A stretch of 64,000 nt of DNA from contig NZ_JANGCE010000006.1 of assembly GCF_024462775.1 (NCBI RefSeq), forward strand, positions 1 to 64,000, in the 5' to 3' direction. The translations under genes and the position numbers were made by a program. Position 1 is the stretch's first letter; each line of letters starts with the position of its first letter. This DNA is from Butyricicoccus faecihominis. Lineage in GTDB: Bacteria; Bacillota; Clostridia; Oscillospirales; Butyricicoccaceae. Below are positions 1-64,000 of this stretch, in pieces. Under the pieces are notes generated by a model. The model saw only the letters and a list, made by a program, of their open reading frames with translations, was not told the origin of the DNA and searched no databases.

Positions 1-323
1 GGTTATCTCCCACCGAATTTGTAGGGCGCGACGCCCTCGGCGCGCCGAGAATGCAACTCCATCAAAAGTGGGCGCGCGAAACTTTTTTAGGAGGTTCGCT
101 GGCGCTCACGATGAAATGCGCGGCGGTAGCCGCGACCGGCGGGCCGAGGCGTCCCGCCCTACAACGAAAAGGTTGCTACTGCTGCAAATGGGTTATCTCC
201 CACCGAATTTGTAGGGCGCGACGCCCTCGGCGCGCCGAGAATGCAGCTCCATCAAACGTGGGCGCGCGAAACTTTTTTAGGAGGTTCGCTGGCGCTCACG
301 ATTCAAATGCGCGGCGGTAGCCG
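1..323. repeat. imperfect tandem duplication, about 190-bp period
   Basis: Bases 1-132 recur almost unchanged at 191-323, with a few substitutions and one extra base near 303. Each unit carries a GC-rich palindromic block (GTAGGGCGCGACGCCC near 22 and 212), an A+T patch (ACTTTTTTAGGAGG) and the block CGGCGGTAGCCG. An 89-codon open frame at 51-320 is made of the repeat itself, so I do not call a gene. It looks like a duplicated intergenic repetitive element. The true left edge lies outside the window. Confidence 0.85.
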
Positions 324-430
324 TGAGCGGCCGCGTGGGGTCACGCGGCCCTACAAGGGCGTAGGGCGGGGTGACCCCACCCCGCCGTCGCGGCTACTGC
401 CGCGTATTTAAATCGCGAGCGTAGCGAGCC
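324..430. repeat. GC-rich palindromic intergenic element
   Basis: This continues the repeat region. It holds GCCGCGTGGGGTCACGCGGC and GGGCGGGGTGACCCCACCCCG, both strongly self-complementary. The segment 409-430 resembles the reverse complement of the 'GTTCGCTGGCGCTCACGAT' part of the upstream units. No coding signal is visible. Shorter patches of the same style recur at 5762-5880 and 25046-25100. Confidence 0.5.
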
Positions 431-431
431 A

Positions 432-458
432 TATAAAAGGAGCACCCAGCGGGTGCTC
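432..458 (-). terminator. intrinsic terminator of the ribbon-helix-helix gene
   Basis: On the minus strand a GGAGCACCC/GGGTGCTCC stem with a GCT loop is followed by TTTTAT, just downstream of the stop at 461. Confidence 0.75.
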
Positions 459-460
459 CT

Positions 461-673
461 TTACACATCTTCATTTTCAAGGCAATATTCGATCATGGAT
501 ATCACGATATTGTTCCAGCTTGTATTATTGGCAAATGCGATTCGATCGATTTTTTCAACCAGAGATTTTTTGATATATAAAGATTTGTAGGTCGTTTCTT
601 CTTTATTCTGTGCCTGATTATAAGTAAATCTCACCGCTATCACCATATTGATTCTAACAGAAGTCCCCATCAT
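461..673 (-). CDS. small ribbon-helix-helix (CopG/Arc-like) protein
   Basis: The open frame extends up to 994, but only the last 70 codons look real: the upstream part is antisense to the Cys-protein gene. The product (70 aa from the ATG at 673; ATGs at 670 and 646 are also possible) ends in a beta-strand plus two-helix pattern, YKSLYIKKSLVEKID then SWNNIVISMIEYCL, typical of ribbon-helix-helix DNA-binding proteins. No clear ribosome site marks the start. It is divergent from the gene at 758, and a palindromic site lies between them, so self-regulation and control of that neighbour is my inference. No toxin partner is seen. Confidence 0.6.
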   Translation of the reverse strand: MMGTSVRINMVIAVRFTYNQAQNKEETTYKSLYIKKSLVEKIDRIAFANNTSWNNIVISMIEYCLENEDV

Positions 674-682
674 ATGGTAAAC

Positions 683-708
683 CAGAAATTTCTGATATAA
701 ATTTCTGT
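683..708. promoter_or_regulatory. palindromic operator-like site between divergent small genes
   Basis: CAGAAATTTCTG (683-694) is a perfect 12-bp palindrome. A second partial copy, AAATTTCTG, follows at 699-707, so AGAAATTT and AAATTTCT also form an inverted repeat over 684-706. It lies in the 84-bp gap between the two genes, just upstream of a TATAAT at 734-739. Ribbon-helix-helix proteins typically bind such paired sites; binding here is inferred. Confidence 0.5.
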
Positions 709-757
709 GAGATACAAAGAGGCCCGAATGCCGTATAATAAGGCGGGAGGTGATAGC

Positions 758-979
758 ATGATAACCGATGAATGCCTCAACAAATGGTGCGTTTACTATG
801 AGTCTGAAAAATGCAGACTGCCCGGCATCTCCGTTAATGTATTTGGTATGTGTGAGAGCTGCGTCATGCTTGAACCGGATGAGGCCATAGCCGCGCCGCT
901 GCGCCGGGAAACGGTCAGGCACTTCGACGAGATGGACAGCGCGATCGAGGAACGAATAGAAAATGACCGCCCGGTTTAG
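758..979 (+). CDS. small cysteine-containing protein, unknown function
   Basis: This is a 73-residue protein. The ATG at 758 has a very strong ribosome site (GGAGG at 746-750), so I prefer it to the longer frame from 707. The N-terminal half carries five cysteines (DEC, KWC, EKC and CESC), an arrangement that could bind a metal. The C-terminal part is charged, with no signal peptide or membrane segment. A TATAAT lies at 734-739, which would give a very short leader. It ends in a terminator shared with tex. I do not recognise the family. The neighbouring ribbon-helix-helix protein is the likely regulator. Confidence 0.65.
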   Translation: MITDECLNKWCVYYESEKCRLPGISVNVFGMCESCVMLEPDEAIAAPLRRETVRHFDEMDSAIEERIENDRPV

Positions 980-998
980 TAACCGGGCGGTCATTTTT
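959..998. terminator. bidirectional terminator between the small Cys gene and tex
   Basis: An AAATGACCGCCCGGTT/AACCGGGCGGTCATTTTT hairpin overlaps the stop codon of the plus-strand gene and abuts the tex stop. A or T runs on both sides let it serve both strands. Confidence 0.85.
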
Positions 999-3162
999 AC
1001 TGTTTTGGTGTCGAAGCTTGCTTGATTGATAGGGAAATGCGGTGTGTTTTGGGGTCTACGGAGAGAACGGCCACATTGACGATATCGCCTACCGTCAGCA
1101 CCTCGGAGGGGTGGCGGATGAACTTATTGCAGCACTGCGAGATATGGACCAGTCCGTCCTGATGCACGCCGATGTCGACGAACGCGCCGAAATCGGCTAC
1201 ATTGCGCACCGTGCCGGTCAACTGCATGCCGGGCTTTAGATCGTTCAGATCCAACACGTCCGAACGCAGCAGCGGGGGCGGCAGCTCGTCGCGCGGGTCG
1301 CGGCCGGGCTTTTGCAGTTCGGATACGATGTCGTCCAGCGTCGGCACGCCGACGCCGCAGCGCTCCGCCGCGTTTTCGCGGCCCAGCTCGCGCACGCGTG
1401 CGGTTAGCTCGCCAAGCTTGCCCGCCGCCGCGTCCTGCACGGTGTAGCCGCACAGCGTGAGCAGCGTTTCGGCCGCCTTGTAGGATTCGGGATGTACCGC
1501 CGTCCGGTCGAGCGGGTTGGCGCTTTCAGGCACGCGCAGAAAACCCGCGCACTGCTCGTATGCCTTGGGGCCTAGGCCCTTTACCTTTAATAGCTGTTTG
1601 CGGCTCTCAAACCGGCCGTTTTGCTCACGGTAGGCGGCAATATTTTTGGATACCGCGCCCGTGACGCCCGCGACCCGGCTCAGCAGCGCGGGTGAAGCCG
1701 TGTTCAGATCCACACCGACCGAGCTGACACAGTCCTCCACCACGCCGTCCAGCGCTTCGCTGAGCCGCGCCTGCGGCATGTCGTGCTGGTATTGGCCTAC
1801 GCCGATCGCCTTGGGATCGATCTTGACCAGCTCGGCGAGCGGGTCTTGCAGCCGCCGGGCGATCGACACCGCCGAACGAAGCGAAACGTCGAATTCCGGA
1901 AATTCCTCCGCGCCCAGTTTGGAAGCGGAATAGACCGAAGCGCCCGCTTCGGATACCACCATATAGGAAAGCGCGCCGCCGTATTCGCGGATGAATTCGG
2001 CCACAAAGATCTCGCTTTCCTTGGAAGCCGTGCCGTTGCCGATCGCGATGCAGGAGATATGGTGCAGGTCGCAAAGGCGTTTCAGGGTCTTTTTCGCGTC
2101 CTCTATCTTCTTATGCGGCGGCGTGGGGTAGATCACCGCCGTTTCCAGCACCTTCCCGGTCTCATCCACCACGGCCAGCTTGCAGCCGGTGCGGTAGGCC
2201 GGGTCAAAGCCGAGCGTCACGCGGTTTTTGATGGGCGGCTGCAACAACAGCGGACGCAGGTTGAGCGCAAAGGTTTGGATCGCCTGCTCGCTTGCCGCGT
2301 CGGTCAGCTCGTTTCGCAGCTCCCGCTCAAGCGAGGGGAACAGCAAACGGCTCCAGCTGTCCGCCGTGGTGGCGCGCAGCAGCTCACCGAACGGATTTTT
2401 GGGGTGAAGAACGGCGCGGTTCAGGTTTACCAGCGCTTCCGCGTCGTCCACGGTAAGGGTCACCTTCAGCTTGCCTTCCTTTTCGCCGCGGTTGATGGCC
2501 AACACACGGTGACTTTGCAATTTGCGCACCGGCTCGGAAAATTCGCGGTACATGGTATAAACCGAATCTTCCTCATCCAGCCCGGCGGTGTGGAGTACGC
2601 CGGTGCGGTGGATGAGCCCGCGCAGGCGGCCGCGGAGCGCTGCGTCGTCCGATATGTTTTCCGCTATGATGTCGCACGCGCCCGCGAGCGCCTCTTCGGC
2701 GGTCGCGACTTCCTTTTCGGGGCTGATATACGGGGCGGCCAGTTCCTCGGCGGTGGGGATGGGACTGCGCGCGGCAAGCAGCGCTTCGGATAAAGGCTGA
2801 AGCCCCTTTTCGCGCGCGATCGACGCGCGCGTGCGGCGCTTGGGGCGGTAGGGGCGGTACAGGTCGTCCAGCGCGGCCAGCGTCTGCGCTTCCATGATCG
2901 CGGCCTTCAGTTCGTCCGTCAGCTTGTCCTGCGCTTCGATGGAGGCGAGAATATCGGCGCGCTTTTCCTCTAAGCTGCGCAGATAGGCCAGCCGGTCGGC
3001 CAGCGTGCGGATCAGCTGGTCGTCCATCGTGCCGTGCATTTCCTTGCGGTAACGCGCGATAAACGGAACGGTGTTGCCCTCGTCCAGAAGCTGAACGACG
3101 TTTTTGACATGCTCTTCCTTTTGGCCCAGCTCACGGGCCAGAATTTGTATCATTGTTTTCAT
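997..3162 (-). CDS. tex: Tex-family S1 RNA-binding protein
   Basis: The product (721 aa) matches full-length Tex, a cytoplasmic nucleic-acid-binding protein linked to transcription. In order it has the N-terminal helical Tex region (ARELGQKEE, VPFIARYRKEMHGTMDD), a YqgF/RNase H-like domain near 320-450 (LGFDPAYRTGCKLAVVD), helix-hairpin-helix repeats near 490-560 and a C-terminal S1 domain near 645-715 (GTVRNVADFGAFVDIG). I choose the ATG at 3162 (AAGGAG 7 bases upstream) over the TTG at 3165. Only about 35 bp separate it from the azlD terminator. A TTTACC/17/TAAAAT pair overlaps that terminator and could be its promoter. Confidence 0.95.
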   Translation of the reverse strand: MKTMIQILARELGQKEEHVKNVVQLLDEGNTVPFIARYRKEMHGTMDDQLIRTLADRLAYLRSLEEKRADILASIEAQDKLTDELKAAIMEAQTLAALDDLYRPYRPKRRTRASIAREKGLQPLSEALLAARSPIPTAEELAAPYISPEKEVATAEEALAGACDIIAENISDDAALRGRLRGLIHRTGVLHTAGLDEEDSVYTMYREFSEPVRKLQSHRVLAINRGEKEGKLKVTLTVDDAEALVNLNRAVLHPKNPFGELLRATTADSWSRLLFPSLERELRNELTDAASEQAIQTFALNLRPLLLQPPIKNRVTLGFDPAYRTGCKLAVVDETGKVLETAVIYPTPPHKKIEDAKKTLKRLCDLHHISCIAIGNGTASKESEIFVAEFIREYGGALSYMVVSEAGASVYSASKLGAEEFPEFDVSLRSAVSIARRLQDPLAELVKIDPKAIGVGQYQHDMPQARLSEALDGVVEDCVSSVGVDLNTASPALLSRVAGVTGAVSKNIAAYREQNGRFESRKQLLKVKGLGPKAYEQCAGFLRVPESANPLDRTAVHPESYKAAETLLTLCGYTVQDAAAGKLGELTARVRELGRENAAERCGVGVPTLDDIVSELQKPGRDPRDELPPPLLRSDVLDLNDLKPGMQLTGTVRNVADFGAFVDIGVHQDGLVHISQCCNKFIRHPSEVLTVGDIVNVAVLSVDPKTHRISLSIKQASTPKQ

Positions 3163-3200
3163 CAAAATTCTCCTTTAATAGCTGTACTTATTTTACCAAA

Positions 3201-3230
3201 AATAAAAGACATGGTAAACCCATGTCTTTC
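3201..3230 (-). terminator. terminator after azlCD
   Basis: On the minus strand AAAGACATGG/CCATGTCTTT with a short loop is followed by TATTTTT. It separates azlCD from tex. Confidence 0.75.
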
Positions 3231-3237
3231 GGCAATT

Positions 3238-3567
3238 TCAGATAAAAACAGCCTGCACCAAAAACATATAAAGCGCCGTGCCCACGCCGATGGAAAGCAG
3301 GTTGTTGCGCTTCCATGCGTGCAGCAGCGCGACGACGGCAATGCAGAGCAGCTCGGGCGCGCCGTGGGGCGCGGAGACCCAGCTCACATTTTTGACACAG
3401 TACACCACCAGCAGCGCGATCACCGCGGGCGGCAGCGCTTCGCCCAAATAGCGGACGATGGGCGGGATGGGCTTTTTCCCGTTGAACAGCAGGAAAGGGG
3501 CCACGCGCGTGGCGAAGGTGCACACGGCGGCGACAAGGATCATAGCGAGCGTACGGCCAAAGCTCAC
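3238..3567 (-). CDS. azlD: AzlD-family membrane protein
   Basis: This 109-residue, four-helix hydrophobic protein is the small partner of AzlC in branched-chain amino acid (azaleucine-type) export. Family features include the N-terminal LAMILVAAVCTFATRVAPFLLF and the central IVRYLGEALPPAVIALLVVYC pattern, given here only as recognised blocks. It starts with GTG at 3567, directly after the azlC stop (TAAGTG), with its GGAGG inside the end of azlC, so the two are translationally coupled. The exported amino acid cannot be read from sequence. Confidence 0.85.
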   Translation of the reverse strand: MSFGRTLAMILVAAVCTFATRVAPFLLFNGKKPIPPIVRYLGEALPPAVIALLVVYCVKNVSWVSAPHGAPELLCIAVVALLHAWKRNNLLSIGVGTALYMFLVQAVFI

Positions 3568-4254
3568 TTACGCCACCTCCTTAGACAGCTTGCCGCGCAT
3601 GGCGACCAGCATCACGCAAATGGCCAGCATGGCGGGCAGGATAAACCGATCCGGCCCAAGCAGCGCGAGCGATACGGCCGCCGCGCCCAGCCCGAGAAAG
3701 GCGGGGATATGGCATTTGCTGCTTTTCCATTGCTCGACAAAGATGACGGTGAAAAGCGCGGTCATAGCAAAGTCGATACCGGTCGAATCGAACGGCAAAA
3801 CGCCGCCGATCACCGCGCCGATGACCGAGCCGATGATCCAGTAGCTTTGATCGAGCAGCGCGATCGCAAACCGCATGGCGCCCGGGTCTACGTCCGCCGG
3901 CGTTTTGAGCGAGCAGAGCAGGGAATAGGTCTCGTCGGTCAGCGAAAAGATCATGTACGGTTTTGCCTTGCCCATCTGCTGGAACTGCTCTAAAAAGGAT
4001 AGGCCGTAAAATATGTGGCGGCAGTTGAGAAGCAGCGTCATCACCGCGACGGTAACGAGAGAAGCGTTGGCGGATAACAGCGAAACGAGCAAATACTGGC
4101 CCGAGCCCGCGTAGATCGTCAGGCTGGAAAGGAATGCCCAAGGGGGCGCAAAGCCCGCGTCCCGCAGCATGACGCCGAACGCGAAGCCGATAAACAGATA
4201 GCCGCACAGCACCGGAACAGTCACGGCGAAGGCGGGGCGGAATGCCTTTTTCAT
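3568..4254 (-). CDS. azlC: AzlC-family amino acid exporter, large subunit
   Basis: This 228-residue inner-membrane protein with about seven predicted helices has the AzlC hallmarks GFAFGVMLRDAGF and IYAGSGQYLLVSLL near the N-terminus. With AzlD it forms a two-component permease known for branched-chain amino acid export. The ATG at 4254 has only a weak site (GGTGAG). It precedes azlD with no gap. Upstream lies the rpmB terminator, so the azlCD promoter should lie in 4255-4290. Confidence 0.88.
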   Translation of the reverse strand: MKKAFRPAFAVTVPVLCGYLFIGFAFGVMLRDAGFAPPWAFLSSLTIYAGSGQYLLVSLLSANASLVTVAVMTLLLNCRHIFYGLSFLEQFQQMGKAKPYMIFSLTDETYSLLCSLKTPADVDPGAMRFAIALLDQSYWIIGSVIGAVIGGVLPFDSTGIDFAMTALFTVIFVEQWKSSKCHIPAFLGLGAAAVSLALLGPDRFILPAMLAICVMLVAMRGKLSKEVA

Positions 4255-4291
4255 GGGTTACACTCACCTACGGATTTTGAAAGAATATCAA

Positions 4292-4322
4292 TAGAAAAGC
4301 GCTCTGCAAGCAGAGCGCTTAG
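4292..4322 (-). terminator. terminator of rpmB
   Basis: AAGCGCTCTGC/GCAGAGCGCTT forms a near-perfect stem, followed on the minus strand by TTTTCTATT. Confidence 0.8.
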
Positions 4323-4351
4323 GATGCTTTTCAACGTTTGCCCTGATAAAA

Positions 4352-4540
4352 TCAGACCGCACGAGTAACCTTGCCGGAGCGGAGGCACCGAGTACATACG
4401 TTGACATGGCGGGGAGTACCGTCGATAAGAGCCTTGACACGGCGAACGTTCGGCTTCCACGTCCGATTAGAACGGCGATGAGAGTGAGAAACCTGAATAC
4501 CGAAGGTAACGCCCTTGCCGCAAATATCGCACTTTGCCAT
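4352..4540 (-). CDS. rpmB: 50S ribosomal protein L28
   Basis: This 62-residue basic protein starts MAKCDICGKG and has the L28 pattern SHSHRRSNRTWKPN. CDIC near the N-terminus and CTRC near the C-terminus form the zinc-ribbon type (four cysteines) of this family. I choose the ATG at 4540 (AGGAGG upstream); the longer frame to 4579 has no ribosome site and adds unrelated residues. It is a stand-alone gene with its own promoter and terminator, next to and divergent from hprK. Confidence 0.96.
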   Translation of the reverse strand: MAKCDICGKGVTFGIQVSHSHRRSNRTWKPNVRRVKALIDGTPRHVNVCTRCLRSGKVTRAV

Positions 4541-4582
4541 TTTCCTGCACCTCCTTTTTCCACGCATTGAGTAACGCATATT

Positions 4583-4611
4583 ATATTACCACAAACTTCT
4601 GCTAAATGCAA
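4583..4611 (-). promoter_or_regulatory. rpmB promoter
   Basis: Minus strand: -35 TTGCAT (4606-4611), 17-bp spacer, -10 TAATAT (4583-4588), about 40 bp upstream of the L28 start. Confidence 0.65.
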
Positions 4612-4679
4612 GCGCTTTGTGAAAAAAAGATATGCTTTTTCGGTTTTTCTGTGTTTTGCAGGGGAGAGCTGGAAAACCG

Positions 4680-4708
4680 TTGAAAAGGTGGCGAATCTGG
4701 GGTATAAT
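4680..4708 (+). promoter_or_regulatory. hprK promoter
   Basis: TTGAAA (4680-4685), a 17-bp spacer and TATAAT (4703-4708): a near-consensus vegetative promoter 115 bp upstream of the hprK ATG. Confidence 0.75.
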
Positions 4709-4822
4709 ACGGTTATAACAGATAATCCGGGAGCAAATTTTTCACCATGCCGGTAAAGCTGCGGCGTGCAAAGCCGCTCCGCACGCGCGGTGTGTGTCGG
4801 AATAGAAGAAGGGAGAAACCAC

Positions 4823-5755
4823 ATGCAGTTAAAAGAGTTCGGCGTTAGTCTGGGTGATTTGGTGCAGGAATTCAACTTCGAGGTCGTTCATGGCCCTGAA
4901 GGGTTTGAAAAGATAGAGATTACCAAGGACGACGTCAGCCGTCCCGGCTTGCAGCTGGCCGGTTTTTATGATTTCTTCGATCCCAACCGTATCCAGATCA
5001 TGGGCAAGGTCGAAACCAGCTATATGGAGCAGCTCGATCCAGAGGCGCGCAGCGCCAGCTTTGACCGGCTGTTCGCCACCGGCATTCCCGCGATGATTAT
5101 TTCCCGCAATATCGACGTTTTTCCCGAGTGCATGGCGGCGGCGGAAAAATATAAGGTGCCGATCCTGCGCACCAACGAATTTACGTCTACCGTGATGAGC
5201 GCGATCATCGCCTCTTTAAAGGTAAATTTAGCGCCGCGCATCACGCTGCACGGCGTGCTGATCGAAATTTACGGCGAAGGCGTGCTGCTTTTGGGCGATT
5301 CCGGCGTTGGTAAATCCGAGACCGCGATCGAGCTGGTCAAGCGCGGCCACCGCCTGATCGCGGACGACGCGGTCGAGATCAAGCGCGTTTCGGACAAGAC
5401 CCTTGTCGGCACCGCGCCCGAAGTCATCCGCCACTTTATCGAGCTGCGCGGCATCGGCATCGTCGATGTGCGCCGCATCTTCGGCGTCGGCGCGATCAAA
5501 ATGACCGAAAAAGTCGAACTCGTCATCAATCTGGAGCCTTGGGAGGACGGCAAGCAGTACGACCGCTTGGGGCTGGACGGACAGACGACCAGCATCCTCG
5601 ATATCGCCGTACCCAGCCTTACCATTCCGGTCAAGCCCGGGCGCAACCTCGCGGTGATCATCGAGGTCGCAGCCATGAACGACCGCCAGAAGAAGATGGG
5701 CTTTAACGCCGCCAAGGAATTGCAGGAGCGCATGCTCCGGCAGTACGGCAACTAA
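4823..5755 (+). CDS. hprK: HPr kinase/phosphorylase
   Basis: This 310-residue enzyme phosphorylates and dephosphorylates Ser46 of HPr, setting carbon catabolite repression in Firmicutes. The Walker A loop GDSGVGKS is at 158-165, with the family His at about 143 (TLHG) and the C-terminal catalytic segment following the ELRGIGIVD block. I choose the ATG at 4823 (AAGGGAG upstream) over the frame start at 4766. It leads a plus-strand run with a PHP hydrolase and a glucokinase, which suits a sugar-sensing role. A GC-rich repeat follows it. Confidence 0.96.
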   Translation: MQLKEFGVSLGDLVQEFNFEVVHGPEGFEKIEITKDDVSRPGLQLAGFYDFFDPNRIQIMGKVETSYMEQLDPEARSASFDRLFATGIPAMIISRNIDVFPECMAAAEKYKVPILRTNEFTSTVMSAIIASLKVNLAPRITLHGVLIEIYGEGVLLLGDSGVGKSETAIELVKRGHRLIADDAVEIKRVSDKTLVGTAPEVIRHFIELRGIGIVDVRRIFGVGAIKMTEKVELVINLEPWEDGKQYDRLGLDGQTTSILDIAVPSLTIPVKPGRNLAVIIEVAAMNDRQKKMGFNAAKELQERMLRQYGN

Positions 5756-5761
5756 AAAGTA

Positions 5762-5880
5762 CGCAGCGTCGCTGCACGCTGGCGACCGCGGGTCGCCCCT
5801 ACGGTACGGAGGGTTTGCTTTTCAGCCCCTCGTGTTGCCGCAGGGGCGACCTTTGGCCGCCCGTTTATGGCAACGGGTGC
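5762..5880. repeat. GC-rich intergenic palindromic repeat
   Basis: Between hprK and the PHP gene lie GGCGACC..GGTCGCC and CAGGGGCGACC-type blocks, self-complementary and similar in style to 324-430. No gene is seen. Confidence 0.4.
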
Positions 5881-5913
5881 GTTTTGTATGAACAAAGGAG
5901 ATTATAGTACTAT

Positions 5914-6636
5914 ATGAAAATCGTCGCAGACCTGCACACGCACACCAGCGTATCCGATCACGCTTACAGCTCGCTCCGCGAAATGGCGCAAGGCGCGCGA
6001 AGGGCCGGACTTGTCGCCATCGGCATCACCAACCACGGCCCCGCCATGGAGGACGGCGCGCACCAGTGGCACTTTGCCAATCTGGACATCATTCCCCGGC
6101 AGATGGAGGGCGTAACCGTGATCCGCGGCGTCGAACTGAATATTTGCGCGCCGGACGGCCATGTTGACGAAATGGGCGGCCGGGGCATGCACGCGGTCGA
6201 GTTCGCTCTCGCTTCGTTTCATGATGATTGCTACCCGCCCGCTACCCGCGCCAAGCACACGGAAGCGCTCGAAGCCGTGCTGCACAATCCGCAGGTGAAC
6301 GCGCTTGGCCATCCGGGCAACAACAAATTCCCGTTTGATATGGAATACATTATTTCCCGCTGCAACGAATATGGAAAGATTGTGGAGATCAACAACAATT
6401 CGCTGCACATTCGTCCGGGCAGCCGGGAAAACTGCGCCGAGATCGCGCGCCTGTGCAAGAAATACGAGGTGCCGGTCGTGGTCAACAGCGATTCACACAT
6501 TGAATTTACCGTGGGCCGGGTGGACGGCGCGCTCGCCATGCTGGAGGAGATCGATTTTCCGGAGGAACTGGTGATCAACAGCAGCGTGGAGCGGCTGAAC
6601 GCTTATTTTACGGGCCGAGGCATCCACCTGTTTTAA
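5914..6636 (+). CDS. PHP-domain phosphoesterase (YcdX-like)
   Basis: The product is a 240-residue soluble protein of the PHP superfamily, compared with YcdX-type phosphatases. Metal-binding motifs are visible: DLHTHTSVSDH at 6-16, NHGP near 39, a conserved GVELN Glu, GHPGN near 131 and NSDSH near the C-terminus. Such enzymes use a trinuclear metal centre to hydrolyse phosphoesters; the substrate is unknown. AAAGGAG lies 15 bases upstream of the ATG. The glucokinase gene follows after 24 bp with its own GGAGG, so the two are probably one transcript. Confidence 0.85.
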   Translation: MKIVADLHTHTSVSDHAYSSLREMAQGARRAGLVAIGITNHGPAMEDGAHQWHFANLDIIPRQMEGVTVIRGVELNICAPDGHVDEMGGRGMHAVEFALASFHDDCYPPATRAKHTEALEAVLHNPQVNALGHPGNNKFPFDMEYIISRCNEYGKIVEINNNSLHIRPGSRENCAEIARLCKKYEVPVVVNSDSHIEFTVGRVDGALAMLEEIDFPEELVINSSVERLNAYFTGRGIHLF

Positions 6637-6660
6637 AACAGGCCGAAGGAGGAAGAGAGA

Positions 6661-7581
6661 ATGAGAATTGGCATCGATCTGGGCGGCACAAGCGTAAAGG
6701 TGGCCCTTTGCGGCGAGGACGGCTCGCTGCTGCGCAAGCAGAACTGCCCGACCCGTACCGGGGACCCGGACGGCCTGCGCGCCGATATGAAGCGGCTGGC
6801 GCTCGCCCTGTGCGCCGAGCACGGCATAGGACCCGACCGGGTGACGCAGATCGGTCTGGGCGTGCCGGGTTCGCTGGATAAGGCAAACTGCCGCCTGATC
6901 TTCGGCACCAATCTCGGCATGAACGAGGTCGGTTTCGCGCACGCGTTCGAGCCGGAGTTTTCTTGCCCGGTGGGGCTGGATAACGACGCGAACTGTGCGG
7001 CGCTTGGCGAAACGATCGCCGGCGCGGCGCAAAACGCGAAGGATGTGGTCATGATTACGCTCGGCACGGGCGTGGGCGGCGGCATCGTGATAGACGGCAA
7101 GCTGTATTCCGGCTTCAACGATATCGCGGGCGAAATCGGCCATATGGTGATCCATCAGGGCGGCGAGCCGTGCAACTGCGGCCGTTTGGGGTGCTTGGAG
7201 GCATACGCCTCGGCCATGCATTTTGTAAATTTTGCCGAGCGGGCGCTGGAAGCCGGCCGCGAAAGCAGCATGATGCAGTACAAGGGCAAGCTCAACGCCA
7301 AAATGATCTGCGACGCGGTGGACGAGGGAGACGAGCTCGCGATCGAGCTATTCGAGGAATACTGCCGCAATTTAGCTTGCGGCCTGTCGAATGTGATTAA
7401 CATCTTCCAGCCGGAATGCATCGTGATGGGCGGCGGGCTGGCCGGTTACGGCGAAAAGCTGCTCGCGCCGCTGCGCCGCCTGACCGAGCACGACACCTTC
7501 CGCTGTGAAGAAAAAAACACCAAGCTCGTGGTCGCGCAGCTCGGCAACGATGCCGGCCTGATCGGCGCGGCCATGCTCTGA
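6661..7581 (+). CDS. glcK: ROK-family glucokinase
   Basis: This 306-residue cytoplasmic sugar kinase, probably ATP:glucose 6-phosphotransferase, is of normal length. It opens with the phosphate-binding loop GIDLGGTSVKVAL. It has the ROK zinc motif CNCGRLGCLEAYAS near 176-189 and the GTGVGGGI loop near 137. It starts at ATG 6661 with GGAGG just upstream and is followed by a strong terminator. With hprK it makes a small carbon-metabolism group; specificity within the ROK family (glucose or another hexose) is not certain. Confidence 0.9.
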   Translation: MRIGIDLGGTSVKVALCGEDGSLLRKQNCPTRTGDPDGLRADMKRLALALCAEHGIGPDRVTQIGLGVPGSLDKANCRLIFGTNLGMNEVGFAHAFEPEFSCPVGLDNDANCAALGETIAGAAQNAKDVVMITLGTGVGGGIVIDGKLYSGFNDIAGEIGHMVIHQGGEPCNCGRLGCLEAYASAMHFVNFAERALEAGRESSMMQYKGKLNAKMICDAVDEGDELAIELFEEYCRNLACGLSNVINIFQPECIVMGGGLAGYGEKLLAPLRRLTEHDTFRCEEKNTKLVVAQLGNDAGLIGAAML

Positions 7582-7596
7582 TATAAGAAATTTAAG

Positions 7597-7655
7597 TAAA
7601 GCAGCTTTCCCGGTAAACGGCTTGCAAGCCGCACCCGGGGAAGCTGCTTTCTTTA
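7597..7655 (+). terminator. terminator after the glucokinase gene
   Basis: AAAGCAGCTTTCCCGG pairs with CCGGGGAAGCTGCTTT around an inner GGCTTGCAAGCC hairpin, followed by CTTTAT. Confidence 0.8.
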
Positions 7656-7729
7656 TGTCCATGGCTTGTGGGCGGATACGGCTTTGGGCGCTGTAATATT
7701 ACAAATTGGTCGAAGTAACCCGTTTTTTA

Positions 7730-7758
7730 TTGAAAAATATCGAATTAGGTGATATACT
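7730..7758 (+). promoter_or_regulatory. amidase gene promoter
   Basis: TTGAAA (7730-7735), 17 bp, TATACT (7753-7758), 60 bp upstream of the ATG at 7819. The rest of the 237-bp gap holds only the preceding terminator. Confidence 0.65.
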
Positions 7759-7818
7759 TTCCGTACTATCACGGCTTCCTGTGGAAGCTATTCACGCGCA
7801 GGACGATGGAGGATCACC

Positions 7819-9072
7819 ATGCATTTCAAACGCTTTGCGGCGCTTTTATGCGCTTTTTTCTTTTTACTGCCCGCTCACTCCTTGGCGGCGAACGCCGCGA
7901 TAGACCCGGAACTGGGAGCGCCCGTGGTACAGCAAAAAACGCCTGAGAAGACGGCCTCGGTCGCGCCCAAGGTCGTGCCTTCGACGCACAAGGTGAAGGT
8001 AAACGGCAAGGCGGTGCAACCGCAGGCATATAATGTGGATGGCTACAACTATTTTAAACTGCGTGATATCGCCTATCTGCTCAGCGGTTCCACCGCCACG
8101 TTCGACGTCAAGTGGGATAGCAAGGCGCAGGCGATCAATATGATCAGCAATTCCAAATACACCGCCGTGGGCGGGGAAATGGCGGTATCCGCGTCCGGTA
8201 AATTGAGTGTTTCCGCCTCGTCCTCCAAGATATTGCTGGATGGGCAGAAGGTAGCGGTCAGCGGTTACAACATTAATGGCAATAACTACTTTAAAATTGC
8301 GGATCTGGCAAGCGAGATCGGTTTTACCGCGTTGTATGAAAGCGCGAGCAAGACCGTGCTGATCCAAACTCCGGAGCCCGAACCCGAGCCCACGCCCGAT
8401 CCGGAGCCTGATCCCGAACCCACCCCGGAGCCCGAGCCCGAGCCCGAACCCGAGCCCGAGCCGCGTACCTCGCAGCTCGACGGCAAGATCACCGTAATCA
8501 TCGACGCGGGCCACGGCGGCAGCGACCCCGGCGCGAAAAACGAAGAATTGGGGATGGATGAAAAGCATATCAACCTTTATGTCGCGCAGTACTTACAGGA
8601 ATACCTCGAAGACGAGGGCGTAACGGTCATTATGGTGCGCGATTCGCTGGAAGAAGGCTCATCGCTGTCGCTGCGCGGCGATTTGATGGAGGAATATGTC
8701 GATTCGGTTGATCTTTTCTTCGGGCTGCACCATAACGCGGCCAATACACAGGCGCGCGGCGCGCAGGTGCTCGCGCAGATCGCGGATGAGAACGGCGGGC
8801 CGACCAAGCTGCTCGCGGAAGAGCTTGCCTACGAATATGAAAAGCTGGGGCTGACCATTCGCCCGACTTGGTTCCGCGTCGGCTCGAACGGCGATTACTA
8901 CTACACCAACCGCATCGCGGCAAAACTGCAGATTCCCGCGGTGATCAGTGAGTTCTGCTTCATCGACAACGCGGAGGACGCGAAATTTATCGACAGCGAA
9001 GAGGACTGGCAAGCGGAAGCGCGCGCGCAGTGCACGGCGATTATGAGCTATTTCTCGCAGGTTGAGTATTAA
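7819..9072 (+). CDS. secreted N-acetylmuramoyl-L-alanine amidase with copper-amine-oxidase-like domain
   Basis: This 417-residue exported cell-wall hydrolase has a signal peptide at 1-24 (ending SLAANA). A stalk-like copper-amine-oxidase N domain follows at about 55-182, with two NYFKLRDIAYL/NYFKIADLASEI repeats. A Pro-Glu linker at about 188-215 precedes an Amidase_3 catalytic domain from 222. Zinc ligands are visible: His in DAGHGG, Glu in MDEKH, His in GLHHNA, and the catalytic Glu in SEFCF. It cleaves the amide between MurNAc and L-Ala. GGAGG-like GGAGGATCACC precedes the ATG. The linker is encoded by near-repetitive GAGCCC units. Confidence 0.9.
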   Translation: MHFKRFAALLCAFFFLLPAHSLAANAAIDPELGAPVVQQKTPEKTASVAPKVVPSTHKVKVNGKAVQPQAYNVDGYNYFKLRDIAYLLSGSTATFDVKWDSKAQAINMISNSKYTAVGGEMAVSASGKLSVSASSSKILLDGQKVAVSGYNINGNNYFKIADLASEIGFTALYESASKTVLIQTPEPEPEPTPDPEPDPEPTPEPEPEPEPEPEPRTSQLDGKITVIIDAGHGGSDPGAKNEELGMDEKHINLYVAQYLQEYLEDEGVTVIMVRDSLEEGSSLSLRGDLMEEYVDSVDLFFGLHHNAANTQARGAQVLAQIADENGGPTKLLAEELAYEYEKLGLTIRPTWFRVGSNGDYYYTNRIAAKLQIPAVISEFCFIDNAEDAKFIDSEEDWQAEARAQCTAIMSYFSQVEY

Positions 9073-9092
9073 GGGGAGGCTTCTTTAAGAAA

Positions 9093-9503
9093 ATGGAAAC
9101 CAGAATGGAGCGGGCCGAGCGCCTGCATAAGATGGGGTACAACTGTGCGCAGTCCGTTGTTTGCGCCTACTGTGACGCTTTCGATCTGGATGAGGAAACC
9201 GCCTTTAAAATGGCGGAGGGCTTTGGCTCCGGCATGGGCCTGTTTGAGGTATGCGGCGCGCTGACCGGCGCATTCATGCTCGCGGGCGTGAAGGGCAGCA
9301 AGGGCACCGCGCACCCGGGCGAGACCAAGGGCCGGACCTATCAGGCGACCCGTGCGCTCGGTAAGGCGTTTCAGGAGAAAAACGGCTCCTATCTCTGCCA
9401 TGAGCTGAAAGGCATGACGGACGGCGTTGTTCGCCGCACCTGCCCCGGCTGTATCGAAGACGCATGCCGTCTGATCGAAGAACAGCTGCTGGAAAATAAG
9501 TAA
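9093..9503 (+). CDS. C_GCAxxG_C_C family redox-type protein
   Basis: This 136-residue cytoplasmic protein has the spaced cysteine pattern of the C_GCAxxG_C_C family: NCAQSV near 17, VCGALTGA near 53, then SYLCHEL and TCPGCIEDAC near the C-terminus. Members are often predicted metal- or redox-active; the function is unproved. The ATG at 9093 follows the amidase stop by 20 bp, with GGGAGG 14 bases upstream (a little far); the ATG at 9105 is an alternative. It ends in a hairpin. It probably shares a transcript with the amidase. Confidence 0.8.
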   Translation: METRMERAERLHKMGYNCAQSVVCAYCDAFDLDEETAFKMAEGFGSGMGLFEVCGALTGAFMLAGVKGSKGTAHPGETKGRTYQATRALGKAFQEKNGSYLCHELKGMTDGVVRRTCPGCIEDACRLIEEQLLENK

Positions 9504-9505
9504 GG

Positions 9506-9546
9506 AAAGGCCGGTAAAACGCGGATTGCGTTTTACCGGCCTTAGA
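9506..9546 (+). terminator. hairpin after the C_GCAxxG_C_C gene
   Basis: AAGGCCGGTAAAACGC/GCGTTTTACCGGCCTT is a perfect long stem. The following U-run is weak, so terminator strength is uncertain. Confidence 0.6.
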
Positions 9547-9654
9547 CTATCTAGGAATGCCCTCGCGCCGCAGCGCGCATGAAATAGGCTTTTGCCGCTT
9601 GCGGCAAAGGCCATAAAAACTCGCGACATGCGGCTTTGTTTCGATCGACTCTTT

Positions 9655-10221
9655 CTAAAACTGAAATACAACGCCGCAGACCGCGCCGCAGAGAATGAAC
9701 AGAATGGGATGCAGGCGGGGAAGTTTACACACGGCCAGCAGCATGAGCGCGAAAAACAAAAGCGAGGGCAGATTGATCACGCTGGGCAGCGAGGACAGTC
9801 CCGCAAAACGTTCAATGTGGAACAGCGCGGATAGGAACACGCCCCAGATCGCCCCGAGGATGAGCCCGGCGGACGCGGGCCGCAGGCCGTAGAACACATC
9901 CTGCACCAGCGCGCTATCGCGAAAGCGCTGCAGCGCGCGGGATACCAGCATGATGATCACGACCGAGGGCAGCACCAGCGCAAACGTGGCCGTCAGCGCG
10001 CCGGGCAGGCCCGCGGCGTGGAAACCCGCGTAGGTGGCGGTGTTGACGCCGATCGGCCCGGGCGTTGATTCCGAAACGGCGATCATATTGAGCAGATCGT
10101 CCGGCGTGAACCATGGATAGCGCGCGGCGATCTGCTGCAAAAAGGGCAGCGTTGCCAGACCGCCGCCGACCGCGAATAGGCCGGTCTTGAAAAATTCCCA
10201 AAACAGCTGTAAATAGATCAT
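9655..10221 (-). CDS. chrA: chromate transporter, second half-size subunit
   Basis: This 188-residue membrane protein with about six helices is one half of a split CHR-family (ChrA) transporter. The CHR motif FAVGGGLATLPFLQQ lies near the N-terminus, followed by STPGPIGVNTATYAG. The frame runs further upstream, but the ATG at 10221 has AGGAGG and overlaps the preceding subunit's stop as ATGA, so I start there. The two half-size proteins should heterodimerise. True substrates of CHR pairs (chromate, sulfate or other anions) are often unknown. Confidence 0.85.
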   Translation of the reverse strand: MIYLQLFWEFFKTGLFAVGGGLATLPFLQQIAARYPWFTPDDLLNMIAVSESTPGPIGVNTATYAGFHAAGLPGALTATFALVLPSVVIIMLVSRALQRFRDSALVQDVFYGLRPASAGLILGAIWGVFLSALFHIERFAGLSSLPSVINLPSLLFFALMLLAVCKLPRLHPILFILCGAVCGVVFQF

Positions 10222-10760
10222 TGGCGCCGCCTCCTGATCAGACCGGCGATCACGCCGATCACCCCGGAAAGCACGATCATCAACACCGGAGACAGCCCCA
10301 AAAATGCGACCGCGGCAAAAGTGACCACAAGCAAAATGCCGGTGGTGAGATCGATCACGCCGTTTTTCGCCATCTGGTAGACCGAGCGGAGCACGAGCGC
10401 GCATACCGCCAGCCGCACACCCGCAAAGGCATGCTGCACGGCTGCAAGGTGGGAAAATTGCGCGATAAAGGCCGCGATGGCCGTAATGATCACAAGGGAT
10501 GGAAAAACCATGCCGGCTGTGGCGCAGATCGCGCCCCAAACGCCGCGCTGCTTATAGCCGATAAAGGTAGCGGTATTCACCGCGATCACGCCCGGCGTGC
10601 ATTGACCGATCGCGTAATAATCCATCAATTCGGTATCGGTCGCCCAAGCGCGCCGCTCAACGACTTCGCGCTGCAGCAGCGGCAGCATGGCGTAGCCGCC
10701 GCCAAACGTGCACACGCCGACGCGCGCAAAGGTAAGGAACAGATCGAGATAGGGGTTCAA
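10218..10760 (-). CDS. chrA: chromate transporter, first half-size subunit
   Basis: This 180-residue membrane protein has the CHR-family motifs FGGGYAMLPLLQREV near residue 20 and CTPGVIAVNTATFIG. The frame is open to 10952, but the upstream part is antisense or frame-shifted relative to the VOC gene. I choose the TTG at 10760 (AAAGGAG, 11-base spacing), giving the expected MNPYLDLFLTFARVG start. A 4-bp overlap couples it to the second subunit. It follows the VOC gene at short distance and may be read with it. Confidence 0.82.
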   Translation of the reverse strand: MNPYLDLFLTFARVGVCTFGGGYAMLPLLQREVVERRAWATDTELMDYYAIGQCTPGVIAVNTATFIGYKQRGVWGAICATAGMVFPSLVIITAIAAFIAQFSHLAAVQHAFAGVRLAVCALVLRSVYQMAKNGVIDLTTGILLVVTFAAVAFLGLSPVLMIVLSGVIGVIAGLIRRRRQ

Positions 10761-10788
10761 GAAAAGCTTCGCTCCTTTCGGCGGCTCA

Positions 10789-11160
10789 TTACTTTGTGGG
10801 GATGATCTCCAGCCAGTAGCCGTCCGGGTCCGAAATGAAGTAAATGCCCATGGTCGGGTTTTCAAAGCAGATGCAGCCCATCTCGGCATGTTTCTGGTGC
10901 GCGGCCTCGTAATCGTCCACGCGGAAAGCAAGGTGGAACTCGTTTTCGCCAAGGTTATAGGGCTCCTTGCGGTCCTTCAGCCAAGTCAGCTCCAACTGAT
11001 GGGGGGTCAGCCCGCCATCGGACAGAAAGACGATGATAAAGCTGCCGTCCGCCGCCTCTTTACGCCGCGCCTCGGTAAGGCCGAGCGCGTCCTTATAAAA
11101 GGCGAGCGATCTGTCCAAGTCCAGTACGTTCAGATTATTGTGGGCAAAACGGAATTGCAT
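10789..11160 (-). CDS. VOC-family protein, glyoxalase I-like
   Basis: This 123-residue cytoplasmic protein has two beta-alpha-beta-beta-beta modules of the vicinal oxygen chelate fold. The likely metal ligands are all present in glyoxalase I positions: His7 (FAHNN), Glu in QLELT, His in FHLAFRV and Glu in YWLEIIP. It may isomerise a methylglyoxal-thiol hemithioacetal. It opens the minus-strand run with the chromate-type transporter, with an AGGAGG-type site ahead of the ATG. Glyoxalase activity is inferred from ligand conservation. Confidence 0.8.
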   Translation of the reverse strand: MQFRFAHNNLNVLDLDRSLAFYKDALGLTEARRKEAADGSFIIVFLSDGGLTPHQLELTWLKDRKEPYNLGENEFHLAFRVDDYEAAHQKHAEMGCICFENPTMGIYFISDPDGYWLEIIPTK

Positions 11161-11247
11161 GATGGTTTTCCTCCTTATTCATTCGGTTCTCCTGCGGATA
11201 CTGTATCACGAATTGGGCAAAAAGACAATCCGCGCAGGCGATTTTTG

Positions 11248-11276
11248 TTTACAATACCCCAAGGCAATGTTATAAT
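11248..11276 (+). promoter_or_regulatory. gdpP operon promoter
   Basis: TTTACA (11248-11253), 17 bp, TATAAT (11271-11276), 39 bp upstream of the TTG start of gdpP. Confidence 0.75.
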
Positions 11277-11314
11277 TAGCGTGAATATTTGCGTCCGAAA
11301 GGAGGACGAAGCGA

Positions 11315-13318
11315 TTGCATAAACGAATTCAACGGTCGCTGCAGCCCGGGCAGACGCTGTTTCTTATCATTTTTCTATTATTTGCGGTGGCCGGTCTGTT
11401 ATACTCGGTGCCTTACGGCATTGCGGGTATCGTGATCTGCGTGCTGCTGCGTCTGATCTCCATGAAGCAGCGCGCCGAGCAAAAGCGGCGCACACAGGAA
11501 CTGATGGATAATATCCAGCTGAATACGGATGGCACCATCCACCCGTCCATCATTCGTTCGCCGCTGGCGACGGTCGTCGCGCTGGCGACGACGGGCGAGA
11601 TCATTTGGTCGAACGACGCGTTTGCCGAGCTTTCCGGACAGCTTGGCGGCGCGGTGCACATGCGCATGAGCGAGCTGGCCCCTACCTTTGAGACCCGCTG
11701 GCTGATTGAGGGCAAGAACCAAATGCCCGCCGAGCTGCGCATCGGCAAAAAAAGCTTTGAAGTATACGGCTGTATGGTTTCCGGCGGCGCGGGCCAGTTG
11801 ATGGTGCTGCACTTTATCGACTGCACCGAGTTCGTGCACCTGCGCGACGAAGCCGAGACCAGCCGCCCCGCGATCGCCGTCATCGCGATCGACAACTACG
11901 AAGAACTGATGAAGAACACGACCGATTCTGAAAAATCGGCGATTTTGGCGGGCATCGACAAGCGGCTTTCCAGTTGGACAAAGGACAGCAGCGCGATCCT
12001 GCGCAAGTACGATCGGGATAAATATATCTTTATTCTGGAAAACAGCGATCTGGCCAACCTAACGGCCAAAAAGTTCTCTGTTTTGCAGGAGGTGCGCGAT
12101 ATCCAGAACCACGAGGGCGTCGTCGCCACGCTGTCGATCGGTATCGGCAAGGACGGCGAGACTCTGGCGGAAAGCTATCGCTACGCGGGTCTGGCGATCG
12201 ATATGGCGCTGTCGCGCGGCGGCGATCAGGCGGTCATCAAAAACAGGTATTCCTTTGAGTTTTACGGCGGCCTGAGCGAAGAGATGGAAAAGCGCACCAA
12301 GGTCAAAAGCCGTGTGGTCGCGGGCGCGCTGAGCCAGCTCATCCGCGATTCCTCGCAGGTGCTCATCATGGGCCACTGTAATTCGGACATGGACGCCATC
12401 GGCGCGGCCTCCGGCATGGTGTGCGCGGCGCGCGAAAAAGGCAAGCCGGTGCATATCGTCGTCGACCGGGAGCATACGGTCGCGTCCGAACTGATCGGCC
12501 ATCTGGAAAGCCTTCCCGAATATAAGGATGTATTCATCGACGCGGAACGCGCGATGGTGCTTTGCGATTTCAACACGCTTTTGATCGTGGTGGATGTGAA
12601 CCGCCCCGGCTATGTGGAAAGTCAAGCGCTGTTGCAGTCGATCAACAAGGTCGCGGTGATCGATCACCATCGGCGCGCGGCGGATTATATCGAAAACAGT
12701 GTGGTCAATCTGCATGAGCCGTACGCCTCCTCGGCTTCCGAGCTGGTCAGCGAGCTATTGCAGTACTTAGTGCCGACCACCGGCATCCTCGCCGGCGAAG
12801 CCGAAGCAATGCTCGCGGGCATTTATCTGGATACCAAGGGCTTTTCCGCGCGCACGGGCGTGCGCACCTTTGAAGCCGCGGCTTATCTGCGCCGCGCCGG
12901 GGCGGAGGTGTCCGACGTCAAGCATCTGTTCCAATCCACCTTTGACCAGTATATGGAGCGGCAAAAGCTCATTTCCTCCGCGCAGGACTGCGGGCAGGGC
13001 GTTATTCTCGCGGTGAGCGCGGAAGAGATCGACCGCGTCGCGGCCGCGCAGGCGGCGGACGAGCTGCTTTCCATTATCGGCACGCGGGCAAGCGTTGTGG
13101 CGTTTCGCAGCGGGCCGGATATGGCGGTTTCCGCCCGTTCGGCGGGGCAGGTCAACGTACAGCTGCTGATGGAGCGGCTCGGCGGCGGCGGCAACCACGC
13201 GGCCGCGGGCGCGCAGCTGCGGGGAATGGCCGCGGAGGAAGCAAGCCGCGTGATCACCGAGGCGATCGCCGGCTATCTCAGCGATCAGCAGTCTGAAAAA
13301 TCAAACGATAACAATTAA
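11315..13318 (+). CDS. gdpP: c-di-AMP phosphodiesterase GdpP
   Basis: This 667-residue membrane-anchored enzyme hydrolyses the second messenger c-di-AMP. Two N-terminal helices (about 12-50) precede a PAS-like domain, a degenerate GGDEF domain (about 185-310), and DHH/DHHA1 catalytic domains. These carry GHCNSDMDAIG near 351, the VIDHHRR motif near 449 and GGGGNHAAAGAQ near 622. It starts with TTG at 11315, with GGAGG 9 bases upstream. It heads the conserved gdpP-rplI-dnaB order and has its own promoter. The missing GGDEF catalytic residues are normal for GdpP. Confidence 0.95.
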   Translation: MHKRIQRSLQPGQTLFLIIFLLFAVAGLLYSVPYGIAGIVICVLLRLISMKQRAEQKRRTQELMDNIQLNTDGTIHPSIIRSPLATVVALATTGEIIWSNDAFAELSGQLGGAVHMRMSELAPTFETRWLIEGKNQMPAELRIGKKSFEVYGCMVSGGAGQLMVLHFIDCTEFVHLRDEAETSRPAIAVIAIDNYEELMKNTTDSEKSAILAGIDKRLSSWTKDSSAILRKYDRDKYIFILENSDLANLTAKKFSVLQEVRDIQNHEGVVATLSIGIGKDGETLAESYRYAGLAIDMALSRGGDQAVIKNRYSFEFYGGLSEEMEKRTKVKSRVVAGALSQLIRDSSQVLIMGHCNSDMDAIGAASGMVCAAREKGKPVHIVVDREHTVASELIGHLESLPEYKDVFIDAERAMVLCDFNTLLIVVDVNRPGYVESQALLQSINKVAVIDHHRRAADYIENSVVNLHEPYASSASELVSELLQYLVPTTGILAGEAEAMLAGIYLDTKGFSARTGVRTFEAAAYLRRAGAEVSDVKHLFQSTFDQYMERQKLISSAQDCGQGVILAVSAEEIDRVAAAQAADELLSIIGTRASVVAFRSGPDMAVSARSAGQVNVQLLMERLGGGGNHAAAGAQLRGMAAEEASRVITEAIAGYLSDQQSEKSNDNN

Positions 13319-13339
13319 GAATAAAAGGAGCAAATACCG

Positions 13340-13786
13340 ATGAAAGTCATTTTAAAAGCGGATGTTAAGGGCAAGGGCAAAGCGGGCGACCTGATCGAGG
13401 TCAGCGAGGGCTACGGACGCAACTTCCTGATGCCCCGCGGGCTGGCCGAGCCGGCTACGGCGGATAACCTGAACGTCAAGCGCGCGCAGGACGAAGCGCA
13501 CGCGCGCCGTGTGGCGCAGGAGCAGCAGGCCGCGCGCGAAGCGGCGGAAAAGCTGAAAATCAGCCCCGTCAAGGTTCCGGCCAAGGGCGGCGCGGGCGGC
13601 CGTCTGTTCGGCGCCGTCACAGCCAAGGAGATCGCCGAGGAGCTGAAGAAGCAGTACGGCGTCAATGTGCCCAAGAACAAGATCGTGCTCGAGGAGCCGA
13701 TCAAGACCTTCGGCGTGCACCGCATCAAGGCAAAGCTCTACGCCGAGATCGCGGGCGAGATCCTCGTGCAGGTTGTTGAGGCGTAA
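13340..13786 (+). CDS. rplI: 50S ribosomal protein L9
   Basis: This 148-residue protein opens MKVILKADVKGKGKAGD and has the N-domain RNA-binding stretch GYGRNFLMPRGLA, a long charged connecting helix and a C-terminal domain with FGAVTAKEIAE. Length and order are typical. AAGGAG precedes the ATG, 21 bp after gdpP. A repeat element (13790-13915) separates it from dnaB, an unusual interruption of this conserved pair. Confidence 0.97.
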   Translation: MKVILKADVKGKGKAGDLIEVSEGYGRNFLMPRGLAEPATADNLNVKRAQDEAHARRVAQEQQAAREAAEKLKISPVKVPAKGGAGGRLFGAVTAKEIAEELKKQYGVNVPKNKIVLEEPIKTFGVHRIKAKLYAEIAGEILVQVVEA

Positions 13787-13789
13787 TAA

Positions 13790-13915
13790 ATTTGTAATTA
13801 GTAATGAGTAATTAGTAATTGCGGGGTGGGCTTCAATGGCACTATTTTGTGAGTTGGCGATAATGGGGTGCGGTTCAATTAATTACTAACTACTAATTCC
13901 TAATTACTAACTCAG
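13790..13915. repeat. heptamer-repeat element with inverted arms (rplI-dnaB gap)
   Basis: The left arm has direct copies of TTAGTAA-type heptamers (13793-13820). The right arm carries the same heptamers inverted (TTACTAA, TTCCTAA; about 13878-13912), around a core of about 60 bp. The arms can pair as a long A+T-rich hairpin. It is the same family as 35100-35295. No coding potential is seen. Confidence 0.75.
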
Positions 13916-13938
13916 CATTAAAAAGGGGGGATGCCAAC

Positions 13939-15303
13939 GTGGATGAACTTTTAATGCGGCAGGTGCCGCAGGATCTTTCGGCGGAGCAATCGCTGATCGG
14001 TTCGATGCTGGTCGACCCGAGCTGCATCCCTGAGGTGATCGAGCAGGTGCGCGCGGAGGACTTCTACGCGGAGGAAAACCAGCGCATTTTTGAAGTGATC
14101 TATTCCATGTTTAACGGCGCGCAGCGGATCGACCCGGTCACGGTGCTGGATATGCTGACGCGCATGGGCTACTATGACGAGGCGGGCGGCAGAGCGTATC
14201 TGTTCCAGTTGATGGAGGTCACGCCCAATACGCGCAATGTGGGCGAATACCTGCGCATTGTGCGCGACAAAAGCTTGCTGCGGCAGCTCGCGGACGCGGG
14301 CGCCGAGATCCAGCAGAACGCCATGGAGGCGCGGGGAGAAGCCTCTTCAATCGCCGAGCTGGCCGAGCAGCGCATTTACGCGATCCGTCAGGGGCGCGAG
14401 ATCAAGGGCCTGTCCCGCCTCAGCGAGGTCATTGCCGACCTTTACAACGAGCTGGACGAGCGCGCCAAGTCGGACAGCGATATCCCCGGACTGTCGACCG
14501 GCTTCCACGCGCTGGACACCGCGCTGACCGGCCTGAACAAATCCGACCTTATTTTGATCGCGGCGCGTCCCGGCATGGGCAAGACCGCATTTGCGCTGAA
14601 TATCGCGCTCAACGCGGCCAAGGCGGCGGTCAAGGGCAAGCCGAAGGGCTACAAAAAGGGAACGGGCGTGTGTGTGTTCCAGCTCGAAATGGGCAAGGGG
14701 CAGCTCGCCAGCCGTTTTCTCTCCAGCGAAGCGCTGATCGAATCGCAGAAGCTGAAGACCGGCAACCTCACGCCGGATGATTGGGTCAAGATCGCGCGCG
14801 CTTCTTCGGTGCTCGCGGGCGTGGACATTTATGTGGATGATAATCCGGCCATCACCGTGCCTGAGATCAAGGCCAAGTGCCGCCGTCTGGGCGACGAACT
14901 TGGGCTGATCGTGATCGACTATTTGCAGCTGATGCATTCGGGCGGCCGCCATTCGGATAACCGTGTGCAGGAGGTGGCCGAGATCTCGCGAAGCCTCAAG
15001 ATCATGGCCAAGGAACTGAACGTGCCGGTCGTCTGTCTGTCGCAGCTCTCGCGTGCGAGCGAGCAGCGCGCGGATAAACGGCCGATGCTATCCGACCTGC
15101 GTGAATCCGGCGCAATCGAGCAGGACGCCGATATTGTTATGTTTATTTACCGCGACGATTACTACGACGACGAGAGCGAAATGAAAAACATCGCCGAGAT
15201 CCTTTTGGCAAAAAACCGGCACGGCGCGACCACCACGATCGAGCTGCAATGGGTGGGCCAGTATACGACCTTCTCCAACCCCGACCGTGTGCACGAGGCG
15301 TAG
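13939..15303 (+). CDS. dnaB: replicative DNA helicase DnaB
   Basis: This 454-residue hexameric fork helicase has the N-terminal primase-interacting domain (QDLSAEQSLIGSML, about 10-110), a linker, and a RecA-like core with Walker A ARPGMGKTA near 206-214, Walker B LIVIDYLQLM near 322 and the DnaB-type SQLSRASEQRADKRP stretch. It starts with GTG at 13939 after GGGGGG. Between Walker A and the VFQLEMGK motif is a lysine/glycine-rich insertion (KGKPKGYKKGTG) that is longer than I expect. tilS follows after 3 bp. Confidence 0.96.
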   Translation: MDELLMRQVPQDLSAEQSLIGSMLVDPSCIPEVIEQVRAEDFYAEENQRIFEVIYSMFNGAQRIDPVTVLDMLTRMGYYDEAGGRAYLFQLMEVTPNTRNVGEYLRIVRDKSLLRQLADAGAEIQQNAMEARGEASSIAELAEQRIYAIRQGREIKGLSRLSEVIADLYNELDERAKSDSDIPGLSTGFHALDTALTGLNKSDLILIAARPGMGKTAFALNIALNAAKAAVKGKPKGYKKGTGVCVFQLEMGKGQLASRFLSSEALIESQKLKTGNLTPDDWVKIARASSVLAGVDIYVDDNPAITVPEIKAKCRRLGDELGLIVIDYLQLMHSGGRHSDNRVQEVAEISRSLKIMAKELNVPVVCLSQLSRASEQRADKRPMLSDLRESGAIEQDADIVMFIYRDDYYDDESEMKNIAEILLAKNRHGATTTIELQWVGQYTTFSNPDRVHEA

Positions 15304-15306
15304 ACG

Positions 15307-16641
15307 ATGCTGAAACAAGTAGCGGATACGATCGCGCGGTACGGCATGTTAGAGCCCGGCGGCGAGGTGCTCGTCGCCCTATCCGGCGGAGCGGATTCGG
15401 TGGCGCTGCTGCGCGCCTTGCTCGCTCTGGGCTATCGGGCGCGGGCGTTTCACTTGAATCACTGCCTGCGCGGGGACGAAGCCGAGCGGGATGAGGACTT
15501 TGTCAGAACCCTGTGCGCTTCCCTCGGCGTGCCGCTTGCGGTCCGCCGCGCGGATATCCGCACAGCCGCCGCGGAGCGGGGCGAAAGCATCGAGACCGCC
15601 GCGCGGCACCTGCGCTATCAAATGCTGGCGGAGGACGCGCGGGGCGCGCGTATCGCGACAGCCCACACGGCGGACGATAACGTGGAGACCGTGCTGTTTC
15701 ATTTAACGCGCGGCACCGGCCCCAAGGGCCTCGGCGGTATTCCGCCCGTGCGCGGCGCGATCGTGCGTCCGCTTCTGGAAACAGGCAGGGCGGAGATCGA
15801 AAGCTACCTTGCCTCCCTTGGCCAGCCGTTTGTAACGGACAGCACCAATTTTTCCGTGGATTATACGAGAAACCGTATCCGGCACGAGGTCGTGCCCGTG
15901 CTGCGCGATATCAATCCCGCGCTTTGCGCGGCGGTCAGCCGGTTGACCGCGCTCGCGCGGCAGGACGAAATCTATTTGGAAAAGCTCGCGGGAGAAGCGC
16001 TGGAAAATGCGCGGCGGCCCGGCGGCTTTTGCGTGAAAACCCTGCTGGAAGCAGACGGCGCGGTGCGTTCGCGCGCGCTGCGCCAGCTGCTTGCGGAAGC
16101 GGAGGTGCCTCCGCGGCAGACCGCGCAGCGGCATATCGCGTTACTGGAGGGGCTGCTGCGCGCGGACGATCCATCCGCCGCGCTCGATTTGCCGGGCGGC
16201 TATCGGGCGTATCGGATCTATGACACCGTTGCGGTGCAAAAGGCGGAAGAAGCGCCGCGTTTTGACGAAATTCCCCTTTCCGTTCCGTTTCATGGTCCGG
16301 TCGGCCCCTCCGGCACGTGGCTCACGCTTGATCGGCAAGAAAAAAATTCGGCTTTTTACAATTCATTCAATACTTTTTGCGTGGATTGTGGTAAAATAAA
16401 CTTTGAAACCTTGTCCGTTCGCGCGCGTAAAGCGGGCGATCGCTTGCGTCTGACCGACGGAGGCGGCAGCCGGACGCTGAAAAAGCTGATGATCGACCGC
16501 CGCATTCCCCGTGAGGAACGCGATCGGCTGGCCGTAGTGGCCGACCGGGACGGCGTCATCGCGGTCGAAGGGCTGGGCATGGACTGTTCCCGCCGCCCAT
16601 TGGGCGGCGATAGCATAGAAATAAGATTTGAGAGGATCTAA
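15307..16641 (+). CDS. tilS: tRNA(Ile)-lysidine synthase
   Basis: This 444-residue ATP-dependent enzyme converts the wobble C34 of tRNA-Ile(CAU) to lysidine, changing its codon reading to AUA. It has the PP-loop SGGADSVALL near 27-36, a central helical domain, and a C-terminal TilS domain with RARKAGDRLRL and GGGSRTLKKLMID. The start at 15307 is 3 bp after dnaB, and hpt follows after 5 bp. The tilS-hpt-ftsH order is conserved in Firmicutes and supports the call. Confidence 0.95.
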   Translation: MLKQVADTIARYGMLEPGGEVLVALSGGADSVALLRALLALGYRARAFHLNHCLRGDEAERDEDFVRTLCASLGVPLAVRRADIRTAAAERGESIETAARHLRYQMLAEDARGARIATAHTADDNVETVLFHLTRGTGPKGLGGIPPVRGAIVRPLLETGRAEIESYLASLGQPFVTDSTNFSVDYTRNRIRHEVVPVLRDINPALCAAVSRLTALARQDEIYLEKLAGEALENARRPGGFCVKTLLEADGAVRSRALRQLLAEAEVPPRQTAQRHIALLEGLLRADDPSAALDLPGGYRAYRIYDTVAVQKAEEAPRFDEIPLSVPFHGPVGPSGTWLTLDRQEKNSAFYNSFNTFCVDCGKINFETLSVRARKAGDRLRLTDGGGSRTLKKLMIDRRIPREERDRLAVVADRDGVIAVEGLGMDCSRRPLGGDSIEIRFERI

Positions 16642-16646
16642 CGGCA

Positions 16647-17189
16647 ATGAGGAACGACATCAAAGAGGTGCTGTTCACCGAACAGCAGCTAAAGGACAAA
16701 GCGCGGGAGCTCGGCGCACGCATCACGGAGGATTATCGGGATAAAAACCCGCTGATCGTCAGTGTGCTCAAGGGCTCGTACGTGTTCATGGCCGATCTGA
16801 CGCGGCAGATCGACGTACCCTGCAATGTGGATTTTATGGTGGTATCGAGCTACGGCAAGGGCACCAAGACCACGGGCGAGGTGCAGATCATCAAGGATAT
16901 CGAACAGCCGATCGACGGGCGCGACCTGCTGATCGTGGAGGATATCCTCGATTCCGGCGTCACGCTGCATTACCTGATGCAGATACTCACGGCGCGCGGC
17001 GCAAACTCGATCCGCCTGTGCACGCTTTTAAGCAAACCCTCCCGCCGTAAGGTGGAGGTAAAGGTCGATTACCTCGGCTACGAGATCCCGGATGAATTTG
17101 TCGTGGGCTACGGGCTCGACTACGCGGAGAAATACCGCAACCTGCCGTATATCGGCATTCTAAAGCCGGCCGTTTACGGCGCGGAGTAA
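16647..17189 (+). CDS. hpt: hypoxanthine phosphoribosyltransferase
   Basis: This 180-residue purine-salvage enzyme makes IMP or GMP from hypoxanthine or guanine and PRPP. The PRPP-binding motif LLIVEDILDSGVTLHY is near 93-108, with SVLKGSYVFMADL near 36 and the C-terminal DEFVVGYGLDYAEKYRNLPY. It is of normal length and lies between tilS and ftsH, its usual place. Confidence 0.96.
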   Translation: MRNDIKEVLFTEQQLKDKARELGARITEDYRDKNPLIVSVLKGSYVFMADLTRQIDVPCNVDFMVVSSYGKGTKTTGEVQIIKDIEQPIDGRDLLIVEDILDSGVTLHYLMQILTARGANSIRLCTLLSKPSRRKVEVKVDYLGYEIPDEFVVGYGLDYAEKYRNLPYIGILKPAVYGAE

Positions 17190-17219
17190 AATTACCCCAA
17201 AGGAAGGTGTGGTACCGAA

Positions 17220-19160
17220 TTGAAAGGCAAAATGAAAGGCTTTGGCCTTTACCTGATCATACTGGTGTTCCTGCTGGCGGGCGTCAGCTATGTGCTCAGC
17301 CAGTCGCAGAAGTCTGAGGAGATCCAGTATTCCGACGTTGTCCGCCTGTTTAAAGAGGAGCAAGTCGAAAAGGCCGTTGTAGACGAAAACCAGATCATCA
17401 CCATGCAGCTCAAGGACGGCTCGATGCGCTCCTTCGACCTTGGCGATTATGTGGGCGTTTTCCACGACGACCTCAAGCCCGAGCTGCTGGAGCAGATGGA
17501 AAACGGCACGCTGCAGGACTTCACGTACAAAACGCAAAATATCCCGTGGTGGGCCAGCTTTGTGCCCTACCTGATCCTCATCATCCTGCTCGGCGCGTTC
17601 TGGTATTTTATGATGAACAAGCAATCGGGCGGCGGCGGCAATCCGATGCAGTTCGGCAAGGCCCGCGCCAAGCTGGCGCAGGATGATAAGCGCAAGGTCA
17701 CGTTTGAAGATGTGGCGGGCGCGGACGAAGAGAAGGCCGAGCTGCAGGAGATCGTTGAATTTTTGAAAAATCCGCAAAAGTTTGTGCAGATTGGCGCGCG
17801 CATCCCCAAGGGCGTGCTGCTGGTGGGCCCTCCGGGCACCGGTAAAACGCTGATCGCAAGAGCGGTCGCGGGCGAGGCGGGCGTGCCCTTCCTTTCGATC
17901 TCGGGTTCGGACTTCGTCGAGCTGTATGTCGGCGTCGGTGCGAGCCGTGTGCGCGACCTGTTTGAGCAGGCCAAGAAAAACGCGCCCTCCATCGTCTTTA
18001 TCGATGAGATCGACGCGGTCGGCCGTCAGCGCGGCGCAGGCCTCGGCGGCGGACACGATGAACGCGAGCAAACGCTCAACCAGTTGCTCGTCGAGATGGA
18101 CGGTTTTGGCGCGAACGAAGGCGTCATCGTCATCGCGGCGACGAACCGGAAGGATATTCTGGACGGCGCGCTGCTCCGTCCGGGCCGTTTCGACCGGCAG
18201 GTCTACGTCGGCGCGCCTGACGTCAAGGGCCGCGAAGCCATTCTGAAGGTACACGCGCGCAATAAGCAGTTCGATCCGGACGTAAAGTTCGATTCGATCG
18301 CCAAGACGACGGCGGGTTTTACCGGCGCCGATCTGGAAAACCTGCTCAACGAGGCGGCGCTGCTTGCCGCGCGGCGCAATAAGAAATTCATTACGCTTGA
18401 AGAGATCGAGGAATCGCTCCTCAAGGTCGTTATGGGCGTGGAAAAGAAGACCCATATCATCACCGAGAAGGATAAAAAGCTGACCGCCTACCACGAAGCG
18501 GGTCACGCGGTCTGCTTCCACGTGCTGCCCACGCAGGACCCGGTGCACCATGTGACGATTATTCCGCGTTCCTCCGGCGCGGGCGGCTTCACCATGCCGC
18601 TGCCCGAGGAGGATCAGGCCTACCGCACCCGCGGCTATATGGAGGAATACATTATCGTATGCCTCGGCGGCCGTGTGGCGGAGCAGCTGGTGATGGATGA
18701 TATTTCGACCGGTGCGTACGGCGATATCAAGCAGGCCACGCAGATGGCGCGCGCCATGGTCACCAGCTACGGTATGAGCGACCGGATCGGCCCGATCGAT
18801 TACGCGGCGGACAACGGCGAGATCTTCCTTGGCCGCGACTTTGCGGCGGGCAAGGGCTATTCCGAGGTCAAGGCCGCCGAGATCGATGAGGAGATCCACC
18901 GCATCATCGAAGAGGCGCACCGCCGCTGCGAAAAGCTGCTTACCGAGCACCGCGAGGAAATGAAGCGCGTTGCCGAATATCTGATCCGCAATGAAACGAT
19001 GGATGGCGATGTGTTTAAGAAGGTCTACAACGGAGAGCTCGTACCGGATAAACAGGTCGGCGAAGACCTGCTGGAAGAGCTGAACAATGAAAAGACCGAG
19101 ACACAGGCAGAGGCTACCGTGATCACGCCCGAAGGCGAGCGGAAATCCAGCCAGCCGTAA
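17220..19160 (+). CDS. ftsH: ATP-dependent zinc metalloprotease FtsH
   Basis: This 646-residue membrane protease degrades misfolded and regulatory proteins. Helices near 8-26 and 117-135 flank a small external domain. The AAA core has Walker A GPPGTGKT near 203-210, Walker [12 protein letters not shown] and the second region of homology. The zinc site HEAGH is near 425, with the third ligand Asp downstream. I accept the TTG at 17220 (AAGGAAGGTG upstream); the ATG at 17232 is an alternative. The C-terminus is acidic and poorly conserved. A strong terminator follows. Confidence 0.96.
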
Positions 19161-19177
19161 AATATAACGTGCGAAAC

Positions 19178-19218
19178 GGGCGCGCGGCAGACCAAAGGGT
19201 TTGCCGCGCGCTTTTTCT
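19178..19218 (+). terminator. terminator of ftsH operon
   Basis: GCGCGCGGCA pairs with TGCCGCGCGC, followed by TTTTTCTATTT. Confidence 0.85.
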
Positions 19219-19241
19219 ATTTGGGAAGGGAGAGAAAAGCA

Positions 19242-20018
19242 GTGCCAAAAGAAGCAACCGGACAGGAGCGTTTTCCATACAGCGCGGAACAGGCACGTGA
19301 AAACCTGATACAAAGCATTAGCGTGGCCACGGATCTGCATCTTGACCGCTCGGCGCAGACGGAAAACGGCTATTCTTTAAACGTGCACGCGGATAAAGGG
19401 CGGTATTCCAATAAGGGAGAGTCGATCTCCATATGGATCGACCGGCTGGGTGCTGCGGAAACGCTGGTCCGCGTATCCTCGCGGTTGGAAGCCTCGCTGC
19501 AGTTAGCTGATTGGGGCAAAAATCAGGCGAATGTGGAGCGGGTGCTCTCCTTTGTCAAAGCGCCCATTTCAGCGGAAATCGAGACCGAGACCCGGAAACA
19601 CGATAAGCCCCAACGGCCAAAGGAGATTTTACCCTGCCGCTATTGCGGCGGTTATCCTTATCTGCAAAAGTCGTCAAGCGGCATGCTGTTTGTCTATGCG
19701 GACCGGATCGAGTACCATGTTGTCAAAAAGCAGTTTGCCATTCCCCTGCAGGATATCATCAGCGCGGAACTGTTCACGACCGAGCAGCTTTCTCAGCGCT
19801 TTACCGCCACGCGGCTGTTGGCGCTCGGCTTTCTGGCGTTCGCCGCGCCGAAGAAGGAGCGCAACGAATCGAGCGTTGTCACCGTCACCTATCGACTCGG
19901 CGGCATGGAAAACAAGTTGTTTCTCCGCGCGGATGAGAAAAGCCGTACCGGTCCAAGCATTCGTTTGCATGCCGCCATCCTGCGCGCCAAGGTGGAAAGC
20001 AATGCGGTGCAGGAATAA
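19242..20018 (+). CDS. unknown protein with CxxC knuckle and PH-like domain
   Basis: This 258-residue soluble protein starts at GTG 19242 (AAGGGAG 9 bases upstream); a TTG at 19221 is less likely. Three parts are seen: an alpha/beta N-terminal domain to about 105 (SAEQARENLIQS...NQANVERVLSFV), a short CRYCGGYPY knuckle near 132, and a C-terminal region with GMLFVYADRIEYH...IPLQDIISAELF that looks like a bacterial PH/GRAM-like fold. There is no signal peptide, only a weak hydrophobic patch (LLALGFLAFAA). It has no obvious operon partner. I cannot assign a function. Confidence 0.7.
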   Translation: MPKEATGQERFPYSAEQARENLIQSISVATDLHLDRSAQTENGYSLNVHADKGRYSNKGESISIWIDRLGAAETLVRVSSRLEASLQLADWGKNQANVERVLSFVKAPISAEIETETRKHDKPQRPKEILPCRYCGGYPYLQKSSSGMLFVYADRIEYHVVKKQFAIPLQDIISAELFTTEQLSQRFTATRLLALGFLAFAAPKKERNESSVVTVTYRLGGMENKLFLRADEKSRTGPSIRLHAAILRAKVESNAVQE

Positions 20019-20051
20019 AAGCGCATAGTAAAACTCCAATGTAAAAAGTTC

Positions 20052-20089
20052 TTGACATTTTGCTGAATAGGACATATAATACATATGTC
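20052..20089 (+). promoter_or_regulatory. consensus promoter with overlapping inverted-repeat operator
   Basis: TTGACA (20052-20057), 17 bp, TATAAT (20075-20080). A perfect inverted repeat GACATAT-AATAC-ATATGTC (20071-20089) covers the -10 box. Further TGACATTTTG and ATTTTGTCA blocks flank it at 20053-20062 and about 20103-20111. A repressor bound here would block RNA polymerase; the downstream XRE protein is the natural candidate. Confidence 0.75.
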
Positions 20090-20124
20090 AAAACAATTTA
20101 ACATTTTGTCAGGAGGATTAGAGA

Positions 20125-20568
20125 ATGAGATATGTGGCTTTTATTGCGATACCCTGCTTATTGCTGGGCTTGTCCTTTGGTTTTGCGTATTGGATCAGGA
20201 AGGGAAAGTCCGAACGGGCAAGATCGGTCGCGGAGCGCTTCGGTGTGACCAAAATGGATGAAATGGAACGTGTGATACAGTATAAAGCGGTGGTGATCGC
20301 CTATAATGTCATGTTATTTGGTTTGCTTGGCTGTACATTTTACAGTTCCTTTGTCAAACGGGAGGCCTTGCCGCTCTCGAATCTCGTGCTGCTGCTCGGC
20401 TTACTGACACAAGGCACCGCGACGCTCGTGCTGCGCTATCGTAATACGAAAGGCGACGAGGAATACCGGCCGTATGCACCTTGGAAAACGCTGCTCTGGA
20501 TTGTCGGCATTGCCGCGCTGATCGGCATATTGGGTGGCCTGCTGACAATCGCTGGTCTAGCTTTGTAA
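20125..20568 (+). CDS. four-helix membrane protein of an XRE-linked pair
   Basis: This 147-residue membrane protein has helices near 5-23, 58-77, 84-104 and 121-145. A charged cytoplasmic stretch between the first two (RKGKSERARSVAERFGVTKMDEME) resembles small DUF2178/DUF3169-type proteins found next to XRE regulators in Firmicutes. GGAGG precedes the ATG at 20125. The XRE gene starts 20 bp after its stop. Its role is unknown; the family link is tentative. Confidence 0.7.
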   Translation: MRYVAFIAIPCLLLGLSFGFAYWIRKGKSERARSVAERFGVTKMDEMERVIQYKAVVIAYNVMLFGLLGCTFYSSFVKREALPLSNLVLLLGLLTQGTATLVLRYRNTKGDEEYRPYAPWKTLLWIVGIAALIGILGGLLTIAGLAL

Positions 20569-20588
20569 GCAAAGGGAGGCGGCTGCTT

Positions 20589-20783
20589 ATGCGAAACAAT
20601 ATTAAAGAGCTGCGCAAGGCGAAGGGGCTGCGGCAGGAGGACATGGCAAATCTGCTCGGCGTATCGCGTCAGACCGTTGTGGCCATGGAAAACAACAAAT
20701 ACGATCCCACGCTGGAGCTGGCCATGAAGGTCGCGCGTCTGCTGGAACGGCCGGTGGAAAGCATTTTCTTTTTAGATGCATAA
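20589..20783 (+). CDS. small XRE-family transcriptional regulator
   Basis: This 64-residue helix-turn-helix protein is a minimal Cro/C1-type DNA-binding domain. It starts MRNNIKELRKAKGLRQED and has the recognition region VSRQTVVAMENNKYDPTLE and the common C-terminal RPVESIFFLD. The ATG at 20589 has GGAGG 9 bases upstream; a longer upstream frame is not supported. It is cotranscribed with the membrane protein and followed by a terminator. It probably represses the shared promoter at 20052-20089. Confidence 0.88.
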   Translation: MRNNIKELRKAKGLRQEDMANLLGVSRQTVVAMENNKYDPTLELAMKVARLLERPVESIFFLDA

Positions 20784-20802
20784 CTGCATAACGATGATTG
20801 AA

Positions 20803-20838
20803 TAAAAAGCTGGCGACCATTGGTCGCCAGCTTTTTCA
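20803..20838. terminator. bidirectional terminator
   Basis: AAAAAGCTGGCGACCA/TGGTCGCCAGCTTTTT lies between the convergent XRE and NSS transporter genes and is usable on both strands. Confidence 0.88.
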
Positions 20839-20845
20839 TGAGTTT

Positions 20846-22168
20846 TTATCCGATACCGCCGTAAATGAAGCTGCAAATAACCACAGCGGCGGCCAAAAAT
20901 ACATAGACATACTTGGCGAGAAACCCGAAGGAGCGGGAGAGGGGCTTGTCGCGGCCCTGCATCAGCTCTTCCTTTACCTTGGTCACGCCGAGCACCCAGT
21001 AGATGATGATCGCGCCGAGCACCGCGCCGATCGGGACGACATAGATCGTGATCGCGTCCATCCACGCGCCCATGTAGGGCTCGTATTCGATGAACAGGCC
21101 GACGATAAGGGTGGCCAGCGCCGCGAGCAGTACGGCGGTCTTTCGTTTAAGGCCAAGGCGGGTCTGGGCGGCTTCGGATACCGCTTCCAGCATGTTGGCC
21201 AGCGAGGTGATGCCCGCGAACAGCACCGAAATAAAGAAAAGGAAAGCGAATAACCGGCCTGCGGGCATTTGCTGGAATACGCGGGGCAGGGTAATGAACA
21301 GCAGCTTGGGACCGGCCTGCGGATCAAGGCCAAAGGCGAAAACCGCCGGAATGACCGCAAAGCCCGCCAGCATGGCGGCGCAGGTATCGAGCACCGCGGT
21401 CATGACCGAGGAATGCACGATGTCCTCCTTTTTGGACAGGTACGAACCGTAGATAATCATGCCTGACCCCGTGACCGAAAGTGAGAAGAAGGCCTGTCCC
21501 ATGGCCATGATCCAGGTTTCCGGGCTCTTCAGATAGCTCCAATCCGGTACGAGCAGGTATTTATAGCCCTCGAACGCGCCGGGCAGAAAAACGACGCGCA
21601 CCGCGATTACAAGGAACAGAATGAAGAAAGCGGGCATCATCACCTTATTGATCTTCTCAATGCCGCTTGAAATACCAAAAATGAGGATGGCTGCCGTGAT
21701 GACCACGACGACGATGTGCCATGGCACGCTGGAGAGGTGTGCGCCGCTCATCTGGCCGAAGAAGGTCTCGGGTTCGGTGTTCATCAGCGTGCCGGTCAGC
21801 GCGCCCGCCGCCGAGCGGACCACCCAGCCGACGATGATGGCGTAGCCGATCGCGATGCCGAGCGAGCCGAAAAGCGGAATCGCGCCTAGAATAGAGCCGC
21901 CCTTTTTGCCGCGCGACTTTACCGCGTAGTCGTACGAGCCGATCGGGCCGGTGCCGGTCAGGCGGCCTAGGGCAAATTCACCCGATAGGCCGACATAGCC
22001 GAACAGGGCGACGAATAGAAGATAAGGAATCAGGAAGGCCGCGCCGCCGTATTGTCCGGTGCGGTAAGGAAAAAGCCAAATGTTTCCCATGCCGACCGCC
22101 GAGCCGACCGCCGCAAGCACGAAGCCGATCTTGGAGGAAAAAGTGCCGTTACCGTTTTTTTGTTGCAT
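20846..22168 (-). CDS. sodium-dependent transporter, NSS/SNF family
   Basis: This 440-residue, 11-12 helix inner-membrane symporter of the LeuT fold probably carries an amino acid or amine with Na+. The signature helix 1 is near the N-terminus (GFVLAAVGSAVGMGNIWLFPY), and FFSLSVTGSGMIIYGSYL forms the helix 6 region. It is of normal bacterial length, with an ATG at 22168 and a GAG-type site. It is a single gene convergent with the XRE gene. The substrate is not predictable from what I see. Confidence 0.9.
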   Translation of the reverse strand: MQQKNGNGTFSSKIGFVLAAVGSAVGMGNIWLFPYRTGQYGGAAFLIPYLLFVALFGYVGLSGEFALGRLTGTGPIGSYDYAVKSRGKKGGSILGAIPLFGSLGIAIGYAIIVGWVVRSAAGALTGTLMNTEPETFFGQMSGAHLSSVPWHIVVVVITAAILIFGISSGIEKINKVMMPAFFILFLVIAVRVVFLPGAFEGYKYLLVPDWSYLKSPETWIMAMGQAFFSLSVTGSGMIIYGSYLSKKEDIVHSSVMTAVLDTCAAMLAGFAVIPAVFAFGLDPQAGPKLLFITLPRVFQQMPAGRLFAFLFFISVLFAGITSLANMLEAVSEAAQTRLGLKRKTAVLLAALATLIVGLFIEYEPYMGAWMDAITIYVVPIGAVLGAIIIYWVLGVTKVKEELMQGRDKPLSRSFGFLAKYVYVFLAAAVVICSFIYGGIG

Positions 22169-22360
22169 GTTTCTTTACTCTCCGATTTTATTTGTCACAA
22201 GCTTTTATATTATACCACAGATATTGTGCAAAAGACCATATACGAATTCCATAGAAATAAAGGTTACGCTTTGGCGGGTGCGTGCGTCCGGCGGACAGGG
22301 CGCTTTGTCATATTTGTCAAAAGGAATTGCGGAAAATGAAGAAATTTATCAGATATTCCC

Positions 22361-22389
22361 TTGCTTTGTGGCACGCGGTATGGTATGCT
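22361..22389 (+). promoter_or_regulatory. promoter of the ACT-protein/hom/thrB group
   Basis: TTGCTT (22361-22366), 17 bp, TATGCT (22384-22389), about 45 bp upstream of the ACT-domain gene. Confidence 0.55.
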
Positions 22390-22400
22390 ATTGAAGCGTG

Positions 22401-22420
22401 AAAAAGACACTTGTCTTTTT
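22401..22420 (+). promoter_or_regulatory. perfect inverted repeat in the leader of the ACT-domain gene
   Basis: AAAAAGACA-CT-TGTCTTTTT lies just downstream of the predicted start of transcription and just before the GGGAGG site. It could be an operator or a small hairpin near the ribosome site. Confidence 0.5.
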
Positions 22421-22434
22421 AGGGAGGACAACGC

Positions 22435-22875
22435 ATGGTAAAACCGAAGTATTATCTGGTGGAGCGCTCGCTGCTGCCCGAAGTGTTCCAGCGCGTGATC
22501 GAAGCGAACGAAGCGTTCGCCTCCGGCAAAGCCGCCACGGCGAGCGAAGCCGCTAAGATCGCGGGTCTGTCGCGCAGCGCGTATTATAAGTATAAGGATG
22601 GCGTGCGGCCTTTCTTTGAGGTAACGACCGATCGGATCGTCACCTTTCATTTCATGCTGCACGATCAGCCCGGCGTGCTTTCCAGCATTCTGGGGCTGAT
22701 GGCGCGTTCCGGCGCCAACCTGCTGACCGTGAACCAGTCCATTCCCATGCGCGGGCAGGCTTCCGTGACGATCGCGGCCCGCACGGGTGAAATGAAATAT
22801 TCGGTGGAAGAGCTGATGCACCGCGCGGAAGCGCTCGACGGCGTCGGTAAGGTAGAAATCCTGGCCTCTGAGTGA
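22435..22875 (+). CDS. ACT-domain protein, PheB/UPF0735 family
   Basis: This 146-residue protein has an N-terminal helical/HTH-like part (SEAAKIAGLSRSAYYKYKDGV, about 38-58) and a C-terminal ACT domain from about 70 (TFHFMLHDQPGVLSSILGLM). The family binds amino acids through ACT and is often encoded just before homoserine dehydrogenase, as here (47-bp gap), suggesting regulation of aspartate-family synthesis. GGGAGG precedes the ATG. It is probably a transcriptional or enzyme regulator; no catalytic motif is seen. Confidence 0.88.
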   Translation: MVKPKYYLVERSLLPEVFQRVIEANEAFASGKAATASEAAKIAGLSRSAYYKYKDGVRPFFEVTTDRIVTFHFMLHDQPGVLSSILGLMARSGANLLTVNQSIPMRGQASVTIAARTGEMKYSVEELMHRAEALDGVGKVEILASE

Positions 22876-22922
22876 ACGATGGGGGAGGCACAACATAGAT
22901 ATTCCGGGAGGAGCATAGAAAG

Positions 22923-24134
22923 ATGATTAAAGCAGCTATTATGGGCCACGGCACGGTCGGCTCGGGCGTATATGAGGTGTTCGAGATGAACGCCGAAAAG
23001 ATCGCGCGCGTCGTCGGCGAGCCGGTCGAGGTGAAATATGTGCTCGATCTGCGCGATTTTTCCGCGTTGCCCTATGGTCATAAATTCGTGACCGATTTCG
23101 CGGTGATCGAAAACGATCCGGAGATCTCGGTCGTGGCCGAGGTCATGGGCGGCGTAGGCGCGGCCTACCAGTTTACCAAGCGCTGCCTCGAAGCGGGCAA
23201 AAGCGTGTGCACGTCCAATAAGGAGCTCGTCGCCACACACGGCGAGGAGCTGCTCCGCATTGCGGAGGAGCATGGCGTAAATTACATGTTTGAAGCGTCG
23301 GTCGGCGGCGGCATCCCGATCATCCGCCCCATGCTGCAATGTCTGGCCGCGAATGAATTTAACGAGATCTGCGGTATTTTAAACGGTACGACCAACTATA
23401 TTTTAACGCAGATGATCCACAACGGCGTTCGGTTTGAGGATGCGCTGCGGCAGGCGCAGGAATCCGGCTATGCGGAAAAGGACCCGACCGCCGACATCGA
23501 GGGACACGACGCCTGCCGTAAGATCTGCATCCTGTCCGATCTGGCCTTTGGCGATAAGTTTGATCCGGACGCGGTCAGCTGCGAGGGCATCACCAAGATC
23601 ACGCTCGAGGACGTTGCCAACGCCGACAAGCTCGGCTGCGTTATCAAGCTGCTGGGCCGCGCGGTGCGATGCGAGGACGGCACGGCTTACGCCTACGTCG
23701 CGCCGCACCTGATCCATAAGGAAAGCCCGCTGGCCGCTGTGGAGGACGTGTTCAACGCCATCATGGTGGACGGCAACGCTACCGGCGAAGTGATGTTCTA
23801 CGGCAAGGGCGCGGGCAAGCTCGCGACCGCCTCCGCCGTCGCGGCGGATATGCTGGACTCTATCGAGCACGCGGATCACCGCCGCCGCATCATGTGGGGC
23901 GATGGCTCTAAGAATCTGCTCCGCCCGATCGATTCGCTGCAAAGCGCGTGGTATGTCCGCTTCAAGGGCGCTTCCGCCGACGCGGAAGCGGTTTTGCCGG
24001 TCGAGAGCGTATCCGAACCGGTGCAGGGCGTGGTCGTCGTGCGCACCCGCAAGCTCTCCACCGCCGATATGGCGAAAAAGGCGAGCGAGCTGGCCCAAAA
24101 GGGGCAGGTGCTCGCGGCCATGCGTATGCTGTAA
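22923..24134 (+). CDS. hom: homoserine dehydrogenase
   Basis: This 403-residue NAD(P)H enzyme reduces aspartate semialdehyde to homoserine. The nucleotide loop GHGTVGSGV is at 9-17. The catalytic domain includes NGTTNYILTQM near 154 and the Lys/Asp-bearing GYAEKDPTADIEGHDA stretch near 181-196. A C-terminal segment from about 340 looks like a compact ACT domain, so feedback control by threonine is likely. GGGAGGAG precedes the ATG. thrB follows after 18 bp. Confidence 0.95.
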   Translation: MIKAAIMGHGTVGSGVYEVFEMNAEKIARVVGEPVEVKYVLDLRDFSALPYGHKFVTDFAVIENDPEISVVAEVMGGVGAAYQFTKRCLEAGKSVCTSNKELVATHGEELLRIAEEHGVNYMFEASVGGGIPIIRPMLQCLAANEFNEICGILNGTTNYILTQMIHNGVRFEDALRQAQESGYAEKDPTADIEGHDACRKICILSDLAFGDKFDPDAVSCEGITKITLEDVANADKLGCVIKLLGRAVRCEDGTAYAYVAPHLIHKESPLAAVEDVFNAIMVDGNATGEVMFYGKGAGKLATASAVAADMLDSIEHADHRRRIMWGDGSKNLLRPIDSLQSAWYVRFKGASADAEAVLPVESVSEPVQGVVVVRTRKLSTADMAKKASELAQKGQVLAAMRML

Positions 24135-24152
24135 CGGGAAAGGGGAAAAGGC

Positions 24153-25043
24153 ATGGTTCGTATCACCGTTCCCGCAACGAGCGCCAATATGGGCTCGGGC
24201 TATGATTCCATCGGCATTGCGCTGGAGCTTTACAACATCATCGACATCGAGGAATCCGATCACATCGAGATTTCGGATAAAAACGGCGCGCATGTGCCGA
24301 AGGACGCGCGCAACCTGATCTACCAGTGCGCCAAGCGCGTCTATGACGAATGCGGCAAGCCGCTTTCCGGCCTGCGTATTCTGGAGGACTGCGCCATTCC
24401 GCAAACACGCGGTCTGGGCTCGTCCTCGGCGTGCACGGTCGCGGGCATCATGGGCGCGAACGCGCTGCTTGGCGATCCGCTCGACCGGCAGGCCGTAATC
24501 GATTTGGCCGCGACGATCGAGGGGCACCCGGATAATTCCACCCCCGCCATTTTGGGCGGCTTTTGCGTGGCCCTGCTGGAAAACGGCCATGTGCACCATG
24601 TGCGCGTGCCCGTGCACGGCGCGATTGATTTTATCGTATTCATCCCGGATTTTAAGCTTTCCACGGAAAAGGCGCGCGCCGCGCTGCCGAAAACGATCGA
24701 CCACCGCGACGCGGTGTTTAATTTAGCGCGCGCCGCGCTGCTCGCCGGCTCGCTCACCACCGGCAAACTGGAAAATTTGGACGTCGCCACCGGCGACTGC
24801 CTGCACCAGCCCTATCGTTTTCCGCTGATCGAGGGCGGCCTCGATCTCACGCGAGACGCGAAGGAGCTGGGCGCGCTGGGCGCGTACATATCGGGCGCCG
24901 GCCCGTCCATCATTGCGATCAACTACAAGGGCGACCGCGATTATATCGCGCGCGCCGAAGCGCTTTGCAAGGAAAAATACCCGCATTGGAAGCCCCAGCT
25001 CTTGCGCTGCGACGAAGTCGGCGCGGTCGTGAAGCGGCTTTAA
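24153..25043 (+). CDS. thrB: homoserine kinase
   Basis: This 296-residue GHMP-family kinase phosphorylates homoserine on the way to threonine. The GHMP ATP loop is PQTRGLGSSSACTVAGI near 89-105, with the N-terminal VPATSANMGSGYDSIG and the C-terminal SGAGPSIIAI motif. It is cotranscribed with hom. No threonine synthase gene is present in this window. A short GC-rich repeat follows. Confidence 0.94.
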   Translation: MVRITVPATSANMGSGYDSIGIALELYNIIDIEESDHIEISDKNGAHVPKDARNLIYQCAKRVYDECGKPLSGLRILEDCAIPQTRGLGSSSACTVAGIMGANALLGDPLDRQAVIDLAATIEGHPDNSTPAILGGFCVALLENGHVHHVRVPVHGAIDFIVFIPDFKLSTEKARAALPKTIDHRDAVFNLARAALLAGSLTTGKLENLDVATGDCLHQPYRFPLIEGGLDLTRDAKELGALGAYISGAGPSIIAINYKGDRDYIARAEALCKEKYPHWKPQLLRCDEVGAVVKRL

Positions 25044-25045
25044 GT

Positions 25046-25100
25046 GACGGTAACCGTCTCGGGCGGGGCGACCCGCTCACGCGGCCCAAGGCGGCGTGAA
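25046..25100. repeat. short GC-rich palindromic patch between thrB and lysC
   Basis: GACGGTAACCGTC and GGGCGGGGCGACCCGC are self-complementary and resemble the blocks at 324-430 and 5762-5880. No gene is seen. Confidence 0.35.
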
Positions 25101-25154
25101 TAAAAACGCTGGTTTTTATTTGGGATGAGTATAAGGAGGATAAGGTACAAAGTT

Positions 25155-26363
25155 ATGAGTCTGATTGTACAAAAGTTCGGCGGCAGCTCGGTTGCCAACA
25201 CCGAACGGCTGAAAAACGTCGCGGATATCGTGACCAGCACCGCGCAGGCGGGCAACCAAGTGGTCGTGGTGGTATCCGCGCAGGGCGACACCACGGATGA
25301 TCTGATCGAGCGCGCGGCCGAGCTGAACGAAAGCCCGTCCAAGCGCGAAATGGACGTTCTGCTCAATACCGGCGAAATGATCTCGATGTCGCTGCTGGCC
25401 ATGGCGATCCAGAAGCTGGGCCACGCGGTGGTATCGCTGACCGGCTGGCAGATCGGTCTGGAGACCGACAGCAACTATTCCGACGCGCGCATCAAGCGCC
25501 TCGCGGGCGACCGGCTCAAGGCCGAGCTGGACAACGGACATATCGTGATCGTCGCGGGCTTCCAAGGCCTGAACAAGATGGGCGATCTGACCACGCTGGG
25601 CCGCGGCGGCTCGGATACGACGGCGGTCGCCATCGCGGCAACGCTGGGCGCCGATCTTTGCCAGATTTATACCGATGTGGACGGTGTGTACACCGCCGAT
25701 CCCCGCGTCGTACCGGGCGCGCGCAAGCTCGACGCGATCACTTATGATGAAATGCTGGAGCTGGCCAGTCTGGGCGCGCAGGTGCTGCATAACCGCAGCG
25801 TAGAAATGGCAAAGAAGTATAACGTCGACCTCGAAGTCGTTTCCAGCTTTACCCGTAATCCGGGTACCAAAGTCAAGGAGGGCTCTAACATGGAAAAGTT
25901 GAATGTAAGCGGCGTAGCCCGCGATAATAAATGCGCGCGTGTGGCCATTATCAATGTGGACGATACGCCCGGCACCGCGTTTAAGGTGTTTTCTCTCATG
26001 GCCAAGCACAAGGTCAACGTCGATATCATTTTGCAGGCGGTGGGCCGCGACAATAAAAAGTCCATCTCCTTCACCATCCCGCAGGACGACGCGGAGCGCG
26101 TCGGCAAGATCCTGCGCGATAATGCCGCGATGCTGGGTTATGAGGATGTCTCCATCTCCACGCGCGTGGCCAAGGTGTCCATCGTCGGCGCGGGCATGGC
26201 CTCTAATTCCGGCGTTGCCGCCAAGATGTTTGAAGCGCTTGCCATGGCGGGCATCAATATCCGTATGATCTCCACCTCTGAGATCAAGATCTCCGTCCTG
26301 ATCAATGAAGAGGACAGCGAAAAGGCGGTCAAGGTCATTCATGAGCAGTTCTTTGGTGAATAA
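25155..26363 (+). CDS. lysC: aspartate kinase
   Basis: This 402-residue enzyme makes aspartyl phosphate, the first step to lysine, threonine and methionine. The family start MSLIVQKFGGSSVAN is followed by the kinase domain with GRGGSDTTAVA near 155 and two C-terminal ACT domains (VNVDIILQAV, INIRMISTSEIKISVL), so feedback control is expected. I choose the ATG at 25155 to give the canonical N-terminus; GGAGG is about 15 bases upstream, rather far. The frame start at 25125 has no ribosome site. It lies downstream of hom-thrB. Confidence 0.95.
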   Translation: MSLIVQKFGGSSVANTERLKNVADIVTSTAQAGNQVVVVVSAQGDTTDDLIERAAELNESPSKREMDVLLNTGEMISMSLLAMAIQKLGHAVVSLTGWQIGLETDSNYSDARIKRLAGDRLKAELDNGHIVIVAGFQGLNKMGDLTTLGRGGSDTTAVAIAATLGADLCQIYTDVDGVYTADPRVVPGARKLDAITYDEMLELASLGAQVLHNRSVEMAKKYNVDLEVVSSFTRNPGTKVKEGSNMEKLNVSGVARDNKCARVAIINVDDTPGTAFKVFSLMAKHKVNVDIILQAVGRDNKKSISFTIPQDDAERVGKILRDNAAMLGYEDVSISTRVAKVSIVGAGMASNSGVAAKMFEALAMAGINIRMISTSEIKISVLINEEDSEKAVKVIHEQFFGE

Positions 26364-26391
26364 AGACATTGATATTTTTATAACGATTTCG

Positions 26392-26420
26392 TTGACAAGT
26401 GCTTTGCGCCACGCTATAAT
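26392..26420 (+). promoter_or_regulatory. perfect consensus promoter of the 62-residue protein
   Basis: TTGACA (26392-26397), 17 bp, TATAAT (26415-26420), 36 bp upstream of the ATG. It is one of the two exact consensus vegetative promoters with TTGACA and TATAAT that do not overlap an obvious operator in the window (the other drives glnN). Confidence 0.85.
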
Positions 26421-26455
26421 AGAAATGTAACGAAGCGTAAAAAAGGAGGAACCTC

Positions 26456-26644
26456 ATGAAAAAGCTTTGGTGTCTGTTCCGCCGCCGAGGCGCGAATCCG
26501 GGAGAAAAAATTTGTGTCGCCCTGCAGGAGACCGAGGGCCGCGTGCGCGCCTGTCCTTACGCCACAGAGGACGAAGCAAAGGCCAAATGTCCCGATTATG
26601 CCGAGAATCATCGCCATGAGGGCGAGGACGAAGGGATCGAGTAA
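26456..26644 (+). CDS. small protein of unknown function, strongly expressed by prediction
   Basis: This 62-residue protein has an AAGGAGG site and an ATG at 26456. The N-terminus is basic (MKKLWCLFRRRG), the middle holds two further cysteines (KICVAL, RACPYA) and one near 46 (KCPDY), and the C-terminus is acidic with His (ENHRHEGEDEG). There is no membrane helix. It is a single-gene unit between an exact consensus promoter and a strong terminator, suggesting abundant product. I do not recognise the family; the Cys/His content hints at metal binding, which is only a guess. Confidence 0.75.
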   Translation: MKKLWCLFRRRGANPGEKICVALQETEGRVRACPYATEDEAKAKCPDYAENHRHEGEDEGIE

Positions 26645-26661
26645 GGTTCTACATAGCAGGT

Positions 26662-26700
26662 GAAAAGTCCCGAAAGAGTGATCTTTCGGGACTTTTTTGT
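26662..26700 (+). terminator. terminator of the 62-residue protein gene
   Basis: AAGTCCCGAAAGA/TCTTTCGGGACTT with a GTGA loop, followed by a T-run. Confidence 0.9.
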
Positions 26701-26796
26701 AGGGGGCAACCGCCGGTTGACAAAAAGAAACGGCCGGTTGGTGGCGTTTTGCGCGTATCTAGCGCACACTGAAAGCAGAAAGGCAGGTGAAGGGTG

Positions 26797-27900
26797 ATGA
26801 CGACAGGAGAGAAGATCGCGGCGCTTCGCCGGGAACAGGGGTTGAGCCAAGAAGCGCTGGCCGACAAGCTGGGGCTTTCCAGACAGGCGGTATCCAAGTG
26901 GGAGGCCGATCAGGCCGTGCCGGGCATGGACAATCTGGTCGAGCTGGCAAAGCTGTTTGGCGTGACGGTAGACGCGCTCTTGCGGCCGAACGAGCCATTC
27001 CCCGGGAAAGAGCAGCAGGACAGTTCCGAAGAACAGGCGGCTGTCGTTACGCCGGCGGGCTTTTCCGTATCCGATCAGCCTCAGCTGACGAAAAAGACCA
27101 AGTGGGTCATTGGGGGCCTCGCGCTGTTGTTTGCCGTGAGCGCGATATGTAGCGTGGTCTCACTGGTCTGGGTCGCGCGGCTGCAAGGGCAGGTGGATAG
27201 CCTGCCACTCGGCGGCGGTACGGTCTATGTACCGTCTGAGCCGCAGCCTTCCTTCACAAGCGGGGATATCGCGGGCTTTACGGAGCAGTGCGACTATGAC
27301 GGCGCCAGCGGCAAGCTGTGCTTTACCTTTCAGATCGTACCGGTGGAGCGCGACGAGGCCGAGACCGCGCAGGTCATGCTCAAGGGCAATGGAACGACCG
27401 AGTCGGCCGACGCCGCGTGGGTGGATGGCGCATACAACGCCAGCGTGCGGATCGGTCTGGAAGACAGCTATCAGGCGTTTTTGCTGCTGACTAAGGATGG
27501 TAAGACACGTAGCCTGCCGGTCACGGAGTATTTTGACATGCGAAGCCAGTATGCCCTCACCATTGAAGGCATGGAGGCAGAAGGCGGCGATCGGCAGGAT
27601 GATCGAATCGGGGAGAGCACCTTTATTCTAAAGATAGCCATTCCCGATGGCGGGGGCAACTATCCGGTCAGCGGCACCGCGACCATGACCGCCGGCGAGA
27701 CCAAGCTCGGTGCAGTGGCGCTGGACAATATGGGCTACCAAAGCGATATGGCTGAGATGACTTCCGCCACGCTGTATTGCCGCGCCACGTTCCCGGCCTA
27801 CGAGATACCGGCGGGCGCGCGCAGCATACGCTTTGACGTAACCGTAAAGGACGCTTACGGTTTGGATCTGAGCGATAGCTTTGATTGGCAAACGTGGTAA
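26797..27900 (+). CDS. membrane-anchored XRE-type regulator
   Basis: The product is 367 residues. The first 65 are a Cro/C1 helix-turn-helix (TTGEKIAALRREQGLSQEAL, LSRQAVSKWEADQAVPGMDN). A linker and one membrane helix follow near 105-130 (WVIGGLALLFAVSAI), then an external domain of about 230 residues rich in beta-type sequence and unlike anything I recognise. The ATG at 26797 sits 6 bases from AGGTGA; GTG 26794 is possible. The layout suggests a one-component sensor: DNA binding inside, sensing outside. Two GCCGGTTG repeats lie upstream near 26713-26745. Confidence 0.82.
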   Translation: MTTGEKIAALRREQGLSQEALADKLGLSRQAVSKWEADQAVPGMDNLVELAKLFGVTVDALLRPNEPFPGKEQQDSSEEQAAVVTPAGFSVSDQPQLTKKTKWVIGGLALLFAVSAICSVVSLVWVARLQGQVDSLPLGGGTVYVPSEPQPSFTSGDIAGFTEQCDYDGASGKLCFTFQIVPVERDEAETAQVMLKGNGTTESADAAWVDGAYNASVRIGLEDSYQAFLLLTKDGKTRSLPVTEYFDMRSQYALTIEGMEAEGGDRQDDRIGESTFILKIAIPDGGGNYPVSGTATMTAGETKLGAVALDNMGYQSDMAEMTSATLYCRATFPAYEIPAGARSIRFDVTVKDAYGLDLSDSFDWQTW

Positions 27901-27907
27901 TGTACAA

Positions 27908-27938
27908 ATAAAAAACCGCCTATACGGCGGTTTTTTAT
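27908..27938. terminator. bidirectional terminator between the XRE regulator and comF
   Basis: AAAAAACCGCC-TATA-CGGCGGTTTTTT lies between convergent genes. Confidence 0.85.
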
Positions 27939-28585
27939 TTGTGCCGCGCTACCGTGGGGGCGGCGGCGTACACGCGGGCCGCGCCCATGGCGCGCAGCGT
28001 ATTCGCCGCCGCGGAAAGGGTGGCGCCGGTGGTGATGATATCGTCGATCAAAAGCACATTTTTGCCGGTCAGATCGTGATCCGGCATGGGGAGAAAGGCG
28101 TGTTTGATGTTTTGGGTGCGCGCGGCCTTGCCTTGCCGGGCGGATTGCTTGCGCACGAACCGCCGCTTTTTCAGAAGGGGAACGAGCGGCAGGCCAAGCT
28201 GCCCGGCAACGTCCGCCGCGATCAGCTCGGACTGGTTGTAGCCGCGCTGATACCAGCGCACCAGACCGATGGGGATAAAGGTGACGAGGTCGGGCTGCCA
28301 TGCGTCTAAATAGGCGGTGAGCGCAGCCGTGAGCTGTGCGGCAAACCACGGTGCGTAGTGCTGGTAATGGCTGAATTTAAAGCGCTTCATGGCTTCGGCC
28401 ACGCGGCCGGTGTAGCGCAGGGAGGCTACCGCGCCGTCCGTGTCAGGAATACGCACGCCGCTCGTTTCCCGGTAATCCCGCCGGACGGCGCGGGCGCAGT
28501 CCGGGCACAATAAGGCCGCGCCCGTGCCCGCCAGCGGCAGCGCTTCGCCGCATAGAATGCACTTTTTTGGGTAGATCACACCCAT
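27935..28585 (-). CDS. comFC: ComF-family phosphoribosyltransferase-like protein
   Basis: This 216-residue protein has an N-terminal zinc-ribbon pattern (CILCGEALP ... CPDC, residues about 9-31) and a PRTase-like domain ending with the PRPP-type loop VLLIDDIITTGATL near 174-187. The RGYNQSELIA motif near 114 is characteristic of ComFC, a late competence protein in Bacillus. GGGAGG lies upstream of the ATG. No other competence genes are nearby. It is convergent with the XRE regulator and downstream of the dapL terminator. Confidence 0.88.
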   Translation of the reverse strand: MGVIYPKKCILCGEALPLAGTGAALLCPDCARAVRRDYRETSGVRIPDTDGAVASLRYTGRVAEAMKRFKFSHYQHYAPWFAAQLTAALTAYLDAWQPDLVTFIPIGLVRWYQRGYNQSELIAADVAGQLGLPLVPLLKKRRFVRKQSARQGKAARTQNIKHAFLPMPDHDLTGKNVLLIDDIITTGATLSAAANTLRAMGAARVYAAAPTVARHK

Positions 28586-28610
28586 ATAGCCATATCCTCC
28601 CTTCTGTTAG

Positions 28611-28644
28611 AAAAAATGGGCTGTCCGCGAGGGACAGCCCATTT
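28611..28644 (-). terminator. terminator of dapF-pyrG-dapL
   Basis: On the minus strand AAATGGGCTGTCC/GGACAGCCCATTTTTT follows the dapL stop. Confidence 0.88.
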
Positions 28645-28647
28645 GAT

Positions 28648-29823
28648 TTATCCGAGCAGTTTCTTTAAACGTGCCGCGGCTTCCAGCGTGCGCTGCTGAT
28701 CGCCGAAGGCGGTCAGGCGGAAGAAGCCTTCGCCGTTCTTGCCAAAGCCCGCGCCCGGGGTGCCGACAACGTGCGCGTTTTCAAGCAAGTAATCGAAAAA
28801 CTCCCACGAGCCCATGCCGTTCGGGCACTTGAGCCACAGATATGGGCTGGATTTACCGCCCGTGTACCAGATGCCGAGTTCGTCAAGCGTTTCGGAGAGC
28901 ACCTTCGCGTTCTGCTTATAGTAGGCAAGCGTTTCGTGGATCTGCTTCTGACCTTCTTCGGTAAAGCAAGCCGCCGCGCCCTTTTGCACGATATAAGGCA
29001 CACCGTTGAACTTGGTCGTCTGGCGGCGCAGCCACATTTTATTAAGCTGTCCGTCGGCCAGCGCCTTGGGAACGACCGTCCACCCGCAGCGGGTGCCGGT
29101 AAAGCCCGCCATCTTGGAGAACGAGCAGAACTCGATCGCGCAGCTTTTCGCACCTTCGATCTCATAGATCGAGCGGGGAAGCGCCTCGTCCTCGATGAAG
29201 CACTCATAAGCCGCGTCATACAGAATGACCGCGTTCTGCGCGTTCGCGTAATCGACCCAAGCCTTGAGGCCCTTCCGGTCATAAGCCGCGCCGGTCGGGT
29301 TGTTGGGCGAGCACATATAGATGATATCGGCCTTTACCGAAGCGTCCGGCAGCGGCAGAAAGCCGTTTTGCTCGTTTGCATCGGCAAACACGATCTTGCG
29401 GCCCGCCATCACGTTGGTGTCGACATAGACCGGGTAAACCGGATCGGGCACCAACACGGTGTTGTCTGTGCCGAAAATATCAAGGATGTTGCCAAGGTCG
29501 CTTTTCGCGCCGTCCGAAATGAAAATTTCGTCGGTATCGAGCGAAACGCCGTGCGTCTGATAATAGCCGACCAGCGCGTCGTGCAGGAAGCCGTAGCCCT
29601 GCTCGTCTCCATAGCCGTGGAAGGTCTCCTGATGGGCCTGCTCGTCCACCGCCGCGTGCATGGCTTCGATCACGGCGGGCACGAGGGGACGGGTCACATC
29701 GCCGATGGAAAGCTTGATGATATCCGCTTCCGGGTGCGCGGCGGCGAATTCGCGCTGCTTGCGGCCCACGGTGGAGAACAGATAGCTCTGTTCCAGATTG
29801 TTAAAGTTTTCATTAATCTGCAT
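28648..29823 (-). CDS. dapL: LL-diaminopimelate aminotransferase
   Basis: This 391-residue PLP enzyme converts tetrahydrodipicolinate directly to LL-diaminopimelate, bypassing the acylated intermediates. It matches fold-type I aminotransferases: the N-terminal [25 protein letters not shown] near 168, and the PLP lysine in [16 protein letters not shown] near 232. Its start overlaps the end of pyrG by 11 bp. With DapF two genes upstream it supplies meso-DAP for peptidoglycan and lysine. Confidence 0.93.
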
Positions 29824-31426
29824 GTTCGTTGCTCCTTTTTAGAGATGCCGCGACAAACGCCTTGAACAGCGGATGCGCGCGGTTGGGACGGGATTTAAAT
29901 TCGGGGTGGAACTGCACGCCGATATAGAACGGATGGGACGGGATCTCAACCGTTTCGACCAGTTCGCCCGTGGGCGAGGTGCCGGAAATGATCATGCCGT
30001 GGCTTTCGATCTCCTCGCGGAAAACATTGTTGAACTCATAGCGGTGGCGGTGGCGCTCGGAGATCATCTCCTCGCCGTAGGCCGAAGCCATGATCGTGCC
30101 CGGGCGCACCTTGCAGGGGTAAGCGCCAAGGCGCATCGTGCCGCCCTTTTTGGAAATGCCCTGCTGGCTTTCCATCAGGTCGATCACCGCGTGGGTGGAA
30201 TCGGCGTCAAATTCACTGGAATTCGCGTCCGCAAAGCCCAAAACGTTGCGGGCGTAGCTCATCACAGCGATTTGCATGCCAAGGCAGATGCCGAAATAGG
30301 GGATGCCCTGCGTGCGGCAATAATTGGCCGCGCAGATCATGCCTTCGATCCCGCGGGGGCCGAAGCCGCCGGGCAGGATAACGCCGTCGATCTCGCCCAG
30401 AAGCTTGTCCACGGTCGCGGCCGTCAGTTCCTCGGAATCGACCCATTCGATATCGACGAACACGCCGTTTTCATAGCCGCCGTGCTGAAGCGCCTCGGCA
30501 ACGGAGAGATAAGCGTCGTGCAGCTTGACATATTTGCCGACCAGCGCGATCTTGACATGCTCCTTGCGGGCCGCGATGCGCTCGAGCATGGCGGTCCATT
30601 CCGACATGTCGCCCTTGGGCGCGCCGATGGCGAGTTCGCGGCAGACGATGTCGGAAAGGTGGCTCTCCTCCAGCATCATGGGCGCCTGATACAGCACGGG
30701 CAGCGTGCGGTTTTCAATGACGCAGTCCTCCGAAACGGTGCAGAACATGGCGATCTTGCGCTTGATATCATCGTCCATCGGACGGTCGACGCGGGCGACG
30801 ATGATGTCCGGCGAAATGCCAAGTCCGCGCAGTTCCTTGACCGAGTGCTGGGTGGGCTTGGATTTGGGTTCGTTCGAGCCCGAGATATAGGGCACGAGCG
30901 TAACATGGATAAACAGGCAGTTGCGGCGGCCTACCTCGACCGCGACCTGACGAATGGCTTCGAGGAAGGGCTGCGATTCTATATCGCCCGTCGTGCCGCC
31001 GATCTCGGTGATGACCACATCGGCCGAAGTCTTTTTACCCACCGAATGGATAAAGGACTTGATCTCGTTGGTGATGTGGGGGATGACCTGCACGGTCTCG
31101 CCCAGATATTCGCCGGCGCGCTCCTTGTTCAGCACGTTCCAGTAGACCTTGCCGGTCGTCAGGTTGGAAAACTTGTTCAGATCCTCATCGATAAAGCGCT
31201 CGTAGTGGCCAAGGTCCAGATCGGTCTCGGCGCCGTCGTCGGTGACGTAGACCTCGCCGTGCTGGAACGGGCTCATCGTGCCGGGATCGACATTGATGTA
31301 CGGATCGAGCTTCTGCGCCGCGACCTTAAGGCCGCGGCTTTTCAGCAGCCGCCCTAGGGACGCCGCCGTGATGCCCTTGCCCAGACCGGAAACGACGCCG
31401 CCGGTCACGAAGATGTATTTTGTCAT
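29813..31426 (-). CDS. pyrG: CTP synthase
   Basis: This 537-residue enzyme aminates UTP to CTP with glutamine nitrogen. The N-terminal synthetase domain ([19 protein letters not shown]-loop) is followed by a class-I glutamine amidotransferase with the nucleophile in [11 protein letters not shown] near 378 and HPEFKSRP near the end. The ATGA overlap with dapF (31423-31426) and the 11-bp overlap with dapL imply tight coupling. Its place between two DAP-pathway genes is unusual and ties cell-wall precursor and nucleotide supply in one transcript. Confidence 0.96.
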
Positions 31427-32268
31427 AACTCTATTTCCCCCTTAAATACGGTTGTCGCCGCGCCCGTCATGAACACGGTTTCGTCTGTATATCGGATCAA
31501 AAGATCGCCGCCGCGCAGGTGCACGGTGATATCGCTGTCCTTTTGCGCATGCCCGCCAAGGCAGGCCGCCACGCCGACCGCGCACGCGCCCGTGCCGCAG
31601 GCCCAGGTTTCGCCGCTGCCGCGTTCCCACACGCGCATTTTGAGCGTGCCGTCCTTTAGAACGTTCACGAACTCGGTGTTGACGCGCTCGGGGAACAGCG
31701 GATGGTGTTCAAACTTGGGGCCGATGCGGGTCAGATCCAGCGAATCGATGTCCTCCTCGCTGAAGATCACGCAGTGCGGGTTGCCCATGGAAACACAGGT
31801 GATATGGTAAACCTTTTCGTCCACGACGAGGGGAGCGTCGATCACGCGGTCGCCGTCGAGCGCGACCGGGATCAGGTCCGGCTGCAGGATCGCGGCGCCC
31901 ATATCGACTCTTGCCGTTACCGCTTTGCCGTTTTCGGTGGCGAGCCGCAGCGTTTTTACGCCGGAAAGCGTGTCCACCGTAACCGTGGTGCGGCCGTTCA
32001 CCATGCCGTTATCGTACAGGTACTTGCCGACGCAGCGGATGCCGTTGCCGCACATCTTGCCCTCCGACCCATCGGCGTTGAAGATGCGCATTTGCGCGTC
32101 CGCCTTGTCCGATGGGGAAATGAGTATGACGCCGTCGCCGCCAATGCCAAAATGCGGCTCGCTCAGCCGGACGGATAGCGCTTCCGGATCGGGCACCGTC
32201 TGGTCAAAGCAGTTGAAATAAATGTAATTGTTGCCGCAGCCGTGCATTTTGGTGAAAGCCAGCTTCAC
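31423..32268 (-). CDS. dapF: diaminopimelate epimerase
   Basis: This 281-residue enzyme converts LL- to meso-diaminopimelate. The two catalytic cysteines are seen in [10 protein letters not shown] near 73-82 and [11 protein letters not shown] near 222-232. The frame begins with a TTG at 32274, but GTG 32268 gives the canonical [15 protein letters not shown] start and sits 9 bases from AAGGAG, so I use it. It is the first gene of dapF-pyrG-dapL. A hairpin with a T-run just upstream (32288-32331) may end the ANTAR operon or attenuate this one. Confidence 0.94.
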
Positions 32269-32287
32269 GTGCAATCACTCCTTGAAC

Positions 32288-32331
32288 TAAAAAATGGCGC
32301 ATGGGCGGGTTCAAACCTGCTCATACACCAT
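32288..32331 (-). terminator. terminator or attenuator between the ANTAR gene and dapF
   Basis: Minus strand: a 16-position stem, ATGGTGTATGAGCAGG against CCCGCCCATGCGCCAT (two mismatches, two G-U), loop TTTGAA, then TTTTTT. It lies 70 bp after the ANTAR stop and 20 bp before dapF. A TATACT (plus positions 32333-32338) just upstream could be the dapF -10 box, in which case the hairpin forms at the very start of the dapF transcript. Confidence 0.7.
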
Positions 32332-32399
32332 TCAGTATATCATAAAATCGTACGAAATTCTCTATCCGGCAGAAAAAAAGACAAAAATTTTTCAGCCGT

Positions 32400-32969
32400 T
32401 CAAGCTTCGCCGTTCAAGATCGCCTCGGCGGCGGCGCGCTTGGTCTGCCGCCGGTCCATGGCGCGGCGTTCGATATAGGCGTGCGCTTCCGGTTCGGTCA
32501 TGCCGCGGCATTCGATGAGCAGGCACTTGGCGCGGTCCACCAGACGGATATCCTCGATCCGACGCAGCAGCTTGCGGTTTTCGCTTTGCAGGCCGGTCAA
32601 GCGGCTGCGCGCGGCGCGCGCCATGCGCAGCGCCTGAAAAAGCATCACGCGGTCGAGCGGCTTGGGCAGCACAAACACGCCGTCCAGTTCCACCTTTTCG
32701 CTGACCGCGTCCGATACCTCGGCGGCGGCCAGAAGGAGCACGCCCGCAAGCGTTTCATGCGCCGCGGCCTGCGCCAGTTCGTGGCCGAATTCGTCAGGCA
32801 GCGGCGTGTTGACAAAAATAAGGCTGTATTCTGTTTGGGCAAGGCCCCGGCGCGCCTCGACCCCCGAACGGGCAAGGGAAAATTCGGCCCTAACGCCGCC
32901 GCCGGTCAATACGGAGCAGAGCGCGCGATAGGCCTTATCGGCTGCGGAAACGATCAGAATGCGTTCCAA
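32400..32969 (-). CDS. ANTAR-domain RNA-binding antiterminator with degenerate receiver
   Basis: This 189-residue cytoplasmic regulator has a receiver-like fold at 1-115 (ERILIVSAADKAYRAL; conserved Lys in VLPKPLD) joined by a coiled helix (RSRLTGLQSENRKLLRRIED) to a C-terminal ANTAR domain (VDRAKCLLIECRGMTEPEAHAYIERRAM, then RQTKRAAAEAIL). The usual phosphoacceptor Asp is Asn54 (IFVNTPLPDEFG) and the acidic pair is Ser-Ala, so classical phosphorylation is unlikely. I choose TTG 32969, which follows AAGGAGGG; upstream ATG codons lack a site. It is the last gene of the glutamate synthase operon. Its likely targets are the AAAGGC hairpins at 37990, 38207 and 40440. Confidence 0.88.
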   Translation of the reverse strand: MERILIVSAADKAYRALCSVLTGGGVRAEFSLARSGVEARRGLAQTEYSLIFVNTPLPDEFGHELAQAAAHETLAGVLLLAAAEVSDAVSEKVELDGVFVLPKPLDRVMLFQALRMARAARSRLTGLQSENRKLLRRIEDIRLVDRAKCLLIECRGMTEPEAHAYIERRAMDRRQTKRAAAEAILNGEA

Positions 32970-33009
32970 CGAATGATTTCCCTCCTTCTCCATTGGGTTG
33001 GACAAAGGC

Positions 33010-34329
33010 TTAGTATCGCTCGAAATACAGCTGGCGCTCGGCTGAAAGCCGGTCGTCCGACAAGGCGATGCGGTCGTGCTCGTTTTGTTTGGCGGCGAAA
33101 AAGCTTTCCAGCGTGCGCGCGGGCAAAATGCCGCGAATAAAGTCCGATGCCTGTGCCAGCCGCACCGCGTCGCACAGCGAGGCGGGCAGGGCCTGATACC
33201 GCGCGACGACCTCGGGCGGGGCGGTAAACAGATCGATATCGCACGCGGGCGCGAGCGGCAGCTTTTCGTCGATACCGTCCAGCCCGGCGTGTATAATCAG
33301 CGCAAGCACGATATATGGATTGATGCAGCCGTCCATCGCGCGCATCTTCAGCCGGTTTGGCATGCCGTCCGCCATGAGGGGAATGGTAATGAGCGGCGAA
33401 CGGTTTTGGTGCGACCAAGTGATGTATTTGGGCGCTTCAAATTCGCCAAGGCGGGAATAGGAGTTGGTGAGCGGGCTGCCGAAAATCGTGATCTCCGCCG
33501 CGCGGCGCAGCACGCCGGCGACAAAGCTTTGCCCTTCCTTTGCTTCGGTGAAGCAGGGGTGAAACAGGTTCTTTCCGTTTTTAAAAATGGAAAGGCTCAG
33601 GTGCAGGCCGTTGCCCGGGGCGTCGGGCAGGGGCTTGGGCAAAAAGCTGGCGAATAGGCCGCTGCCCATGGCCATGGATTTGACGACTGATTTAAACGTT
33701 AAAAAGTTATCGGCGGCCTCCATGACCTCGGCGTAGCGGAAATCGATCTCATGCTGGCCGGGGCCCTGCTCGTGGTGGGAGGATTCCGGCTGGATGCCCA
33801 TTTCCTCCAGCGTCAGGCAGATCTGGCGGCGCACGTTTTCGCCGCGGTCGAGCGGCGCGATATCGAAGTATTCGCCGTGGTCGTGCGGGGTCAGCGTGGG
33901 GTGGCCGTTTTCATCCAGCTCGAACAGGTAGAATTCGCTCGCCGTGCCCATGGTGAGCGAGTAGCCCGCGCGCTGGGCGCGGCGGCAGGCGCTCCGCAGA
34001 ATTTGGCGGCCGTCGCCCTCAAAGGGCGCGCCGCTGGGATATTTGATATCGCAGTAAAACCGCACCACGCGCCCTTGGCTGGGCCGCCACGGCAGCACGG
34101 CGAGCGTGGCCGGGTCGGGGAAGAGCAGCAGGTCGGAATCGGCCACGTTGAGAAAGCCCTTGAGCGCCGCGGCGTTGAAATGGATGCCGCTTTCAAACGC
34201 GCGCGGCAGCTCCGCCGGCATGATGGCAATATTTTTCTGGTTGCCGAAGATATCGCAGAAAGCAAGGCGAATGAACTTCACATCGTTTTCCTCAATGAAC
34301 GAAATCACTTCGCTTTTGGTCTGATCCAT
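33010..34329 (-). CDS. glnA: type-I glutamine synthetase-family enzyme
   Basis: This 439-residue protein has the GS beta-grasp N-terminus (FIRLAFCDIFGNQKNI) and catalytic domain motifs ASEFYLFELDE near 130, SSHHEQGPGQHEIDFRY near 182, NGLHLSLSIF near 238 and NRSPLITIPL near 309. It joins ammonia to glutamate using ATP. No adenylylation-site motif is visible. The sequence is diverged from housekeeping GlnA, so a gamma-glutamyl-amide ligase using an amine is possible. It sits between the GXGXG glutamate synthase subunit and the ANTAR gene, which supports a nitrogen role. The neighbour glnN is an unrelated GS type. Confidence 0.88.
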   Translation of the reverse strand: MDQTKSEVISFIEENDVKFIRLAFCDIFGNQKNIAIMPAELPRAFESGIHFNAAALKGFLNVADSDLLLFPDPATLAVLPWRPSQGRVVRFYCDIKYPSGAPFEGDGRQILRSACRRAQRAGYSLTMGTASEFYLFELDENGHPTLTPHDHGEYFDIAPLDRGENVRRQICLTLEEMGIQPESSHHEQGPGQHEIDFRYAEVMEAADNFLTFKSVVKSMAMGSGLFASFLPKPLPDAPGNGLHLSLSIFKNGKNLFHPCFTEAKEGQSFVAGVLRRAAEITIFGSPLTNSYSRLGEFEAPKYITWSHQNRSPLITIPLMADGMPNRLKMRAMDGCINPYIVLALIIHAGLDGIDEKLPLAPACDIDLFTAPPEVVARYQALPASLCDAVRLAQASDFIRGILPARTLESFFAAKQNEHDRIALSDDRLSAERQLYFERY

Positions 34330-34353
34330 GGTTCCGAACCTCCTGTTTTAGCG

Positions 34354-35088
34354 CTAATTATAGGTGTAAAGCTGGTGGTAGCCCGCGTCCGGGTTGGCCG
34401 TCAGCACATAATACGTCTGGGCTTTGAGCGCCGCCGCGTCGCCGCCGAAAAAGCGGCAGTAATCGTCGATATGGGGGGCGATCTCGGCGCGGTCGGCTTC
34501 GCTTGCCTCGCGTACGAGCACTTGACGGGGCAAATCCTCTGGCACTTTATCACAGTGTAGCACAATTTTGCCCCCGTGCATACCCGTGCCGCAGAAATTG
34601 CTGACAGGATACGCGCCGCCGGCGCCTTGGCCAAGCACTAAGATCAGGCCGCCGGCCAGATACTCGCCAAGGAACGAACCGGCCCGCCCGCCGATGACGA
34701 CCGCCGGGCACTGCTCCTGATAGGCCTTCATATGGATGCCCGCGCGGTAGCCGCAGTTTCCCTTGATAAAAATGCGCCCGCCGCGCATGCCGTAGCCGCA
34801 GGTATCCCCGCAAGAGCCGTGAATGATGATATCGCCCGCGTTCATCGTGTCGCCGACGGCTTCCTGCGCGTTGCCGAACACCTCTATCGTGGAGCCGTTC
34901 AGGTACTGGCCAAGTCCGTTACCCGGCGTGCCGCGCACCGTGAGCCTTTTACCGGCGGAGCCGCAGCCGATATAACGCTGGCCCACCACCCGGTCGATCG
35001 TCAACTCGCTGTCCGGCTGCGCGCGGATCATTTCACCCAGCTCTTTATAATAGGTAAGGTTTGCAGTGATGGTCACTTTTATCAACAC
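34354..35088 (-). CDS. glutamate synthase GXGXG (alpha-subunit C-terminal) domain protein
   Basis: This 244-residue protein corresponds to the C-terminal beta-helix domain of GltB (GlxC/archaeal type). Many glycine-rich turns recur (GNGLGQYLNGS, GDTMNAGDIIIHG, GYGMRGGRIFIKGN, GSFLGEYLAGGLI). It is structural, linking the glutaminase and synthase parts. The start is uncertain: GTG 35088, TTG 35085 or GTG 35076, with AAAGGG close upstream. It is separated from the FMN subunit gene by a 200-bp heptamer-repeat element inside the operon. Confidence 0.87.
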   Translation of the reverse strand: MLIKVTITANLTYYKELGEMIRAQPDSELTIDRVVGQRYIGCGSAGKRLTVRGTPGNGLGQYLNGSTIEVFGNAQEAVGDTMNAGDIIIHGSCGDTCGYGMRGGRIFIKGNCGYRAGIHMKAYQEQCPAVVIGGRAGSFLGEYLAGGLILVLGQGAGGAYPVSNFCGTGMHGGKIVLHCDKVPEDLPRQVLVREASEADRAEIAPHIDDYCRFFGGDAAALKAQTYYVLTANPDAGYHQLYTYN

Positions 35089-35099
35089 CCTTTCGTTTA

Positions 35100-35295
35100 A
35101 TTAGGAGTTAGGAATTAGGAAGTAGGAGTTAGGAGTTAGTAATTAGTAATTAGTAATGATAGCGTCGGCAGGAGGCGTTAGAAAGGTGGAAGTTTGGGAA
35201 GCCAACCGCTTCGGTAATTAGGATTATCGGCAAAGCCGATAATCCAACTCCTAACTCCTAACTCCTCATTCCTACCTCACTCCTACCTCCTACCT
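35100..35295. repeat. heptamer-repeat element with inverted arms, inside the glutamate synthase operon
   Basis: The left arm 35100-35157 is built of degenerate TTAGGAG/TTAGTAA heptamers. The right arm about 35242-35295 has the same unit inverted (CTCCTAA, CTCCTAC). The core of about 85 bp holds a smaller palindrome GGATTATCGGC...GCCGATAATCC (35221-35244). The arms can fold into one long hairpin. No ORF is supported. Related to 13790-13915. Confidence 0.8.
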
Positions 35296-35305
35296 CATTC
35301 TTTCG

Positions 35306-36811
35306 TTATTCTCCCGCGTGCTTGATGCCGAGGATTTTAAGCTCGCGGTCGGTGAGGCCTAGGCCGCGAAGCATCAGCCGGTTGCCGCGCAGGGCTTCGA
35401 TCGAATTGATGCCCATGCCGCCCATCATTTCCTTTAGCTCATGATCCCAAGCGGTGACGAGATTCACAAGGCGCTCGCAGCCGATGTCCGGGTTCAAGCG
35501 GCGCACCAGCTCGGGCCGCTGCGTGGCGATGCCCCAGTTGCACTTGCCGGTCTGGCACGAACGGCACAGGTGGCAGCCAAGAGCGATCAGCGCGCTGGTC
35601 GCGATGTAGCAGGCGTCCGCGCCGAGCGCGATAGCCTTGACCAGATCGGCCGCGTTGCGGATCGAACCGCCCACGACGACGGATACCTGATCGCGGATAC
35701 CCTCGTCCCGCAGCCGCTGGTCAACCGCCGCGAGCGCCAGCTCGATCGGGATGCCCACGTTGTCGCGGATGCGGGTGGGCGCCGCGCCCGTGCCGCCTCG
35801 GTAGCCGTCGATACAGATCACGTCCGCGCCCGAGCGGGCCACGCCCGACGCGATCGCCGCGACATTGTGCACGGCGGCGATCTTGACCAGCACGGGCTTT
35901 TTGTATGCGGTCGCTTCTTTCAGCGAAAAGACAAGCTGGCGCAGATCCTCAATGGAATAGATATCGTGGTGCGGGGCGGGCGAGATCGCGTCCGTTCCTT
36001 CCGGGATCATGCGGGTTTTGGAGATATCCGGGCCTACCTTCAGGCCGGGCAGGTGGCCGCCGATGCCCGGCTTCGCGCCCTGACCCATCTTGATCTCGAT
36101 CGCGGCGCCCGCCTCCAGATAATCTTTATGTACGCCGAAGCGGCCGGAGGCGACCTGTACGATGGTATGGGGGCCGTATTCATAGAAATCCTCGTGCAGG
36201 CCGCCCTCGCCGGTGTTGTAATAGGTGCCGAGCGCCTTGGCGGCCCGGGCGAGCGAGGCGTGCGCGTTATAGGAGATCGAGCCGTAGCTCATCGCGGAAA
36301 ACAGGATGGGCATGTTCAGCTTAAGCTGCGGGGAGAGGTTGGGACGGATGCGCCCCTCCTCGTCGCGTTCGATCCGACCCGGCTTTTTGCCGAGAAAGGT
36401 TCTGGTCTCCATCGGCTCGCGCAGCGGGTCGATCGAAGGATTGGTGACCTGCGACGCGTTGATCAAGATCTTATCCCAGTAAATGGGGCCCCGCTCCGGG
36501 TTGCCCATGGAGGAGAGCAGCACGCCGCCCGTGCCCGCCTGCCGGTATACCTCGGAAATGGCCTTGCCGGTCCAGTTGGCGTTTTCCTTAAAGGTATGGT
36601 CGGTCTTGACGATCTTGAGCGCGCGCGTCGGGCACAGCGCGACGCAGCGGTGGCAGCAAACGCACTTGGATTCGTCCGCCGTCATGTAGCCGAAGCTGGG
36701 GTCAAAGCGGTGTACCTCGTTCGCGCACTGCCGCTCGCAGACGCGGCACGAGATGCAGCGGTCCTTGTTGCGCACGACCTCGTATTCCGGATATAAAAAA
36801 TCGATAGCCAT
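35306..36811 (-). CDS. glutamate synthase FMN/Fe-S catalytic subunit
   Basis: This 501-residue protein is the central part of glutamate synthase as a separate polypeptide. Two ferredoxin-like [4Fe-4S] motifs lie near 18-65 (CISCRVCERQC; CVCCHRCVALC). The FMN-binding TIM barrel follows (SAMSYGSISYNAH; KMGQGAKPGIGGHLPG; DGYRGGTGAAPT), with an Fe-S cysteine set in CHLCRSCQTGKC near 413-424. It makes glutamate from 2-oxoglutarate and ammonia passed from the glutaminase subunit. The ATG at 36811 has GGAGGG; the frame extends further without support. Its ATG overlaps the preceding stop (TAATG). Confidence 0.92.
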   Translation of the reverse strand: MAIDFLYPEYEVVRNKDRCISCRVCERQCANEVHRFDPSFGYMTADESKCVCCHRCVALCPTRALKIVKTDHTFKENANWTGKAISEVYRQAGTGGVLLSSMGNPERGPIYWDKILINASQVTNPSIDPLREPMETRTFLGKKPGRIERDEEGRIRPNLSPQLKLNMPILFSAMSYGSISYNAHASLARAAKALGTYYNTGEGGLHEDFYEYGPHTIVQVASGRFGVHKDYLEAGAAIEIKMGQGAKPGIGGHLPGLKVGPDISKTRMIPEGTDAISPAPHHDIYSIEDLRQLVFSLKEATAYKKPVLVKIAAVHNVAAIASGVARSGADVICIDGYRGGTGAAPTRIRDNVGIPIELALAAVDQRLRDEGIRDQVSVVVGGSIRNAADLVKAIALGADACYIATSALIALGCHLCRSCQTGKCNWGIATQRPELVRRLNPDIGCERLVNLVTAWDHELKEMMGGMGINSIEALRGNRLMLRGLGLTDRELKILGIKHAGE

Positions 36812-37908
36812 TACTGATTCCCTCCAAAGTTCAGGGTGACGATGACCGCCTCGCCGCCGCGCGGCGCACGGATCGAATCGAGTTCGGGCGAGATGCGGCG
36901 AATCGCGCACTCCTCGGATGCGATAAACACCGTTTCGTCTTTTTCGCCCACGACCATGCTGCGCAGCTTGAGCCGGTCGTTCAGCGCCATCAAGCCGCCC
37001 GTAAAGCCAACCAAAATGGAAAACGGGCCGGTCACCATCAGGGAAGCGAAGGCGTTGCGCAGATAGGTCAGGCGTTCGCGCTCAGCGGGCTCTTGCTTTT
37101 CAATGGTGGACCAGAAGGGCGCGGCGAGCACGCGGCTGACCTCTTCCAGCGTCAGCCCAACCCGGCGGCTGAGGTAGTCGACGATATAGGTGATCACCTC
37201 GGTGTCGGTCAGCAGGTCGCAGGAGTAGCCGAACATTTCAATAAACCGGCGGTTTGCATCGTAGGAAGAGATTTCGCCGTTGTGCACCACCGCCCAGTCC
37301 AGCAGGGCAAAGGGGTGCGCGCCGCCCCACCAGCCGGGGGTGTTGGTCGGGTAGCGGCCGTGGCACGTCCACGAGTAGGCTTCGTAGTTTTCCAGCATGT
37401 AATATTCGCCCACATCCTCCGGAAAGCCGGACGCTTTGAACACGCCCATATTTTTGCCGGAGGAAAAGATGTACGCGCCCGCAAGCGTATGGTTGACGCG
37501 GATGACGAAGCGGGCGACATACTCGCGCTCGTCGAGCTGGCTGGCGGCCAGCCGGGTGGGCAGTGGGGCGACAAAGTACCGCCAAATCATCGGCTCGTCC
37601 TTGATGCGGGGGTGGCGGCGGGTCGGGATCTTGGAAAGGTTGACGATATCGAAATGGCGTTCCAGCTCGCGTTCGCATTCTTCCTTGGCGGCCTGCGTAT
37701 CATAGAATACATGGAGCGCATAGTAGTCGGCGTATTCGGGGTAGATGCCGTAGCCGGCAAAGCCGCCGCCCAGTCCGTTGGAGCGGTCGTGCATCATGCG
37801 GATGGATTCTATGATACGCGCGCCGTTTTCGCGCGCGCCGTCCTTATGGAAAATGCCGGAGATCGCGCAGCCGGCCGGAATGCGTACCTGACCTTCTTTT
37901 TGCAGCAT
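36811..37908 (-). CDS. glutamate synthase class-II glutaminase subunit
   Basis: This 365-residue class-II glutamine amidotransferase is the GltB N-terminal domain as a free subunit. The catalytic Cys is probably Cys14 (IPAGCAISG), implying removal of a 13-residue leader. WTCHGRYPTNTPGWWGGAHPF near 190-210 and the VVHNGEISSYDANR motif are family hallmarks. The ATG at 37908 follows AAGGAGG; codons further upstream are leader RNA. It is the first gene of a five-gene operon behind an ANTAR-type leader. Glutamine hydrolysis here would feed ammonia to the FMN subunit. Confidence 0.9.
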   Translation of the reverse strand: MLQKEGQVRIPAGCAISGIFHKDGARENGARIIESIRMMHDRSNGLGGGFAGYGIYPEYADYYALHVFYDTQAAKEECERELERHFDIVNLSKIPTRRHPRIKDEPMIWRYFVAPLPTRLAASQLDEREYVARFVIRVNHTLAGAYIFSSGKNMGVFKASGFPEDVGEYYMLENYEAYSWTCHGRYPTNTPGWWGGAHPFALLDWAVVHNGEISSYDANRRFIEMFGYSCDLLTDTEVITYIVDYLSRRVGLTLEEVSRVLAAPFWSTIEKQEPAERERLTYLRNAFASLMVTGPFSILVGFTGGLMALNDRLKLRSMVVGEKDETVFIASEECAIRRISPELDSIRAPRGGEAVIVTLNFGGNQ

Positions 37909-37931
37909 GGGTGGTTCCTCCTTATCAAAAC

Positions 37932-37996
37932 AAAAAAGCGCCCGCCGCCCGAAAAGAACCAAACGTGCAGTTTGGCCCCTTCCGGGCAGCGGACGC
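37932..37996 (-). terminator. leader terminator of the glutamate synthase operon
   Basis: Minus strand: GCGTCCGCTGCCCG (37983-37996) pairs over 14 positions (two G-U) with CGGGCGGCGGGCGC (37938-37951), enclosing an inner CCAAAC/GTTTGG hairpin, followed by TTTTTT. It precedes the first ORF by only about 25 bp, so it must be overcome for expression. Its 5' arm shares bases with the AAAGGC hairpin. Confidence 0.88.
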
Positions 37997-38005
37997 CTTT
38001 GTCCG
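37990..38005 (-). promoter_or_regulatory. ANTAR-type hexaloop hairpin, glutamate synthase leader
   Basis: Minus strand: CGGAC-AAAGGC-GTCCG, a 5-bp stem closing a six-base loop with A at position 1 and G at position 4, the known ANTAR recognition pattern. Formation of this hairpin uses the bases that start the terminator's 5' arm. Confidence 0.75.
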
Positions 38006-38013
38006 TGTTTTTA

Positions 38014-38043
38014 ATCATAATGCATGGAAAGGGCGTTCGTCAA
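38014..38043 (-). promoter_or_regulatory. glutamate synthase operon promoter
   Basis: Minus strand: TTGACG (38038-38043), 18-bp spacer, TATGAT (38014-38019). The predicted transcript starts near 38007, right at the hexaloop hairpin. Confidence 0.65.
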
Positions 38044-38048
38044 GCGGA

Positions 38049-38062
38049 AAAAGGGCCCTTTT
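38049..38062. promoter_or_regulatory. perfect 14-bp palindrome between the divergent nitrogen promoters
   Basis: AAAAGGGCCCTTTT lies 6 bp upstream of the -35 box of the glutamate synthase operon and about 105 bp from the glnN -35, a position suited to an activator or shared regulator. The rest of 38063-38166 holds only A+T-rich sequence with small CCGG/CCCG inverted pieces. Confidence 0.45.
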
Positions 38063-38166
38063 CGCAAAGTTTTCACAAATTGCATAAAAACCGGGCGCTT
38101 CACCATGCCGGATTTACTCTCTTATCATAAAAAACGCCCGAAAACGAAAAAAATACGGGTTTTCCC

Positions 38167-38195
38167 TTGACAAAGGCGGCAGGCGAATCTATAAT
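38167..38195 (+). promoter_or_regulatory. glnN promoter
   Basis: TTGACA (38167-38172), 17 bp, TATAAT (38190-38195): an exact consensus. The predicted start is near 38202, five bases before the hexaloop hairpin. Confidence 0.85.
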
Positions 38196-38206
38196 TTAGC
38201 GTGTAA

Positions 38207-38222
38207 ACAGCAAAGGCGCTGT
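38207..38222 (+). promoter_or_regulatory. ANTAR-type hexaloop hairpin, glnN leader
   Basis: ACAGC-AAAGGC-GCTGT: a perfect 5-bp stem with the same A1/G4 hexaloop as at 37990 and 40440. Its 3' arm is shared with the following terminator. Confidence 0.78.
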
Positions 38223-38250
38223 GGGAACACGACCCGCAGCGCATTTTTTT
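38216..38250 (+). terminator. leader terminator of glnN
   Basis: GCGCTGTGGG (38216-38225) pairs with CCCGCAGCGC (38233-38242; one G-U), followed by TTTTTTT. It lies 75 bp before the glnN ATG and excludes the hexaloop hairpin. Confidence 0.88.
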
Positions 38251-38324
38251 ATTTTCCCGCATTCTTTTGGGGATCCGGGTAAATCATGACAGGTAAAGTT
38301 ACTACAGTAAGGAGCGAACCATTC

Positions 38325-40412
38325 ATGAGCACAGCAAGCAATGTACCGGAGCTGTTCGGCAGCATGGTCTTTAACGAGACCGTGATGAAGGAGCGCCTGC
38401 CCAAGGACACCTTCAAGAAGCTCAAGCAGACCATTCGGGAAGGCAAGGCGCTTGACCCCGCCGTTGCCGCGGTCGTCGCCACGGCGATGAAGGACTGGGC
38501 GATCAGCAAGGGCGCGACCCACTACACCCACTGGTTCCAGCCGATGACCGGCATCACCGCCGAGAAGCACGATTCCTTCATCTCCCCGACGGACGACGGC
38601 GGCGTGATGATGGAGTTTTCCGGCAAGGAGCTTGTGCGCGGCGAACCGGACGCATCGTCTTTCCCCTCCGGCGGCCTGCGCGCCACGTTCGAGGCGCGCG
38701 GCTACACCGCGTGGGACCCGACGAGCTACGCCTTTGTCAAGGACGGCTCACTATACATCCCGACCGCGTTCTGCTCGTACACCGGCGAAATTCTGGATAA
38801 GAAAACGCCGCTCCTACGCTCGATGGACGCGATCAGCCTGCAAGCCAGCCGCGTGCTGAAGCTGTTCGGCAAGGACGTCAAGCGCGTGACCACCACGGTC
38901 GGCCCCGAGCAGGAGTACTTCCTGATTGAAAAGAAGGATTACGCAAAGCGCAAGGATCTGATTTTTACCGGCCGCACGCTGTTCGGCGCCAAGCCGCCCA
39001 AGGGGCAGGAGATGGAGGACCATTATTTCGGTTCCATCCGTCCCCGCGTGGCCGCGTTCATGCAGGAGCTGGACGAGGAGCTTTGGAAGCTCGGCATCTT
39101 CGCCAAGACCAAGCACAACGAGGTGGCGCCGTCCCAGCACGAAATGGCCCCGGTGTTCACCACCACCAATATTGCGACCGACCATAACCAGCTGACGATG
39201 GAGGTCATGAAGCGCGTCGCGCAGAAGCACGGCTTCATCTGCCTGATGCACGAAAAGCCGTTTGACGGCGTCAACGGTTCGGGCAAGCACAACAACTGGT
39301 CGCTTTCGACGGACGAGGGCGAAAATCTGCTCGAGCCCGGCAAGACCCCGCACGAAAACGCGCAGTTCCTGCTGTTCCTAACCGCCGTGATCAAGGCTGT
39401 GGATGAGTTTCAGGATCTGCTGCGTATCTCGGTGGCGAACGCGGGCAACGATCACCGTCTGGGCGCGGATGAAGCGCCTCCGGCCATCGTTTCCATGTTC
39501 ATCGGCGACGAATTGCAGGGTATTCTGGACGCGATCGTCTCCGGCGCCGATTACACCGATGTGGAAAAGACCAAGATGGACCTCGGCGTCGCCGTGCTGC
39601 CCGATATCCCGAAGGACACGACCGACCGCAACCGTACCTCGCCCTTTGCCTTTACCGGCAACAAATTCGAGTTCCGCATGCTGGGTTCGTCCTTTAATAT
39701 CGCGTGCGCCAATATCATGATCAACACCGCCGTGGCGGAGGAGCTGCGCGTATTCTGCGACGAGCTGGAAAAGGCCGAGGACTTCGACAGCGCGCTGTCC
39801 GCGCTGATCCGCCGCGAAATCAAAAAGCACGAACGCATCATCTTCAACGGCAACGGCTATGACGAAGCTTGGGTGGTCGAAGCGGAAAAGCGCGGCCTGT
39901 CCAATTTCCGTTCGACGGACGAAGCGCTGCCGCACTACACGGATGAGAAAAACCTGAAGCTGTTCGCGCAGCACAACGTTTATACCCGCGCGGAGATGGA
40001 AAGCCGCGAGGAGACCCTGCTTGAGGAGTACGCCAAGACGCTGCACATCGAAGCGCTCACCATGATCGAAATGATCCGGCAGGAGATCGTGCCCGCGTGC
40101 CTTGCATACGAGCAGAGCGTGGCCAAGACCGCGCGCCTCAAGCAGGATATCGGCGTAACGGGCGGTATGGAAGCCAAATTGGTTGCCGAGCTTTCGTCCC
40201 TGATCGAAACGCTTTCCAGCCATTGCGACGCGCTGGACGAGGCGGTGGCCTCGGCGCCCAAGGGCTCGGCGGAGCAGAGCGCCCATTACTACCACGACGC
40301 CGTCATTCCCGCGATGGAAGCCGCGCGTAAACCGGCGGACGCGCTGGAATGTCTGGTCGCTAAGAAGGGCTGGCCGTTCCCGACCTATTCCGACATTCTC
40401 TTCTACGTTTGA
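38325..40412 (+). CDS. glnN: glutamine synthetase type III
   Basis: This 695-residue enzyme is of the GSIII family, dodecameric and much longer than GSI. Features seen are the N-terminal [17 protein letters not shown], a block with [28 protein letters not shown] near 195, [16 protein letters not shown] near 265 and [19 protein letters not shown] near 308, all GSIII catalytic signatures. I choose the ATG at 38325 (AAGGAG, 9-base spacing) over 38286. It is controlled by an attenuator leader with an ANTAR hairpin. amt follows in the same direction. Confidence 0.96.
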
Positions 40413-40439
40413 TCGCACAGCGGAAAAACTGAATGACCC

Positions 40440-40457
40440 GTACACAAAGGCGTGTAT
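40440..40457 (+). promoter_or_regulatory. ANTAR-type hexaloop hairpin, amt leader
   Basis: TACAC-AAAGGC-GTGTA (40441-40456), extendable by a G-U pair, with the same loop as the other two sites. I see no good promoter between glnN and here, so the amt transcript may be read-through from glnN. Confidence 0.75.
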
Positions 40458-40496
40458 TTTCCCCGTAAAAGGCGGGGAGAATACACGCCTTTTTAA
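40448..40496 (+). terminator. leader/intergenic terminator before amt
   Basis: An 18-bp stem, 40448-40465 against 40473-40490 (one G-U), loop TAAAAGG, then TTTTTAAATTT. The base of the stem shares AGGCGTGTA with the hexaloop hairpin. Confidence 0.9.
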
Positions 40497-40519
40497 ATTT
40501 TAAGGGGGTACATGACAAA

Positions 40520-42247
40520 ATGGACATCACTATGTTGGCAGGCGCGCTTGACACCGGTTGGATTCTGCTCGGCGCGGCGCTCGTTTTCTTTATGCAGGCG
40601 GGCTTTGCAATGGTAGAAACGGGCTTTACCCGCGCCAAGAACGCGGGCAATATCATCATGAAGAACCTGATGGATTTTTCCCTCGGCACGCCGATCTTTT
40701 GGCTGCTTGGCTTTGGCATTATGTTCGGTTCGGCAAGCGGCGTTTTCGGCGGCTTTGATTTTCTGGCCGACGGCGTTGTGGGCGAGGGACACAGCTGGTC
40801 CACGCTGATCTTTCAGACCGTGTTCTGCGCGACCGCCGCGACCATCGTGTCGGGCGCGATGGCGGAACGCACCAAGTTTTCCGCTTACTGCATTTACTCC
40901 ATGGTCATTTCGGCTCTGATCTATCCGATCTCGGGCCACTGGATCTGGGGCGGCGGCTGGCTGGCCGAACTGGGCTTCCATGATTTCGCGGGTTCCGCCG
41001 CGGTGCATATGGTGGGCGGCGTCGCGGCGTTTGTCGGCGCGCTGATTCTCGGCCCCCGTATCGGCAAGTACGCGAAGAGCGGCAAGGCGCGCGCGATTCC
41101 CGGCCACTCGCTCACACTGGGCGCGCTCGGCGTATTTATCCTATGGTTCTGCTGGTTCGGGTTTAACGGCTGTTCCACGGTGGCCCTTTCGGGCGGCGCG
41201 GCCGAGACCGCGGCCCGTGTGTTCGTCACCACCAACCTTGCCGCCGCGGTTTCTACGGTAACGGTAATGTGCATCACGTGGCTGCGCTATAAGAAGCCCG
41301 ATGTCTCCATGACGCTGAACGGCTCGCTGGCTGGCTTGGTCGCGATCACCGCGGGCTGCGACGCCGTAACGCCGGTGGGCGCGGCGGTCATCGGCATCGT
41401 GGCAGGTTTTGTCGTGGTGTTCGGCATTGAATTGATCGACCAGAAGGTCAAGGTAGACGACCCGGTCGGCGCGGTCGGCGTGCACGGCCTATGCGGCGCG
41501 ACCGGCACGCTGCTGACCGGCCTGCTGGCCTACTACCTGACGGACGACGCGGGCGCGCCGCTCGGCCTATTCTACGGCGGCGGCTTCCGCTTCTTCGGCG
41601 TTCAGGTGCTCGGCGTCGTCGCGGTCATCGCGTGGGTTGCCGTCACGATGACCATCGTGTTCCAGCTCATCAAGCACACCATCGGTCTGCGCGTTTCCAC
41701 GGCGGAGGAGGTCATGGGTCTTGACCAGCCCGAGCACGGCCTCGTTTCCGCCTACGCGGATTTTATGCCGGTCGTTCCGCAGGTGCTGGGCACCAAGGCG
41801 GGCGAAATGCAGGCCGTGCAGGCCGCGGGCGCGCCGGTGGCGGTCGAGCACGCGGTGCCCGTTACCAGAGTGACGGACGAAGCGGGCGCGCACAAGCTGT
41901 CCAAGGTCGTCATCGTTACCAAGCAGTCCAAGTTTGAAGCGCTCAGGGACGCGCTGAGCCAGATCGGCGTATCCGGCATGACCGTGGCGAACGTCATCGG
42001 CTGCGGCGTGCAGAAGGGCGCGACCGAGTATTACCGCGGCGCCGAGGTGGATGTGAACCTGCTGCCCAAGATCAAGATGGAGGTCGTCGTGTCCGCCGTG
42101 CCGGTCGAGACCGTTGTGGAAACGGCCAAGGCGGTCCTGTATACCGGACACATCGGCGACGGTAAGATCTTTGTTTACAACGTGGAAAACGTCATCAAGG
42201 TGCGCACCGGCGCGGAGGGCTTCGACGCGCTGCAGGACGATGAATAA
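40520..42247 (+). CDS. amt: ammonium transporter fused to a PII signalling domain
   Basis: This 575-residue membrane protein has an Amt channel of about 11 helices at 1-410 (MQAGFAMVETGFTRAKN; GGWLAELGFHDFAGSAAVHMVGG; FNGCSTVAL). After a linker comes a complete PII (GlnB/GlnK) domain from about 457. The PII part has T-loop Tyr residues in EYYRGAEVD and the C-terminal GDGKIFVYNVENVIKVRTG signature. The fusion would place the PII plug on its channel permanently. GGGGG lies 11 bases from the ATG at 40520; another ATG at 40512 is out of frame. It lies behind an ANTAR-type attenuator. Confidence 0.93.
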   Translation: MDITMLAGALDTGWILLGAALVFFMQAGFAMVETGFTRAKNAGNIIMKNLMDFSLGTPIFWLLGFGIMFGSASGVFGGFDFLADGVVGEGHSWSTLIFQTVFCATAATIVSGAMAERTKFSAYCIYSMVISALIYPISGHWIWGGGWLAELGFHDFAGSAAVHMVGGVAAFVGALILGPRIGKYAKSGKARAIPGHSLTLGALGVFILWFCWFGFNGCSTVALSGGAAETAARVFVTTNLAAAVSTVTVMCITWLRYKKPDVSMTLNGSLAGLVAITAGCDAVTPVGAAVIGIVAGFVVVFGIELIDQKVKVDDPVGAVGVHGLCGATGTLLTGLLAYYLTDDAGAPLGLFYGGGFRFFGVQVLGVVAVIAWVAVTMTIVFQLIKHTIGLRVSTAEEVMGLDQPEHGLVSAYADFMPVVPQVLGTKAGEMQAVQAAGAPVAVEHAVPVTRVTDEAGAHKLSKVVIVTKQSKFEALRDALSQIGVSGMTVANVIGCGVQKGATEYYRGAEVDVNLLPKIKMEVVVSAVPVETVVETAKAVLYTGHIGDGKIFVYNVENVIKVRTGAEGFDALQDDE

Positions 42248-42296
42248 TATCGCCGCCTCCTAACCACCTTCTTATCCTTATCTTTATTATCCCTCG

Positions 42297-42340
42297 CAAA
42301 AAGCGCCTTCCGGATATTTGATCCGGAGGGCGCTTTTGTG
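42297..42340 (+). terminator. terminator of amt
   Basis: AAAAGCGCCTTCCGGAT pairs with ATCCGGAGGGCGCTTTT (one G-U). Confidence 0.85.
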
Positions 42341-42349
42341 CATTGGGGA

Positions 42350-42378
42350 TTGCGCATCGACCGGCGGTGCATTATAAT
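42350..42378 (+). promoter_or_regulatory. apbE operon promoter
   Basis: TTGCGC (42350-42355), 17 bp, TATAAT (42373-42378), 35 bp before the apbE ATG. Confidence 0.65.
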
Positions 42379-42412
42379 AAGTGAGGAAAACCATCAGACC
42401 GGGAGATACTAT

Positions 42413-43426
42413 ATGAAACGACTTGCAGCGGCCGTTTTGCCGCTTTTACTGCTTTGTGGGTGCGCGCCCAAGGAATATTCGACGGACTTTTTCGCGATGG
42501 ATACCTTCATGTCGGTCACCGTGCTGGGGGAGACGGGGCAAGACGCCGCCCGGCAGTGCGAACGGCGGGTAAACGAGCTGGAAGGCCTGCTGTCCCGCAC
42601 ACGCAGCGGGGAAAACAACGCAAAGGCGAGCGCGGTCTATTTGATCAACCACGCCCCGTCAGGCACCGGCATGGTTGATGAGGGCGGCTATATTCAAACG
42701 GCCAAGGCGCTTTCGGAACAAACAAACGGTCTGTTCGATCCCACGACCGCCCGGTTGACCGATCTATGGGGCATCGGCACGGACGAACCCCGCGTGCCCG
42801 CGCAAAGCGAGATAGACGAGGCGCTTTTGACCGTTGGCGCGGCCAACATTGTAGTCGATCAAAACAGCGGCTTTGTTTCGCTGGCGGGCGGCGCGCAGCT
42901 CGACCTTGGCGGTATCGCCAAGGGCATCGCGGCGGATGAATGCGCCGCCATTTTGCGGGAAGCGGATGCGTCCGGTCTGCTGATGCTGGGCGGCAATATC
43001 TACGCGGTCGGATCGAATAACGGCAAGCCGTGGCGGATCGGCATAGCCGACCCGGATAACAACGTGGAATATATCGCGACCGTGGCGGTGGAGGACCGAT
43101 CAGTCGTTACCTCGGGCGATTATGAACGTTATTTCGAGCAGGACGGCAAGCGGTATCACCACATCTTCGACCCGCGCACCGGATACCCGGCGGAAAGCGG
43201 ACTGCGCGGCGTGACCGTGATCGATGAAAATTCGACCCGGGCGGATGCGTTCACGACCGCCCTGTTCGTGATGGGGCTGGAGGACGGCATGGCTTTTTGT
43301 GAGGCGAACGGCGTCGCGGCGGTGTTCATCACATCGGACAAGCGGGTCTACACCACGCCCGCGGTGGCAAAGGCGTGCACCTTTACCTTTGACGGAGAAG
43401 ACAAGGGCTATACCTATGCGCAGTAA
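42413..43426 (+). CDS. apbE: FAD:protein FMN transferase, lipoprotein
   Basis: This 337-residue enzyme attaches FMN covalently to Thr/Ser of target flavoproteins such as RnfG/NqrC-type subunits. The lipoprotein signal MKRLAAAVLPLLLLCGC has its lipid Cys near 17. ApbE motifs DLGGIAKGIAAD near 165 and the Mg-binding Asp/Thr region ENSTRADAFTTALFVMG follow. The ATG at 42413 has GGGAG. It overlaps the NusG-II gene by 11 bp. No RnfG-like target gene is in the window. Confidence 0.92.
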   Translation: MKRLAAAVLPLLLLCGCAPKEYSTDFFAMDTFMSVTVLGETGQDAARQCERRVNELEGLLSRTRSGENNAKASAVYLINHAPSGTGMVDEGGYIQTAKALSEQTNGLFDPTTARLTDLWGIGTDEPRVPAQSEIDEALLTVGAANIVVDQNSGFVSLAGGAQLDLGGIAKGIAADECAAILREADASGLLMLGGNIYAVGSNNGKPWRIGIADPDNNVEYIATVAVEDRSVVTSGDYERYFEQDGKRYHHIFDPRTGYPAESGLRGVTVIDENSTRADAFTTALFVMGLEDGMAFCEANGVAAVFITSDKRVYTTPAVAKACTFTFDGEDKGYTYAQ

Positions 43427-43787
43427 AATGAGGTGGGGCGACTTTGTCATCATCGCCGCCGTGCTGCTTGCTGCGGCGGCGCTCGCGGTTTTTCTGGCCA
43501 TGCAGGCGGCGGGCGACCGGCTCTACGCCGAAATTTGGAAAGACGGCGAACTGACGCAGCGCGTCGCGCTCACGCCGGATACCCGAGAGACCATCGATCT
43601 GGACGGGCACAATACCATTGTACTCGACGGACTGACCGCGCGCATGGCCGGGGCGGACTGCCGCGATCAGGTGTGCGTGCGCACCGGCACGCTTTCCCGC
43701 GCGGGGCAGGCCGCGGTGTGCCTGCCCAACCGCGTTGTCCTAAAGCTGGTGGGCGAAAAAAACGAAGTGGACGCGATCGTATCATAA
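43416..43787 (+). CDS. membrane-anchored NusG-domain-II protein
   Basis: This 123-residue protein has one N-terminal membrane helix (about 8-29) and an external domain with the NusG-II-like pattern (HNTIVLDGLTARMAGADCRDQVCVRTGTLSRAGQAAVCLPNRVVLKL). It has three cysteines, two in CRDQVC. The chosen ATG at 43416 overlaps apbE and has AAGGG 8 bases upstream; ATG 43428 is possible. Such proteins are commonly encoded between ApbE and Gx-transporter genes in Clostridia; the function is unknown, perhaps extracytoplasmic electron transfer. Confidence 0.8.
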   Translation: MRSKMRWGDFVIIAAVLLAAAALAVFLAMQAAGDRLYAEIWKDGELTQRVALTPDTRETIDLDGHNTIVLDGLTARMAGADCRDQVCVRTGTLSRAGQAAVCLPNRVVLKLVGEKNEVDAIVS

Positions 43788-43797
43788 GGGGGCGCGC

Positions 43798-44310
43798 ATG
43801 AAGATAAAAAAACTGACGCTGTGCGGCCTGCTCACCGCGCTCGCGATCGTGCTTTCCCTTGCGGAACGCCTGTTCCCGCTGGATGCGGTCATTCCGGTGC
43901 CCGGGGTCAAGCTGGGTCTTGCCAATGTGGTCACGCTTTTCGCGCTGACACGGCTGCGTCCGCGCGAAGCGTTCGCCATTTTGGTTTGCCGGGTTGGGTT
44001 ATCCTCGCTGCTCATGGGCAGCGTGACCGGCTTTTTGTTTTCCCTGTCTGGCGGTCTGCTGTCTCTCCTTGTCATGTGGGCGCTGCTTCAAGCGGAGGGG
44101 CGGTTCTGCTCGCTGCTCGGGGTCAGCGTGGCGGGCGCGGCGGCGCACAACGTGGGCCAAATGATCGCGGCGGTATTCTGGATGGGCACAAACGCCGTGA
44201 TCGCCTACCTGCCGTTCCTGCTCGTGATGGCGGTGCCGCTCGGACTGGTCACCGGGCTTACCTGCGCGGCGGCGCTGACGCATTTAAAAAAAATCAAATT
44301 TTTCGTATAA
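43798..44310 (+). CDS. Gx transporter family (heptaprenyl diphosphate synthase component I-like) membrane protein
   Basis: This 170-residue protein of five to six helices has the family N-terminus LTLCGLLTALAIVLSLAE, the block PGVKLGLANVVTLFAL and AAAHNVGQMIAA. It is annotated in databases as heptaprenyl diphosphate synthase component I or Gx transporter; an ECF-like substrate-binding membrane component is equally plausible. It starts 10 bp after the NusG-II gene. Its link with ApbE suggests an isoprenoid/quinone or flavin role, unproved. Confidence 0.82.
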   Translation: MKIKKLTLCGLLTALAIVLSLAERLFPLDAVIPVPGVKLGLANVVTLFALTRLRPREAFAILVCRVGLSSLLMGSVTGFLFSLSGGLLSLLVMWALLQAEGRFCSLLGVSVAGAAAHNVGQMIAAVFWMGTNAVIAYLPFLLVMAVPLGLVTGLTCAAALTHLKKIKFFV

Positions 44311-44362
44311 TGTTTCGCTTCCCTCGCCATACTATCGGCAAACACGCAAGGAGGGAACTGCA

Positions 44363-44692
44363 ATGAAAACGCTGATTGCTATGCTCGCGGTGTTTACCCT
44401 GCTGCTGACCGGCTGCGGAAACACGGCGAACGATCAGAAAAACGAAGCCAACGATGCAAACAATAACGGAACAACCAACGGTACGACTGAGGGGAACACG
44501 GACAACAACCCTGTGGACGAAGGCATGAACGACGCGGGCAACGCGGCTGAAAATGCCGGCAACGACATTAAGGATGGTCTGGACGAGGCCGGCGACGCGC
44601 TGACCGGAACCAACGATCCGAACAACGACACGAACAGTGTGAACAACGCGACGGACGACAACGCCGCCGATAAGACCGTACCGGTAGAATAA
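44363..44692 (+). CDS. small Asn/Asp/Thr-rich lipoprotein
   Basis: This 109-residue protein has a lipoprotein signal peptide MKTLIAMLAVFTLLLTGC (Cys18). The mature part is almost entirely Asn, Asp, Gly, Thr, Ala and Glu, with no aromatic residue and no predicted fold, e.g. ANDANNNGTTNGTT and a middle helix-like stretch GNAAENAGNDIKDGLDEAGD. AAGGAGG precedes the ATG. A TATAAT at 44306-44311 lies at the end of the upstream gene. Function unknown; it is probably a disordered surface protein. Confidence 0.75.
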   Translation: MKTLIAMLAVFTLLLTGCGNTANDQKNEANDANNNGTTNGTTEGNTDNNPVDEGMNDAGNAAENAGNDIKDGLDEAGDALTGTNDPNNDTNSVNNATDDNAADKTVPVE

Positions 44693-44699
44693 AACGCAA

Positions 44700-44736
44700 A
44701 AAAACTGCTGCAAAGTTTGCAGCAGTTTTTTGTGTT
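44700..44736. terminator. bidirectional terminator
   Basis: AAAAAACTGCTGCAAA/TTTGCAGCAGTTTTTT lies between the convergent lipoprotein and ilvA genes. Confidence 0.88.
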
Positions 44737-45947
44737 TATACCTGTGTGGTAAAGATCTGATAGCCCTCGCGGGTGAGATTGTCGATCAGGCGCTTGCCGT
44801 GCTCCACGCCGCCGACCTCGCACACGACCTGAATGATGGCCTCGCCGATGTCCAGATCGGCCTGCACGCGGTCATGCTGGAACAGGATGATGTTGGCGTT
44901 TTGGTCGGCCACCAGATGGGCAAAGCGCTCCAAAGCGCCGGGCGCGTCCGGCATGATGGTGGAGAACTTGAGATGGCGGCAACGGGTAACAAGGCCCTTT
45001 TCCACGATCTTGTGGATAAAGGACACATCGATATTGCCGCCCGAAAGCACGCATACGACCTTTTTGCCCTTGATATCGACCTTGCCGTTCAGCACGGCGG
45101 CGAGCGACGCTGCGCCAGAGGTTTCCACCACCTGCTTGGTGCGCTCAAGCAGCAGCAGCACGGTGGAGGATATCTCCGCGTCCGACACGGTGACGATGCG
45201 GTCCACATATTTTTTTACATATTCAAAGGTGGTCTCGCCCGGCGTTTTGACCGCGATGCCGTCCGCGATGGTGCGCACGGAATCCGACGGGGTCAGATCG
45301 CCCGTGCGGAAGGAATTTGCCATGGCGGGCGCGCCCTCGGCCTGCACGCCGATGATTTGGATGCGGGGGTTGATCTGCTTGGCGCAGGTGGCGATGCCGG
45401 AAATCAGGCCGCCGCCGCCGACCGGTACGAAAATCATATCGACAAACGGCAGATCACGCAGAATTTCAAGCGCAATGGTGCCCTGACCAGCCATCACGTC
45501 CTCGTCGTCAAAGGGATGGATGAACTCCGCGCCGGTCTCTTCGCAGATTTCGCAGGCGCGCGCATAAGCTTCGTCGTAAATATTGCCCGCCAGAACGACT
45601 TCAGCGCCGTAGCCTTCGGTTGCCGAGACCTTGGCGATCGGCGTGGAGCGGGGCATGACGATGGTCGACTTGACGCCGACGGACGAGGCCGCGAAAGCCA
45701 CCCCCTGCGCATGGTTGCCCGCCGAGGAGGCGACGACCGCGTTCAGCCCGCCCTCGCGGTAGCGCTTCATGATTTTATTGTACGCGCCGCGCACCTTGAA
45801 GGAACCGGTCTTCTGCTGGTTTTCGTATTTCAGGTACACCTCGGCCCCGGTCATACCGGAAAAAGTGGAGGAGGTGGACAGGGGAACGTCGTGGATCACA
45901 TTTTTCAGACGGTCCGCGGCGGCTTCAAAATCCTTGAGTTCAAGCAT
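44736..45947 (-). CDS. ilvA: threonine ammonia-lyase (threonine dehydratase)
   Basis: This 403-residue PLP enzyme deaminates threonine to 2-oxobutyrate. The PLP lysine is in QKTGSFKVRGAYNK near 52-58, with SSAGNHAQGVA near 74-84 and the glycine loop VPVGGGGLISG near 176. A C-terminal ACT domain (about 325-400, KFSTIMPDAPGALERFAHLV) makes it the short ACT-bearing type, intermediate between biosynthetic IlvA and catabolic TdcB. GGAGA precedes the ATG at 45947. It is a single gene. Confidence 0.92.
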   Translation of the reverse strand: MLELKDFEAAADRLKNVIHDVPLSTSSTFSGMTGAEVYLKYENQQKTGSFKVRGAYNKIMKRYREGGLNAVVASSAGNHAQGVAFAASSVGVKSTIVMPRSTPIAKVSATEGYGAEVVLAGNIYDEAYARACEICEETGAEFIHPFDDEDVMAGQGTIALEILRDLPFVDMIFVPVGGGGLISGIATCAKQINPRIQIIGVQAEGAPAMANSFRTGDLTPSDSVRTIADGIAVKTPGETTFEYVKKYVDRIVTVSDAEISSTVLLLLERTKQVVETSGAASLAAVLNGKVDIKGKKVVCVLSGGNIDVSFIHKIVEKGLVTRCRHLKFSTIMPDAPGALERFAHLVADQNANIILFQHDRVQADLDIGEAIIQVVCEVGGVEHGKRLIDNLTREGYQIFTTQV

Positions 45948-46123
45948 GATATTCTTTCTCCATTTAGCAAGATAAACATTATTTTAGCACAGTTTACCGT
46001 CAAATGCAAGGGCGTGACCGTGATCGCGGCGCGAAAAACGCGTTTTATTTTAATAGGAAGAAAGGACGCATTTTGGGGGGCTGCGAAAACGCGCGATAAA
46101 GTTTGCCAACTCTCTCTTTGGTA

Positions 46124-46152
46124 TTGCTATTCGGGAAGGACTTTGTTATACT
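46124..46152 (+). promoter_or_regulatory. promoter of the coiled-coil/fumarase/hydrogenase group
   Basis: TTGCTA (46124-46129), 17 bp, TATACT (46147-46152), 49 bp before the ATG at 46201. Confidence 0.6.
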
Positions 46153-46200
46153 ATTAACATAGACAGAAGCGCGCCCGCGTGGCGATGGAGGATATACGGA

Positions 46201-46932
46201 ATGGACGAACAGGCAAAGGGCTTTCGCAGCGCTGCGTTCGGCGGTTTTCGCCGCGAGGATGTGCTGCACTACATAGAAGAGATGGACCGGCAATACCACG
46301 AGCAGACGGACAGCTTGCAGCGCGCGCTGACCGAATCGCAAACAGCGCTTGCCGAACTGCGCGAGCAGAACGATCAGCTGATCGCGAAAAACGCGGAGCT
46401 GTTGGAGCGCCTTGGCGAAATGACGCTCGACACCGACAAGATTCGCCTGAAGCTCGACGAGATCGAAAGCGGTTTCACCCTGCAAACGGCGGAAATCGAA
46501 GCGCAGAGCGCCCGCGCCGCCTCCCTTGCGGAGGATAACGACCGCCTGACCGAGGAAAACGCCCGGCTTTCGGAAAAGTGCGGGGAATACGCGGCCTCCA
46601 AGGACAAAATCGCCGAAATGGAGCTGTCCGCTTACCGGCGCGCCAAGCAGATTGAAGAGGACGCAAAAAACGAGCTGGCCAAGCTGCGCCGCCAATCGAT
46701 GGAAATGATCGAAACGGTCAAGCGCCAGCTCGACACGGCGAAGGAAAACTATAAGGTTGTGCTTTCGCGCAGTCAGGCGGAATCCGCCGAGATGGTGCGC
46801 AAGGCGGGCGAGGTGCTCGGCGAGATCGACCGCATCAGCGGTACGCTGAGCAAATCCGTTCTGCCGGCGGAGCCGAAAAACCGTATTGTTCGCGATATGC
46901 TCAGCGGCATCAAGCCCAAAACGGAGGGATAA
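46201..46932 (+). CDS. DivIVA-like coiled-coil protein
   Basis: This 243-residue protein opens with a short N-terminal motif (FRSAAFGGFRREDVLHYIEEMDRQY) resembling the DivIVA membrane-binding start. About 170 residues of Glu/Lys/Arg-rich coiled coil follow (about 30-205), with a small C-terminal tail. There is no signal peptide. It is probably a scaffolding or polarity protein. Its ATG is preceded by GGAGG, and the fumarase-type gene starts 2 bp after its stop, so it is tightly cotranscribed with redox enzymes. Confidence 0.75.
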   Translation: MDEQAKGFRSAAFGGFRREDVLHYIEEMDRQYHEQTDSLQRALTESQTALAELREQNDQLIAKNAELLERLGEMTLDTDKIRLKLDEIESGFTLQTAEIEAQSARAASLAEDNDRLTEENARLSEKCGEYAASKDKIAEMELSAYRRAKQIEEDAKNELAKLRRQSMEMIETVKRQLDTAKENYKVVLSRSQAESAEMVRKAGEVLGEIDRISGTLSKSVLPAEPKNRIVRDMLSGIKPKTEG

Positions 46933-46934
46933 CC

Positions 46935-47486
46935 ATGGCGCATTACGATTTACATACCGACCAGCTAAAAGATATGGCTCCCCGTCTGCGGGCGGGCGAC
47001 ACGGTCAGCCTGACGGGCATCGTGTACACCGCGCGCGACGCCGCGCATAAAAAGATCGTCGCCGCGATGGACGCGGGCGAAAAGCTGCCCTTTGATCTAA
47101 ACGGCGCGGCCATATACTACGCCGGTCCCACACCGGCAAAACCCGGTCAGGTGATCGGCTCGATCGGGCCGACGACCTCGGGCCGCATGGACCCGTTCGC
47201 GCCGCGCCTTCTGGACGCGGGGCTTGCCTGCATGATCGGCAAGGGCGTGAGAAGCAAGGCCGTGGAAGAAGCCATGGCGCGATGCGGCGCGGTGTATATG
47301 GTCGCGATCGGCGGCGCGGGCGCCGCTAAGGCGGCCAGCATCAAAAACGTGGAAGTGATCGCCTATGACGAGCTGGGCTGCGAGTCGGTCAAACGGCTCA
47401 CGGTGGAAAATTTCAGCGCCATCGTTTCGCAGGACTGCATGGGCGGCAACCTATACCGCGAAGGCATGGAGAAATACAAAAGATAA
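46935..47486 (+). CDS. class-I fumarase/tartrate dehydratase beta subunit
   Basis: This 183-residue protein is the C-terminal (beta) domain of Fe-S hydro-lyases that interconvert fumarate and malate (or tartrate and oxaloacetate). Motifs are GDTVSLTGIVYTARDAAHKK, YYAGPTPAKPGQVIGSIGPTTSGRMD (given as known blocks) and MIGKG. The catalytic [4Fe-4S] cluster belongs to the alpha subunit, which is not encoded next to it here, unlike the usual alpha-beta pair. It should be inactive alone unless alpha lies elsewhere. Confidence 0.88.
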   Translation: MAHYDLHTDQLKDMAPRLRAGDTVSLTGIVYTARDAAHKKIVAAMDAGEKLPFDLNGAAIYYAGPTPAKPGQVIGSIGPTTSGRMDPFAPRLLDAGLACMIGKGVRSKAVEEAMARCGAVYMVAIGGAGAAKAASIKNVEVIAYDELGCESVKRLTVENFSAIVSQDCMGGNLYREGMEKYKR

Positions 47487-47491
47487 GGCCC

Positions 47492-47515
47492 AAGGATATA
47501 AGGATATAAGGATAT
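47492..47515. repeat. three exact tandem AAGGATAT octamers
   Basis: Copies lie at 47492-47499, 47500-47507 and 47508-47515, in the 50-bp gap before the hydrogenase gene, just upstream of its GGAGG. Confidence 0.9.
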
Positions 47516-47536
47516 CGGGACTGGAGGAACACTACT

Positions 47537-48970
47537 GTGCGTAATTTTGAAACCGATGTACAATTTTTGAAATACCGCGTGCTCAAAGAGGTCGCCGGCC
47601 GTGCGTACGACGGCAACCTGATGGAGAGCTACTACGAGATTCCCAAGATCATTTCGCCCGGCCCCAAGGCGACCATGCGCTGCTGTATCTACAAGGAGCG
47701 CGCGATCGCGCAGGAGCGCGTGCGTTTGGCGATGGGCGGCGACCGCCGCAACCCGAACGTGGTCGAGGTCATCCCGATCGCGTGCGACGAATGCCCGGTC
47801 GAGCGCTATCAGGTCAGCGAATCGTGCCGCGGCTGTATTTCGCAGCGCTGCATTAAAAACTGTCCCAAGCATGCCATTACCAAATCCAAAAGCGGCAAGG
47901 CCATTATCGATCCTGATATGTGCATTGAATGCGGCAGATGCGCCAAGGTCTGTCCCTATGGCGCGATCACCGAGCATGTGCGCCCGTGCGAACGCTCGTG
48001 CAAGGTCGGCGCGATCCGCATGAACGAGGAGAAAAAAGCCGAGATTAATATCGATAAGTGTATCGCGTGCGGCGCGTGCGTCTATCAGTGCCCGTTTGGC
48101 GCGATTATGGATAAATCCTTTATGGTCGATGCGATCAACATCATCCGCAACGCGCGCGACGGTGAAAACTATCGCACGGTCGCGATCGTCGCGCCCGCGC
48201 TGGCCGCGCAGTTTGAGGATTGCAGTCTCGGTCAGGTGGTAACCGGGATTCAGGCGCTTGGCATCGACTATGTCGTGGAAGCCGCCATGGGTGCCGACAT
48301 GGTTGCCGATAAGGAGACCGACGAGCTGGCTGAAAAGGGCTTTTTAACTTCGAGCTGCTGCCCTGCGTTTGTTTCTTACATACAAAAGCAGGTGCCCGAG
48401 ATGAGCGACAAGATCTCGCATAACCTATCGCCCATGGCCGAGATCGGCCGCTATGTGAAGATCAACGGCGAAATGCCGGTCAAGACCATCTTTATCGGCC
48501 CGTGCACGGCCAAAAAGGCCGAACGCCAGAAGCCGACGGTCGACCTGTGGATCGACTGCGTGCTCACCTTTGAGGAACTGCAAGCCATGCTGGACGCGCG
48601 CGAGATCGAACTGAACCAGCTCGATGAAACCCCGCTGGCGGACGCTTCCCCTTGGGGCCGCATCTTTGGCCGCTCGGGCGGCCTGACCGAGGCCGTGCTG
48701 CAAGCGGTCAAGGAAAAGAAGCTGGATTTCGATGTTAAGGCCGAGGTGTGCAACGGTATCGAGGAATGCAAGCTGGCGCTATTAAAGGCCAAGGCCGGCA
48801 AGCTGGATAAGAACTTTATCGAGGGCATGGCCTGCGTCGGCGGCTGCGTCGGCGGCGCGTGCAGCCTAAACCACGAACCGAAAAGCCGCGTGAAGGTGGA
48901 CCAGTACGGCAAAAAAGCCGAAAAACAGGAAATTAAAACCGCGATCGAAGAATACAAGGTACAAGTTTAA
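47537..48970 (+). CDS. [FeFe]-hydrogenase, monomeric group-B-like
   Basis: This 477-residue cytoplasmic enzyme has several [4Fe-4S] ferredoxin motifs near 80-200 (CRGCISQRCIKNC, CIECGRCAKVC, CIACGACVYQC), then the H-cluster domain. All cluster ligands are visible in diverged forms of the three signatures: LTSSCCPAF near 270, IGPCTAKKAE near 320 and GMACVGGCVGG near 429. The altered first and second motifs suit group B rather than the classical group A enzymes. It starts with GTG at 47537, with GGAGG 9 bases upstream. H2 production or sensing are both possible. A terminator follows. Confidence 0.9.
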   Translation: MRNFETDVQFLKYRVLKEVAGRAYDGNLMESYYEIPKIISPGPKATMRCCIYKERAIAQERVRLAMGGDRRNPNVVEVIPIACDECPVERYQVSESCRGCISQRCIKNCPKHAITKSKSGKAIIDPDMCIECGRCAKVCPYGAITEHVRPCERSCKVGAIRMNEEKKAEINIDKCIACGACVYQCPFGAIMDKSFMVDAINIIRNARDGENYRTVAIVAPALAAQFEDCSLGQVVTGIQALGIDYVVEAAMGADMVADKETDELAEKGFLTSSCCPAFVSYIQKQVPEMSDKISHNLSPMAEIGRYVKINGEMPVKTIFIGPCTAKKAERQKPTVDLWIDCVLTFEELQAMLDAREIELNQLDETPLADASPWGRIFGRSGGLTEAVLQAVKEKKLDFDVKAEVCNGIEECKLALLKAKAGKLDKNFIEGMACVGGCVGGACSLNHEPKSRVKVDQYGKKAEKQEIKTAIEEYKVQV

Positions 48971-48979
48971 AAAGCAGAT

Positions 48980-49020
48980 CAAAATGCCCCTTTCGGATTT
49001 TCCGAAAGGGGCATTTTGCA
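48980..49020. terminator. terminator between the hydrogenase and TauE genes
   Basis: AAAATGCCCCTTTCGGA/TCCGAAAGGGGCATTTT is usable in both directions. Confidence 0.88.
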
Positions 49021-49037
49021 TGCGGAAAACGGACCGG

Positions 49038-49814
49038 TTACAGATTGCGTACGATGTTGCATAGGCAAGCCGCCAAAACGAGCAGTTGTACGGCGTTGAA
49101 CGCACGCTCCACAGTCTTTTCGGAAAGCTGTTTATTCAGCCGCGCGCCCAGCCATCCGCCCGCGACCGCGCCCGCAACCATAACGGGCAGCATGCTCAGA
49201 TCGAAGGGAGCAAAGCCAGTTGTCAACAAAACGGTGGCGAGCTTGGAAATTTGCGCAAACAGGATCGTGATGATCGAGCATACGGTAGCCGTTTTGGTGC
49301 TGAGGGAAAAAAGAAAAATGAGCAGCGCCACGTTGATCGGTCCGCCGCCTATGCCGAGAAAAGAGGAGAAAAAACCAAGCAGCACCCCGACGAGCGAGGA
49401 GGGCAGAAGTCCGCTTACCTGTAAGGTGGGCAGATTGTTTTTGTGCAGCATATAGAGAAAAACCACGCCGATCAAAATACTCAGGCAAATGTTTTGCGTG
49501 ACCACGACCGCGTGGTTGTCCCCCAGCAGGGTGATCAGCGCTTTGAGGATGCGCTCGCCCACCGTGCCGCCGATCACCGAACCGATTGCTAGCGGCAACG
49601 CGATAGCGCCCGGCACCGGCGTTTTCTGGCGTAGCTGCTTGGCGATGGATACGATCGACATCGCAAACACGGTGATGGAGGATAACACACCGATCGTCGC
49701 CGCGTTATAGCCGCCAAGCAGATCGAGCGCGGGCTTGATGATCACGCCGCCACCCATGCCGGTCAGCGCGCCGACCGTGGTCGCGCAAATCGCGATGAGA
49801 AAATACACCGTCAC
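49038..49814 (-). CDS. TauE/SafE-family anion exporter
   Basis: This 258-residue membrane protein has about eight helices and the duplicated family motif (GALTGMGGGVIIKPAL near the N-terminus; SSFLGIGGGPINVALL near the middle). Members export sulfite, sulfonates or organic anions. I start at GTG 49814 after AGAGGA; the frame extends to 49853 without a site. It is divergent from the two-component system that heads the sulfatase locus, so removing a sulfur product is a fair guess, but other substrates are possible. Confidence 0.85.
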   Translation of the reverse strand: MTVYFLIAICATTVGALTGMGGGVIIKPALDLLGGYNAATIGVLSSITVFAMSIVSIAKQLRQKTPVPGAIALPLAIGSVIGGTVGERILKALITLLGDNHAVVVTQNICLSILIGVVFLYMLHKNNLPTLQVSGLLPSSLVGVLLGFFSSFLGIGGGPINVALLIFLFSLSTKTATVCSIITILFAQISKLATVLLTTGFAPFDLSMLPVMVAGAVAGGWLGARLNKQLSEKTVERAFNAVQLLVLAACLCNIVRNL

Positions 49815-49953
49815 TATATCCGTCCTCTTTCCCAGAACCCGCCGAACAGGCAAGGATTTTTACTCATTATATCGGGAATAAACGACGGAGAATGTTGTTG
49901 ATTTGTGATTTATTATCAATATTTTGTTTTTTTAACGCAGTTATTTATTCAAG

Positions 49954-49982
49954 TTGCATTCGTGATGATAGGATGGTAGAAT
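49954..49982 (+). promoter_or_regulatory. promoter of the two-component system
   Basis: TTGCAT (49954-49959), 17 bp, TAGAAT (49977-49982), about 50 bp before the kinase start. Confidence 0.55.
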
Positions 49983-50030
49983 GAAAAAAATGAAGCGCGA
50001 GAATTGACGAATTATGGGAGCGTAGCAGAT

Positions 50031-51800
50031 ATGGGATTGGCGGCCGAGCGTGACAACAGAAAACCGCCCAAAATGAAGATACTGATATTTCGACGTGTCT
50101 TTGTGTACAATATTCTGATTTTGCTGGGCGCGTTGTGTCTGGTGCTGGTCTTGACCTTCCGCTTCGTGTTGGAGGAACGCGGCAACGCGCGGGTCGATCT
50201 GTTGCAGCAGATCAGCGAGATCAATATCAGTAACCGCCGCACCATGATCCGTGTCATGAGCCATATCTATGAGGAAATCGAGCCTTATTTTGTATTCCGG
50301 TCAGCACCGGCGGATCTGCCCGAGAACGAGGTGAACGATCTGCTTGGCGAAATACAGAAGCAGGCCGCCACCTTTGGCTGCGATTACACGATCGACGTGG
50401 TGCTCAACGATAAACGGGTGTACTCCTCGTACGCGCATTCCGACGCATGGCTGAAAAGCATGATGCAATCCTACTGGTATATCAAGCATTTCAGCGGAGA
50501 AAGCGTGACCTCTTGGAACCTGCGCGTGCAGGATGCGAAGAATCTGGACAGCTACAGCCTGTGCTACGCGCACACGCTGTATGATGGGCAGGGCGCGCCG
50601 ATCGGCGTAATCCTGCTGGGCTCGTCGCCGTCGTCGCTGTTCCGCACCTATCAAAAGCTGCTGGATGGCGGCAGCACGATTTACATACTGGATGAAAACG
50701 GGATCGTCATCAGCCATTCCAACTCAAGTATGATCGGCGTGTGGCTGTACACGGTGGAAGCGTTCACAAGGCAATATAAGCTTGGCTCGTATACGCTGAC
50801 CAAAAAAGCCGGGCGGGCGCTGATGGTGTCGAGCTACCGCGACCCGGACAGCGGTTGGATCTTTGTGGAAGAACAGCCGGTCGGCGAGTTTTTTCTTTCA
50901 TACAGCCGGATCATTCTGATCACGCTGCTTGTCGTTATGGCGGCCTTTCTACTTTCCATTCTGCAAAGCTATTGGTCAATCCGGCGGATTTCGCGCCCGC
51001 TGATCGAATGCGCAAGGCATATGGCGCTGATCCGAGGCGACCAGTTCGCCTTGATGCCGGTGCAGCGCCAATACCGCGAGGTCGAGGTGCTGAGCACGGG
51101 CTATAACGCGATGCTGACACGCATCCGCAACCTAATCGGCAGCATCAAGGCGGAGGAGGATGAAAAGCGCCGCATTGAATTTGCCTTTTTGCAGGCGCAG
51201 ATCAACCCGCATTTTTTGCGCAATACGCTGATGAACGTGAAGGGATTGATCGTTACGGGGCAAAGAGCGCGGGCGCTGGAAATGCTCTCCGCGTTTATGG
51301 ATATGCTGAATATTCCCATCAAGGCCGATCTGCATGGACACAGCCTGCATGATGAGATCGAATATGTGCGCCGCTATCTCACGCTGATGGAATGCCGCTA
51401 TGGGCGGGAATTCCACTGTTCGGCCTATATTGAAGAAGGTCTGGAACAGTTCATGATTCCGCCGCTGATCCTGCAGCCGCTGATCGAGAACGCCATCTTT
51501 CACGGGCTGGCCGTGCTGGATGAGACGGAGGGGGCGATCGTGCTTACCGCCTGCCGCTCTGGGGGCAACATCGTGCTTTCCGTGGAGGATAACGGCGGCG
51601 GCATGCCGCCCGGCCAGCTCCGGCATATTTGGGAACCGGAGGAAGGCCGCCGGCGGTCGATCAACAGCATCGGCCTGAAAAACGTGCTCAGCCGGGTCAA
51701 ATATGTGTTTGGCGAACGTTCGCATATCGATATCGAAAGCGAGGAGGGTAAAGGCACGACCGTTCGCATCGTGATCGTGCGGGAGGAGGATAAACCGTGA
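50031..51800 (+). CDS. YesM/LytS-type sensor histidine kinase
   Basis: This is a 589-residue membrane sensor from the ATG at 50031 (GGGAG about 12 bases upstream; a TTG at 50004 has no site). Helices near 17-36 and 290-312 flank an external Cache-like domain. A HAMP-like segment, a His_kinase domain with phospho-acceptor His394 in QINPHFLRNTL and a HATPase domain (LQPLIENAIFHG; DNGGGM; IGLKNV) follow. The usual NPHFLYNTL has Arg for Tyr. Its end overlaps the regulator gene (GTGA). It probably senses a compound related to the downstream importer. Confidence 0.92.
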   Translation: MGLAAERDNRKPPKMKILIFRRVFVYNILILLGALCLVLVLTFRFVLEERGNARVDLLQQISEINISNRRTMIRVMSHIYEEIEPYFVFRSAPADLPENEVNDLLGEIQKQAATFGCDYTIDVVLNDKRVYSSYAHSDAWLKSMMQSYWYIKHFSGESVTSWNLRVQDAKNLDSYSLCYAHTLYDGQGAPIGVILLGSSPSSLFRTYQKLLDGGSTIYILDENGIVISHSNSSMIGVWLYTVEAFTRQYKLGSYTLTKKAGRALMVSSYRDPDSGWIFVEEQPVGEFFLSYSRIILITLLVVMAAFLLSILQSYWSIRRISRPLIECARHMALIRGDQFALMPVQRQYREVEVLSTGYNAMLTRIRNLIGSIKAEEDEKRRIEFAFLQAQINPHFLRNTLMNVKGLIVTGQRARALEMLSAFMDMLNIPIKADLHGHSLHDEIEYVRRYLTLMECRYGREFHCSAYIEEGLEQFMIPPLILQPLIENAIFHGLAVLDETEGAIVLTACRSGGNIVLSVEDNGGGMPPGQLRHIWEPEEGRRRSINSIGLKNVLSRVKYVFGERSHIDIESEEGKGTTVRIVIVREEDKP

Positions 51801-53251
51801 AAATTCTGATCGTCGACGATGAATTGCCGATCAAAGACTATATTGCGTACTGCATCCGCGAATCAGGCGCGGCGTGCGAAGCGGTGGTCAGCGCGTCGTC
51901 CGGGGCAGCCGCGCTGCGGCTGCTGGAGCAGCAGGCGGCCGATCTGGTGCTCACCGATATCACCATGCCGCGCATGGACGGGCTGGAGCTTTTGGCACAG
52001 ATCCGCGCGCGTTGGCCACAGACCGATGTGGTCATGCTGACCTGCCACGATGATTTTGCGTTTGCCCGCAGCGCCATGCAGCAGGGCGCCGCCGATTATA
52101 TTTTAAAAAGCGAGATAGAACCCGATACCATGCGCGCCCTGCTGGAACGGGTCGCGGAAAAGCGGCTGCGCGAACATCCGGAACAGATCGTGACGCGGCG
52201 GCTGTCGTTCGGGCGGTATCTGGATCAGGCGCTGAGCGATCCGGCCGTCGATCTGCTGGATCGTGAAACCGTGCGCGCCTATCTGCTCAGCTATAAACTG
52301 GGCGATTATTTTGTTTGCCTGTTCCGTTACAATAAATCCATGCTGGACGGTCTGGCCAAAATGCGTTTTCCGTGGATTCGCTGGCAATGGACGCTGCCGC
52401 TCGAGGACGGCGATATCTTTGTGCTGGCCGATCTGGCGCGGGGCATGAGCGGCAGCGAACAACAGCGGCGGCTCGCTGAATTTTGCGCGGCGCTGCGCGC
52501 CTGCGCAGAGGAGCCGGTGGGGGCCAGCGGCATCTATCATGACGAGACCGGACTCAAACGCGCCTTGCTCGATGCAAGGCGCAACCTATCGCGTGATTTT
52601 TACCGAGGGACCGTGGAACCGCCCCAAAATCCCATTGATAATGAAACGGCGCTCAAGCAAATGTTCGTATTCCGCAACAATGCGATCAACGCGTTGGCCG
52701 GGCGGGATTGGACAAGCTTTCGCGAACAGACGGAAGGTTTATTCGCTTTTGCGTGCGAGCGGCAGGTGCCCGCCGAACGGCTGAAACGGGTGCTGTGCTT
52801 TATCGCGGAAATGGCGGCGGAGAGCGCGCAGGCGACGACCGTGCTGCTGGCTAAAATCGTCGGCGCGGCGCATCTGGAGGAATTACAGCAGATGTTCGGC
52901 GAGTTCGCGGAAAAGCTGGAGCAAAACGACAGGCGGTATTCGGAAAACATCGAATCGGCCCTAAGCTATATCCGGCAGCACTTTCGATACAATATCACGC
53001 TGCAAGACGCGGCCAAGGCGGCTTTTCTCAATACGGAGTATTTCAGCCGCCGTTTTAAAAAAGAGGTGGGCGTAAACTTTTCCGAATACCTGCTCACGCT
53101 GCGCATGCAAGAGGCGCAGCGGCTTTTGCGGACGACAAAGCTGCGCGTCAGCGAAATCGCCGAACAGGTCGGCATTCCCAACGTCAGCTATTTTACATCG
53201 GTATATAAAAAGCAGTTTGGCGGCACACCGGCGGAAAGTCGCAAGCACTGA
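51797..53251 (+). CDS. YesN-type response regulator with AraC output domain
   Basis: This 484-residue protein has a receiver domain at 1-120 with DDE near 8 and phosphoacceptor Asp54 (LTDITMPRMDG). A long middle region of unknown fold (about 130-375) leads to a C-terminal AraC-type double helix-turn-helix (NITLQDAAKAAFLNTEYFSRRFKKEVG; VSEIAEQVGIPNVSYFTSVYKKQFG, known blocks). The GTG start overlaps the kinase stop. It probably activates the ABC importer/sulfatase operon, whose promoter should lie in 53300-53470. Confidence 0.93.
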   Translation: MKILIVDDELPIKDYIAYCIRESGAACEAVVSASSGAAALRLLEQQAADLVLTDITMPRMDGLELLAQIRARWPQTDVVMLTCHDDFAFARSAMQQGAADYILKSEIEPDTMRALLERVAEKRLREHPEQIVTRRLSFGRYLDQALSDPAVDLLDRETVRAYLLSYKLGDYFVCLFRYNKSMLDGLAKMRFPWIRWQWTLPLEDGDIFVLADLARGMSGSEQQRRLAEFCAALRACAEEPVGASGIYHDETGLKRALLDARRNLSRDFYRGTVEPPQNPIDNETALKQMFVFRNNAINALAGRDWTSFREQTEGLFAFACERQVPAERLKRVLCFIAEMAAESAQATTVLLAKIVGAAHLEELQQMFGEFAEKLEQNDRRYSENIESALSYIRQHFRYNITLQDAAKAAFLNTEYFSRRFKKEVGVNFSEYLLTLRMQEAQRLLRTTKLRVSEIAEQVGIPNVSYFTSVYKKQFGGTPAESRKH

Positions 53252-53302
53252 GCAAAAGCATGGCCGTATTGTGTGCAATATGACCATGCTTTTGCTTTCT
53301 TT
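53252..53302 (+). terminator. terminator of the two-component system
   Basis: AGCAAAAGCATGG pairs with CCATGCTTTTGCT around an inner ATTG/CAAT hairpin, followed by TTCTTT. The remaining 180 bp to the next gene hold no clear consensus promoter, fitting activator dependence. Confidence 0.85.
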
Positions 53303-53482
53303 ATTGGAGAAGTTGACGGAGAGGCATGATCGGAAGTCAACAGGTTGAAAAAACAGGTCAAGATTTTCTGGGGCGGACCGTTCAGAAATCCGGCATAATG
53401 ACAGCATCGGGAACCCCCTTGCGGCGAACGGACCCGCCGGGGACTAAGAAGAAGTATCAAGAGAAAGAAAGGCAGTGACACG

Positions 53483-54592
53483 ATGAAAAAGAATATGGGA
53501 AAGCGGCTGCTCAGCGTCATGATGGCTTCCGCGATGATGATGGGCGTTTTATCCGGCTGTGGGGACAGCGCTGATGCGCCTTCCGGGGATACCGCGGGCG
53601 CGGGCGGCGCCAGCAGTAAGCCGCTGGTGGTGGGCGTTCAGTCCTCCATCATTTCGTTGCCTACCGTTTACGCCAAAGAAAAAGGATATTTTGACGATTT
53701 GGGGCTCGATGTGGAGCTGGTGATCTTCCCGAACGGCTCTCCGGAAAATGAAGGGCTCGCGGCGGAGCAGCTCGATATCGCGTCCAACGGGCTGGCTTCG
53801 GTGTTCTCCATGGCCTCCGGTCTGTGCGCATGGGTCGGTGAGACCGATACGATCGGCGACAGCACGTGGCTGTTCGCGCGGCCGGACAACGCGGTGTTTG
53901 CGCATCAGGGCGAAATCGCCGAGCACCCCGATATGTACGGCAGCGCCGATACCTTGAAGGGCCAGCAGATCTTAGGGCCGACCAGCACCATCCAGCAGCA
54001 CATGGCGGCGGCTTACATGAATCAGTTCGGCCTGACCGCGGGCAAGGATTATGAATTCCTGAACATGGACAACTCGGCCGCCGCGCAGGCTTTTCTTGCG
54101 GGCGAGGGCGATATGATCGGCGTTTCAGATTTTTCCTTTGTCGAGCAGATGGAAAAGGCGGGCATGAAAAAGGTAGCCAGCTATCAGGATGCGACCGGCG
54201 GCGAATTCCTCAACGGTATTCTGGCGCGGTACGACGTGCTGGAGGAGCGCCGCGCGGATGTCGTGCTGTTCCTAAAGGGCATGTACAAGGCGGCGGAAGA
54301 GCTGCAGAGCAATCCGGATGTGCGCAAGGAATTTGCTTACAATTTCTATAACGACAACGGCAAGACAACCTCGGAAGAGGCGCTGGATCAGGAGATCGCT
54401 TCCCGCACCTATGTTACGCCCAGCTACATGCAGGCGGATGATTACGTGCTGGGATACGGCATGGTAGGCACCGGCGAGTTCTTTGCTTCCATCGGTACGA
54501 TCGAGGAATCGCAGGTGGACAATGTCAAAAACGCGATCGACGGCAGCCTGATCAAGGACGCGTTGGATATCGAGGTAAAAACCGCAGGTTAA
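53483..54592 (+). CDS. ABC importer substrate-binding lipoprotein (SsuA/NMT1-like)
   Basis: This 369-residue extracytoplasmic binding protein has a lipoprotein signal ending GVLSGC. The mature protein has the two-lobed NMT1/SsuA-type fold pattern (VVGVQSSIISLPTVYAKEKGYFDDLGLDVE; QLDIASNGLASVF). Relatives bind sulfonates, nitrate, taurine or thiamine precursors. The permease and ATPase genes and two sulfatases follow, so a sulfated or sulfonated ligand is inferred. A stable hairpin after its stop would give more binding protein than membrane parts. Confidence 0.88.
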   Translation: MKKNMGKRLLSVMMASAMMMGVLSGCGDSADAPSGDTAGAGGASSKPLVVGVQSSIISLPTVYAKEKGYFDDLGLDVELVIFPNGSPENEGLAAEQLDIASNGLASVFSMASGLCAWVGETDTIGDSTWLFARPDNAVFAHQGEIAEHPDMYGSADTLKGQQILGPTSTIQQHMAAAYMNQFGLTAGKDYEFLNMDNSAAAQAFLAGEGDMIGVSDFSFVEQMEKAGMKKVASYQDATGGEFLNGILARYDVLEERRADVVLFLKGMYKAAEELQSNPDVRKEFAYNFYNDNGKTTSEEALDQEIASRTYVTPSYMQADDYVLGYGMVGTGEFFASIGTIEESQVDNVKNAIDGSLIKDALDIEVKTAG

Positions 54593-54621
54593 ATAGAATC
54601 CATTTGCCCCGGGCTTACGGC

Positions 54622-54656
54622 AAAAAAGGGGGCCCATGAAAATGGGCCCCTTTTAT
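54622..54656 (+). terminator. partial terminator between binding protein and permease genes
   Basis: AAAAGGGGGCCCAT-GAAA-ATGGGCCCCTTTT with a T-run of four, inside the operon. It probably reduces downstream transcription or protects the upstream mRNA 3' end. Confidence 0.75.
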
Positions 54657-54700
54657 CATTCTGTCATACCGGCAGGCAAAGCTTGAAACGGAGGAAAAGT

Positions 54701-55489
54701 ATGAAAACCGGAAAGTGGAAAAACAATCGGTATCTGCTGCTCAGCATTCTTTCCATTGCGGCGGGTATCTTTGCGTGGTGGCTGGTCACGGCCGGATTGG
54801 GACTGGTCAGATCGAACATCCTGCCTTCGCCGGACACCATCGTCCGCACCTTTATCAAAAAACTGTACGATCCCAACCCGGAGGGCGGCACCCTGTTCGT
54901 GCACCTGCTGTCCAGCCTGAAGGTAGCGCTGTCGGGCTATGGGCTGGGCGTGATCCTCGGCATTCCGCTGGGCATTATCATGGCGTGGTATCCCCGCATT
55001 GAAATGACGGTGCGGCCGGTGTTCGATCTGGTCCGGACGGTGCCGGGCGTCGCTTGGATCCCTGTCATGGTATCGCTCGCCGGCATCGGCCTGCTGAGCA
55101 AGGCGCTGGTTATTTTTATCTCCGCCATGGTCGCCACGGTCATCAACAGCTATTCCGGCATCAAGCAGACCAAGGAGGTGCACCTGTGGGTCGGCCAGAC
55201 CTTCGGCGCGTCCAACTGGGAGCTGCTGACACAGATCGCCATCCCCTCGGCGCTGCCCATGATCATGACCGGCTGCAAGATCGCCCTTGGCTCGGCTTGG
55301 ACGACGCTGGTCGCGGCGGAGCTGCTCGCTTCGACCAAGGGCATCGGTTATATGATTCAGCAGGCGCGCGGCATTTACCGGCTGGATATCGTGATCGTCG
55401 GCATGATTGTGATCGGCCTGACCGGCGCGGCGCTGACCGGCGTGATCACGTTGATCGAAAAGCGCGTGCTGAAGGGAGGAAAATACTGA
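54701..55489 (+). CDS. ABC importer permease 1
   Basis: This 262-residue inner-membrane protein has about six helices and is of the SsuC/TauC type (BPD_transp_1). The ATPase-contact EAA loop is GASNWELLTQIAIPSALP near 175. The ATG at 54701 has GGAGG 6 bases upstream; the TTG at 54683 lies in front of that site and is rejected. Its stop is 1 bp before the second permease. Two different permeases imply a heterodimeric channel. Confidence 0.9.
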   Translation: MKTGKWKNNRYLLLSILSIAAGIFAWWLVTAGLGLVRSNILPSPDTIVRTFIKKLYDPNPEGGTLFVHLLSSLKVALSGYGLGVILGIPLGIIMAWYPRIEMTVRPVFDLVRTVPGVAWIPVMVSLAGIGLLSKALVIFISAMVATVINSYSGIKQTKEVHLWVGQTFGASNWELLTQIAIPSALPMIMTGCKIALGSAWTTLVAAELLASTKGIGYMIQQARGIYRLDIVIVGMIVIGLTGAALTGVITLIEKRVLKGGKY

Positions 55490-55490
55490 T

Positions 55491-56276
55491 ATGACGGCAT
55501 TCTGGAATAAAAACGGCCGCAAGGTAGCCTATGGCGCGGGCGGCCTGCTGCTGTTCGGCCTGATTTGGTTCTTGGCGACGAACGGCACCGAGCTGGGCAA
55601 GATCCTGCCCGACCCGGTGACGGTGCTGCAAAAGTTTTTCGCCTCCTTTGTCGAGCCGATCGGTACCAAGACCATGGTCTTTCATATTCTGACCAGCCTT
55701 CGCCGCATGCTGCTGCCGTATCTGGTGGCCTGCGCGGCGGGGATACTGCTGGGCGTTATTATGGGCTGGTACAAGCCGCTCGAAGCGATCGTAAAGCCCT
55801 ATATCGAGCTGATACGGCCCATCCCGCCGATCGCGTGGATCCCGCTGTCGATCGCGTGGTTCGGCTTTGCGGAGATGAGCAAGTATTTTCTGATCTTTCT
55901 GGCCTGCTTTCCGACCATTACCATTAATACTTATTCGGGCGTGCGCTCGGTCGATGAAACCATCGTGCGCGCGGCCAAGATGCTGGGCGCAAAGGACCGG
56001 CAGCTGTTCACTACGATCGTCATGCCCTCCACCGTGCCGTATATTTTCGCCGGTCTTCAGGTGGCCATCGGCAGCAGCTGGGCCACCATCGTCGCGGCTG
56101 AAATGATCCGCTCCTCGGAAGGCGTGGGCTGGCTCATCATCAGCGGACAGGAGACCAGCAACATGCCGCAGGTGCTGGTCGGCATCGTGGCCATCGCGCT
56201 GACCGGTCTGGTGCTGGTATCGATCATGCGGCAGCTGGAAGCCCGGCTTTGCGCCTGGAATGAGAGGGGACAGTAA
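55491..56276 (+). CDS. ABC importer permease 2
   Basis: This 261-residue membrane protein is homologous to permease 1, with helices throughout and the EAA loop GAKDRQLFTTIVMPSTVP near 165. Its ribosome site GGAGG lies at the end of permease 1, so the two are coupled. It immediately precedes the first ATPase gene (ATG directly after its stop). Duplication and divergence of an ancestral SsuC-type permease is likely. Confidence 0.9.
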   Translation: MTAFWNKNGRKVAYGAGGLLLFGLIWFLATNGTELGKILPDPVTVLQKFFASFVEPIGTKTMVFHILTSLRRMLLPYLVACAAGILLGVIMGWYKPLEAIVKPYIELIRPIPPIAWIPLSIAWFGFAEMSKYFLIFLACFPTITINTYSGVRSVDETIVRAAKMLGAKDRQLFTTIVMPSTVPYIFAGLQVAIGSSWATIVAAEMIRSSEGVGWLIISGQETSNMPQVLVGIVAIALTGLVLVSIMRQLEARLCAWNERGQ

Positions 56277-57035
56277 ATGGAACAGAACATTTTGATCCAC
56301 TGCGACCATGTGAGCAAGCAGTTTGACACGCCGGAAGGCGTATTCAAGGTCATCGAAGATCTGGATATTCAGGTGCGTGAAAACGAATTTCTCGTGCTGT
56401 TCGGACCCGGACAGTGCGGCAAGTCGACCATTCTGAACACCATCGCCGGTTTTGAACAGGTGACGGAGGGGCAGATTACGGTAAACGGCGAAAAGGTGAC
56501 AAAGCCCGGCCCGGAACGCGGCATGGTATTTCAAACAACGGCGCTGTTTCCATGGCTCAAGGTCATGGGCAATGTGGAATACGGCCCGCGTATGCGCGGC
56601 GTGCGCAAGGAGGAGCGCCGCCGCCGCGCGCAGCACTATATCGATCTGGTCGGCTTGCAGGGCTTTGAAAACGCTTATCCGATCAAGCTGTCCGGCGGCA
56701 TGAAGCAGCGCGTCGGCATCGCGCGCGCTTATTGCAACGAGCCGCTTGTGATGCTGATGGACGAGCCCTTCGGCCATCTGGACGCGCAGACGCGCTACCT
56801 GATGCAAGAGGAGCTGACCCGCATTTGGCAGCAGGAAAAGCGCACGGTCATCTTTGTGACGAACAATATTGAAGAGGCAGTTTATCTGGCCGACCGTATT
56901 CTGGTGCTGCGCAACTGCCCGACCGGCGTGAAGGCGGCGTATGAGATCGACCTGCCGCGTCCGCGCAGCTATACCGACCCGGCGTTTTTGCGCCTGCGGC
57001 GTGAGATTAACGACGTGGTCGACCATACGCTGTAA
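56277..57035 (+). CDS. ABC importer ATPase 1, altered H-loop
   Basis: This 252-residue nucleotide-binding subunit is of the SsuB/TauB type. Walker A is GPGQCGKST (43-51), Q-loop FQTTALFPW, a normal signature LSGGM at 138-142, and Walker B LMDEPFGHLD. The switch (H-loop) histidine is replaced by Asn196 (FVTNNIEEA instead of the usual THD/THN). It pairs with ATPase 2, which has His but a broken signature. See findings for the predicted asymmetric dimer. Confidence 0.92.
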   Translation: MEQNILIHCDHVSKQFDTPEGVFKVIEDLDIQVRENEFLVLFGPGQCGKSTILNTIAGFEQVTEGQITVNGEKVTKPGPERGMVFQTTALFPWLKVMGNVEYGPRMRGVRKEERRRRAQHYIDLVGLQGFENAYPIKLSGGMKQRVGIARAYCNEPLVMLMDEPFGHLDAQTRYLMQEELTRIWQQEKRTVIFVTNNIEEAVYLADRILVLRNCPTGVKAAYEIDLPRPRSYTDPAFLRLRREINDVVDHTL

Positions 57036-57050
57036 GAAGGAGGGGACGAA

Positions 57051-57800
57051 ATGCAAGAGAAAAAAGAAGCAAAGGTCAAGGTGATCGGCCTGACCAAGAA
57101 ATTCGGCGACCTCCTTGTGCTGGACAACCTGAATTTTGAGGTGCGGGAGGGCGAGTTTCTGTGTATCGTCGGCCCGACGGGCTGCGGCAAGACCACCTTT
57201 TTGAACACCCTGACCAAGCTGTATGTGCCGACCGCCGGTGAGATTCTGGTGAACGGCATTCCGGTCGATCCCAAAACGCAGAATATTTCGTACATATTCC
57301 AAGAGTATTCGGCCTATCCTTGGCTGACGGTCAAGGAGAACGTCATGTGGGGGCTGAAAATCAAGAAGGTGCCCGCAAAGGAAGCCGAGGAGAGCGCGAT
57401 GGAGATGCTCGACATCGTCGGCCTGACCAAATTTCAGGACTACTATCCGGGTCAAATCTCGGTCTCCATGCTGCAACGCGTGGTGATCGCGCGCGCCTTT
57501 GCCACGCGCCCTGAGCTGCTCCTGATGGACGAGCCGTACGGCCAGCTGGATATCGACCTGCGGTTCCGTTTGGAGGACGAGCTTTTAAAACTGTGGGAGC
57601 GCACGGGGACGACGGTTTTGTTTATCACGCATAATATTGAGGAAGCCGTTTACCTTGGCCAGAATATCATGGTGCTGACCAATAAGCCGACCTCGATCAA
57701 GACCGTGATACAAAATCCGCTGCCTCTGCCGCGCGACGTGATGGCGCAGGACTTTGTCGAGCTGCGCGAACATGTGACCGATCTGATCAAATGGTGGTAA
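57051..57800 (+). CDS. ABC importer ATPase 2, degenerate signature
   Basis: This 249-residue ATPase has Walker A GPTGCGKTT, Q-loop FQEYSAYPW, Walker B LMDEPYGQLD and a normal H-loop His194 (FITHNIEEA). The ABC signature, LSGG in relatives, is ISVSM at 136-140 (YPGQISVSMLQRV). It is preceded by GGAGGGG, 15 bp after ATPase 1. It would contribute a good Walker site but a poor signature to the heterodimer. The sulfatase gene follows after 16 bp. Confidence 0.92.
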   Translation: MQEKKEAKVKVIGLTKKFGDLLVLDNLNFEVREGEFLCIVGPTGCGKTTFLNTLTKLYVPTAGEILVNGIPVDPKTQNISYIFQEYSAYPWLTVKENVMWGLKIKKVPAKEAEESAMEMLDIVGLTKFQDYYPGQISVSMLQRVVIARAFATRPELLLMDEPYGQLDIDLRFRLEDELLKLWERTGTTVLFITHNIEEAVYLGQNIMVLTNKPTSIKTVIQNPLPLPRDVMAQDFVELREHVTDLIKWW

Positions 57801-57816
57801 CAAAGGAGGAAGCCGC

Positions 57817-59346
57817 GTGAAAACGATCTTTATTCTCTGCGATACGCTCAACCGCCGCATGCTTTCGGCCTACGGCGGGGACGATCCGGCCATGACGCCC
57901 AATATCGACCGGCTGGCCCGCCGGTCGGTCGTGTTTGACAGCCACTGGTGCGGCTCCGCGCCTTGCATGCCCGCCCGCCGCGACATCATGACAGGGCGGC
58001 TGAATTTTCTGGAAAAGCCTTGGGGCGCAATGGAGCCGTTCGATCAGTCGCTGCAAAGCGTGCTGAGCGCGGAAAAGAACATACACACCCAAATGTTTTC
58101 CGACCATGCGCATTACGTCATTCCCGGCGGCGAGAACTATACCAAGGGCTTTACCGCGTGGGAGGTCAACCGCGGGCAGGAGGGCGACCCTGTTTGGACG
58201 CGCCCGTGTGAAAGCGGCATCCGGCCGGATACGCCGCCCGCGGGTTTCAAGGGCACGTGGTCGGAGGCGGAGCGCGAAAACCGCTCCCGCTTCCGCACCG
58301 AGTATGATTATCCGAGTGTTAAAACCATGTGGCACGCCGCCGAATGGCTGGAGGACAACCATGGGGCGGATAACTTTTTCCTATGGGTAGAAGCGTTCGA
58401 CCCGCACGAGCCATACGATTGCCCGAAATATTATCTGGATCTGTACGAGAAGGAGGGGGACTATGATGGGCCGGACTACACGCACCCCTCCTATGCGCCC
58501 AATGAGTTCACGCCGGAGGAGACCGCGCATTTGCGCCGCCGCTGCAAGGCGCTGACCACGATGACCGACCGGCACCTCGGTGAGATACTCGACGTGCTCG
58601 ACCGGCACGATCTGTGGAAGGACACCATGGTCGTGCTGACAACCGATCACGGCTATCATTTGGGCGAGCACGGCTTCATGGCCAAAAACTATATGGCGCC
58701 CTATAACGAGGTGTTTCACATCCCGCTGCTGATCGCGGCGCCGGGCGTGTCGCCCGGCCGGTGCGGCGCGGTGACGCAAAATATCGACGTGATGCCCACG
58801 GTGATGGAGTACTTCGGCATTTCAGGGCAGACGCTGCAATACCCGCTGCATGGCCGCAGCTTGCTGCCGCTGCTGCGTCGACAGGCCGAAGCCGTGCGGG
58901 ACGGCGCGCTGTACGGCTATTTCGGCAAGCAGGTCGCGTGGACGGACGGAAAATATACCTATTTCCGCGCCGCAAAGGATAAGCAAAATCAGCCCCTATA
59001 CGTATACACCGCCATGCCGACCGTGCTGCGGCAGACCTACGGCGCGAACGACGCGGTTCAGGTTGCGGATTACGGCAGGATCGAAATGGGGCGTTTCTTA
59101 TCATGGACGGATTACCCGGTCTACCGTTTCCCGGCGGATATCATCCATTGGGGCAACGCTTCGCAGGAATTTGTCGGCCGCTCGCCGTATAATGAGCAAA
59201 CGCTATTGTTCGATATCGAAGCGGATTATGCGCAGGAACGTCCCGTCAAGGACGCGTCGCTGGAGGCTGAAATGGCGCAAAAGCTGCGCGCCTGTCTGGC
59301 CGCGCACGACGCGCCGCCCGAACAATATGAACGGCTGGGGCTGTAA
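57817..59346 (+). CDS. cytoplasmic type-I sulfatase, Cys-type (first)
   Basis: This 509-residue alkaline-phosphatase-fold enzyme hydrolyses sulfate esters. The formylglycine motif is Cys50-Met-Pro-Ala-Arg, followed by RDIMTGR. Metal-site pieces are ILCDTLNR near the N-terminus and TTDHGYHLGEHG near 273. There is no signal peptide, so it should act inside the cell. It starts with GTG at 57817, with AAGGAGG 7 bases upstream. It needs the radical-SAM maturase encoded at 60962-62101. The substrate is unknown; it lies within the importer operon. Confidence 0.92.
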   Translation: MKTIFILCDTLNRRMLSAYGGDDPAMTPNIDRLARRSVVFDSHWCGSAPCMPARRDIMTGRLNFLEKPWGAMEPFDQSLQSVLSAEKNIHTQMFSDHAHYVIPGGENYTKGFTAWEVNRGQEGDPVWTRPCESGIRPDTPPAGFKGTWSEAERENRSRFRTEYDYPSVKTMWHAAEWLEDNHGADNFFLWVEAFDPHEPYDCPKYYLDLYEKEGDYDGPDYTHPSYAPNEFTPEETAHLRRRCKALTTMTDRHLGEILDVLDRHDLWKDTMVVLTTDHGYHLGEHGFMAKNYMAPYNEVFHIPLLIAAPGVSPGRCGAVTQNIDVMPTVMEYFGISGQTLQYPLHGRSLLPLLRRQAEAVRDGALYGYFGKQVAWTDGKYTYFRAAKDKQNQPLYVYTAMPTVLRQTYGANDAVQVADYGRIEMGRFLSWTDYPVYRFPADIIHWGNASQEFVGRSPYNEQTLLFDIEADYAQERPVKDASLEAEMAQKLRACLAAHDAPPEQYERLGL

Positions 59347-59348
59347 CG

Positions 59349-60872
59349 ATGCCGAAAAACATTTTGCTGCTGATGACCGACCAGCAGCGCGCGGACTACG
59401 TCGGTTATGCGCCGGGCGGCAAAGCAGTCATGCCGAACCTCGACCGGATTGCGCGCGAGGGCGGCTGGTTCTCCGGCTGCCAGACGGTAAACCCGATCTG
59501 CACGCCCGCGCGCACTTCGCTGATTACCGGGCGGTACAGCCGTCAGATCGGCACGCTGACCATGTCGGGCGATCTGTTCCCCCAGATCCCCACGGTGATG
59601 CAGGCGCTGCAAAAGGCGGGCTATGTGACGTATGGGATCGGAAAATTCCACTATACGCAAACGCACCCGTGGAACACGCCGCGCGGCATGGGCATGCCGC
59701 TTTATGCGATGCGGGAACAGATGAAGGCGTACGGGTATGACTTTGTATGGGAAACGGGCGGCAAGCAGCAGCTGGATAAATGCTATGACCACTATGCCAA
59801 ATACTTGGATGATAAGGGCTTATTGGACGCGGTGCGCGATTTTATGACCGCGTGCGGCGGCGCCAACGGCGATACCGCCGACCACAATTACGACAAGGCG
59901 CTGCCTTGGGCGTTTGAGGAAGCGGATTATGTGGACGTGGTGACCGGCCGCGTCGCGGCCGAGCGGCTGCGCGAGCACGACCCAGCCAAACCGTTTTTTA
60001 TGAAGGCGTCCTTTTGCGGGCCGCATAAGCCCTACGAAGCGCCGCAGCGGTACCTCGACCTATTTCCCATACAGCGGGAGGACGATTTTCTTCTGCCCGA
60101 TGGGCAGTCGCTGACCGGCGCGCAGAAGGAAGCGCTGTGGAGACAGCGCCGCGCGGCGCGGGCGATGCTCCGGCTGATCGACGATCAGATCGGTATGCTG
60201 CTGGCCATATTGGAGGAGCGGGATATGCTGGAGGATACGCTCCTCCTGTTTACCTCGGACCACGGCGATATGCTGGGCGACCACTTCATGCTGCAAAAGG
60301 GCGTGCCGTGGAGGCAAGCGCTGAACGTCCCGCTGGCGATCCGCTTGCCGGGCGCAGCGCCTATGGGCGAGAACACAGCGCCGGTGGAGCTGAGCGATCT
60401 CGCGGCGACGATGCTCGACTACGCGGGCCTTGCGCCCACACAGGCGCTCAGCCGAAGCTGGCCCGCCTATAACGATATCATCCCGAGCCGCTCGCTGCTG
60501 CCGGTTTTGCGCGGTGAAACAAACGCGGTGCGCGCGTTCGCTTTTTCCGAATGTGATTTTACCGAGGAACGCGCGCCCGGCGTGACGGCTGAAGCGGTGA
60601 TGCGCAGCCGAGGCGGGCGCGGCCGCTCAAACGCGTGGCAGTGTATTACCACCCATGGAAGCAAATATATCAAGTATCTGGGTTACCGGCTGGGCGAAGC
60701 GCCTGCCGAAGAGTTTTACGATCTGCTGCTCGACCCGGACGAAACGATAAACCGTATCGCGGACCCCGCGTATCGCGCGCCGGTCGACGAGGCGCGGCAG
60801 CGCCTGCAATACATGGTCGACCACTATCCGCCCGCGCAAAAAACGTGGGCCGAAGGTTTCTTACCCTGTTAA
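59349..60872 (+). CDS. cytoplasmic type-I sulfatase, Cys-type (second)
   Basis: This 507-residue sulfatase has Cys51-Thr-Pro-Ala-Arg followed by TSLITGR as the formylglycine site. Other features are LLLMTDQQRADYVG at the N-terminus and FTSDHGDMLGDH near 300. No signal peptide is seen. It starts 2 bp after the first sulfatase and shares its operon. The two are clearly different in sequence, so different sulfate positions or substrates are likely. It ends facing the maturase gene across a strong hairpin. Confidence 0.92.
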   Translation: MPKNILLLMTDQQRADYVGYAPGGKAVMPNLDRIAREGGWFSGCQTVNPICTPARTSLITGRYSRQIGTLTMSGDLFPQIPTVMQALQKAGYVTYGIGKFHYTQTHPWNTPRGMGMPLYAMREQMKAYGYDFVWETGGKQQLDKCYDHYAKYLDDKGLLDAVRDFMTACGGANGDTADHNYDKALPWAFEEADYVDVVTGRVAAERLREHDPAKPFFMKASFCGPHKPYEAPQRYLDLFPIQREDDFLLPDGQSLTGAQKEALWRQRRAARAMLRLIDDQIGMLLAILEERDMLEDTLLLFTSDHGDMLGDHFMLQKGVPWRQALNVPLAIRLPGAAPMGENTAPVELSDLAATMLDYAGLAPTQALSRSWPAYNDIIPSRSLLPVLRGETNAVRAFAFSECDFTEERAPGVTAEAVMRSRGGRGRSNAWQCITTHGSKYIKYLGYRLGEAPAEEFYDLLLDPDETINRIADPAYRAPVDEARQRLQYMVDHYPPAQKTWAEGFLPC

Positions 60873-60905
60873 GCTTACCTCTTCTTCTTCTTTTTCTTTC
60901 TATTC

Positions 60906-60949
60906 GGGCAAAGCCCCGGCGGACCAAACGGTCCGCCGGGGCTTTGCGG
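60906..60949. terminator. strong hairpin between convergent sulfatase and maturase genes
   Basis: GCAAAGCCCCGGCGGACC-AAAC-GGTCCGCCGGGGCTTTGC is an 18-bp perfect stem. T-runs are weak on both sides. Confidence 0.75.
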
Positions 60950-60961
60950 GTTTTCGCACGC

Positions 60962-62101
60962 TTAACGCGGGGCGTTCGCGGCGCGCTGGGCAAGCACGCG
61001 GCGGGCCGCGTCCATAAATTCGGTTTCACGGGCGGAGAAAAAGGCGCGTATGGCGTCGCAGTAAAAATTTAGCGGCGCGCCGCCATCGGCCGGCGCGACA
61101 CGGTCCCGGCGGCAGCCGTTGCGGCAAAGCGCGCCCCAGCGGCATGCACGGCACTGTTCTGGAATGGGGTGGGACGCGTTAAGAAAACGCCGGGCCGTTT
61201 CACAGGCGGCGAGCTCGGCCAGCGGACGCTCGCCCAGCGTGCCCAGCCGCCACTCGTCATATACATAGAAATCGCACGGATAAACGCCGCCGTCGCCCTC
61301 CACCACGAATTGGATGCTGCACTTGCCGCACATGGTGCATACCTCGGGCGCTTCGCCCAGCGCGAGCAGCAGCCAGTTATCCAAATGGCGGATGCTGACA
61401 TAGTCGCCGCGCAGCAGATCGGCGTACCACAGATCAAAAATACGGATCAGGAAATGACCGTACTCCTTGACGGATAGATGGTAGGGTTCGCTGCCGCGCT
61501 CCCGCTCGAGCGGCTCCAAGCAGGGAATAAACTGTAAGTACCGAAAGCCTTGCTTGCGATAAAAACGGTAGATTTTTTCGATCGCCCGCGCGTTGCCGCC
61601 GGTGACGACGCAAAGCACATTATAATCCACCCCGTGCTGCTTGAGCAGCCGGGCGGCGCGCATGACGCGGCTCCATGTGCCCTTGCCCTCCGCGTCGATA
61701 CGGTTGCGGTCGTGGATTTCCGCCGGGCCGTCCAGCGAAAGGCCGACAAGAAAATGCTCGTCATGCAGGAATTTCACCCATTCCTCGTCGATCGCCAATC
61801 CGTTAGTCTGCAAAGCGTTGGAAACGGCAAGCCCTGGCCTTGCATACTTTTTTTGAAGCTTGACCGCCTTTTGATAAAATGGCAGACCGGCAAGCGTGGG
61901 TTCGCCGCCTTGAAACGCAAAGGAACACAAGCCGTCGGCATATGCCATACCGCTTTGGATCAGGTGCTCGAGCGCTTCGTCCGACAGCATGCCTTCAAAC
62001 GCGGTGTCTCTCGCGCTGGCGATCGCGTGATAAAAGCAGTACTTGCACCGCATGTTGCACGCGGAGGAGCTGGGCTTGGCCAGCAAATTGACCGGAGGCA
62101 T
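60962..62101 (-). CDS. anaerobic sulfatase-maturating enzyme (radical SAM, SPASM)
   Basis: This 379-residue radical-SAM enzyme oxidises the active-site Cys of sulfatases to formylglycine without oxygen. The SAM cluster is Cys15-x3-Cys19-x2-Cys22 (CNMRCKYC). Family motifs FQGGEPTLAG near 64 and LQTNG near 96 follow. The C-terminal SPASM region has cysteines in CTMCGKCS, YPCDF, CRACRWGALCRNGC. It is convergent with the two Cys-type sulfatases, its obvious substrates. Confidence 0.94.
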   Translation of the reverse strand: MPPVNLLAKPSSSACNMRCKYCFYHAIASARDTAFEGMLSDEALEHLIQSGMAYADGLCSFAFQGGEPTLAGLPFYQKAVKLQKKYARPGLAVSNALQTNGLAIDEEWVKFLHDEHFLVGLSLDGPAEIHDRNRIDAEGKGTWSRVMRAARLLKQHGVDYNVLCVVTGGNARAIEKIYRFYRKQGFRYLQFIPCLEPLERERGSEPYHLSVKEYGHFLIRIFDLWYADLLRGDYVSIRHLDNWLLLALGEAPEVCTMCGKCSIQFVVEGDGGVYPCDFYVYDEWRLGTLGERPLAELAACETARRFLNASHPIPEQCRACRWGALCRNGCRRDRVAPADGGAPLNFYCDAIRAFFSARETEFMDAARRVLAQRAANAPR

Positions 62102-62249
62102 AGAAGCACCCGCCTTTCCAATATCCTATTATGATCATTATAAACGAAAACGCGCCTTGCCACAAGCGCGGGGTTTGTCAGCCAGTCATAAAACCGCGCG
62201 GCCATGGCATATCCTTTGGCAGAGGATGTATTTCCAAGGGGGTATTGTT

Positions 62250-63113
62250 TTGGAACTCGGTTATCGGCGCGTAATCACGCAAGCGATATGCGCGGTGCTT
62301 ATTCTGTGCGGGCTGATCGGCGCGGGCAGACTGTGGGATGGCCGCGCGCAAATGGCGTTTGGAGAAGCGGATGGGGTGCGCCTGCCGATCCTGATGTATC
62401 ACAGTATATTAAAGGACGGCGCGCGGCAGGGCAAATATGTGCTGCATCCGGATGCGCTGGCGTCCGATCTGGACTATTTGAAAAAAGAGGGCTATGAGAC
62501 CATCACTGTGAACGATCTGCTCGCCTATGTGGGGGAGGGAACGCCGCTGCCCGACAAGCCGGTCATGATCACCTTTGACGATGGGTATTATAACAACTAT
62601 GTCTATGCCTATCCGCTGTTGCAGGAGCGCGGCATGCGCGCGGTGGTTTCGATCATCGGCAGCCAGACCGCGCTGTATACGGAGAACGGACAGGAAAACG
62701 CCTATTGGTCCCATCTGAAGCTGACGCACCTCGGTGAGATGGACGATGTGTTTGAGGTGCAGAACCACTCTTGGAATTTGCACGAATACGGCGAGCGGCG
62801 CGGCTGTTTGCGCCGCCGCGGCGAGGATCAGGTGGGTTACGCCAGCTTTCTGCGGCAGGATACCGAGGCGACCCAGCAACTGCTGATCGAGGCCGGACTG
62901 CCCGAACCGACCTGCTATACCTATCCCTTTGGCGCGTGTTCGGACGAGAGCGAGAAGGTCCTAAAGGATATGGGCTTTCAGTGCACGCTGGGCTGCGAGG
63001 AACGGGTGAACACCGTGACGCGGGACCCGGATTGCCTTTACGAAATGGGCCGCTTCAACCGCCCGGCCGGCGTGAGCACGGATACCTTTATGGAAAAGCT
63101 GAAAAAGGAGTGA
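62250..63113 (+). CDS. membrane-anchored polysaccharide deacetylase
   Basis: This 287-residue NodB-fold protein has an N-terminal anchor helix (about 10-28). Motifs LPILMYHSIL, MITFDDGYYNNY (catalytic and metal Asp) and EVQNHSWNLHEYG (metal His residues) fit family 4 carbohydrate esterases; YPFGACSDES is a further motif. It probably deacetylates cell-surface glycan. I choose TTG 62250 (AAGGGGG, 7-base spacing); the open frame to 62043 is antisense to the maturase. The YlmC gene follows after 5 bp. Confidence 0.85.
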   Translation: MELGYRRVITQAICAVLILCGLIGAGRLWDGRAQMAFGEADGVRLPILMYHSILKDGARQGKYVLHPDALASDLDYLKKEGYETITVNDLLAYVGEGTPLPDKPVMITFDDGYYNNYVYAYPLLQERGMRAVVSIIGSQTALYTENGQENAYWSHLKLTHLGEMDDVFEVQNHSWNLHEYGERRGCLRRRGEDQVGYASFLRQDTEATQQLLIEAGLPEPTCYTYPFGACSDESEKVLKDMGFQCTLGCEERVNTVTRDPDCLYEMGRFNRPAGVSTDTFMEKLKKE

Positions 63114-63118
63114 GCGGA

Positions 63119-63382
63119 ATGGAGTGTATGCGGTTTTCCGAGCTGCACTGCCGCGAAGTGATTAACTTGTGCGACGGCGCGCGGCTGGGCGAGGTTTGCG
63201 ACCTGATCTTTGACCCCGCGTGCGGCAGCATCACCGCGATCGTCGTGCCCGGACGCGGCGGGCTGCTCAGCATGTTCAGCAGGGAAGACTGCGTGATCCC
63301 CTGGAACTGCATCGAAACCATGGGCGAGGATTATATCCTTGTCCGCTGGCGCGAAGGCCCGCCGCCGCGGCCGAGACATTAA
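63119..63382 (+). CDS. ylmC: YlmC/YmxH-family PRC-barrel sporulation protein
   Basis: This 87-residue protein has the family pattern RFSELHCREVINLCDGARLGEVCDLIFD and VIPWNCIETMGEDYILV, a small PRC-barrel fold. YlmC/YmxH proteins occur in endospore formers and are linked to sporulation; the molecular role is unclear. AAGGAG is 8 bases from the ATG at 63119; the family-like start at 63128 is an alternative. It has three cysteines, more than usual. It is cotranscribed with the deacetylase. Confidence 0.85.
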   Translation: MECMRFSELHCREVINLCDGARLGEVCDLIFDPACGSITAIVVPGRGGLLSMFSREDCVIPWNCIETMGEDYILVRWREGPPPRPRH

Positions 63383-63395
63383 AACCGATGGATAG

Positions 63396-63444
63396 CGCAG
63401 GGCGCGAAGCCGCGATAAGCGGTCTTCGCGCCCTTTTTATACCT
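63396..63444 (+). terminator. terminator after ylmC
   Basis: AGGGCGCGAAG(A)CCGC-type stem: 63399-63414 pairs with 63420-63434, followed by TTTTTATA. Confidence 0.8.
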
Positions 63445-63554
63445 GTAAAAAACTGCACAAAAACAGTGAAAAAGGGGGAGCATACCGTAATAATAGACAA
63501 GTTTCGGCACCTGAAACACAGCAATCCTACAAAAAGCGGGAAAAAGAAAAATAA

Positions 63555-63586
63555 CTGTTGCCAAACAGAAATATCGGTGATATATT
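63555..63586 (+). promoter_or_regulatory. promoter with overlapping inverted repeat, isomerase gene
   Basis: TTGCCA (63558-63563), 17 bp, TATATT (63581-63586). An inverted repeat CTGTT-GCCA-AACAG (63555-63568) covers the -35 box, a likely repressor or activator site. Confidence 0.5.
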
Positions 63587-63645
63587 ACAAATATAGAACA
63601 GATATAAATATAACGCAACACACAAATAAAGGAGGAATTGCATTG

Positions 63646-64000
63646 ATGAGACCGGCACTGAATGGCGCGACAGCGATGAAATACCCGCTGGAAACCGAGA
63701 TACCCGCGGCTGCCGCCGCCGGCTTTGAGGGGCTCGAGCTGTGGTGGGACAAGGTAGTGTCCTTTATGGAAGCGCACACGGCAAAGGAACTGAAAACGCT
63801 TTTGGAGGAAAACCGGATCAAAGCGATCGGCATTTGCCCGTTTGCGTTTTCTCCGTTCCGGGAGACCGCGCAGTGCCGGGCCGATATCGCGCGCGGCCTA
63901 GAGATCGCTTCCGTGATCGGCTGCGATATGCTGACCATTTGTCCCTACGGCAGGCCGATCGAGATGAGCAAGGAAAAGGCGCGGCAGGCCTACGCCGAGG
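63646..64000 (+). CDS. sugar-phosphate isomerase/epimerase-like TIM barrel, truncated by window end
   Basis: The first 118 codons of a xylose-isomerase-like TIM-barrel protein run off the window: MRPALNGATAMKYPLE, AAGFEGLELWWDKV, LLEENRIKAIGICPF and IGCDMLTICPYG. The start at 63646 has GGAGG 10 bases upstream. It probably acts on a sugar or inositol derivative; the C-terminal metal ligands are not in view. It stands alone behind its own promoter after a terminator. Confidence 0.82.
   Translation, partial: MRPALNGATAMKYPLETEIPAAAAAGFEGLELWWDKVVSFMEAHTAKELKTLLEENRIKAIGICPFAFSPFRETAQCRADIARGLEIASVIGCDMLTICPYGRPIEMSKEKARQAYAE

Follow-up and report, generated by a model that had tools for sequence, protein, structure and literature searches.

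A single-hexaloop leader before the glutamate synthase operon of Butyricicoccus faecihominis, predicted to act as an ANTAR antitermination switch shared with other ammonium-assimilation genes

Exploring a 64,000-nucleotide stretch of Butyricicoccus faecihominis DNA (the window), we found that the leader of its glutamate synthase operon carries one AAAGGC hexaloop hairpin overlapping an intrinsic terminator. Based on sequence comparison, we propose, with a probability of roughly 0.8, that this leader is an ANTAR antitermination switch with positive feedback that operates with a single hexaloop and belongs to a NitR regulon shared with the genes of glutamine synthetase type III (GSIII) and of an ammonium transporter fused to a P-II domain (amtB-PII). 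By default, the nascent RNA would fold into the strong terminator and transcription would stop about 45-65 nt after its predicted start. An active NitR-like ANTAR protein, probably under nitrogen limitation, would capture the single 5'-terminal AAAGGC hexaloop and keep the GGC of the loop and the 3' arm from the terminator, letting polymerase continue into the structural genes. With nitR among these genes, positive feedback would follow, and the same NitR would open the GSIII and amtB sites, so that three sites would govern glutamate synthase, glnA and nitR on the minus strand and GSIII and amtB-PII on the plus strand as one small, compact ammonium-assimilation regulon (Table 1). We infer in this scheme where transcription begins, that NitR binds and allows read-through, that nitrogen provides the signal, and that NitR is controlled by a binding partner and not by phosphorylation.

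Table 1. Positions of genes and leader elements in the window
Feature	Position	Strand	Source
NitR-like ANTAR protein gene, 189 aa	32400..32969	minus	Pfam ANTAR 1.3e-14
glnA, glutamine synthetase	33010..34329	minus	Pfam Gln-synt_C, Gln-synt_N
GXGXG-domain gene, split glutamate synthase	34354..35088	minus	Pfam GXGXG
Glutamate synthase FMN/Fe-S domain gene, start approximate	35306..36820	minus	Pfam Glu_synthase, Fer4_7
Glutamate synthase glutaminase-domain (GATase) gene, first after leader	36811..37908	minus	Pfam GATase_2
Intrinsic terminator of glutamate synthase leader, starting inside hexaloop; U6 at 37937-37932	37932..37999	minus	fold of 38007-37930
Single hexaloop (putative antiterminator) hairpin: CGGAC 38005-38001, loop AAAGGC 38000-37995, GTCCG 37994-37990	37990..38005	minus	
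Predicted promoter of glutamate synthase operon: TTGACG 38043-38038, 18 nt, TATGAT 38019-38014	38014..38043	minus	promoter scan
Predicted promoter of divergent GSIII gene: TTGACA, 17 nt, TATAAT; 12/12	38167..38195	plus	promoter scan
Second single hexaloop hairpin ACAGC[AAAGGC]GCTGT, GSIII leader	38207..38222	plus	window scans, fold
Terminator with U tract, overlapping second hexaloop; -20.4 kcal/mol, z -4.2	38216..38250	plus	fold
GSIII, glutamine synthetase type III	38286..40412	plus	Pfam GSIII_N
Third single hexaloop hairpin GTACAC[AAAGGC]GTGTAT, GSIII-amtB gap	40440..40457	plus	looser scan, fold
Terminator with U tract, overlapping third hexaloop; -36.9 kcal/mol, z -9.0	40446..40494	plus	fold
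amtB-PII, ammonium transporter fused to P-II domain	40520..42247	plus	Pfam Ammonium_transp, P-II

The promoter-like TTGACG/18/TATGAT and the CGGAC-AAAGGC-GTCCG hairpin that the initial annotation had reported upstream of the first gene are both present on the minus strand where it placed them, the former being recovered by a promoter scan that yielded 7 promoter-like sites in 32000-42600 versus a mean of 3.1 in shuffles; the spacing between TATGAT and the hairpin is 8 nt. The terminator indeed ends in six U before the first gene, 23 nt 5' of the ATG at 37908, but its stem, described in the annotation as having 14 positions, folds with ~30 contiguous pairs. Folding of nt 38007-37930, a check that the annotation had proposed, gave -55.8 kcal/mol versus -27.3 +/- 3.0 in shuffles (z = -9.5), revealing a strong terminator that overlaps the hexaloop hairpin; the isolated hairpin folds at -6.4 kcal/mol, as 2 of 200 shuffles do equally well, and the terminator alone at -52 kcal/mol. 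The fold bore out that the 3' arm of the hexaloop serves as the 5' arm of the terminator and added the GGC of the loop to it. Given that loop GGC and hairpin 3' arm together form the base of the terminator stem, the two folds are mutually exclusive, and given that the terminator outweighs the hexaloop, the default of the leader should be OFF. Searching Rfam at the gathering threshold returned 0 matches in the whole window; two Rfam matches in 37800-40600 were both chance-level, and the loci of six relatives returned just a tRNA.

The annotation was right to single out the glutamate synthase leader as a likely ANTAR target but overlooked two more sites, before GSIII and before amtB. The AAAGGC loop is identical at all three sites, which lie within 2.5 kb; their terminators range from -20 to -52 kcal/mol and the hexaloops alone from about -5 to -6.4 kcal/mol. 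The amtB unit, in the 107-nt gap that follows GSIII, is presumably read on from the GSIII transcript and has a single hexaloop too. When the whole window was scanned strictly for A1/G4 hexaloops with an overlapping terminator, three matches emerged, including the glutamate synthase and GSIII leaders, and a looser scan of both strands gave nine, three of them the AAAGGC units before nitrogen genes and six with other loops.

The genome-wide scan that had also been proposed was run as two pattern scans of the 3.69-Mb genome, covering stems other than those with U-A or C-G as second pair, and returned 38 and 57 rows against 47 and 47 in the controls, with many duplicate rows. We inspected the 60 rows with loci, equal to 68 motif places, and folded 23 strings of the 35 rows without loci; the remaining 12 strings comprised three one-base repeats of folded ones and nine left unfolded. 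Among these places only the three window sites joined a stem of at least 4 bp to a perfect overlapping terminator, while a loose energy cut let through six further places in the loci and six more strings. The nearest other candidate, C8:64031-64063, has a clean 8-bp terminator with U6 and a weak AAGGGC hexaloop (3-bp stem, two G-U pairs) shortly 5' of an ORF. A place with an 11-bp hexaloop stem (L279) was rejected as a further unit for want of a proper terminator, and a simpler pattern, CAANGGYG...TTT, was discarded since it gave 66 matches versus 65 in the reversed control and missed two of the three known sites.

To see how widely the unit occurs, we collected the loci of the ANTAR protein's relatives, with records from Agathobaculum, Butyricicoccus and many other Clostridia. 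The looser scan of 97 loci (L070-L084, L086, L087, L090 and L091 were left out as contigs already included) detected a hexaloop-terminator unit before 42/43 gltB-GATase, 38/44 GSIII, 24/27 amtB and 6/88 glnA genes, counts that are not independent because many rows are close relatives; the glnA genes of the relatives are mostly inside the operon. The stricter scan detected units before 37/43, 36/44, 22/27 and 6/88 of the same genes, respectively, and before none of the internal genes (0/45 gltB2, 0/54 GXGXG, 0/93 ANTAR), and in shuffled leaders of the relatives it found a unit in 1/565. One of the 38 GSIII units (L106) was false by inspection, lying inside the upstream asnA gene. Among the GSIII misses, one locus lacks leader DNA (L105), one has GSIII after coding DNA (L143), two show a shorter-stem unit visible by eye (L123, L140), and in three (L057, L113, L134) GSIII follows an asnA-like gene with the unit 5' of that gene. 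The looser scan found no unit at the amtB genes of L062-L064. Within 20 loci of more distant families, 14 carry a unit before gltB, GSIII, glnA or amtB and it is absent from 6.

Two features of these loci are worth recording in their own right. In L057, L106, L113 and L134 a unit stands 5' of an asnA-like gene that is followed by GSIII; the gene of L113, the one tested by Pfam, is AsnA, aspartate-ammonia ligase, and such units may also control ammonia-dependent asparagine synthesis. Two complete single-hairpin units stand in tandem before GSIII in L064 (5414-5486, minus strand) and, by eye, in L310.

The presence of the unit follows that of ANTAR genes. Of 81 genomes with a NitR match at E<=1e-20, 34 contain the GSIII-type 16-mer, versus 12 of the 212 without (Fisher p 8e-13); the reversed 16-mer pattern, used as a control, is found in 4 of 293 genomes of the class. 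When GSIII leaders were compared in 40 + 40 genomes, the uppermost entries of the GSIII listing with one GSIII copy each, the unit was present in 32/40 NitR genomes and in 10/40 without NitR at the same threshold (p 1.4e-6); one of the 32 positives is probably spurious (L306, 592 nt away), and a hexaloop can be made out by eye in several of the 8 leaders scored as lacking the unit. Eight of the 10 NitR-negative genomes with the unit have a weaker or other ANTAR match and two have none, and splitting the genomes by any ANTAR match, a split chosen after seeing the data, gave the unit in 40/53 versus 2/27. The annotation had also pointed to an ANTAR gene within the controlled operon, and this proved general: nitR lies downstream on the same strand, at most 9 kb away, in 47/48 gltB or glnA leaders, indicating that the feedback arrangement is conserved.

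The 189-residue ANTAR protein was modelled with a pLDDT of 95 as a receiver followed by a long helix and two further ANTAR helices, and the top structures returned by Foldseek were Rv1626, EutV and AmiR, the predicted fold matching RNA-bound EutV (6ww6) with a TM of 0.79. The window protein and 106/113 relatives have Asn in place of the phospho-acceptor Asp, which makes this domain a pseudo-receiver, unlike the phosphorylated REC-ANTAR type of EutV, and the NitR-like protein, judged from its sequence, is probably not controlled by phosphorylation. Of the EutV RNA contacts, K149, E160 and M172 are invariant throughout the NitR family (113/113), the position of Tyr164 is His in 113/113 and also in AmiR, and most members have other residues at R142, R168 and R177 (R142 being Ile, Leu or Met in 101/113); the RNA-binding core thus appears to be retained with family-specific changes. 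Since glnA is directly 5' of nitR, glutamine synthetase or the fused P-II domain is a candidate sensor. The NitR relatives of Treponema/Spirochaetaceae (L129, L142, L144, L145, L148) adjoin glnA and keep the phospho-acceptor Asp; no convincing hexaloop-terminator unit was found in these five loci.

That nitR is one of four ANTAR genes in the genome raises the alternative, unlikely in our estimate, that the hexaloops are recognised by another of the genome's ANTAR proteins, of which there are three, or by NitR only when complexed with glutamine synthetase or P-II. Eight of the 10 NitR-negative genomes carrying the unit would fit the former, having another ANTAR match, and the latter accords with the pseudo-receiver of NitR, given that AmiR, likewise with a pseudo-receiver, is described in PMC8934654 as regulated by AmiC binding, as well as with the position of glnA directly before nitR both here and in the five spirochaete relatives. 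Nevertheless, it is the NitR-like gene that accompanies the leaders (47/48). The stretches read around the three other ANTAR genes (L067-L069, contigs C4 and C11) held no AANGRY hexaloop unit.

The initial annotation had noted that only one hexaloop was visible and considered this unusual; we too see one, but the lone hexaloop is no oddity, as it recurs across Clostridia. According to PMC3369931, deletion of P1 from the EutV leader abolished induction and both hexaloops were needed, and Walshe et al. (PMC8934654) assign P1 the role of a recruitment hairpin for EutV, given the short time available, find that the dimer binds one hexaloop at a time, and count what single hexaloops do among the questions still to be answered. 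The dual-hexaloop motif of Ramesh et al., two hairpins with a short linker, does not recur in the present units, a second hexaloop being found at about background: an upstream A1/G4 hexaloop with a stem of at least 3 bp precedes 8/110 units versus 6.0% in shuffled upstream sequence, and one with a stem of at least 4 bp precedes 3/110 versus 2.5%; in the more distant families it precedes two of 24 units. Promoter-like sites precede 40/42 gltB and 36/38 GSIII units versus 4/24 amtB units, the last being background, and the distance from the end of the -10-like box to the hairpin is mostly 6-8 nt (gltB; median 7) or 11 nt (GSIII). With the predicted +1 set at 7 nt after the -10 box, the hairpin would start at about +2 (gltB) or +6 (GSIII) and the U tract would lie at +65 or +45 (medians), so that, if the promoters are right, a hairpin at the 5' tip leaves no room for a recruitment hairpin.

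These figures bear on the possibility, which we regard as very unlikely, that the leaders are dual-hexaloop targets with a first hairpin that has degenerated or that belongs to RNA initiated farther upstream, leaving the EutV model intact. The characterised antitermination leaders (eut, nas, ami) do have two hexaloops according to PMC3369931, the amtB site does have transcribed RNA upstream, with a weak TTG[ATCGCA]CAG 19 nt before the hairpin, and L099 has a 5-bp hexaloop 22 nt before its amtB unit; yet neither the background frequency of upstream hexaloops at both stem lengths nor the short distance from the -10-like box in gltB and GSIII leaders agrees with a hidden partner. As a positive control for the detection of two hexaloops, we used 30 eutP loci found by Pfam PF10662; strict scans of these yielded nothing convincing and a relaxed scan yielded four rows, one place (L194) looking like a clear dual motif. 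Because this control is weak, the case against a P1 relies on the shuffle comparison and the promoter distance.

The loop of the single hexaloop is mostly AANGRY across the relatives: in a scan requiring A1 and G4 alone, position 2 is A in 96/99 non-duplicate units while position 3 varies (A 64, T 18, C 10, G 7), and in a scan allowing A or G at position 1 and requiring A2 and G4, position 1 is A in 101/102 distinct units. The GSIII leader of L098 has GAAGGC, with G for A at position 1 and the rest of the unit intact. The stems vary by gene and lineage (GGAC/GTCC, GAAC/GTTC, ACAGC/GCTGT, ACAC/GTGT, AAGGC/GTCTT, CGGC/GCCG), and within a gene class the pairs change and stay paired, e.g. pair 3 of gltB is A-U in 25, G-C in 16 and G-U in 1 (n=42). 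Re-dealing the arms reached the observed pairing in 0, 0 and 1 of 500 trials for gltB, GSIII and amtB, a test that is partly circular because units were pre-filtered for a 4-bp stem, with pairs 1-4 paired by construction; in the six glnA rows pairing was not above that of re-dealt arms (217/500). When the stem filter was removed, pairing was above the re-dealt control with the register of AAAGGC repeats often wrong, and we do not use it as main evidence. That the leader is an ordinary attenuator or insulating terminator, its hexaloop being a by-product of the 5' arm that binds no protein, would suit the very strong terminators with their U tracts but is the least probable alternative, since the 5' arm of the hexaloop lies outside the terminator stem and yet co-varies with the 3' arm, A2 of the loop is kept while position 3 varies, and the unit tracks ANTAR genes across genomes.

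Together, the comparative data support the ANTAR antitermination reading that the initial annotation had put forward: the hexaloop is kept while its stems vary, it excludes the terminator, it is linked to ANTAR genes, and it recurs before gltB, GSIII and amtB while the internal genes of these operons lack it. Weighing against this reading are the need of the studied EutV leader for both hexaloops, the units in NitR-negative genomes, the distant and spirochaete loci that show no convincing unit, the three other ANTAR genes that could act, the replaced EutV contacts, and the glnA rows with no excess of pairing. In the window, the elements expected of ANTAR antitermination are found side by side, namely a linked ANTAR gene, an A1/G4 hexaloop on a stem of at least 3 bp and an overlapping, mutually exclusive terminator. 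So is the NitR-type arrangement, an ANTAR gene clustered with GS/GOGAT genes under a predicted antitermination leader, which also holds for 47/48 leaders of the loci compared. According to PMC6316151, the GS/GOGAT genes of Clostridium saccharobutylicum are induced through antitermination by NitR when nitrogen is limiting, and by that description (see also PMC4676874) and by its gene cluster this NitR is likened to the present protein. NitR antitermination of GS/GOGAT and predicted ANTAR targets on glutamate synthase have both been described before (PMC6316151, PMC3369931), and the original NitR paper (Stutz et al. 2007) may describe such leaders.

In comparison with the EutV/eut leaders of Enterococcus faecalis, as described in PMC3369931 and PMC8934654, the present system shares the ANTAR domain, the A1/G4 hexaloop and the terminator overlap; the former, however, has two hexaloops, a critical linker and a phosphorylated receiver, whereas the present leader has a lone hexaloop at the predicted 5' tip and its ANTAR protein a pseudo-receiver with Asn. 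AmiR of Pseudomonas aeruginosa shares the pseudo-receiver and ANTAR with the NitR-like protein, as well as His at the EutV Tyr164 position, but the amiE leader has two hexaloops (PMC3369931) and AmiR is regulated by AmiC. The ANTAR regulons predicted in PMC3369931 include glutamate synthase in Desulfotomaculum reducens and nitrogen genes in D. acetoxidans; these are the same nitrogen targets, found by a two-hairpin covariance model requiring two stems, which the single-hexaloop motif used here would escape. Hexaloops likewise without a partner are mentioned in PMC8934654, namely an extra single hexaloop in EutX RNA and mycobacterial stem-loops that are not always a dual motif, but these are associated there with sequestration or with overlap of ribosome binding sites and 5'-UTRs, and are not presented as terminator leaders with one hexaloop. 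Our search of open-licence papers found no single-hexaloop terminator leaders.

The best reading of the sequences is that antitermination here would work as in EutV, NasR and AmiR, minus the recruitment hairpin that EutV needs. Going further, we lean, with less confidence than for the leader itself, towards a distinct ANTAR class in clostridial ammonium assimilation, in which a 5'-tip hexaloop and one NitR dimer would suffice within ~45-65 nt, with neither recruitment hairpin nor phosphorylation. If so, the two-hairpin rule would characterise the eut, nas and ami systems rather than ANTAR antitermination, and a whole single-hexaloop class would have gone unnoticed in two-hairpin searches. The relatives provide a large conserved set of natural leaders that apparently work with one hexaloop, suggesting that a 5'-tip hairpin, or a tighter-binding protein, can replace P1, and that many Clostridia follow a common regulatory logic in ammonium assimilation. 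Because their geometry is short and well defined, the question of single hexaloops becomes directly testable.

Two observations concern the body of the operon. In 32275-32400, 3' of nitR, the promoter/terminator scan gave no hit on the minus strand and a U-rich run has no clear hairpin; the operon may end at nitR or continue into dapF. Between gltB2 and the GXGXG gene, at 35095-35305, lies a ~210-bp inverted-repeat element of TAGGAGT-like repeats, whose arms of 33 nt are 88% complementary and which has ~60 partial matches elsewhere in the genome.
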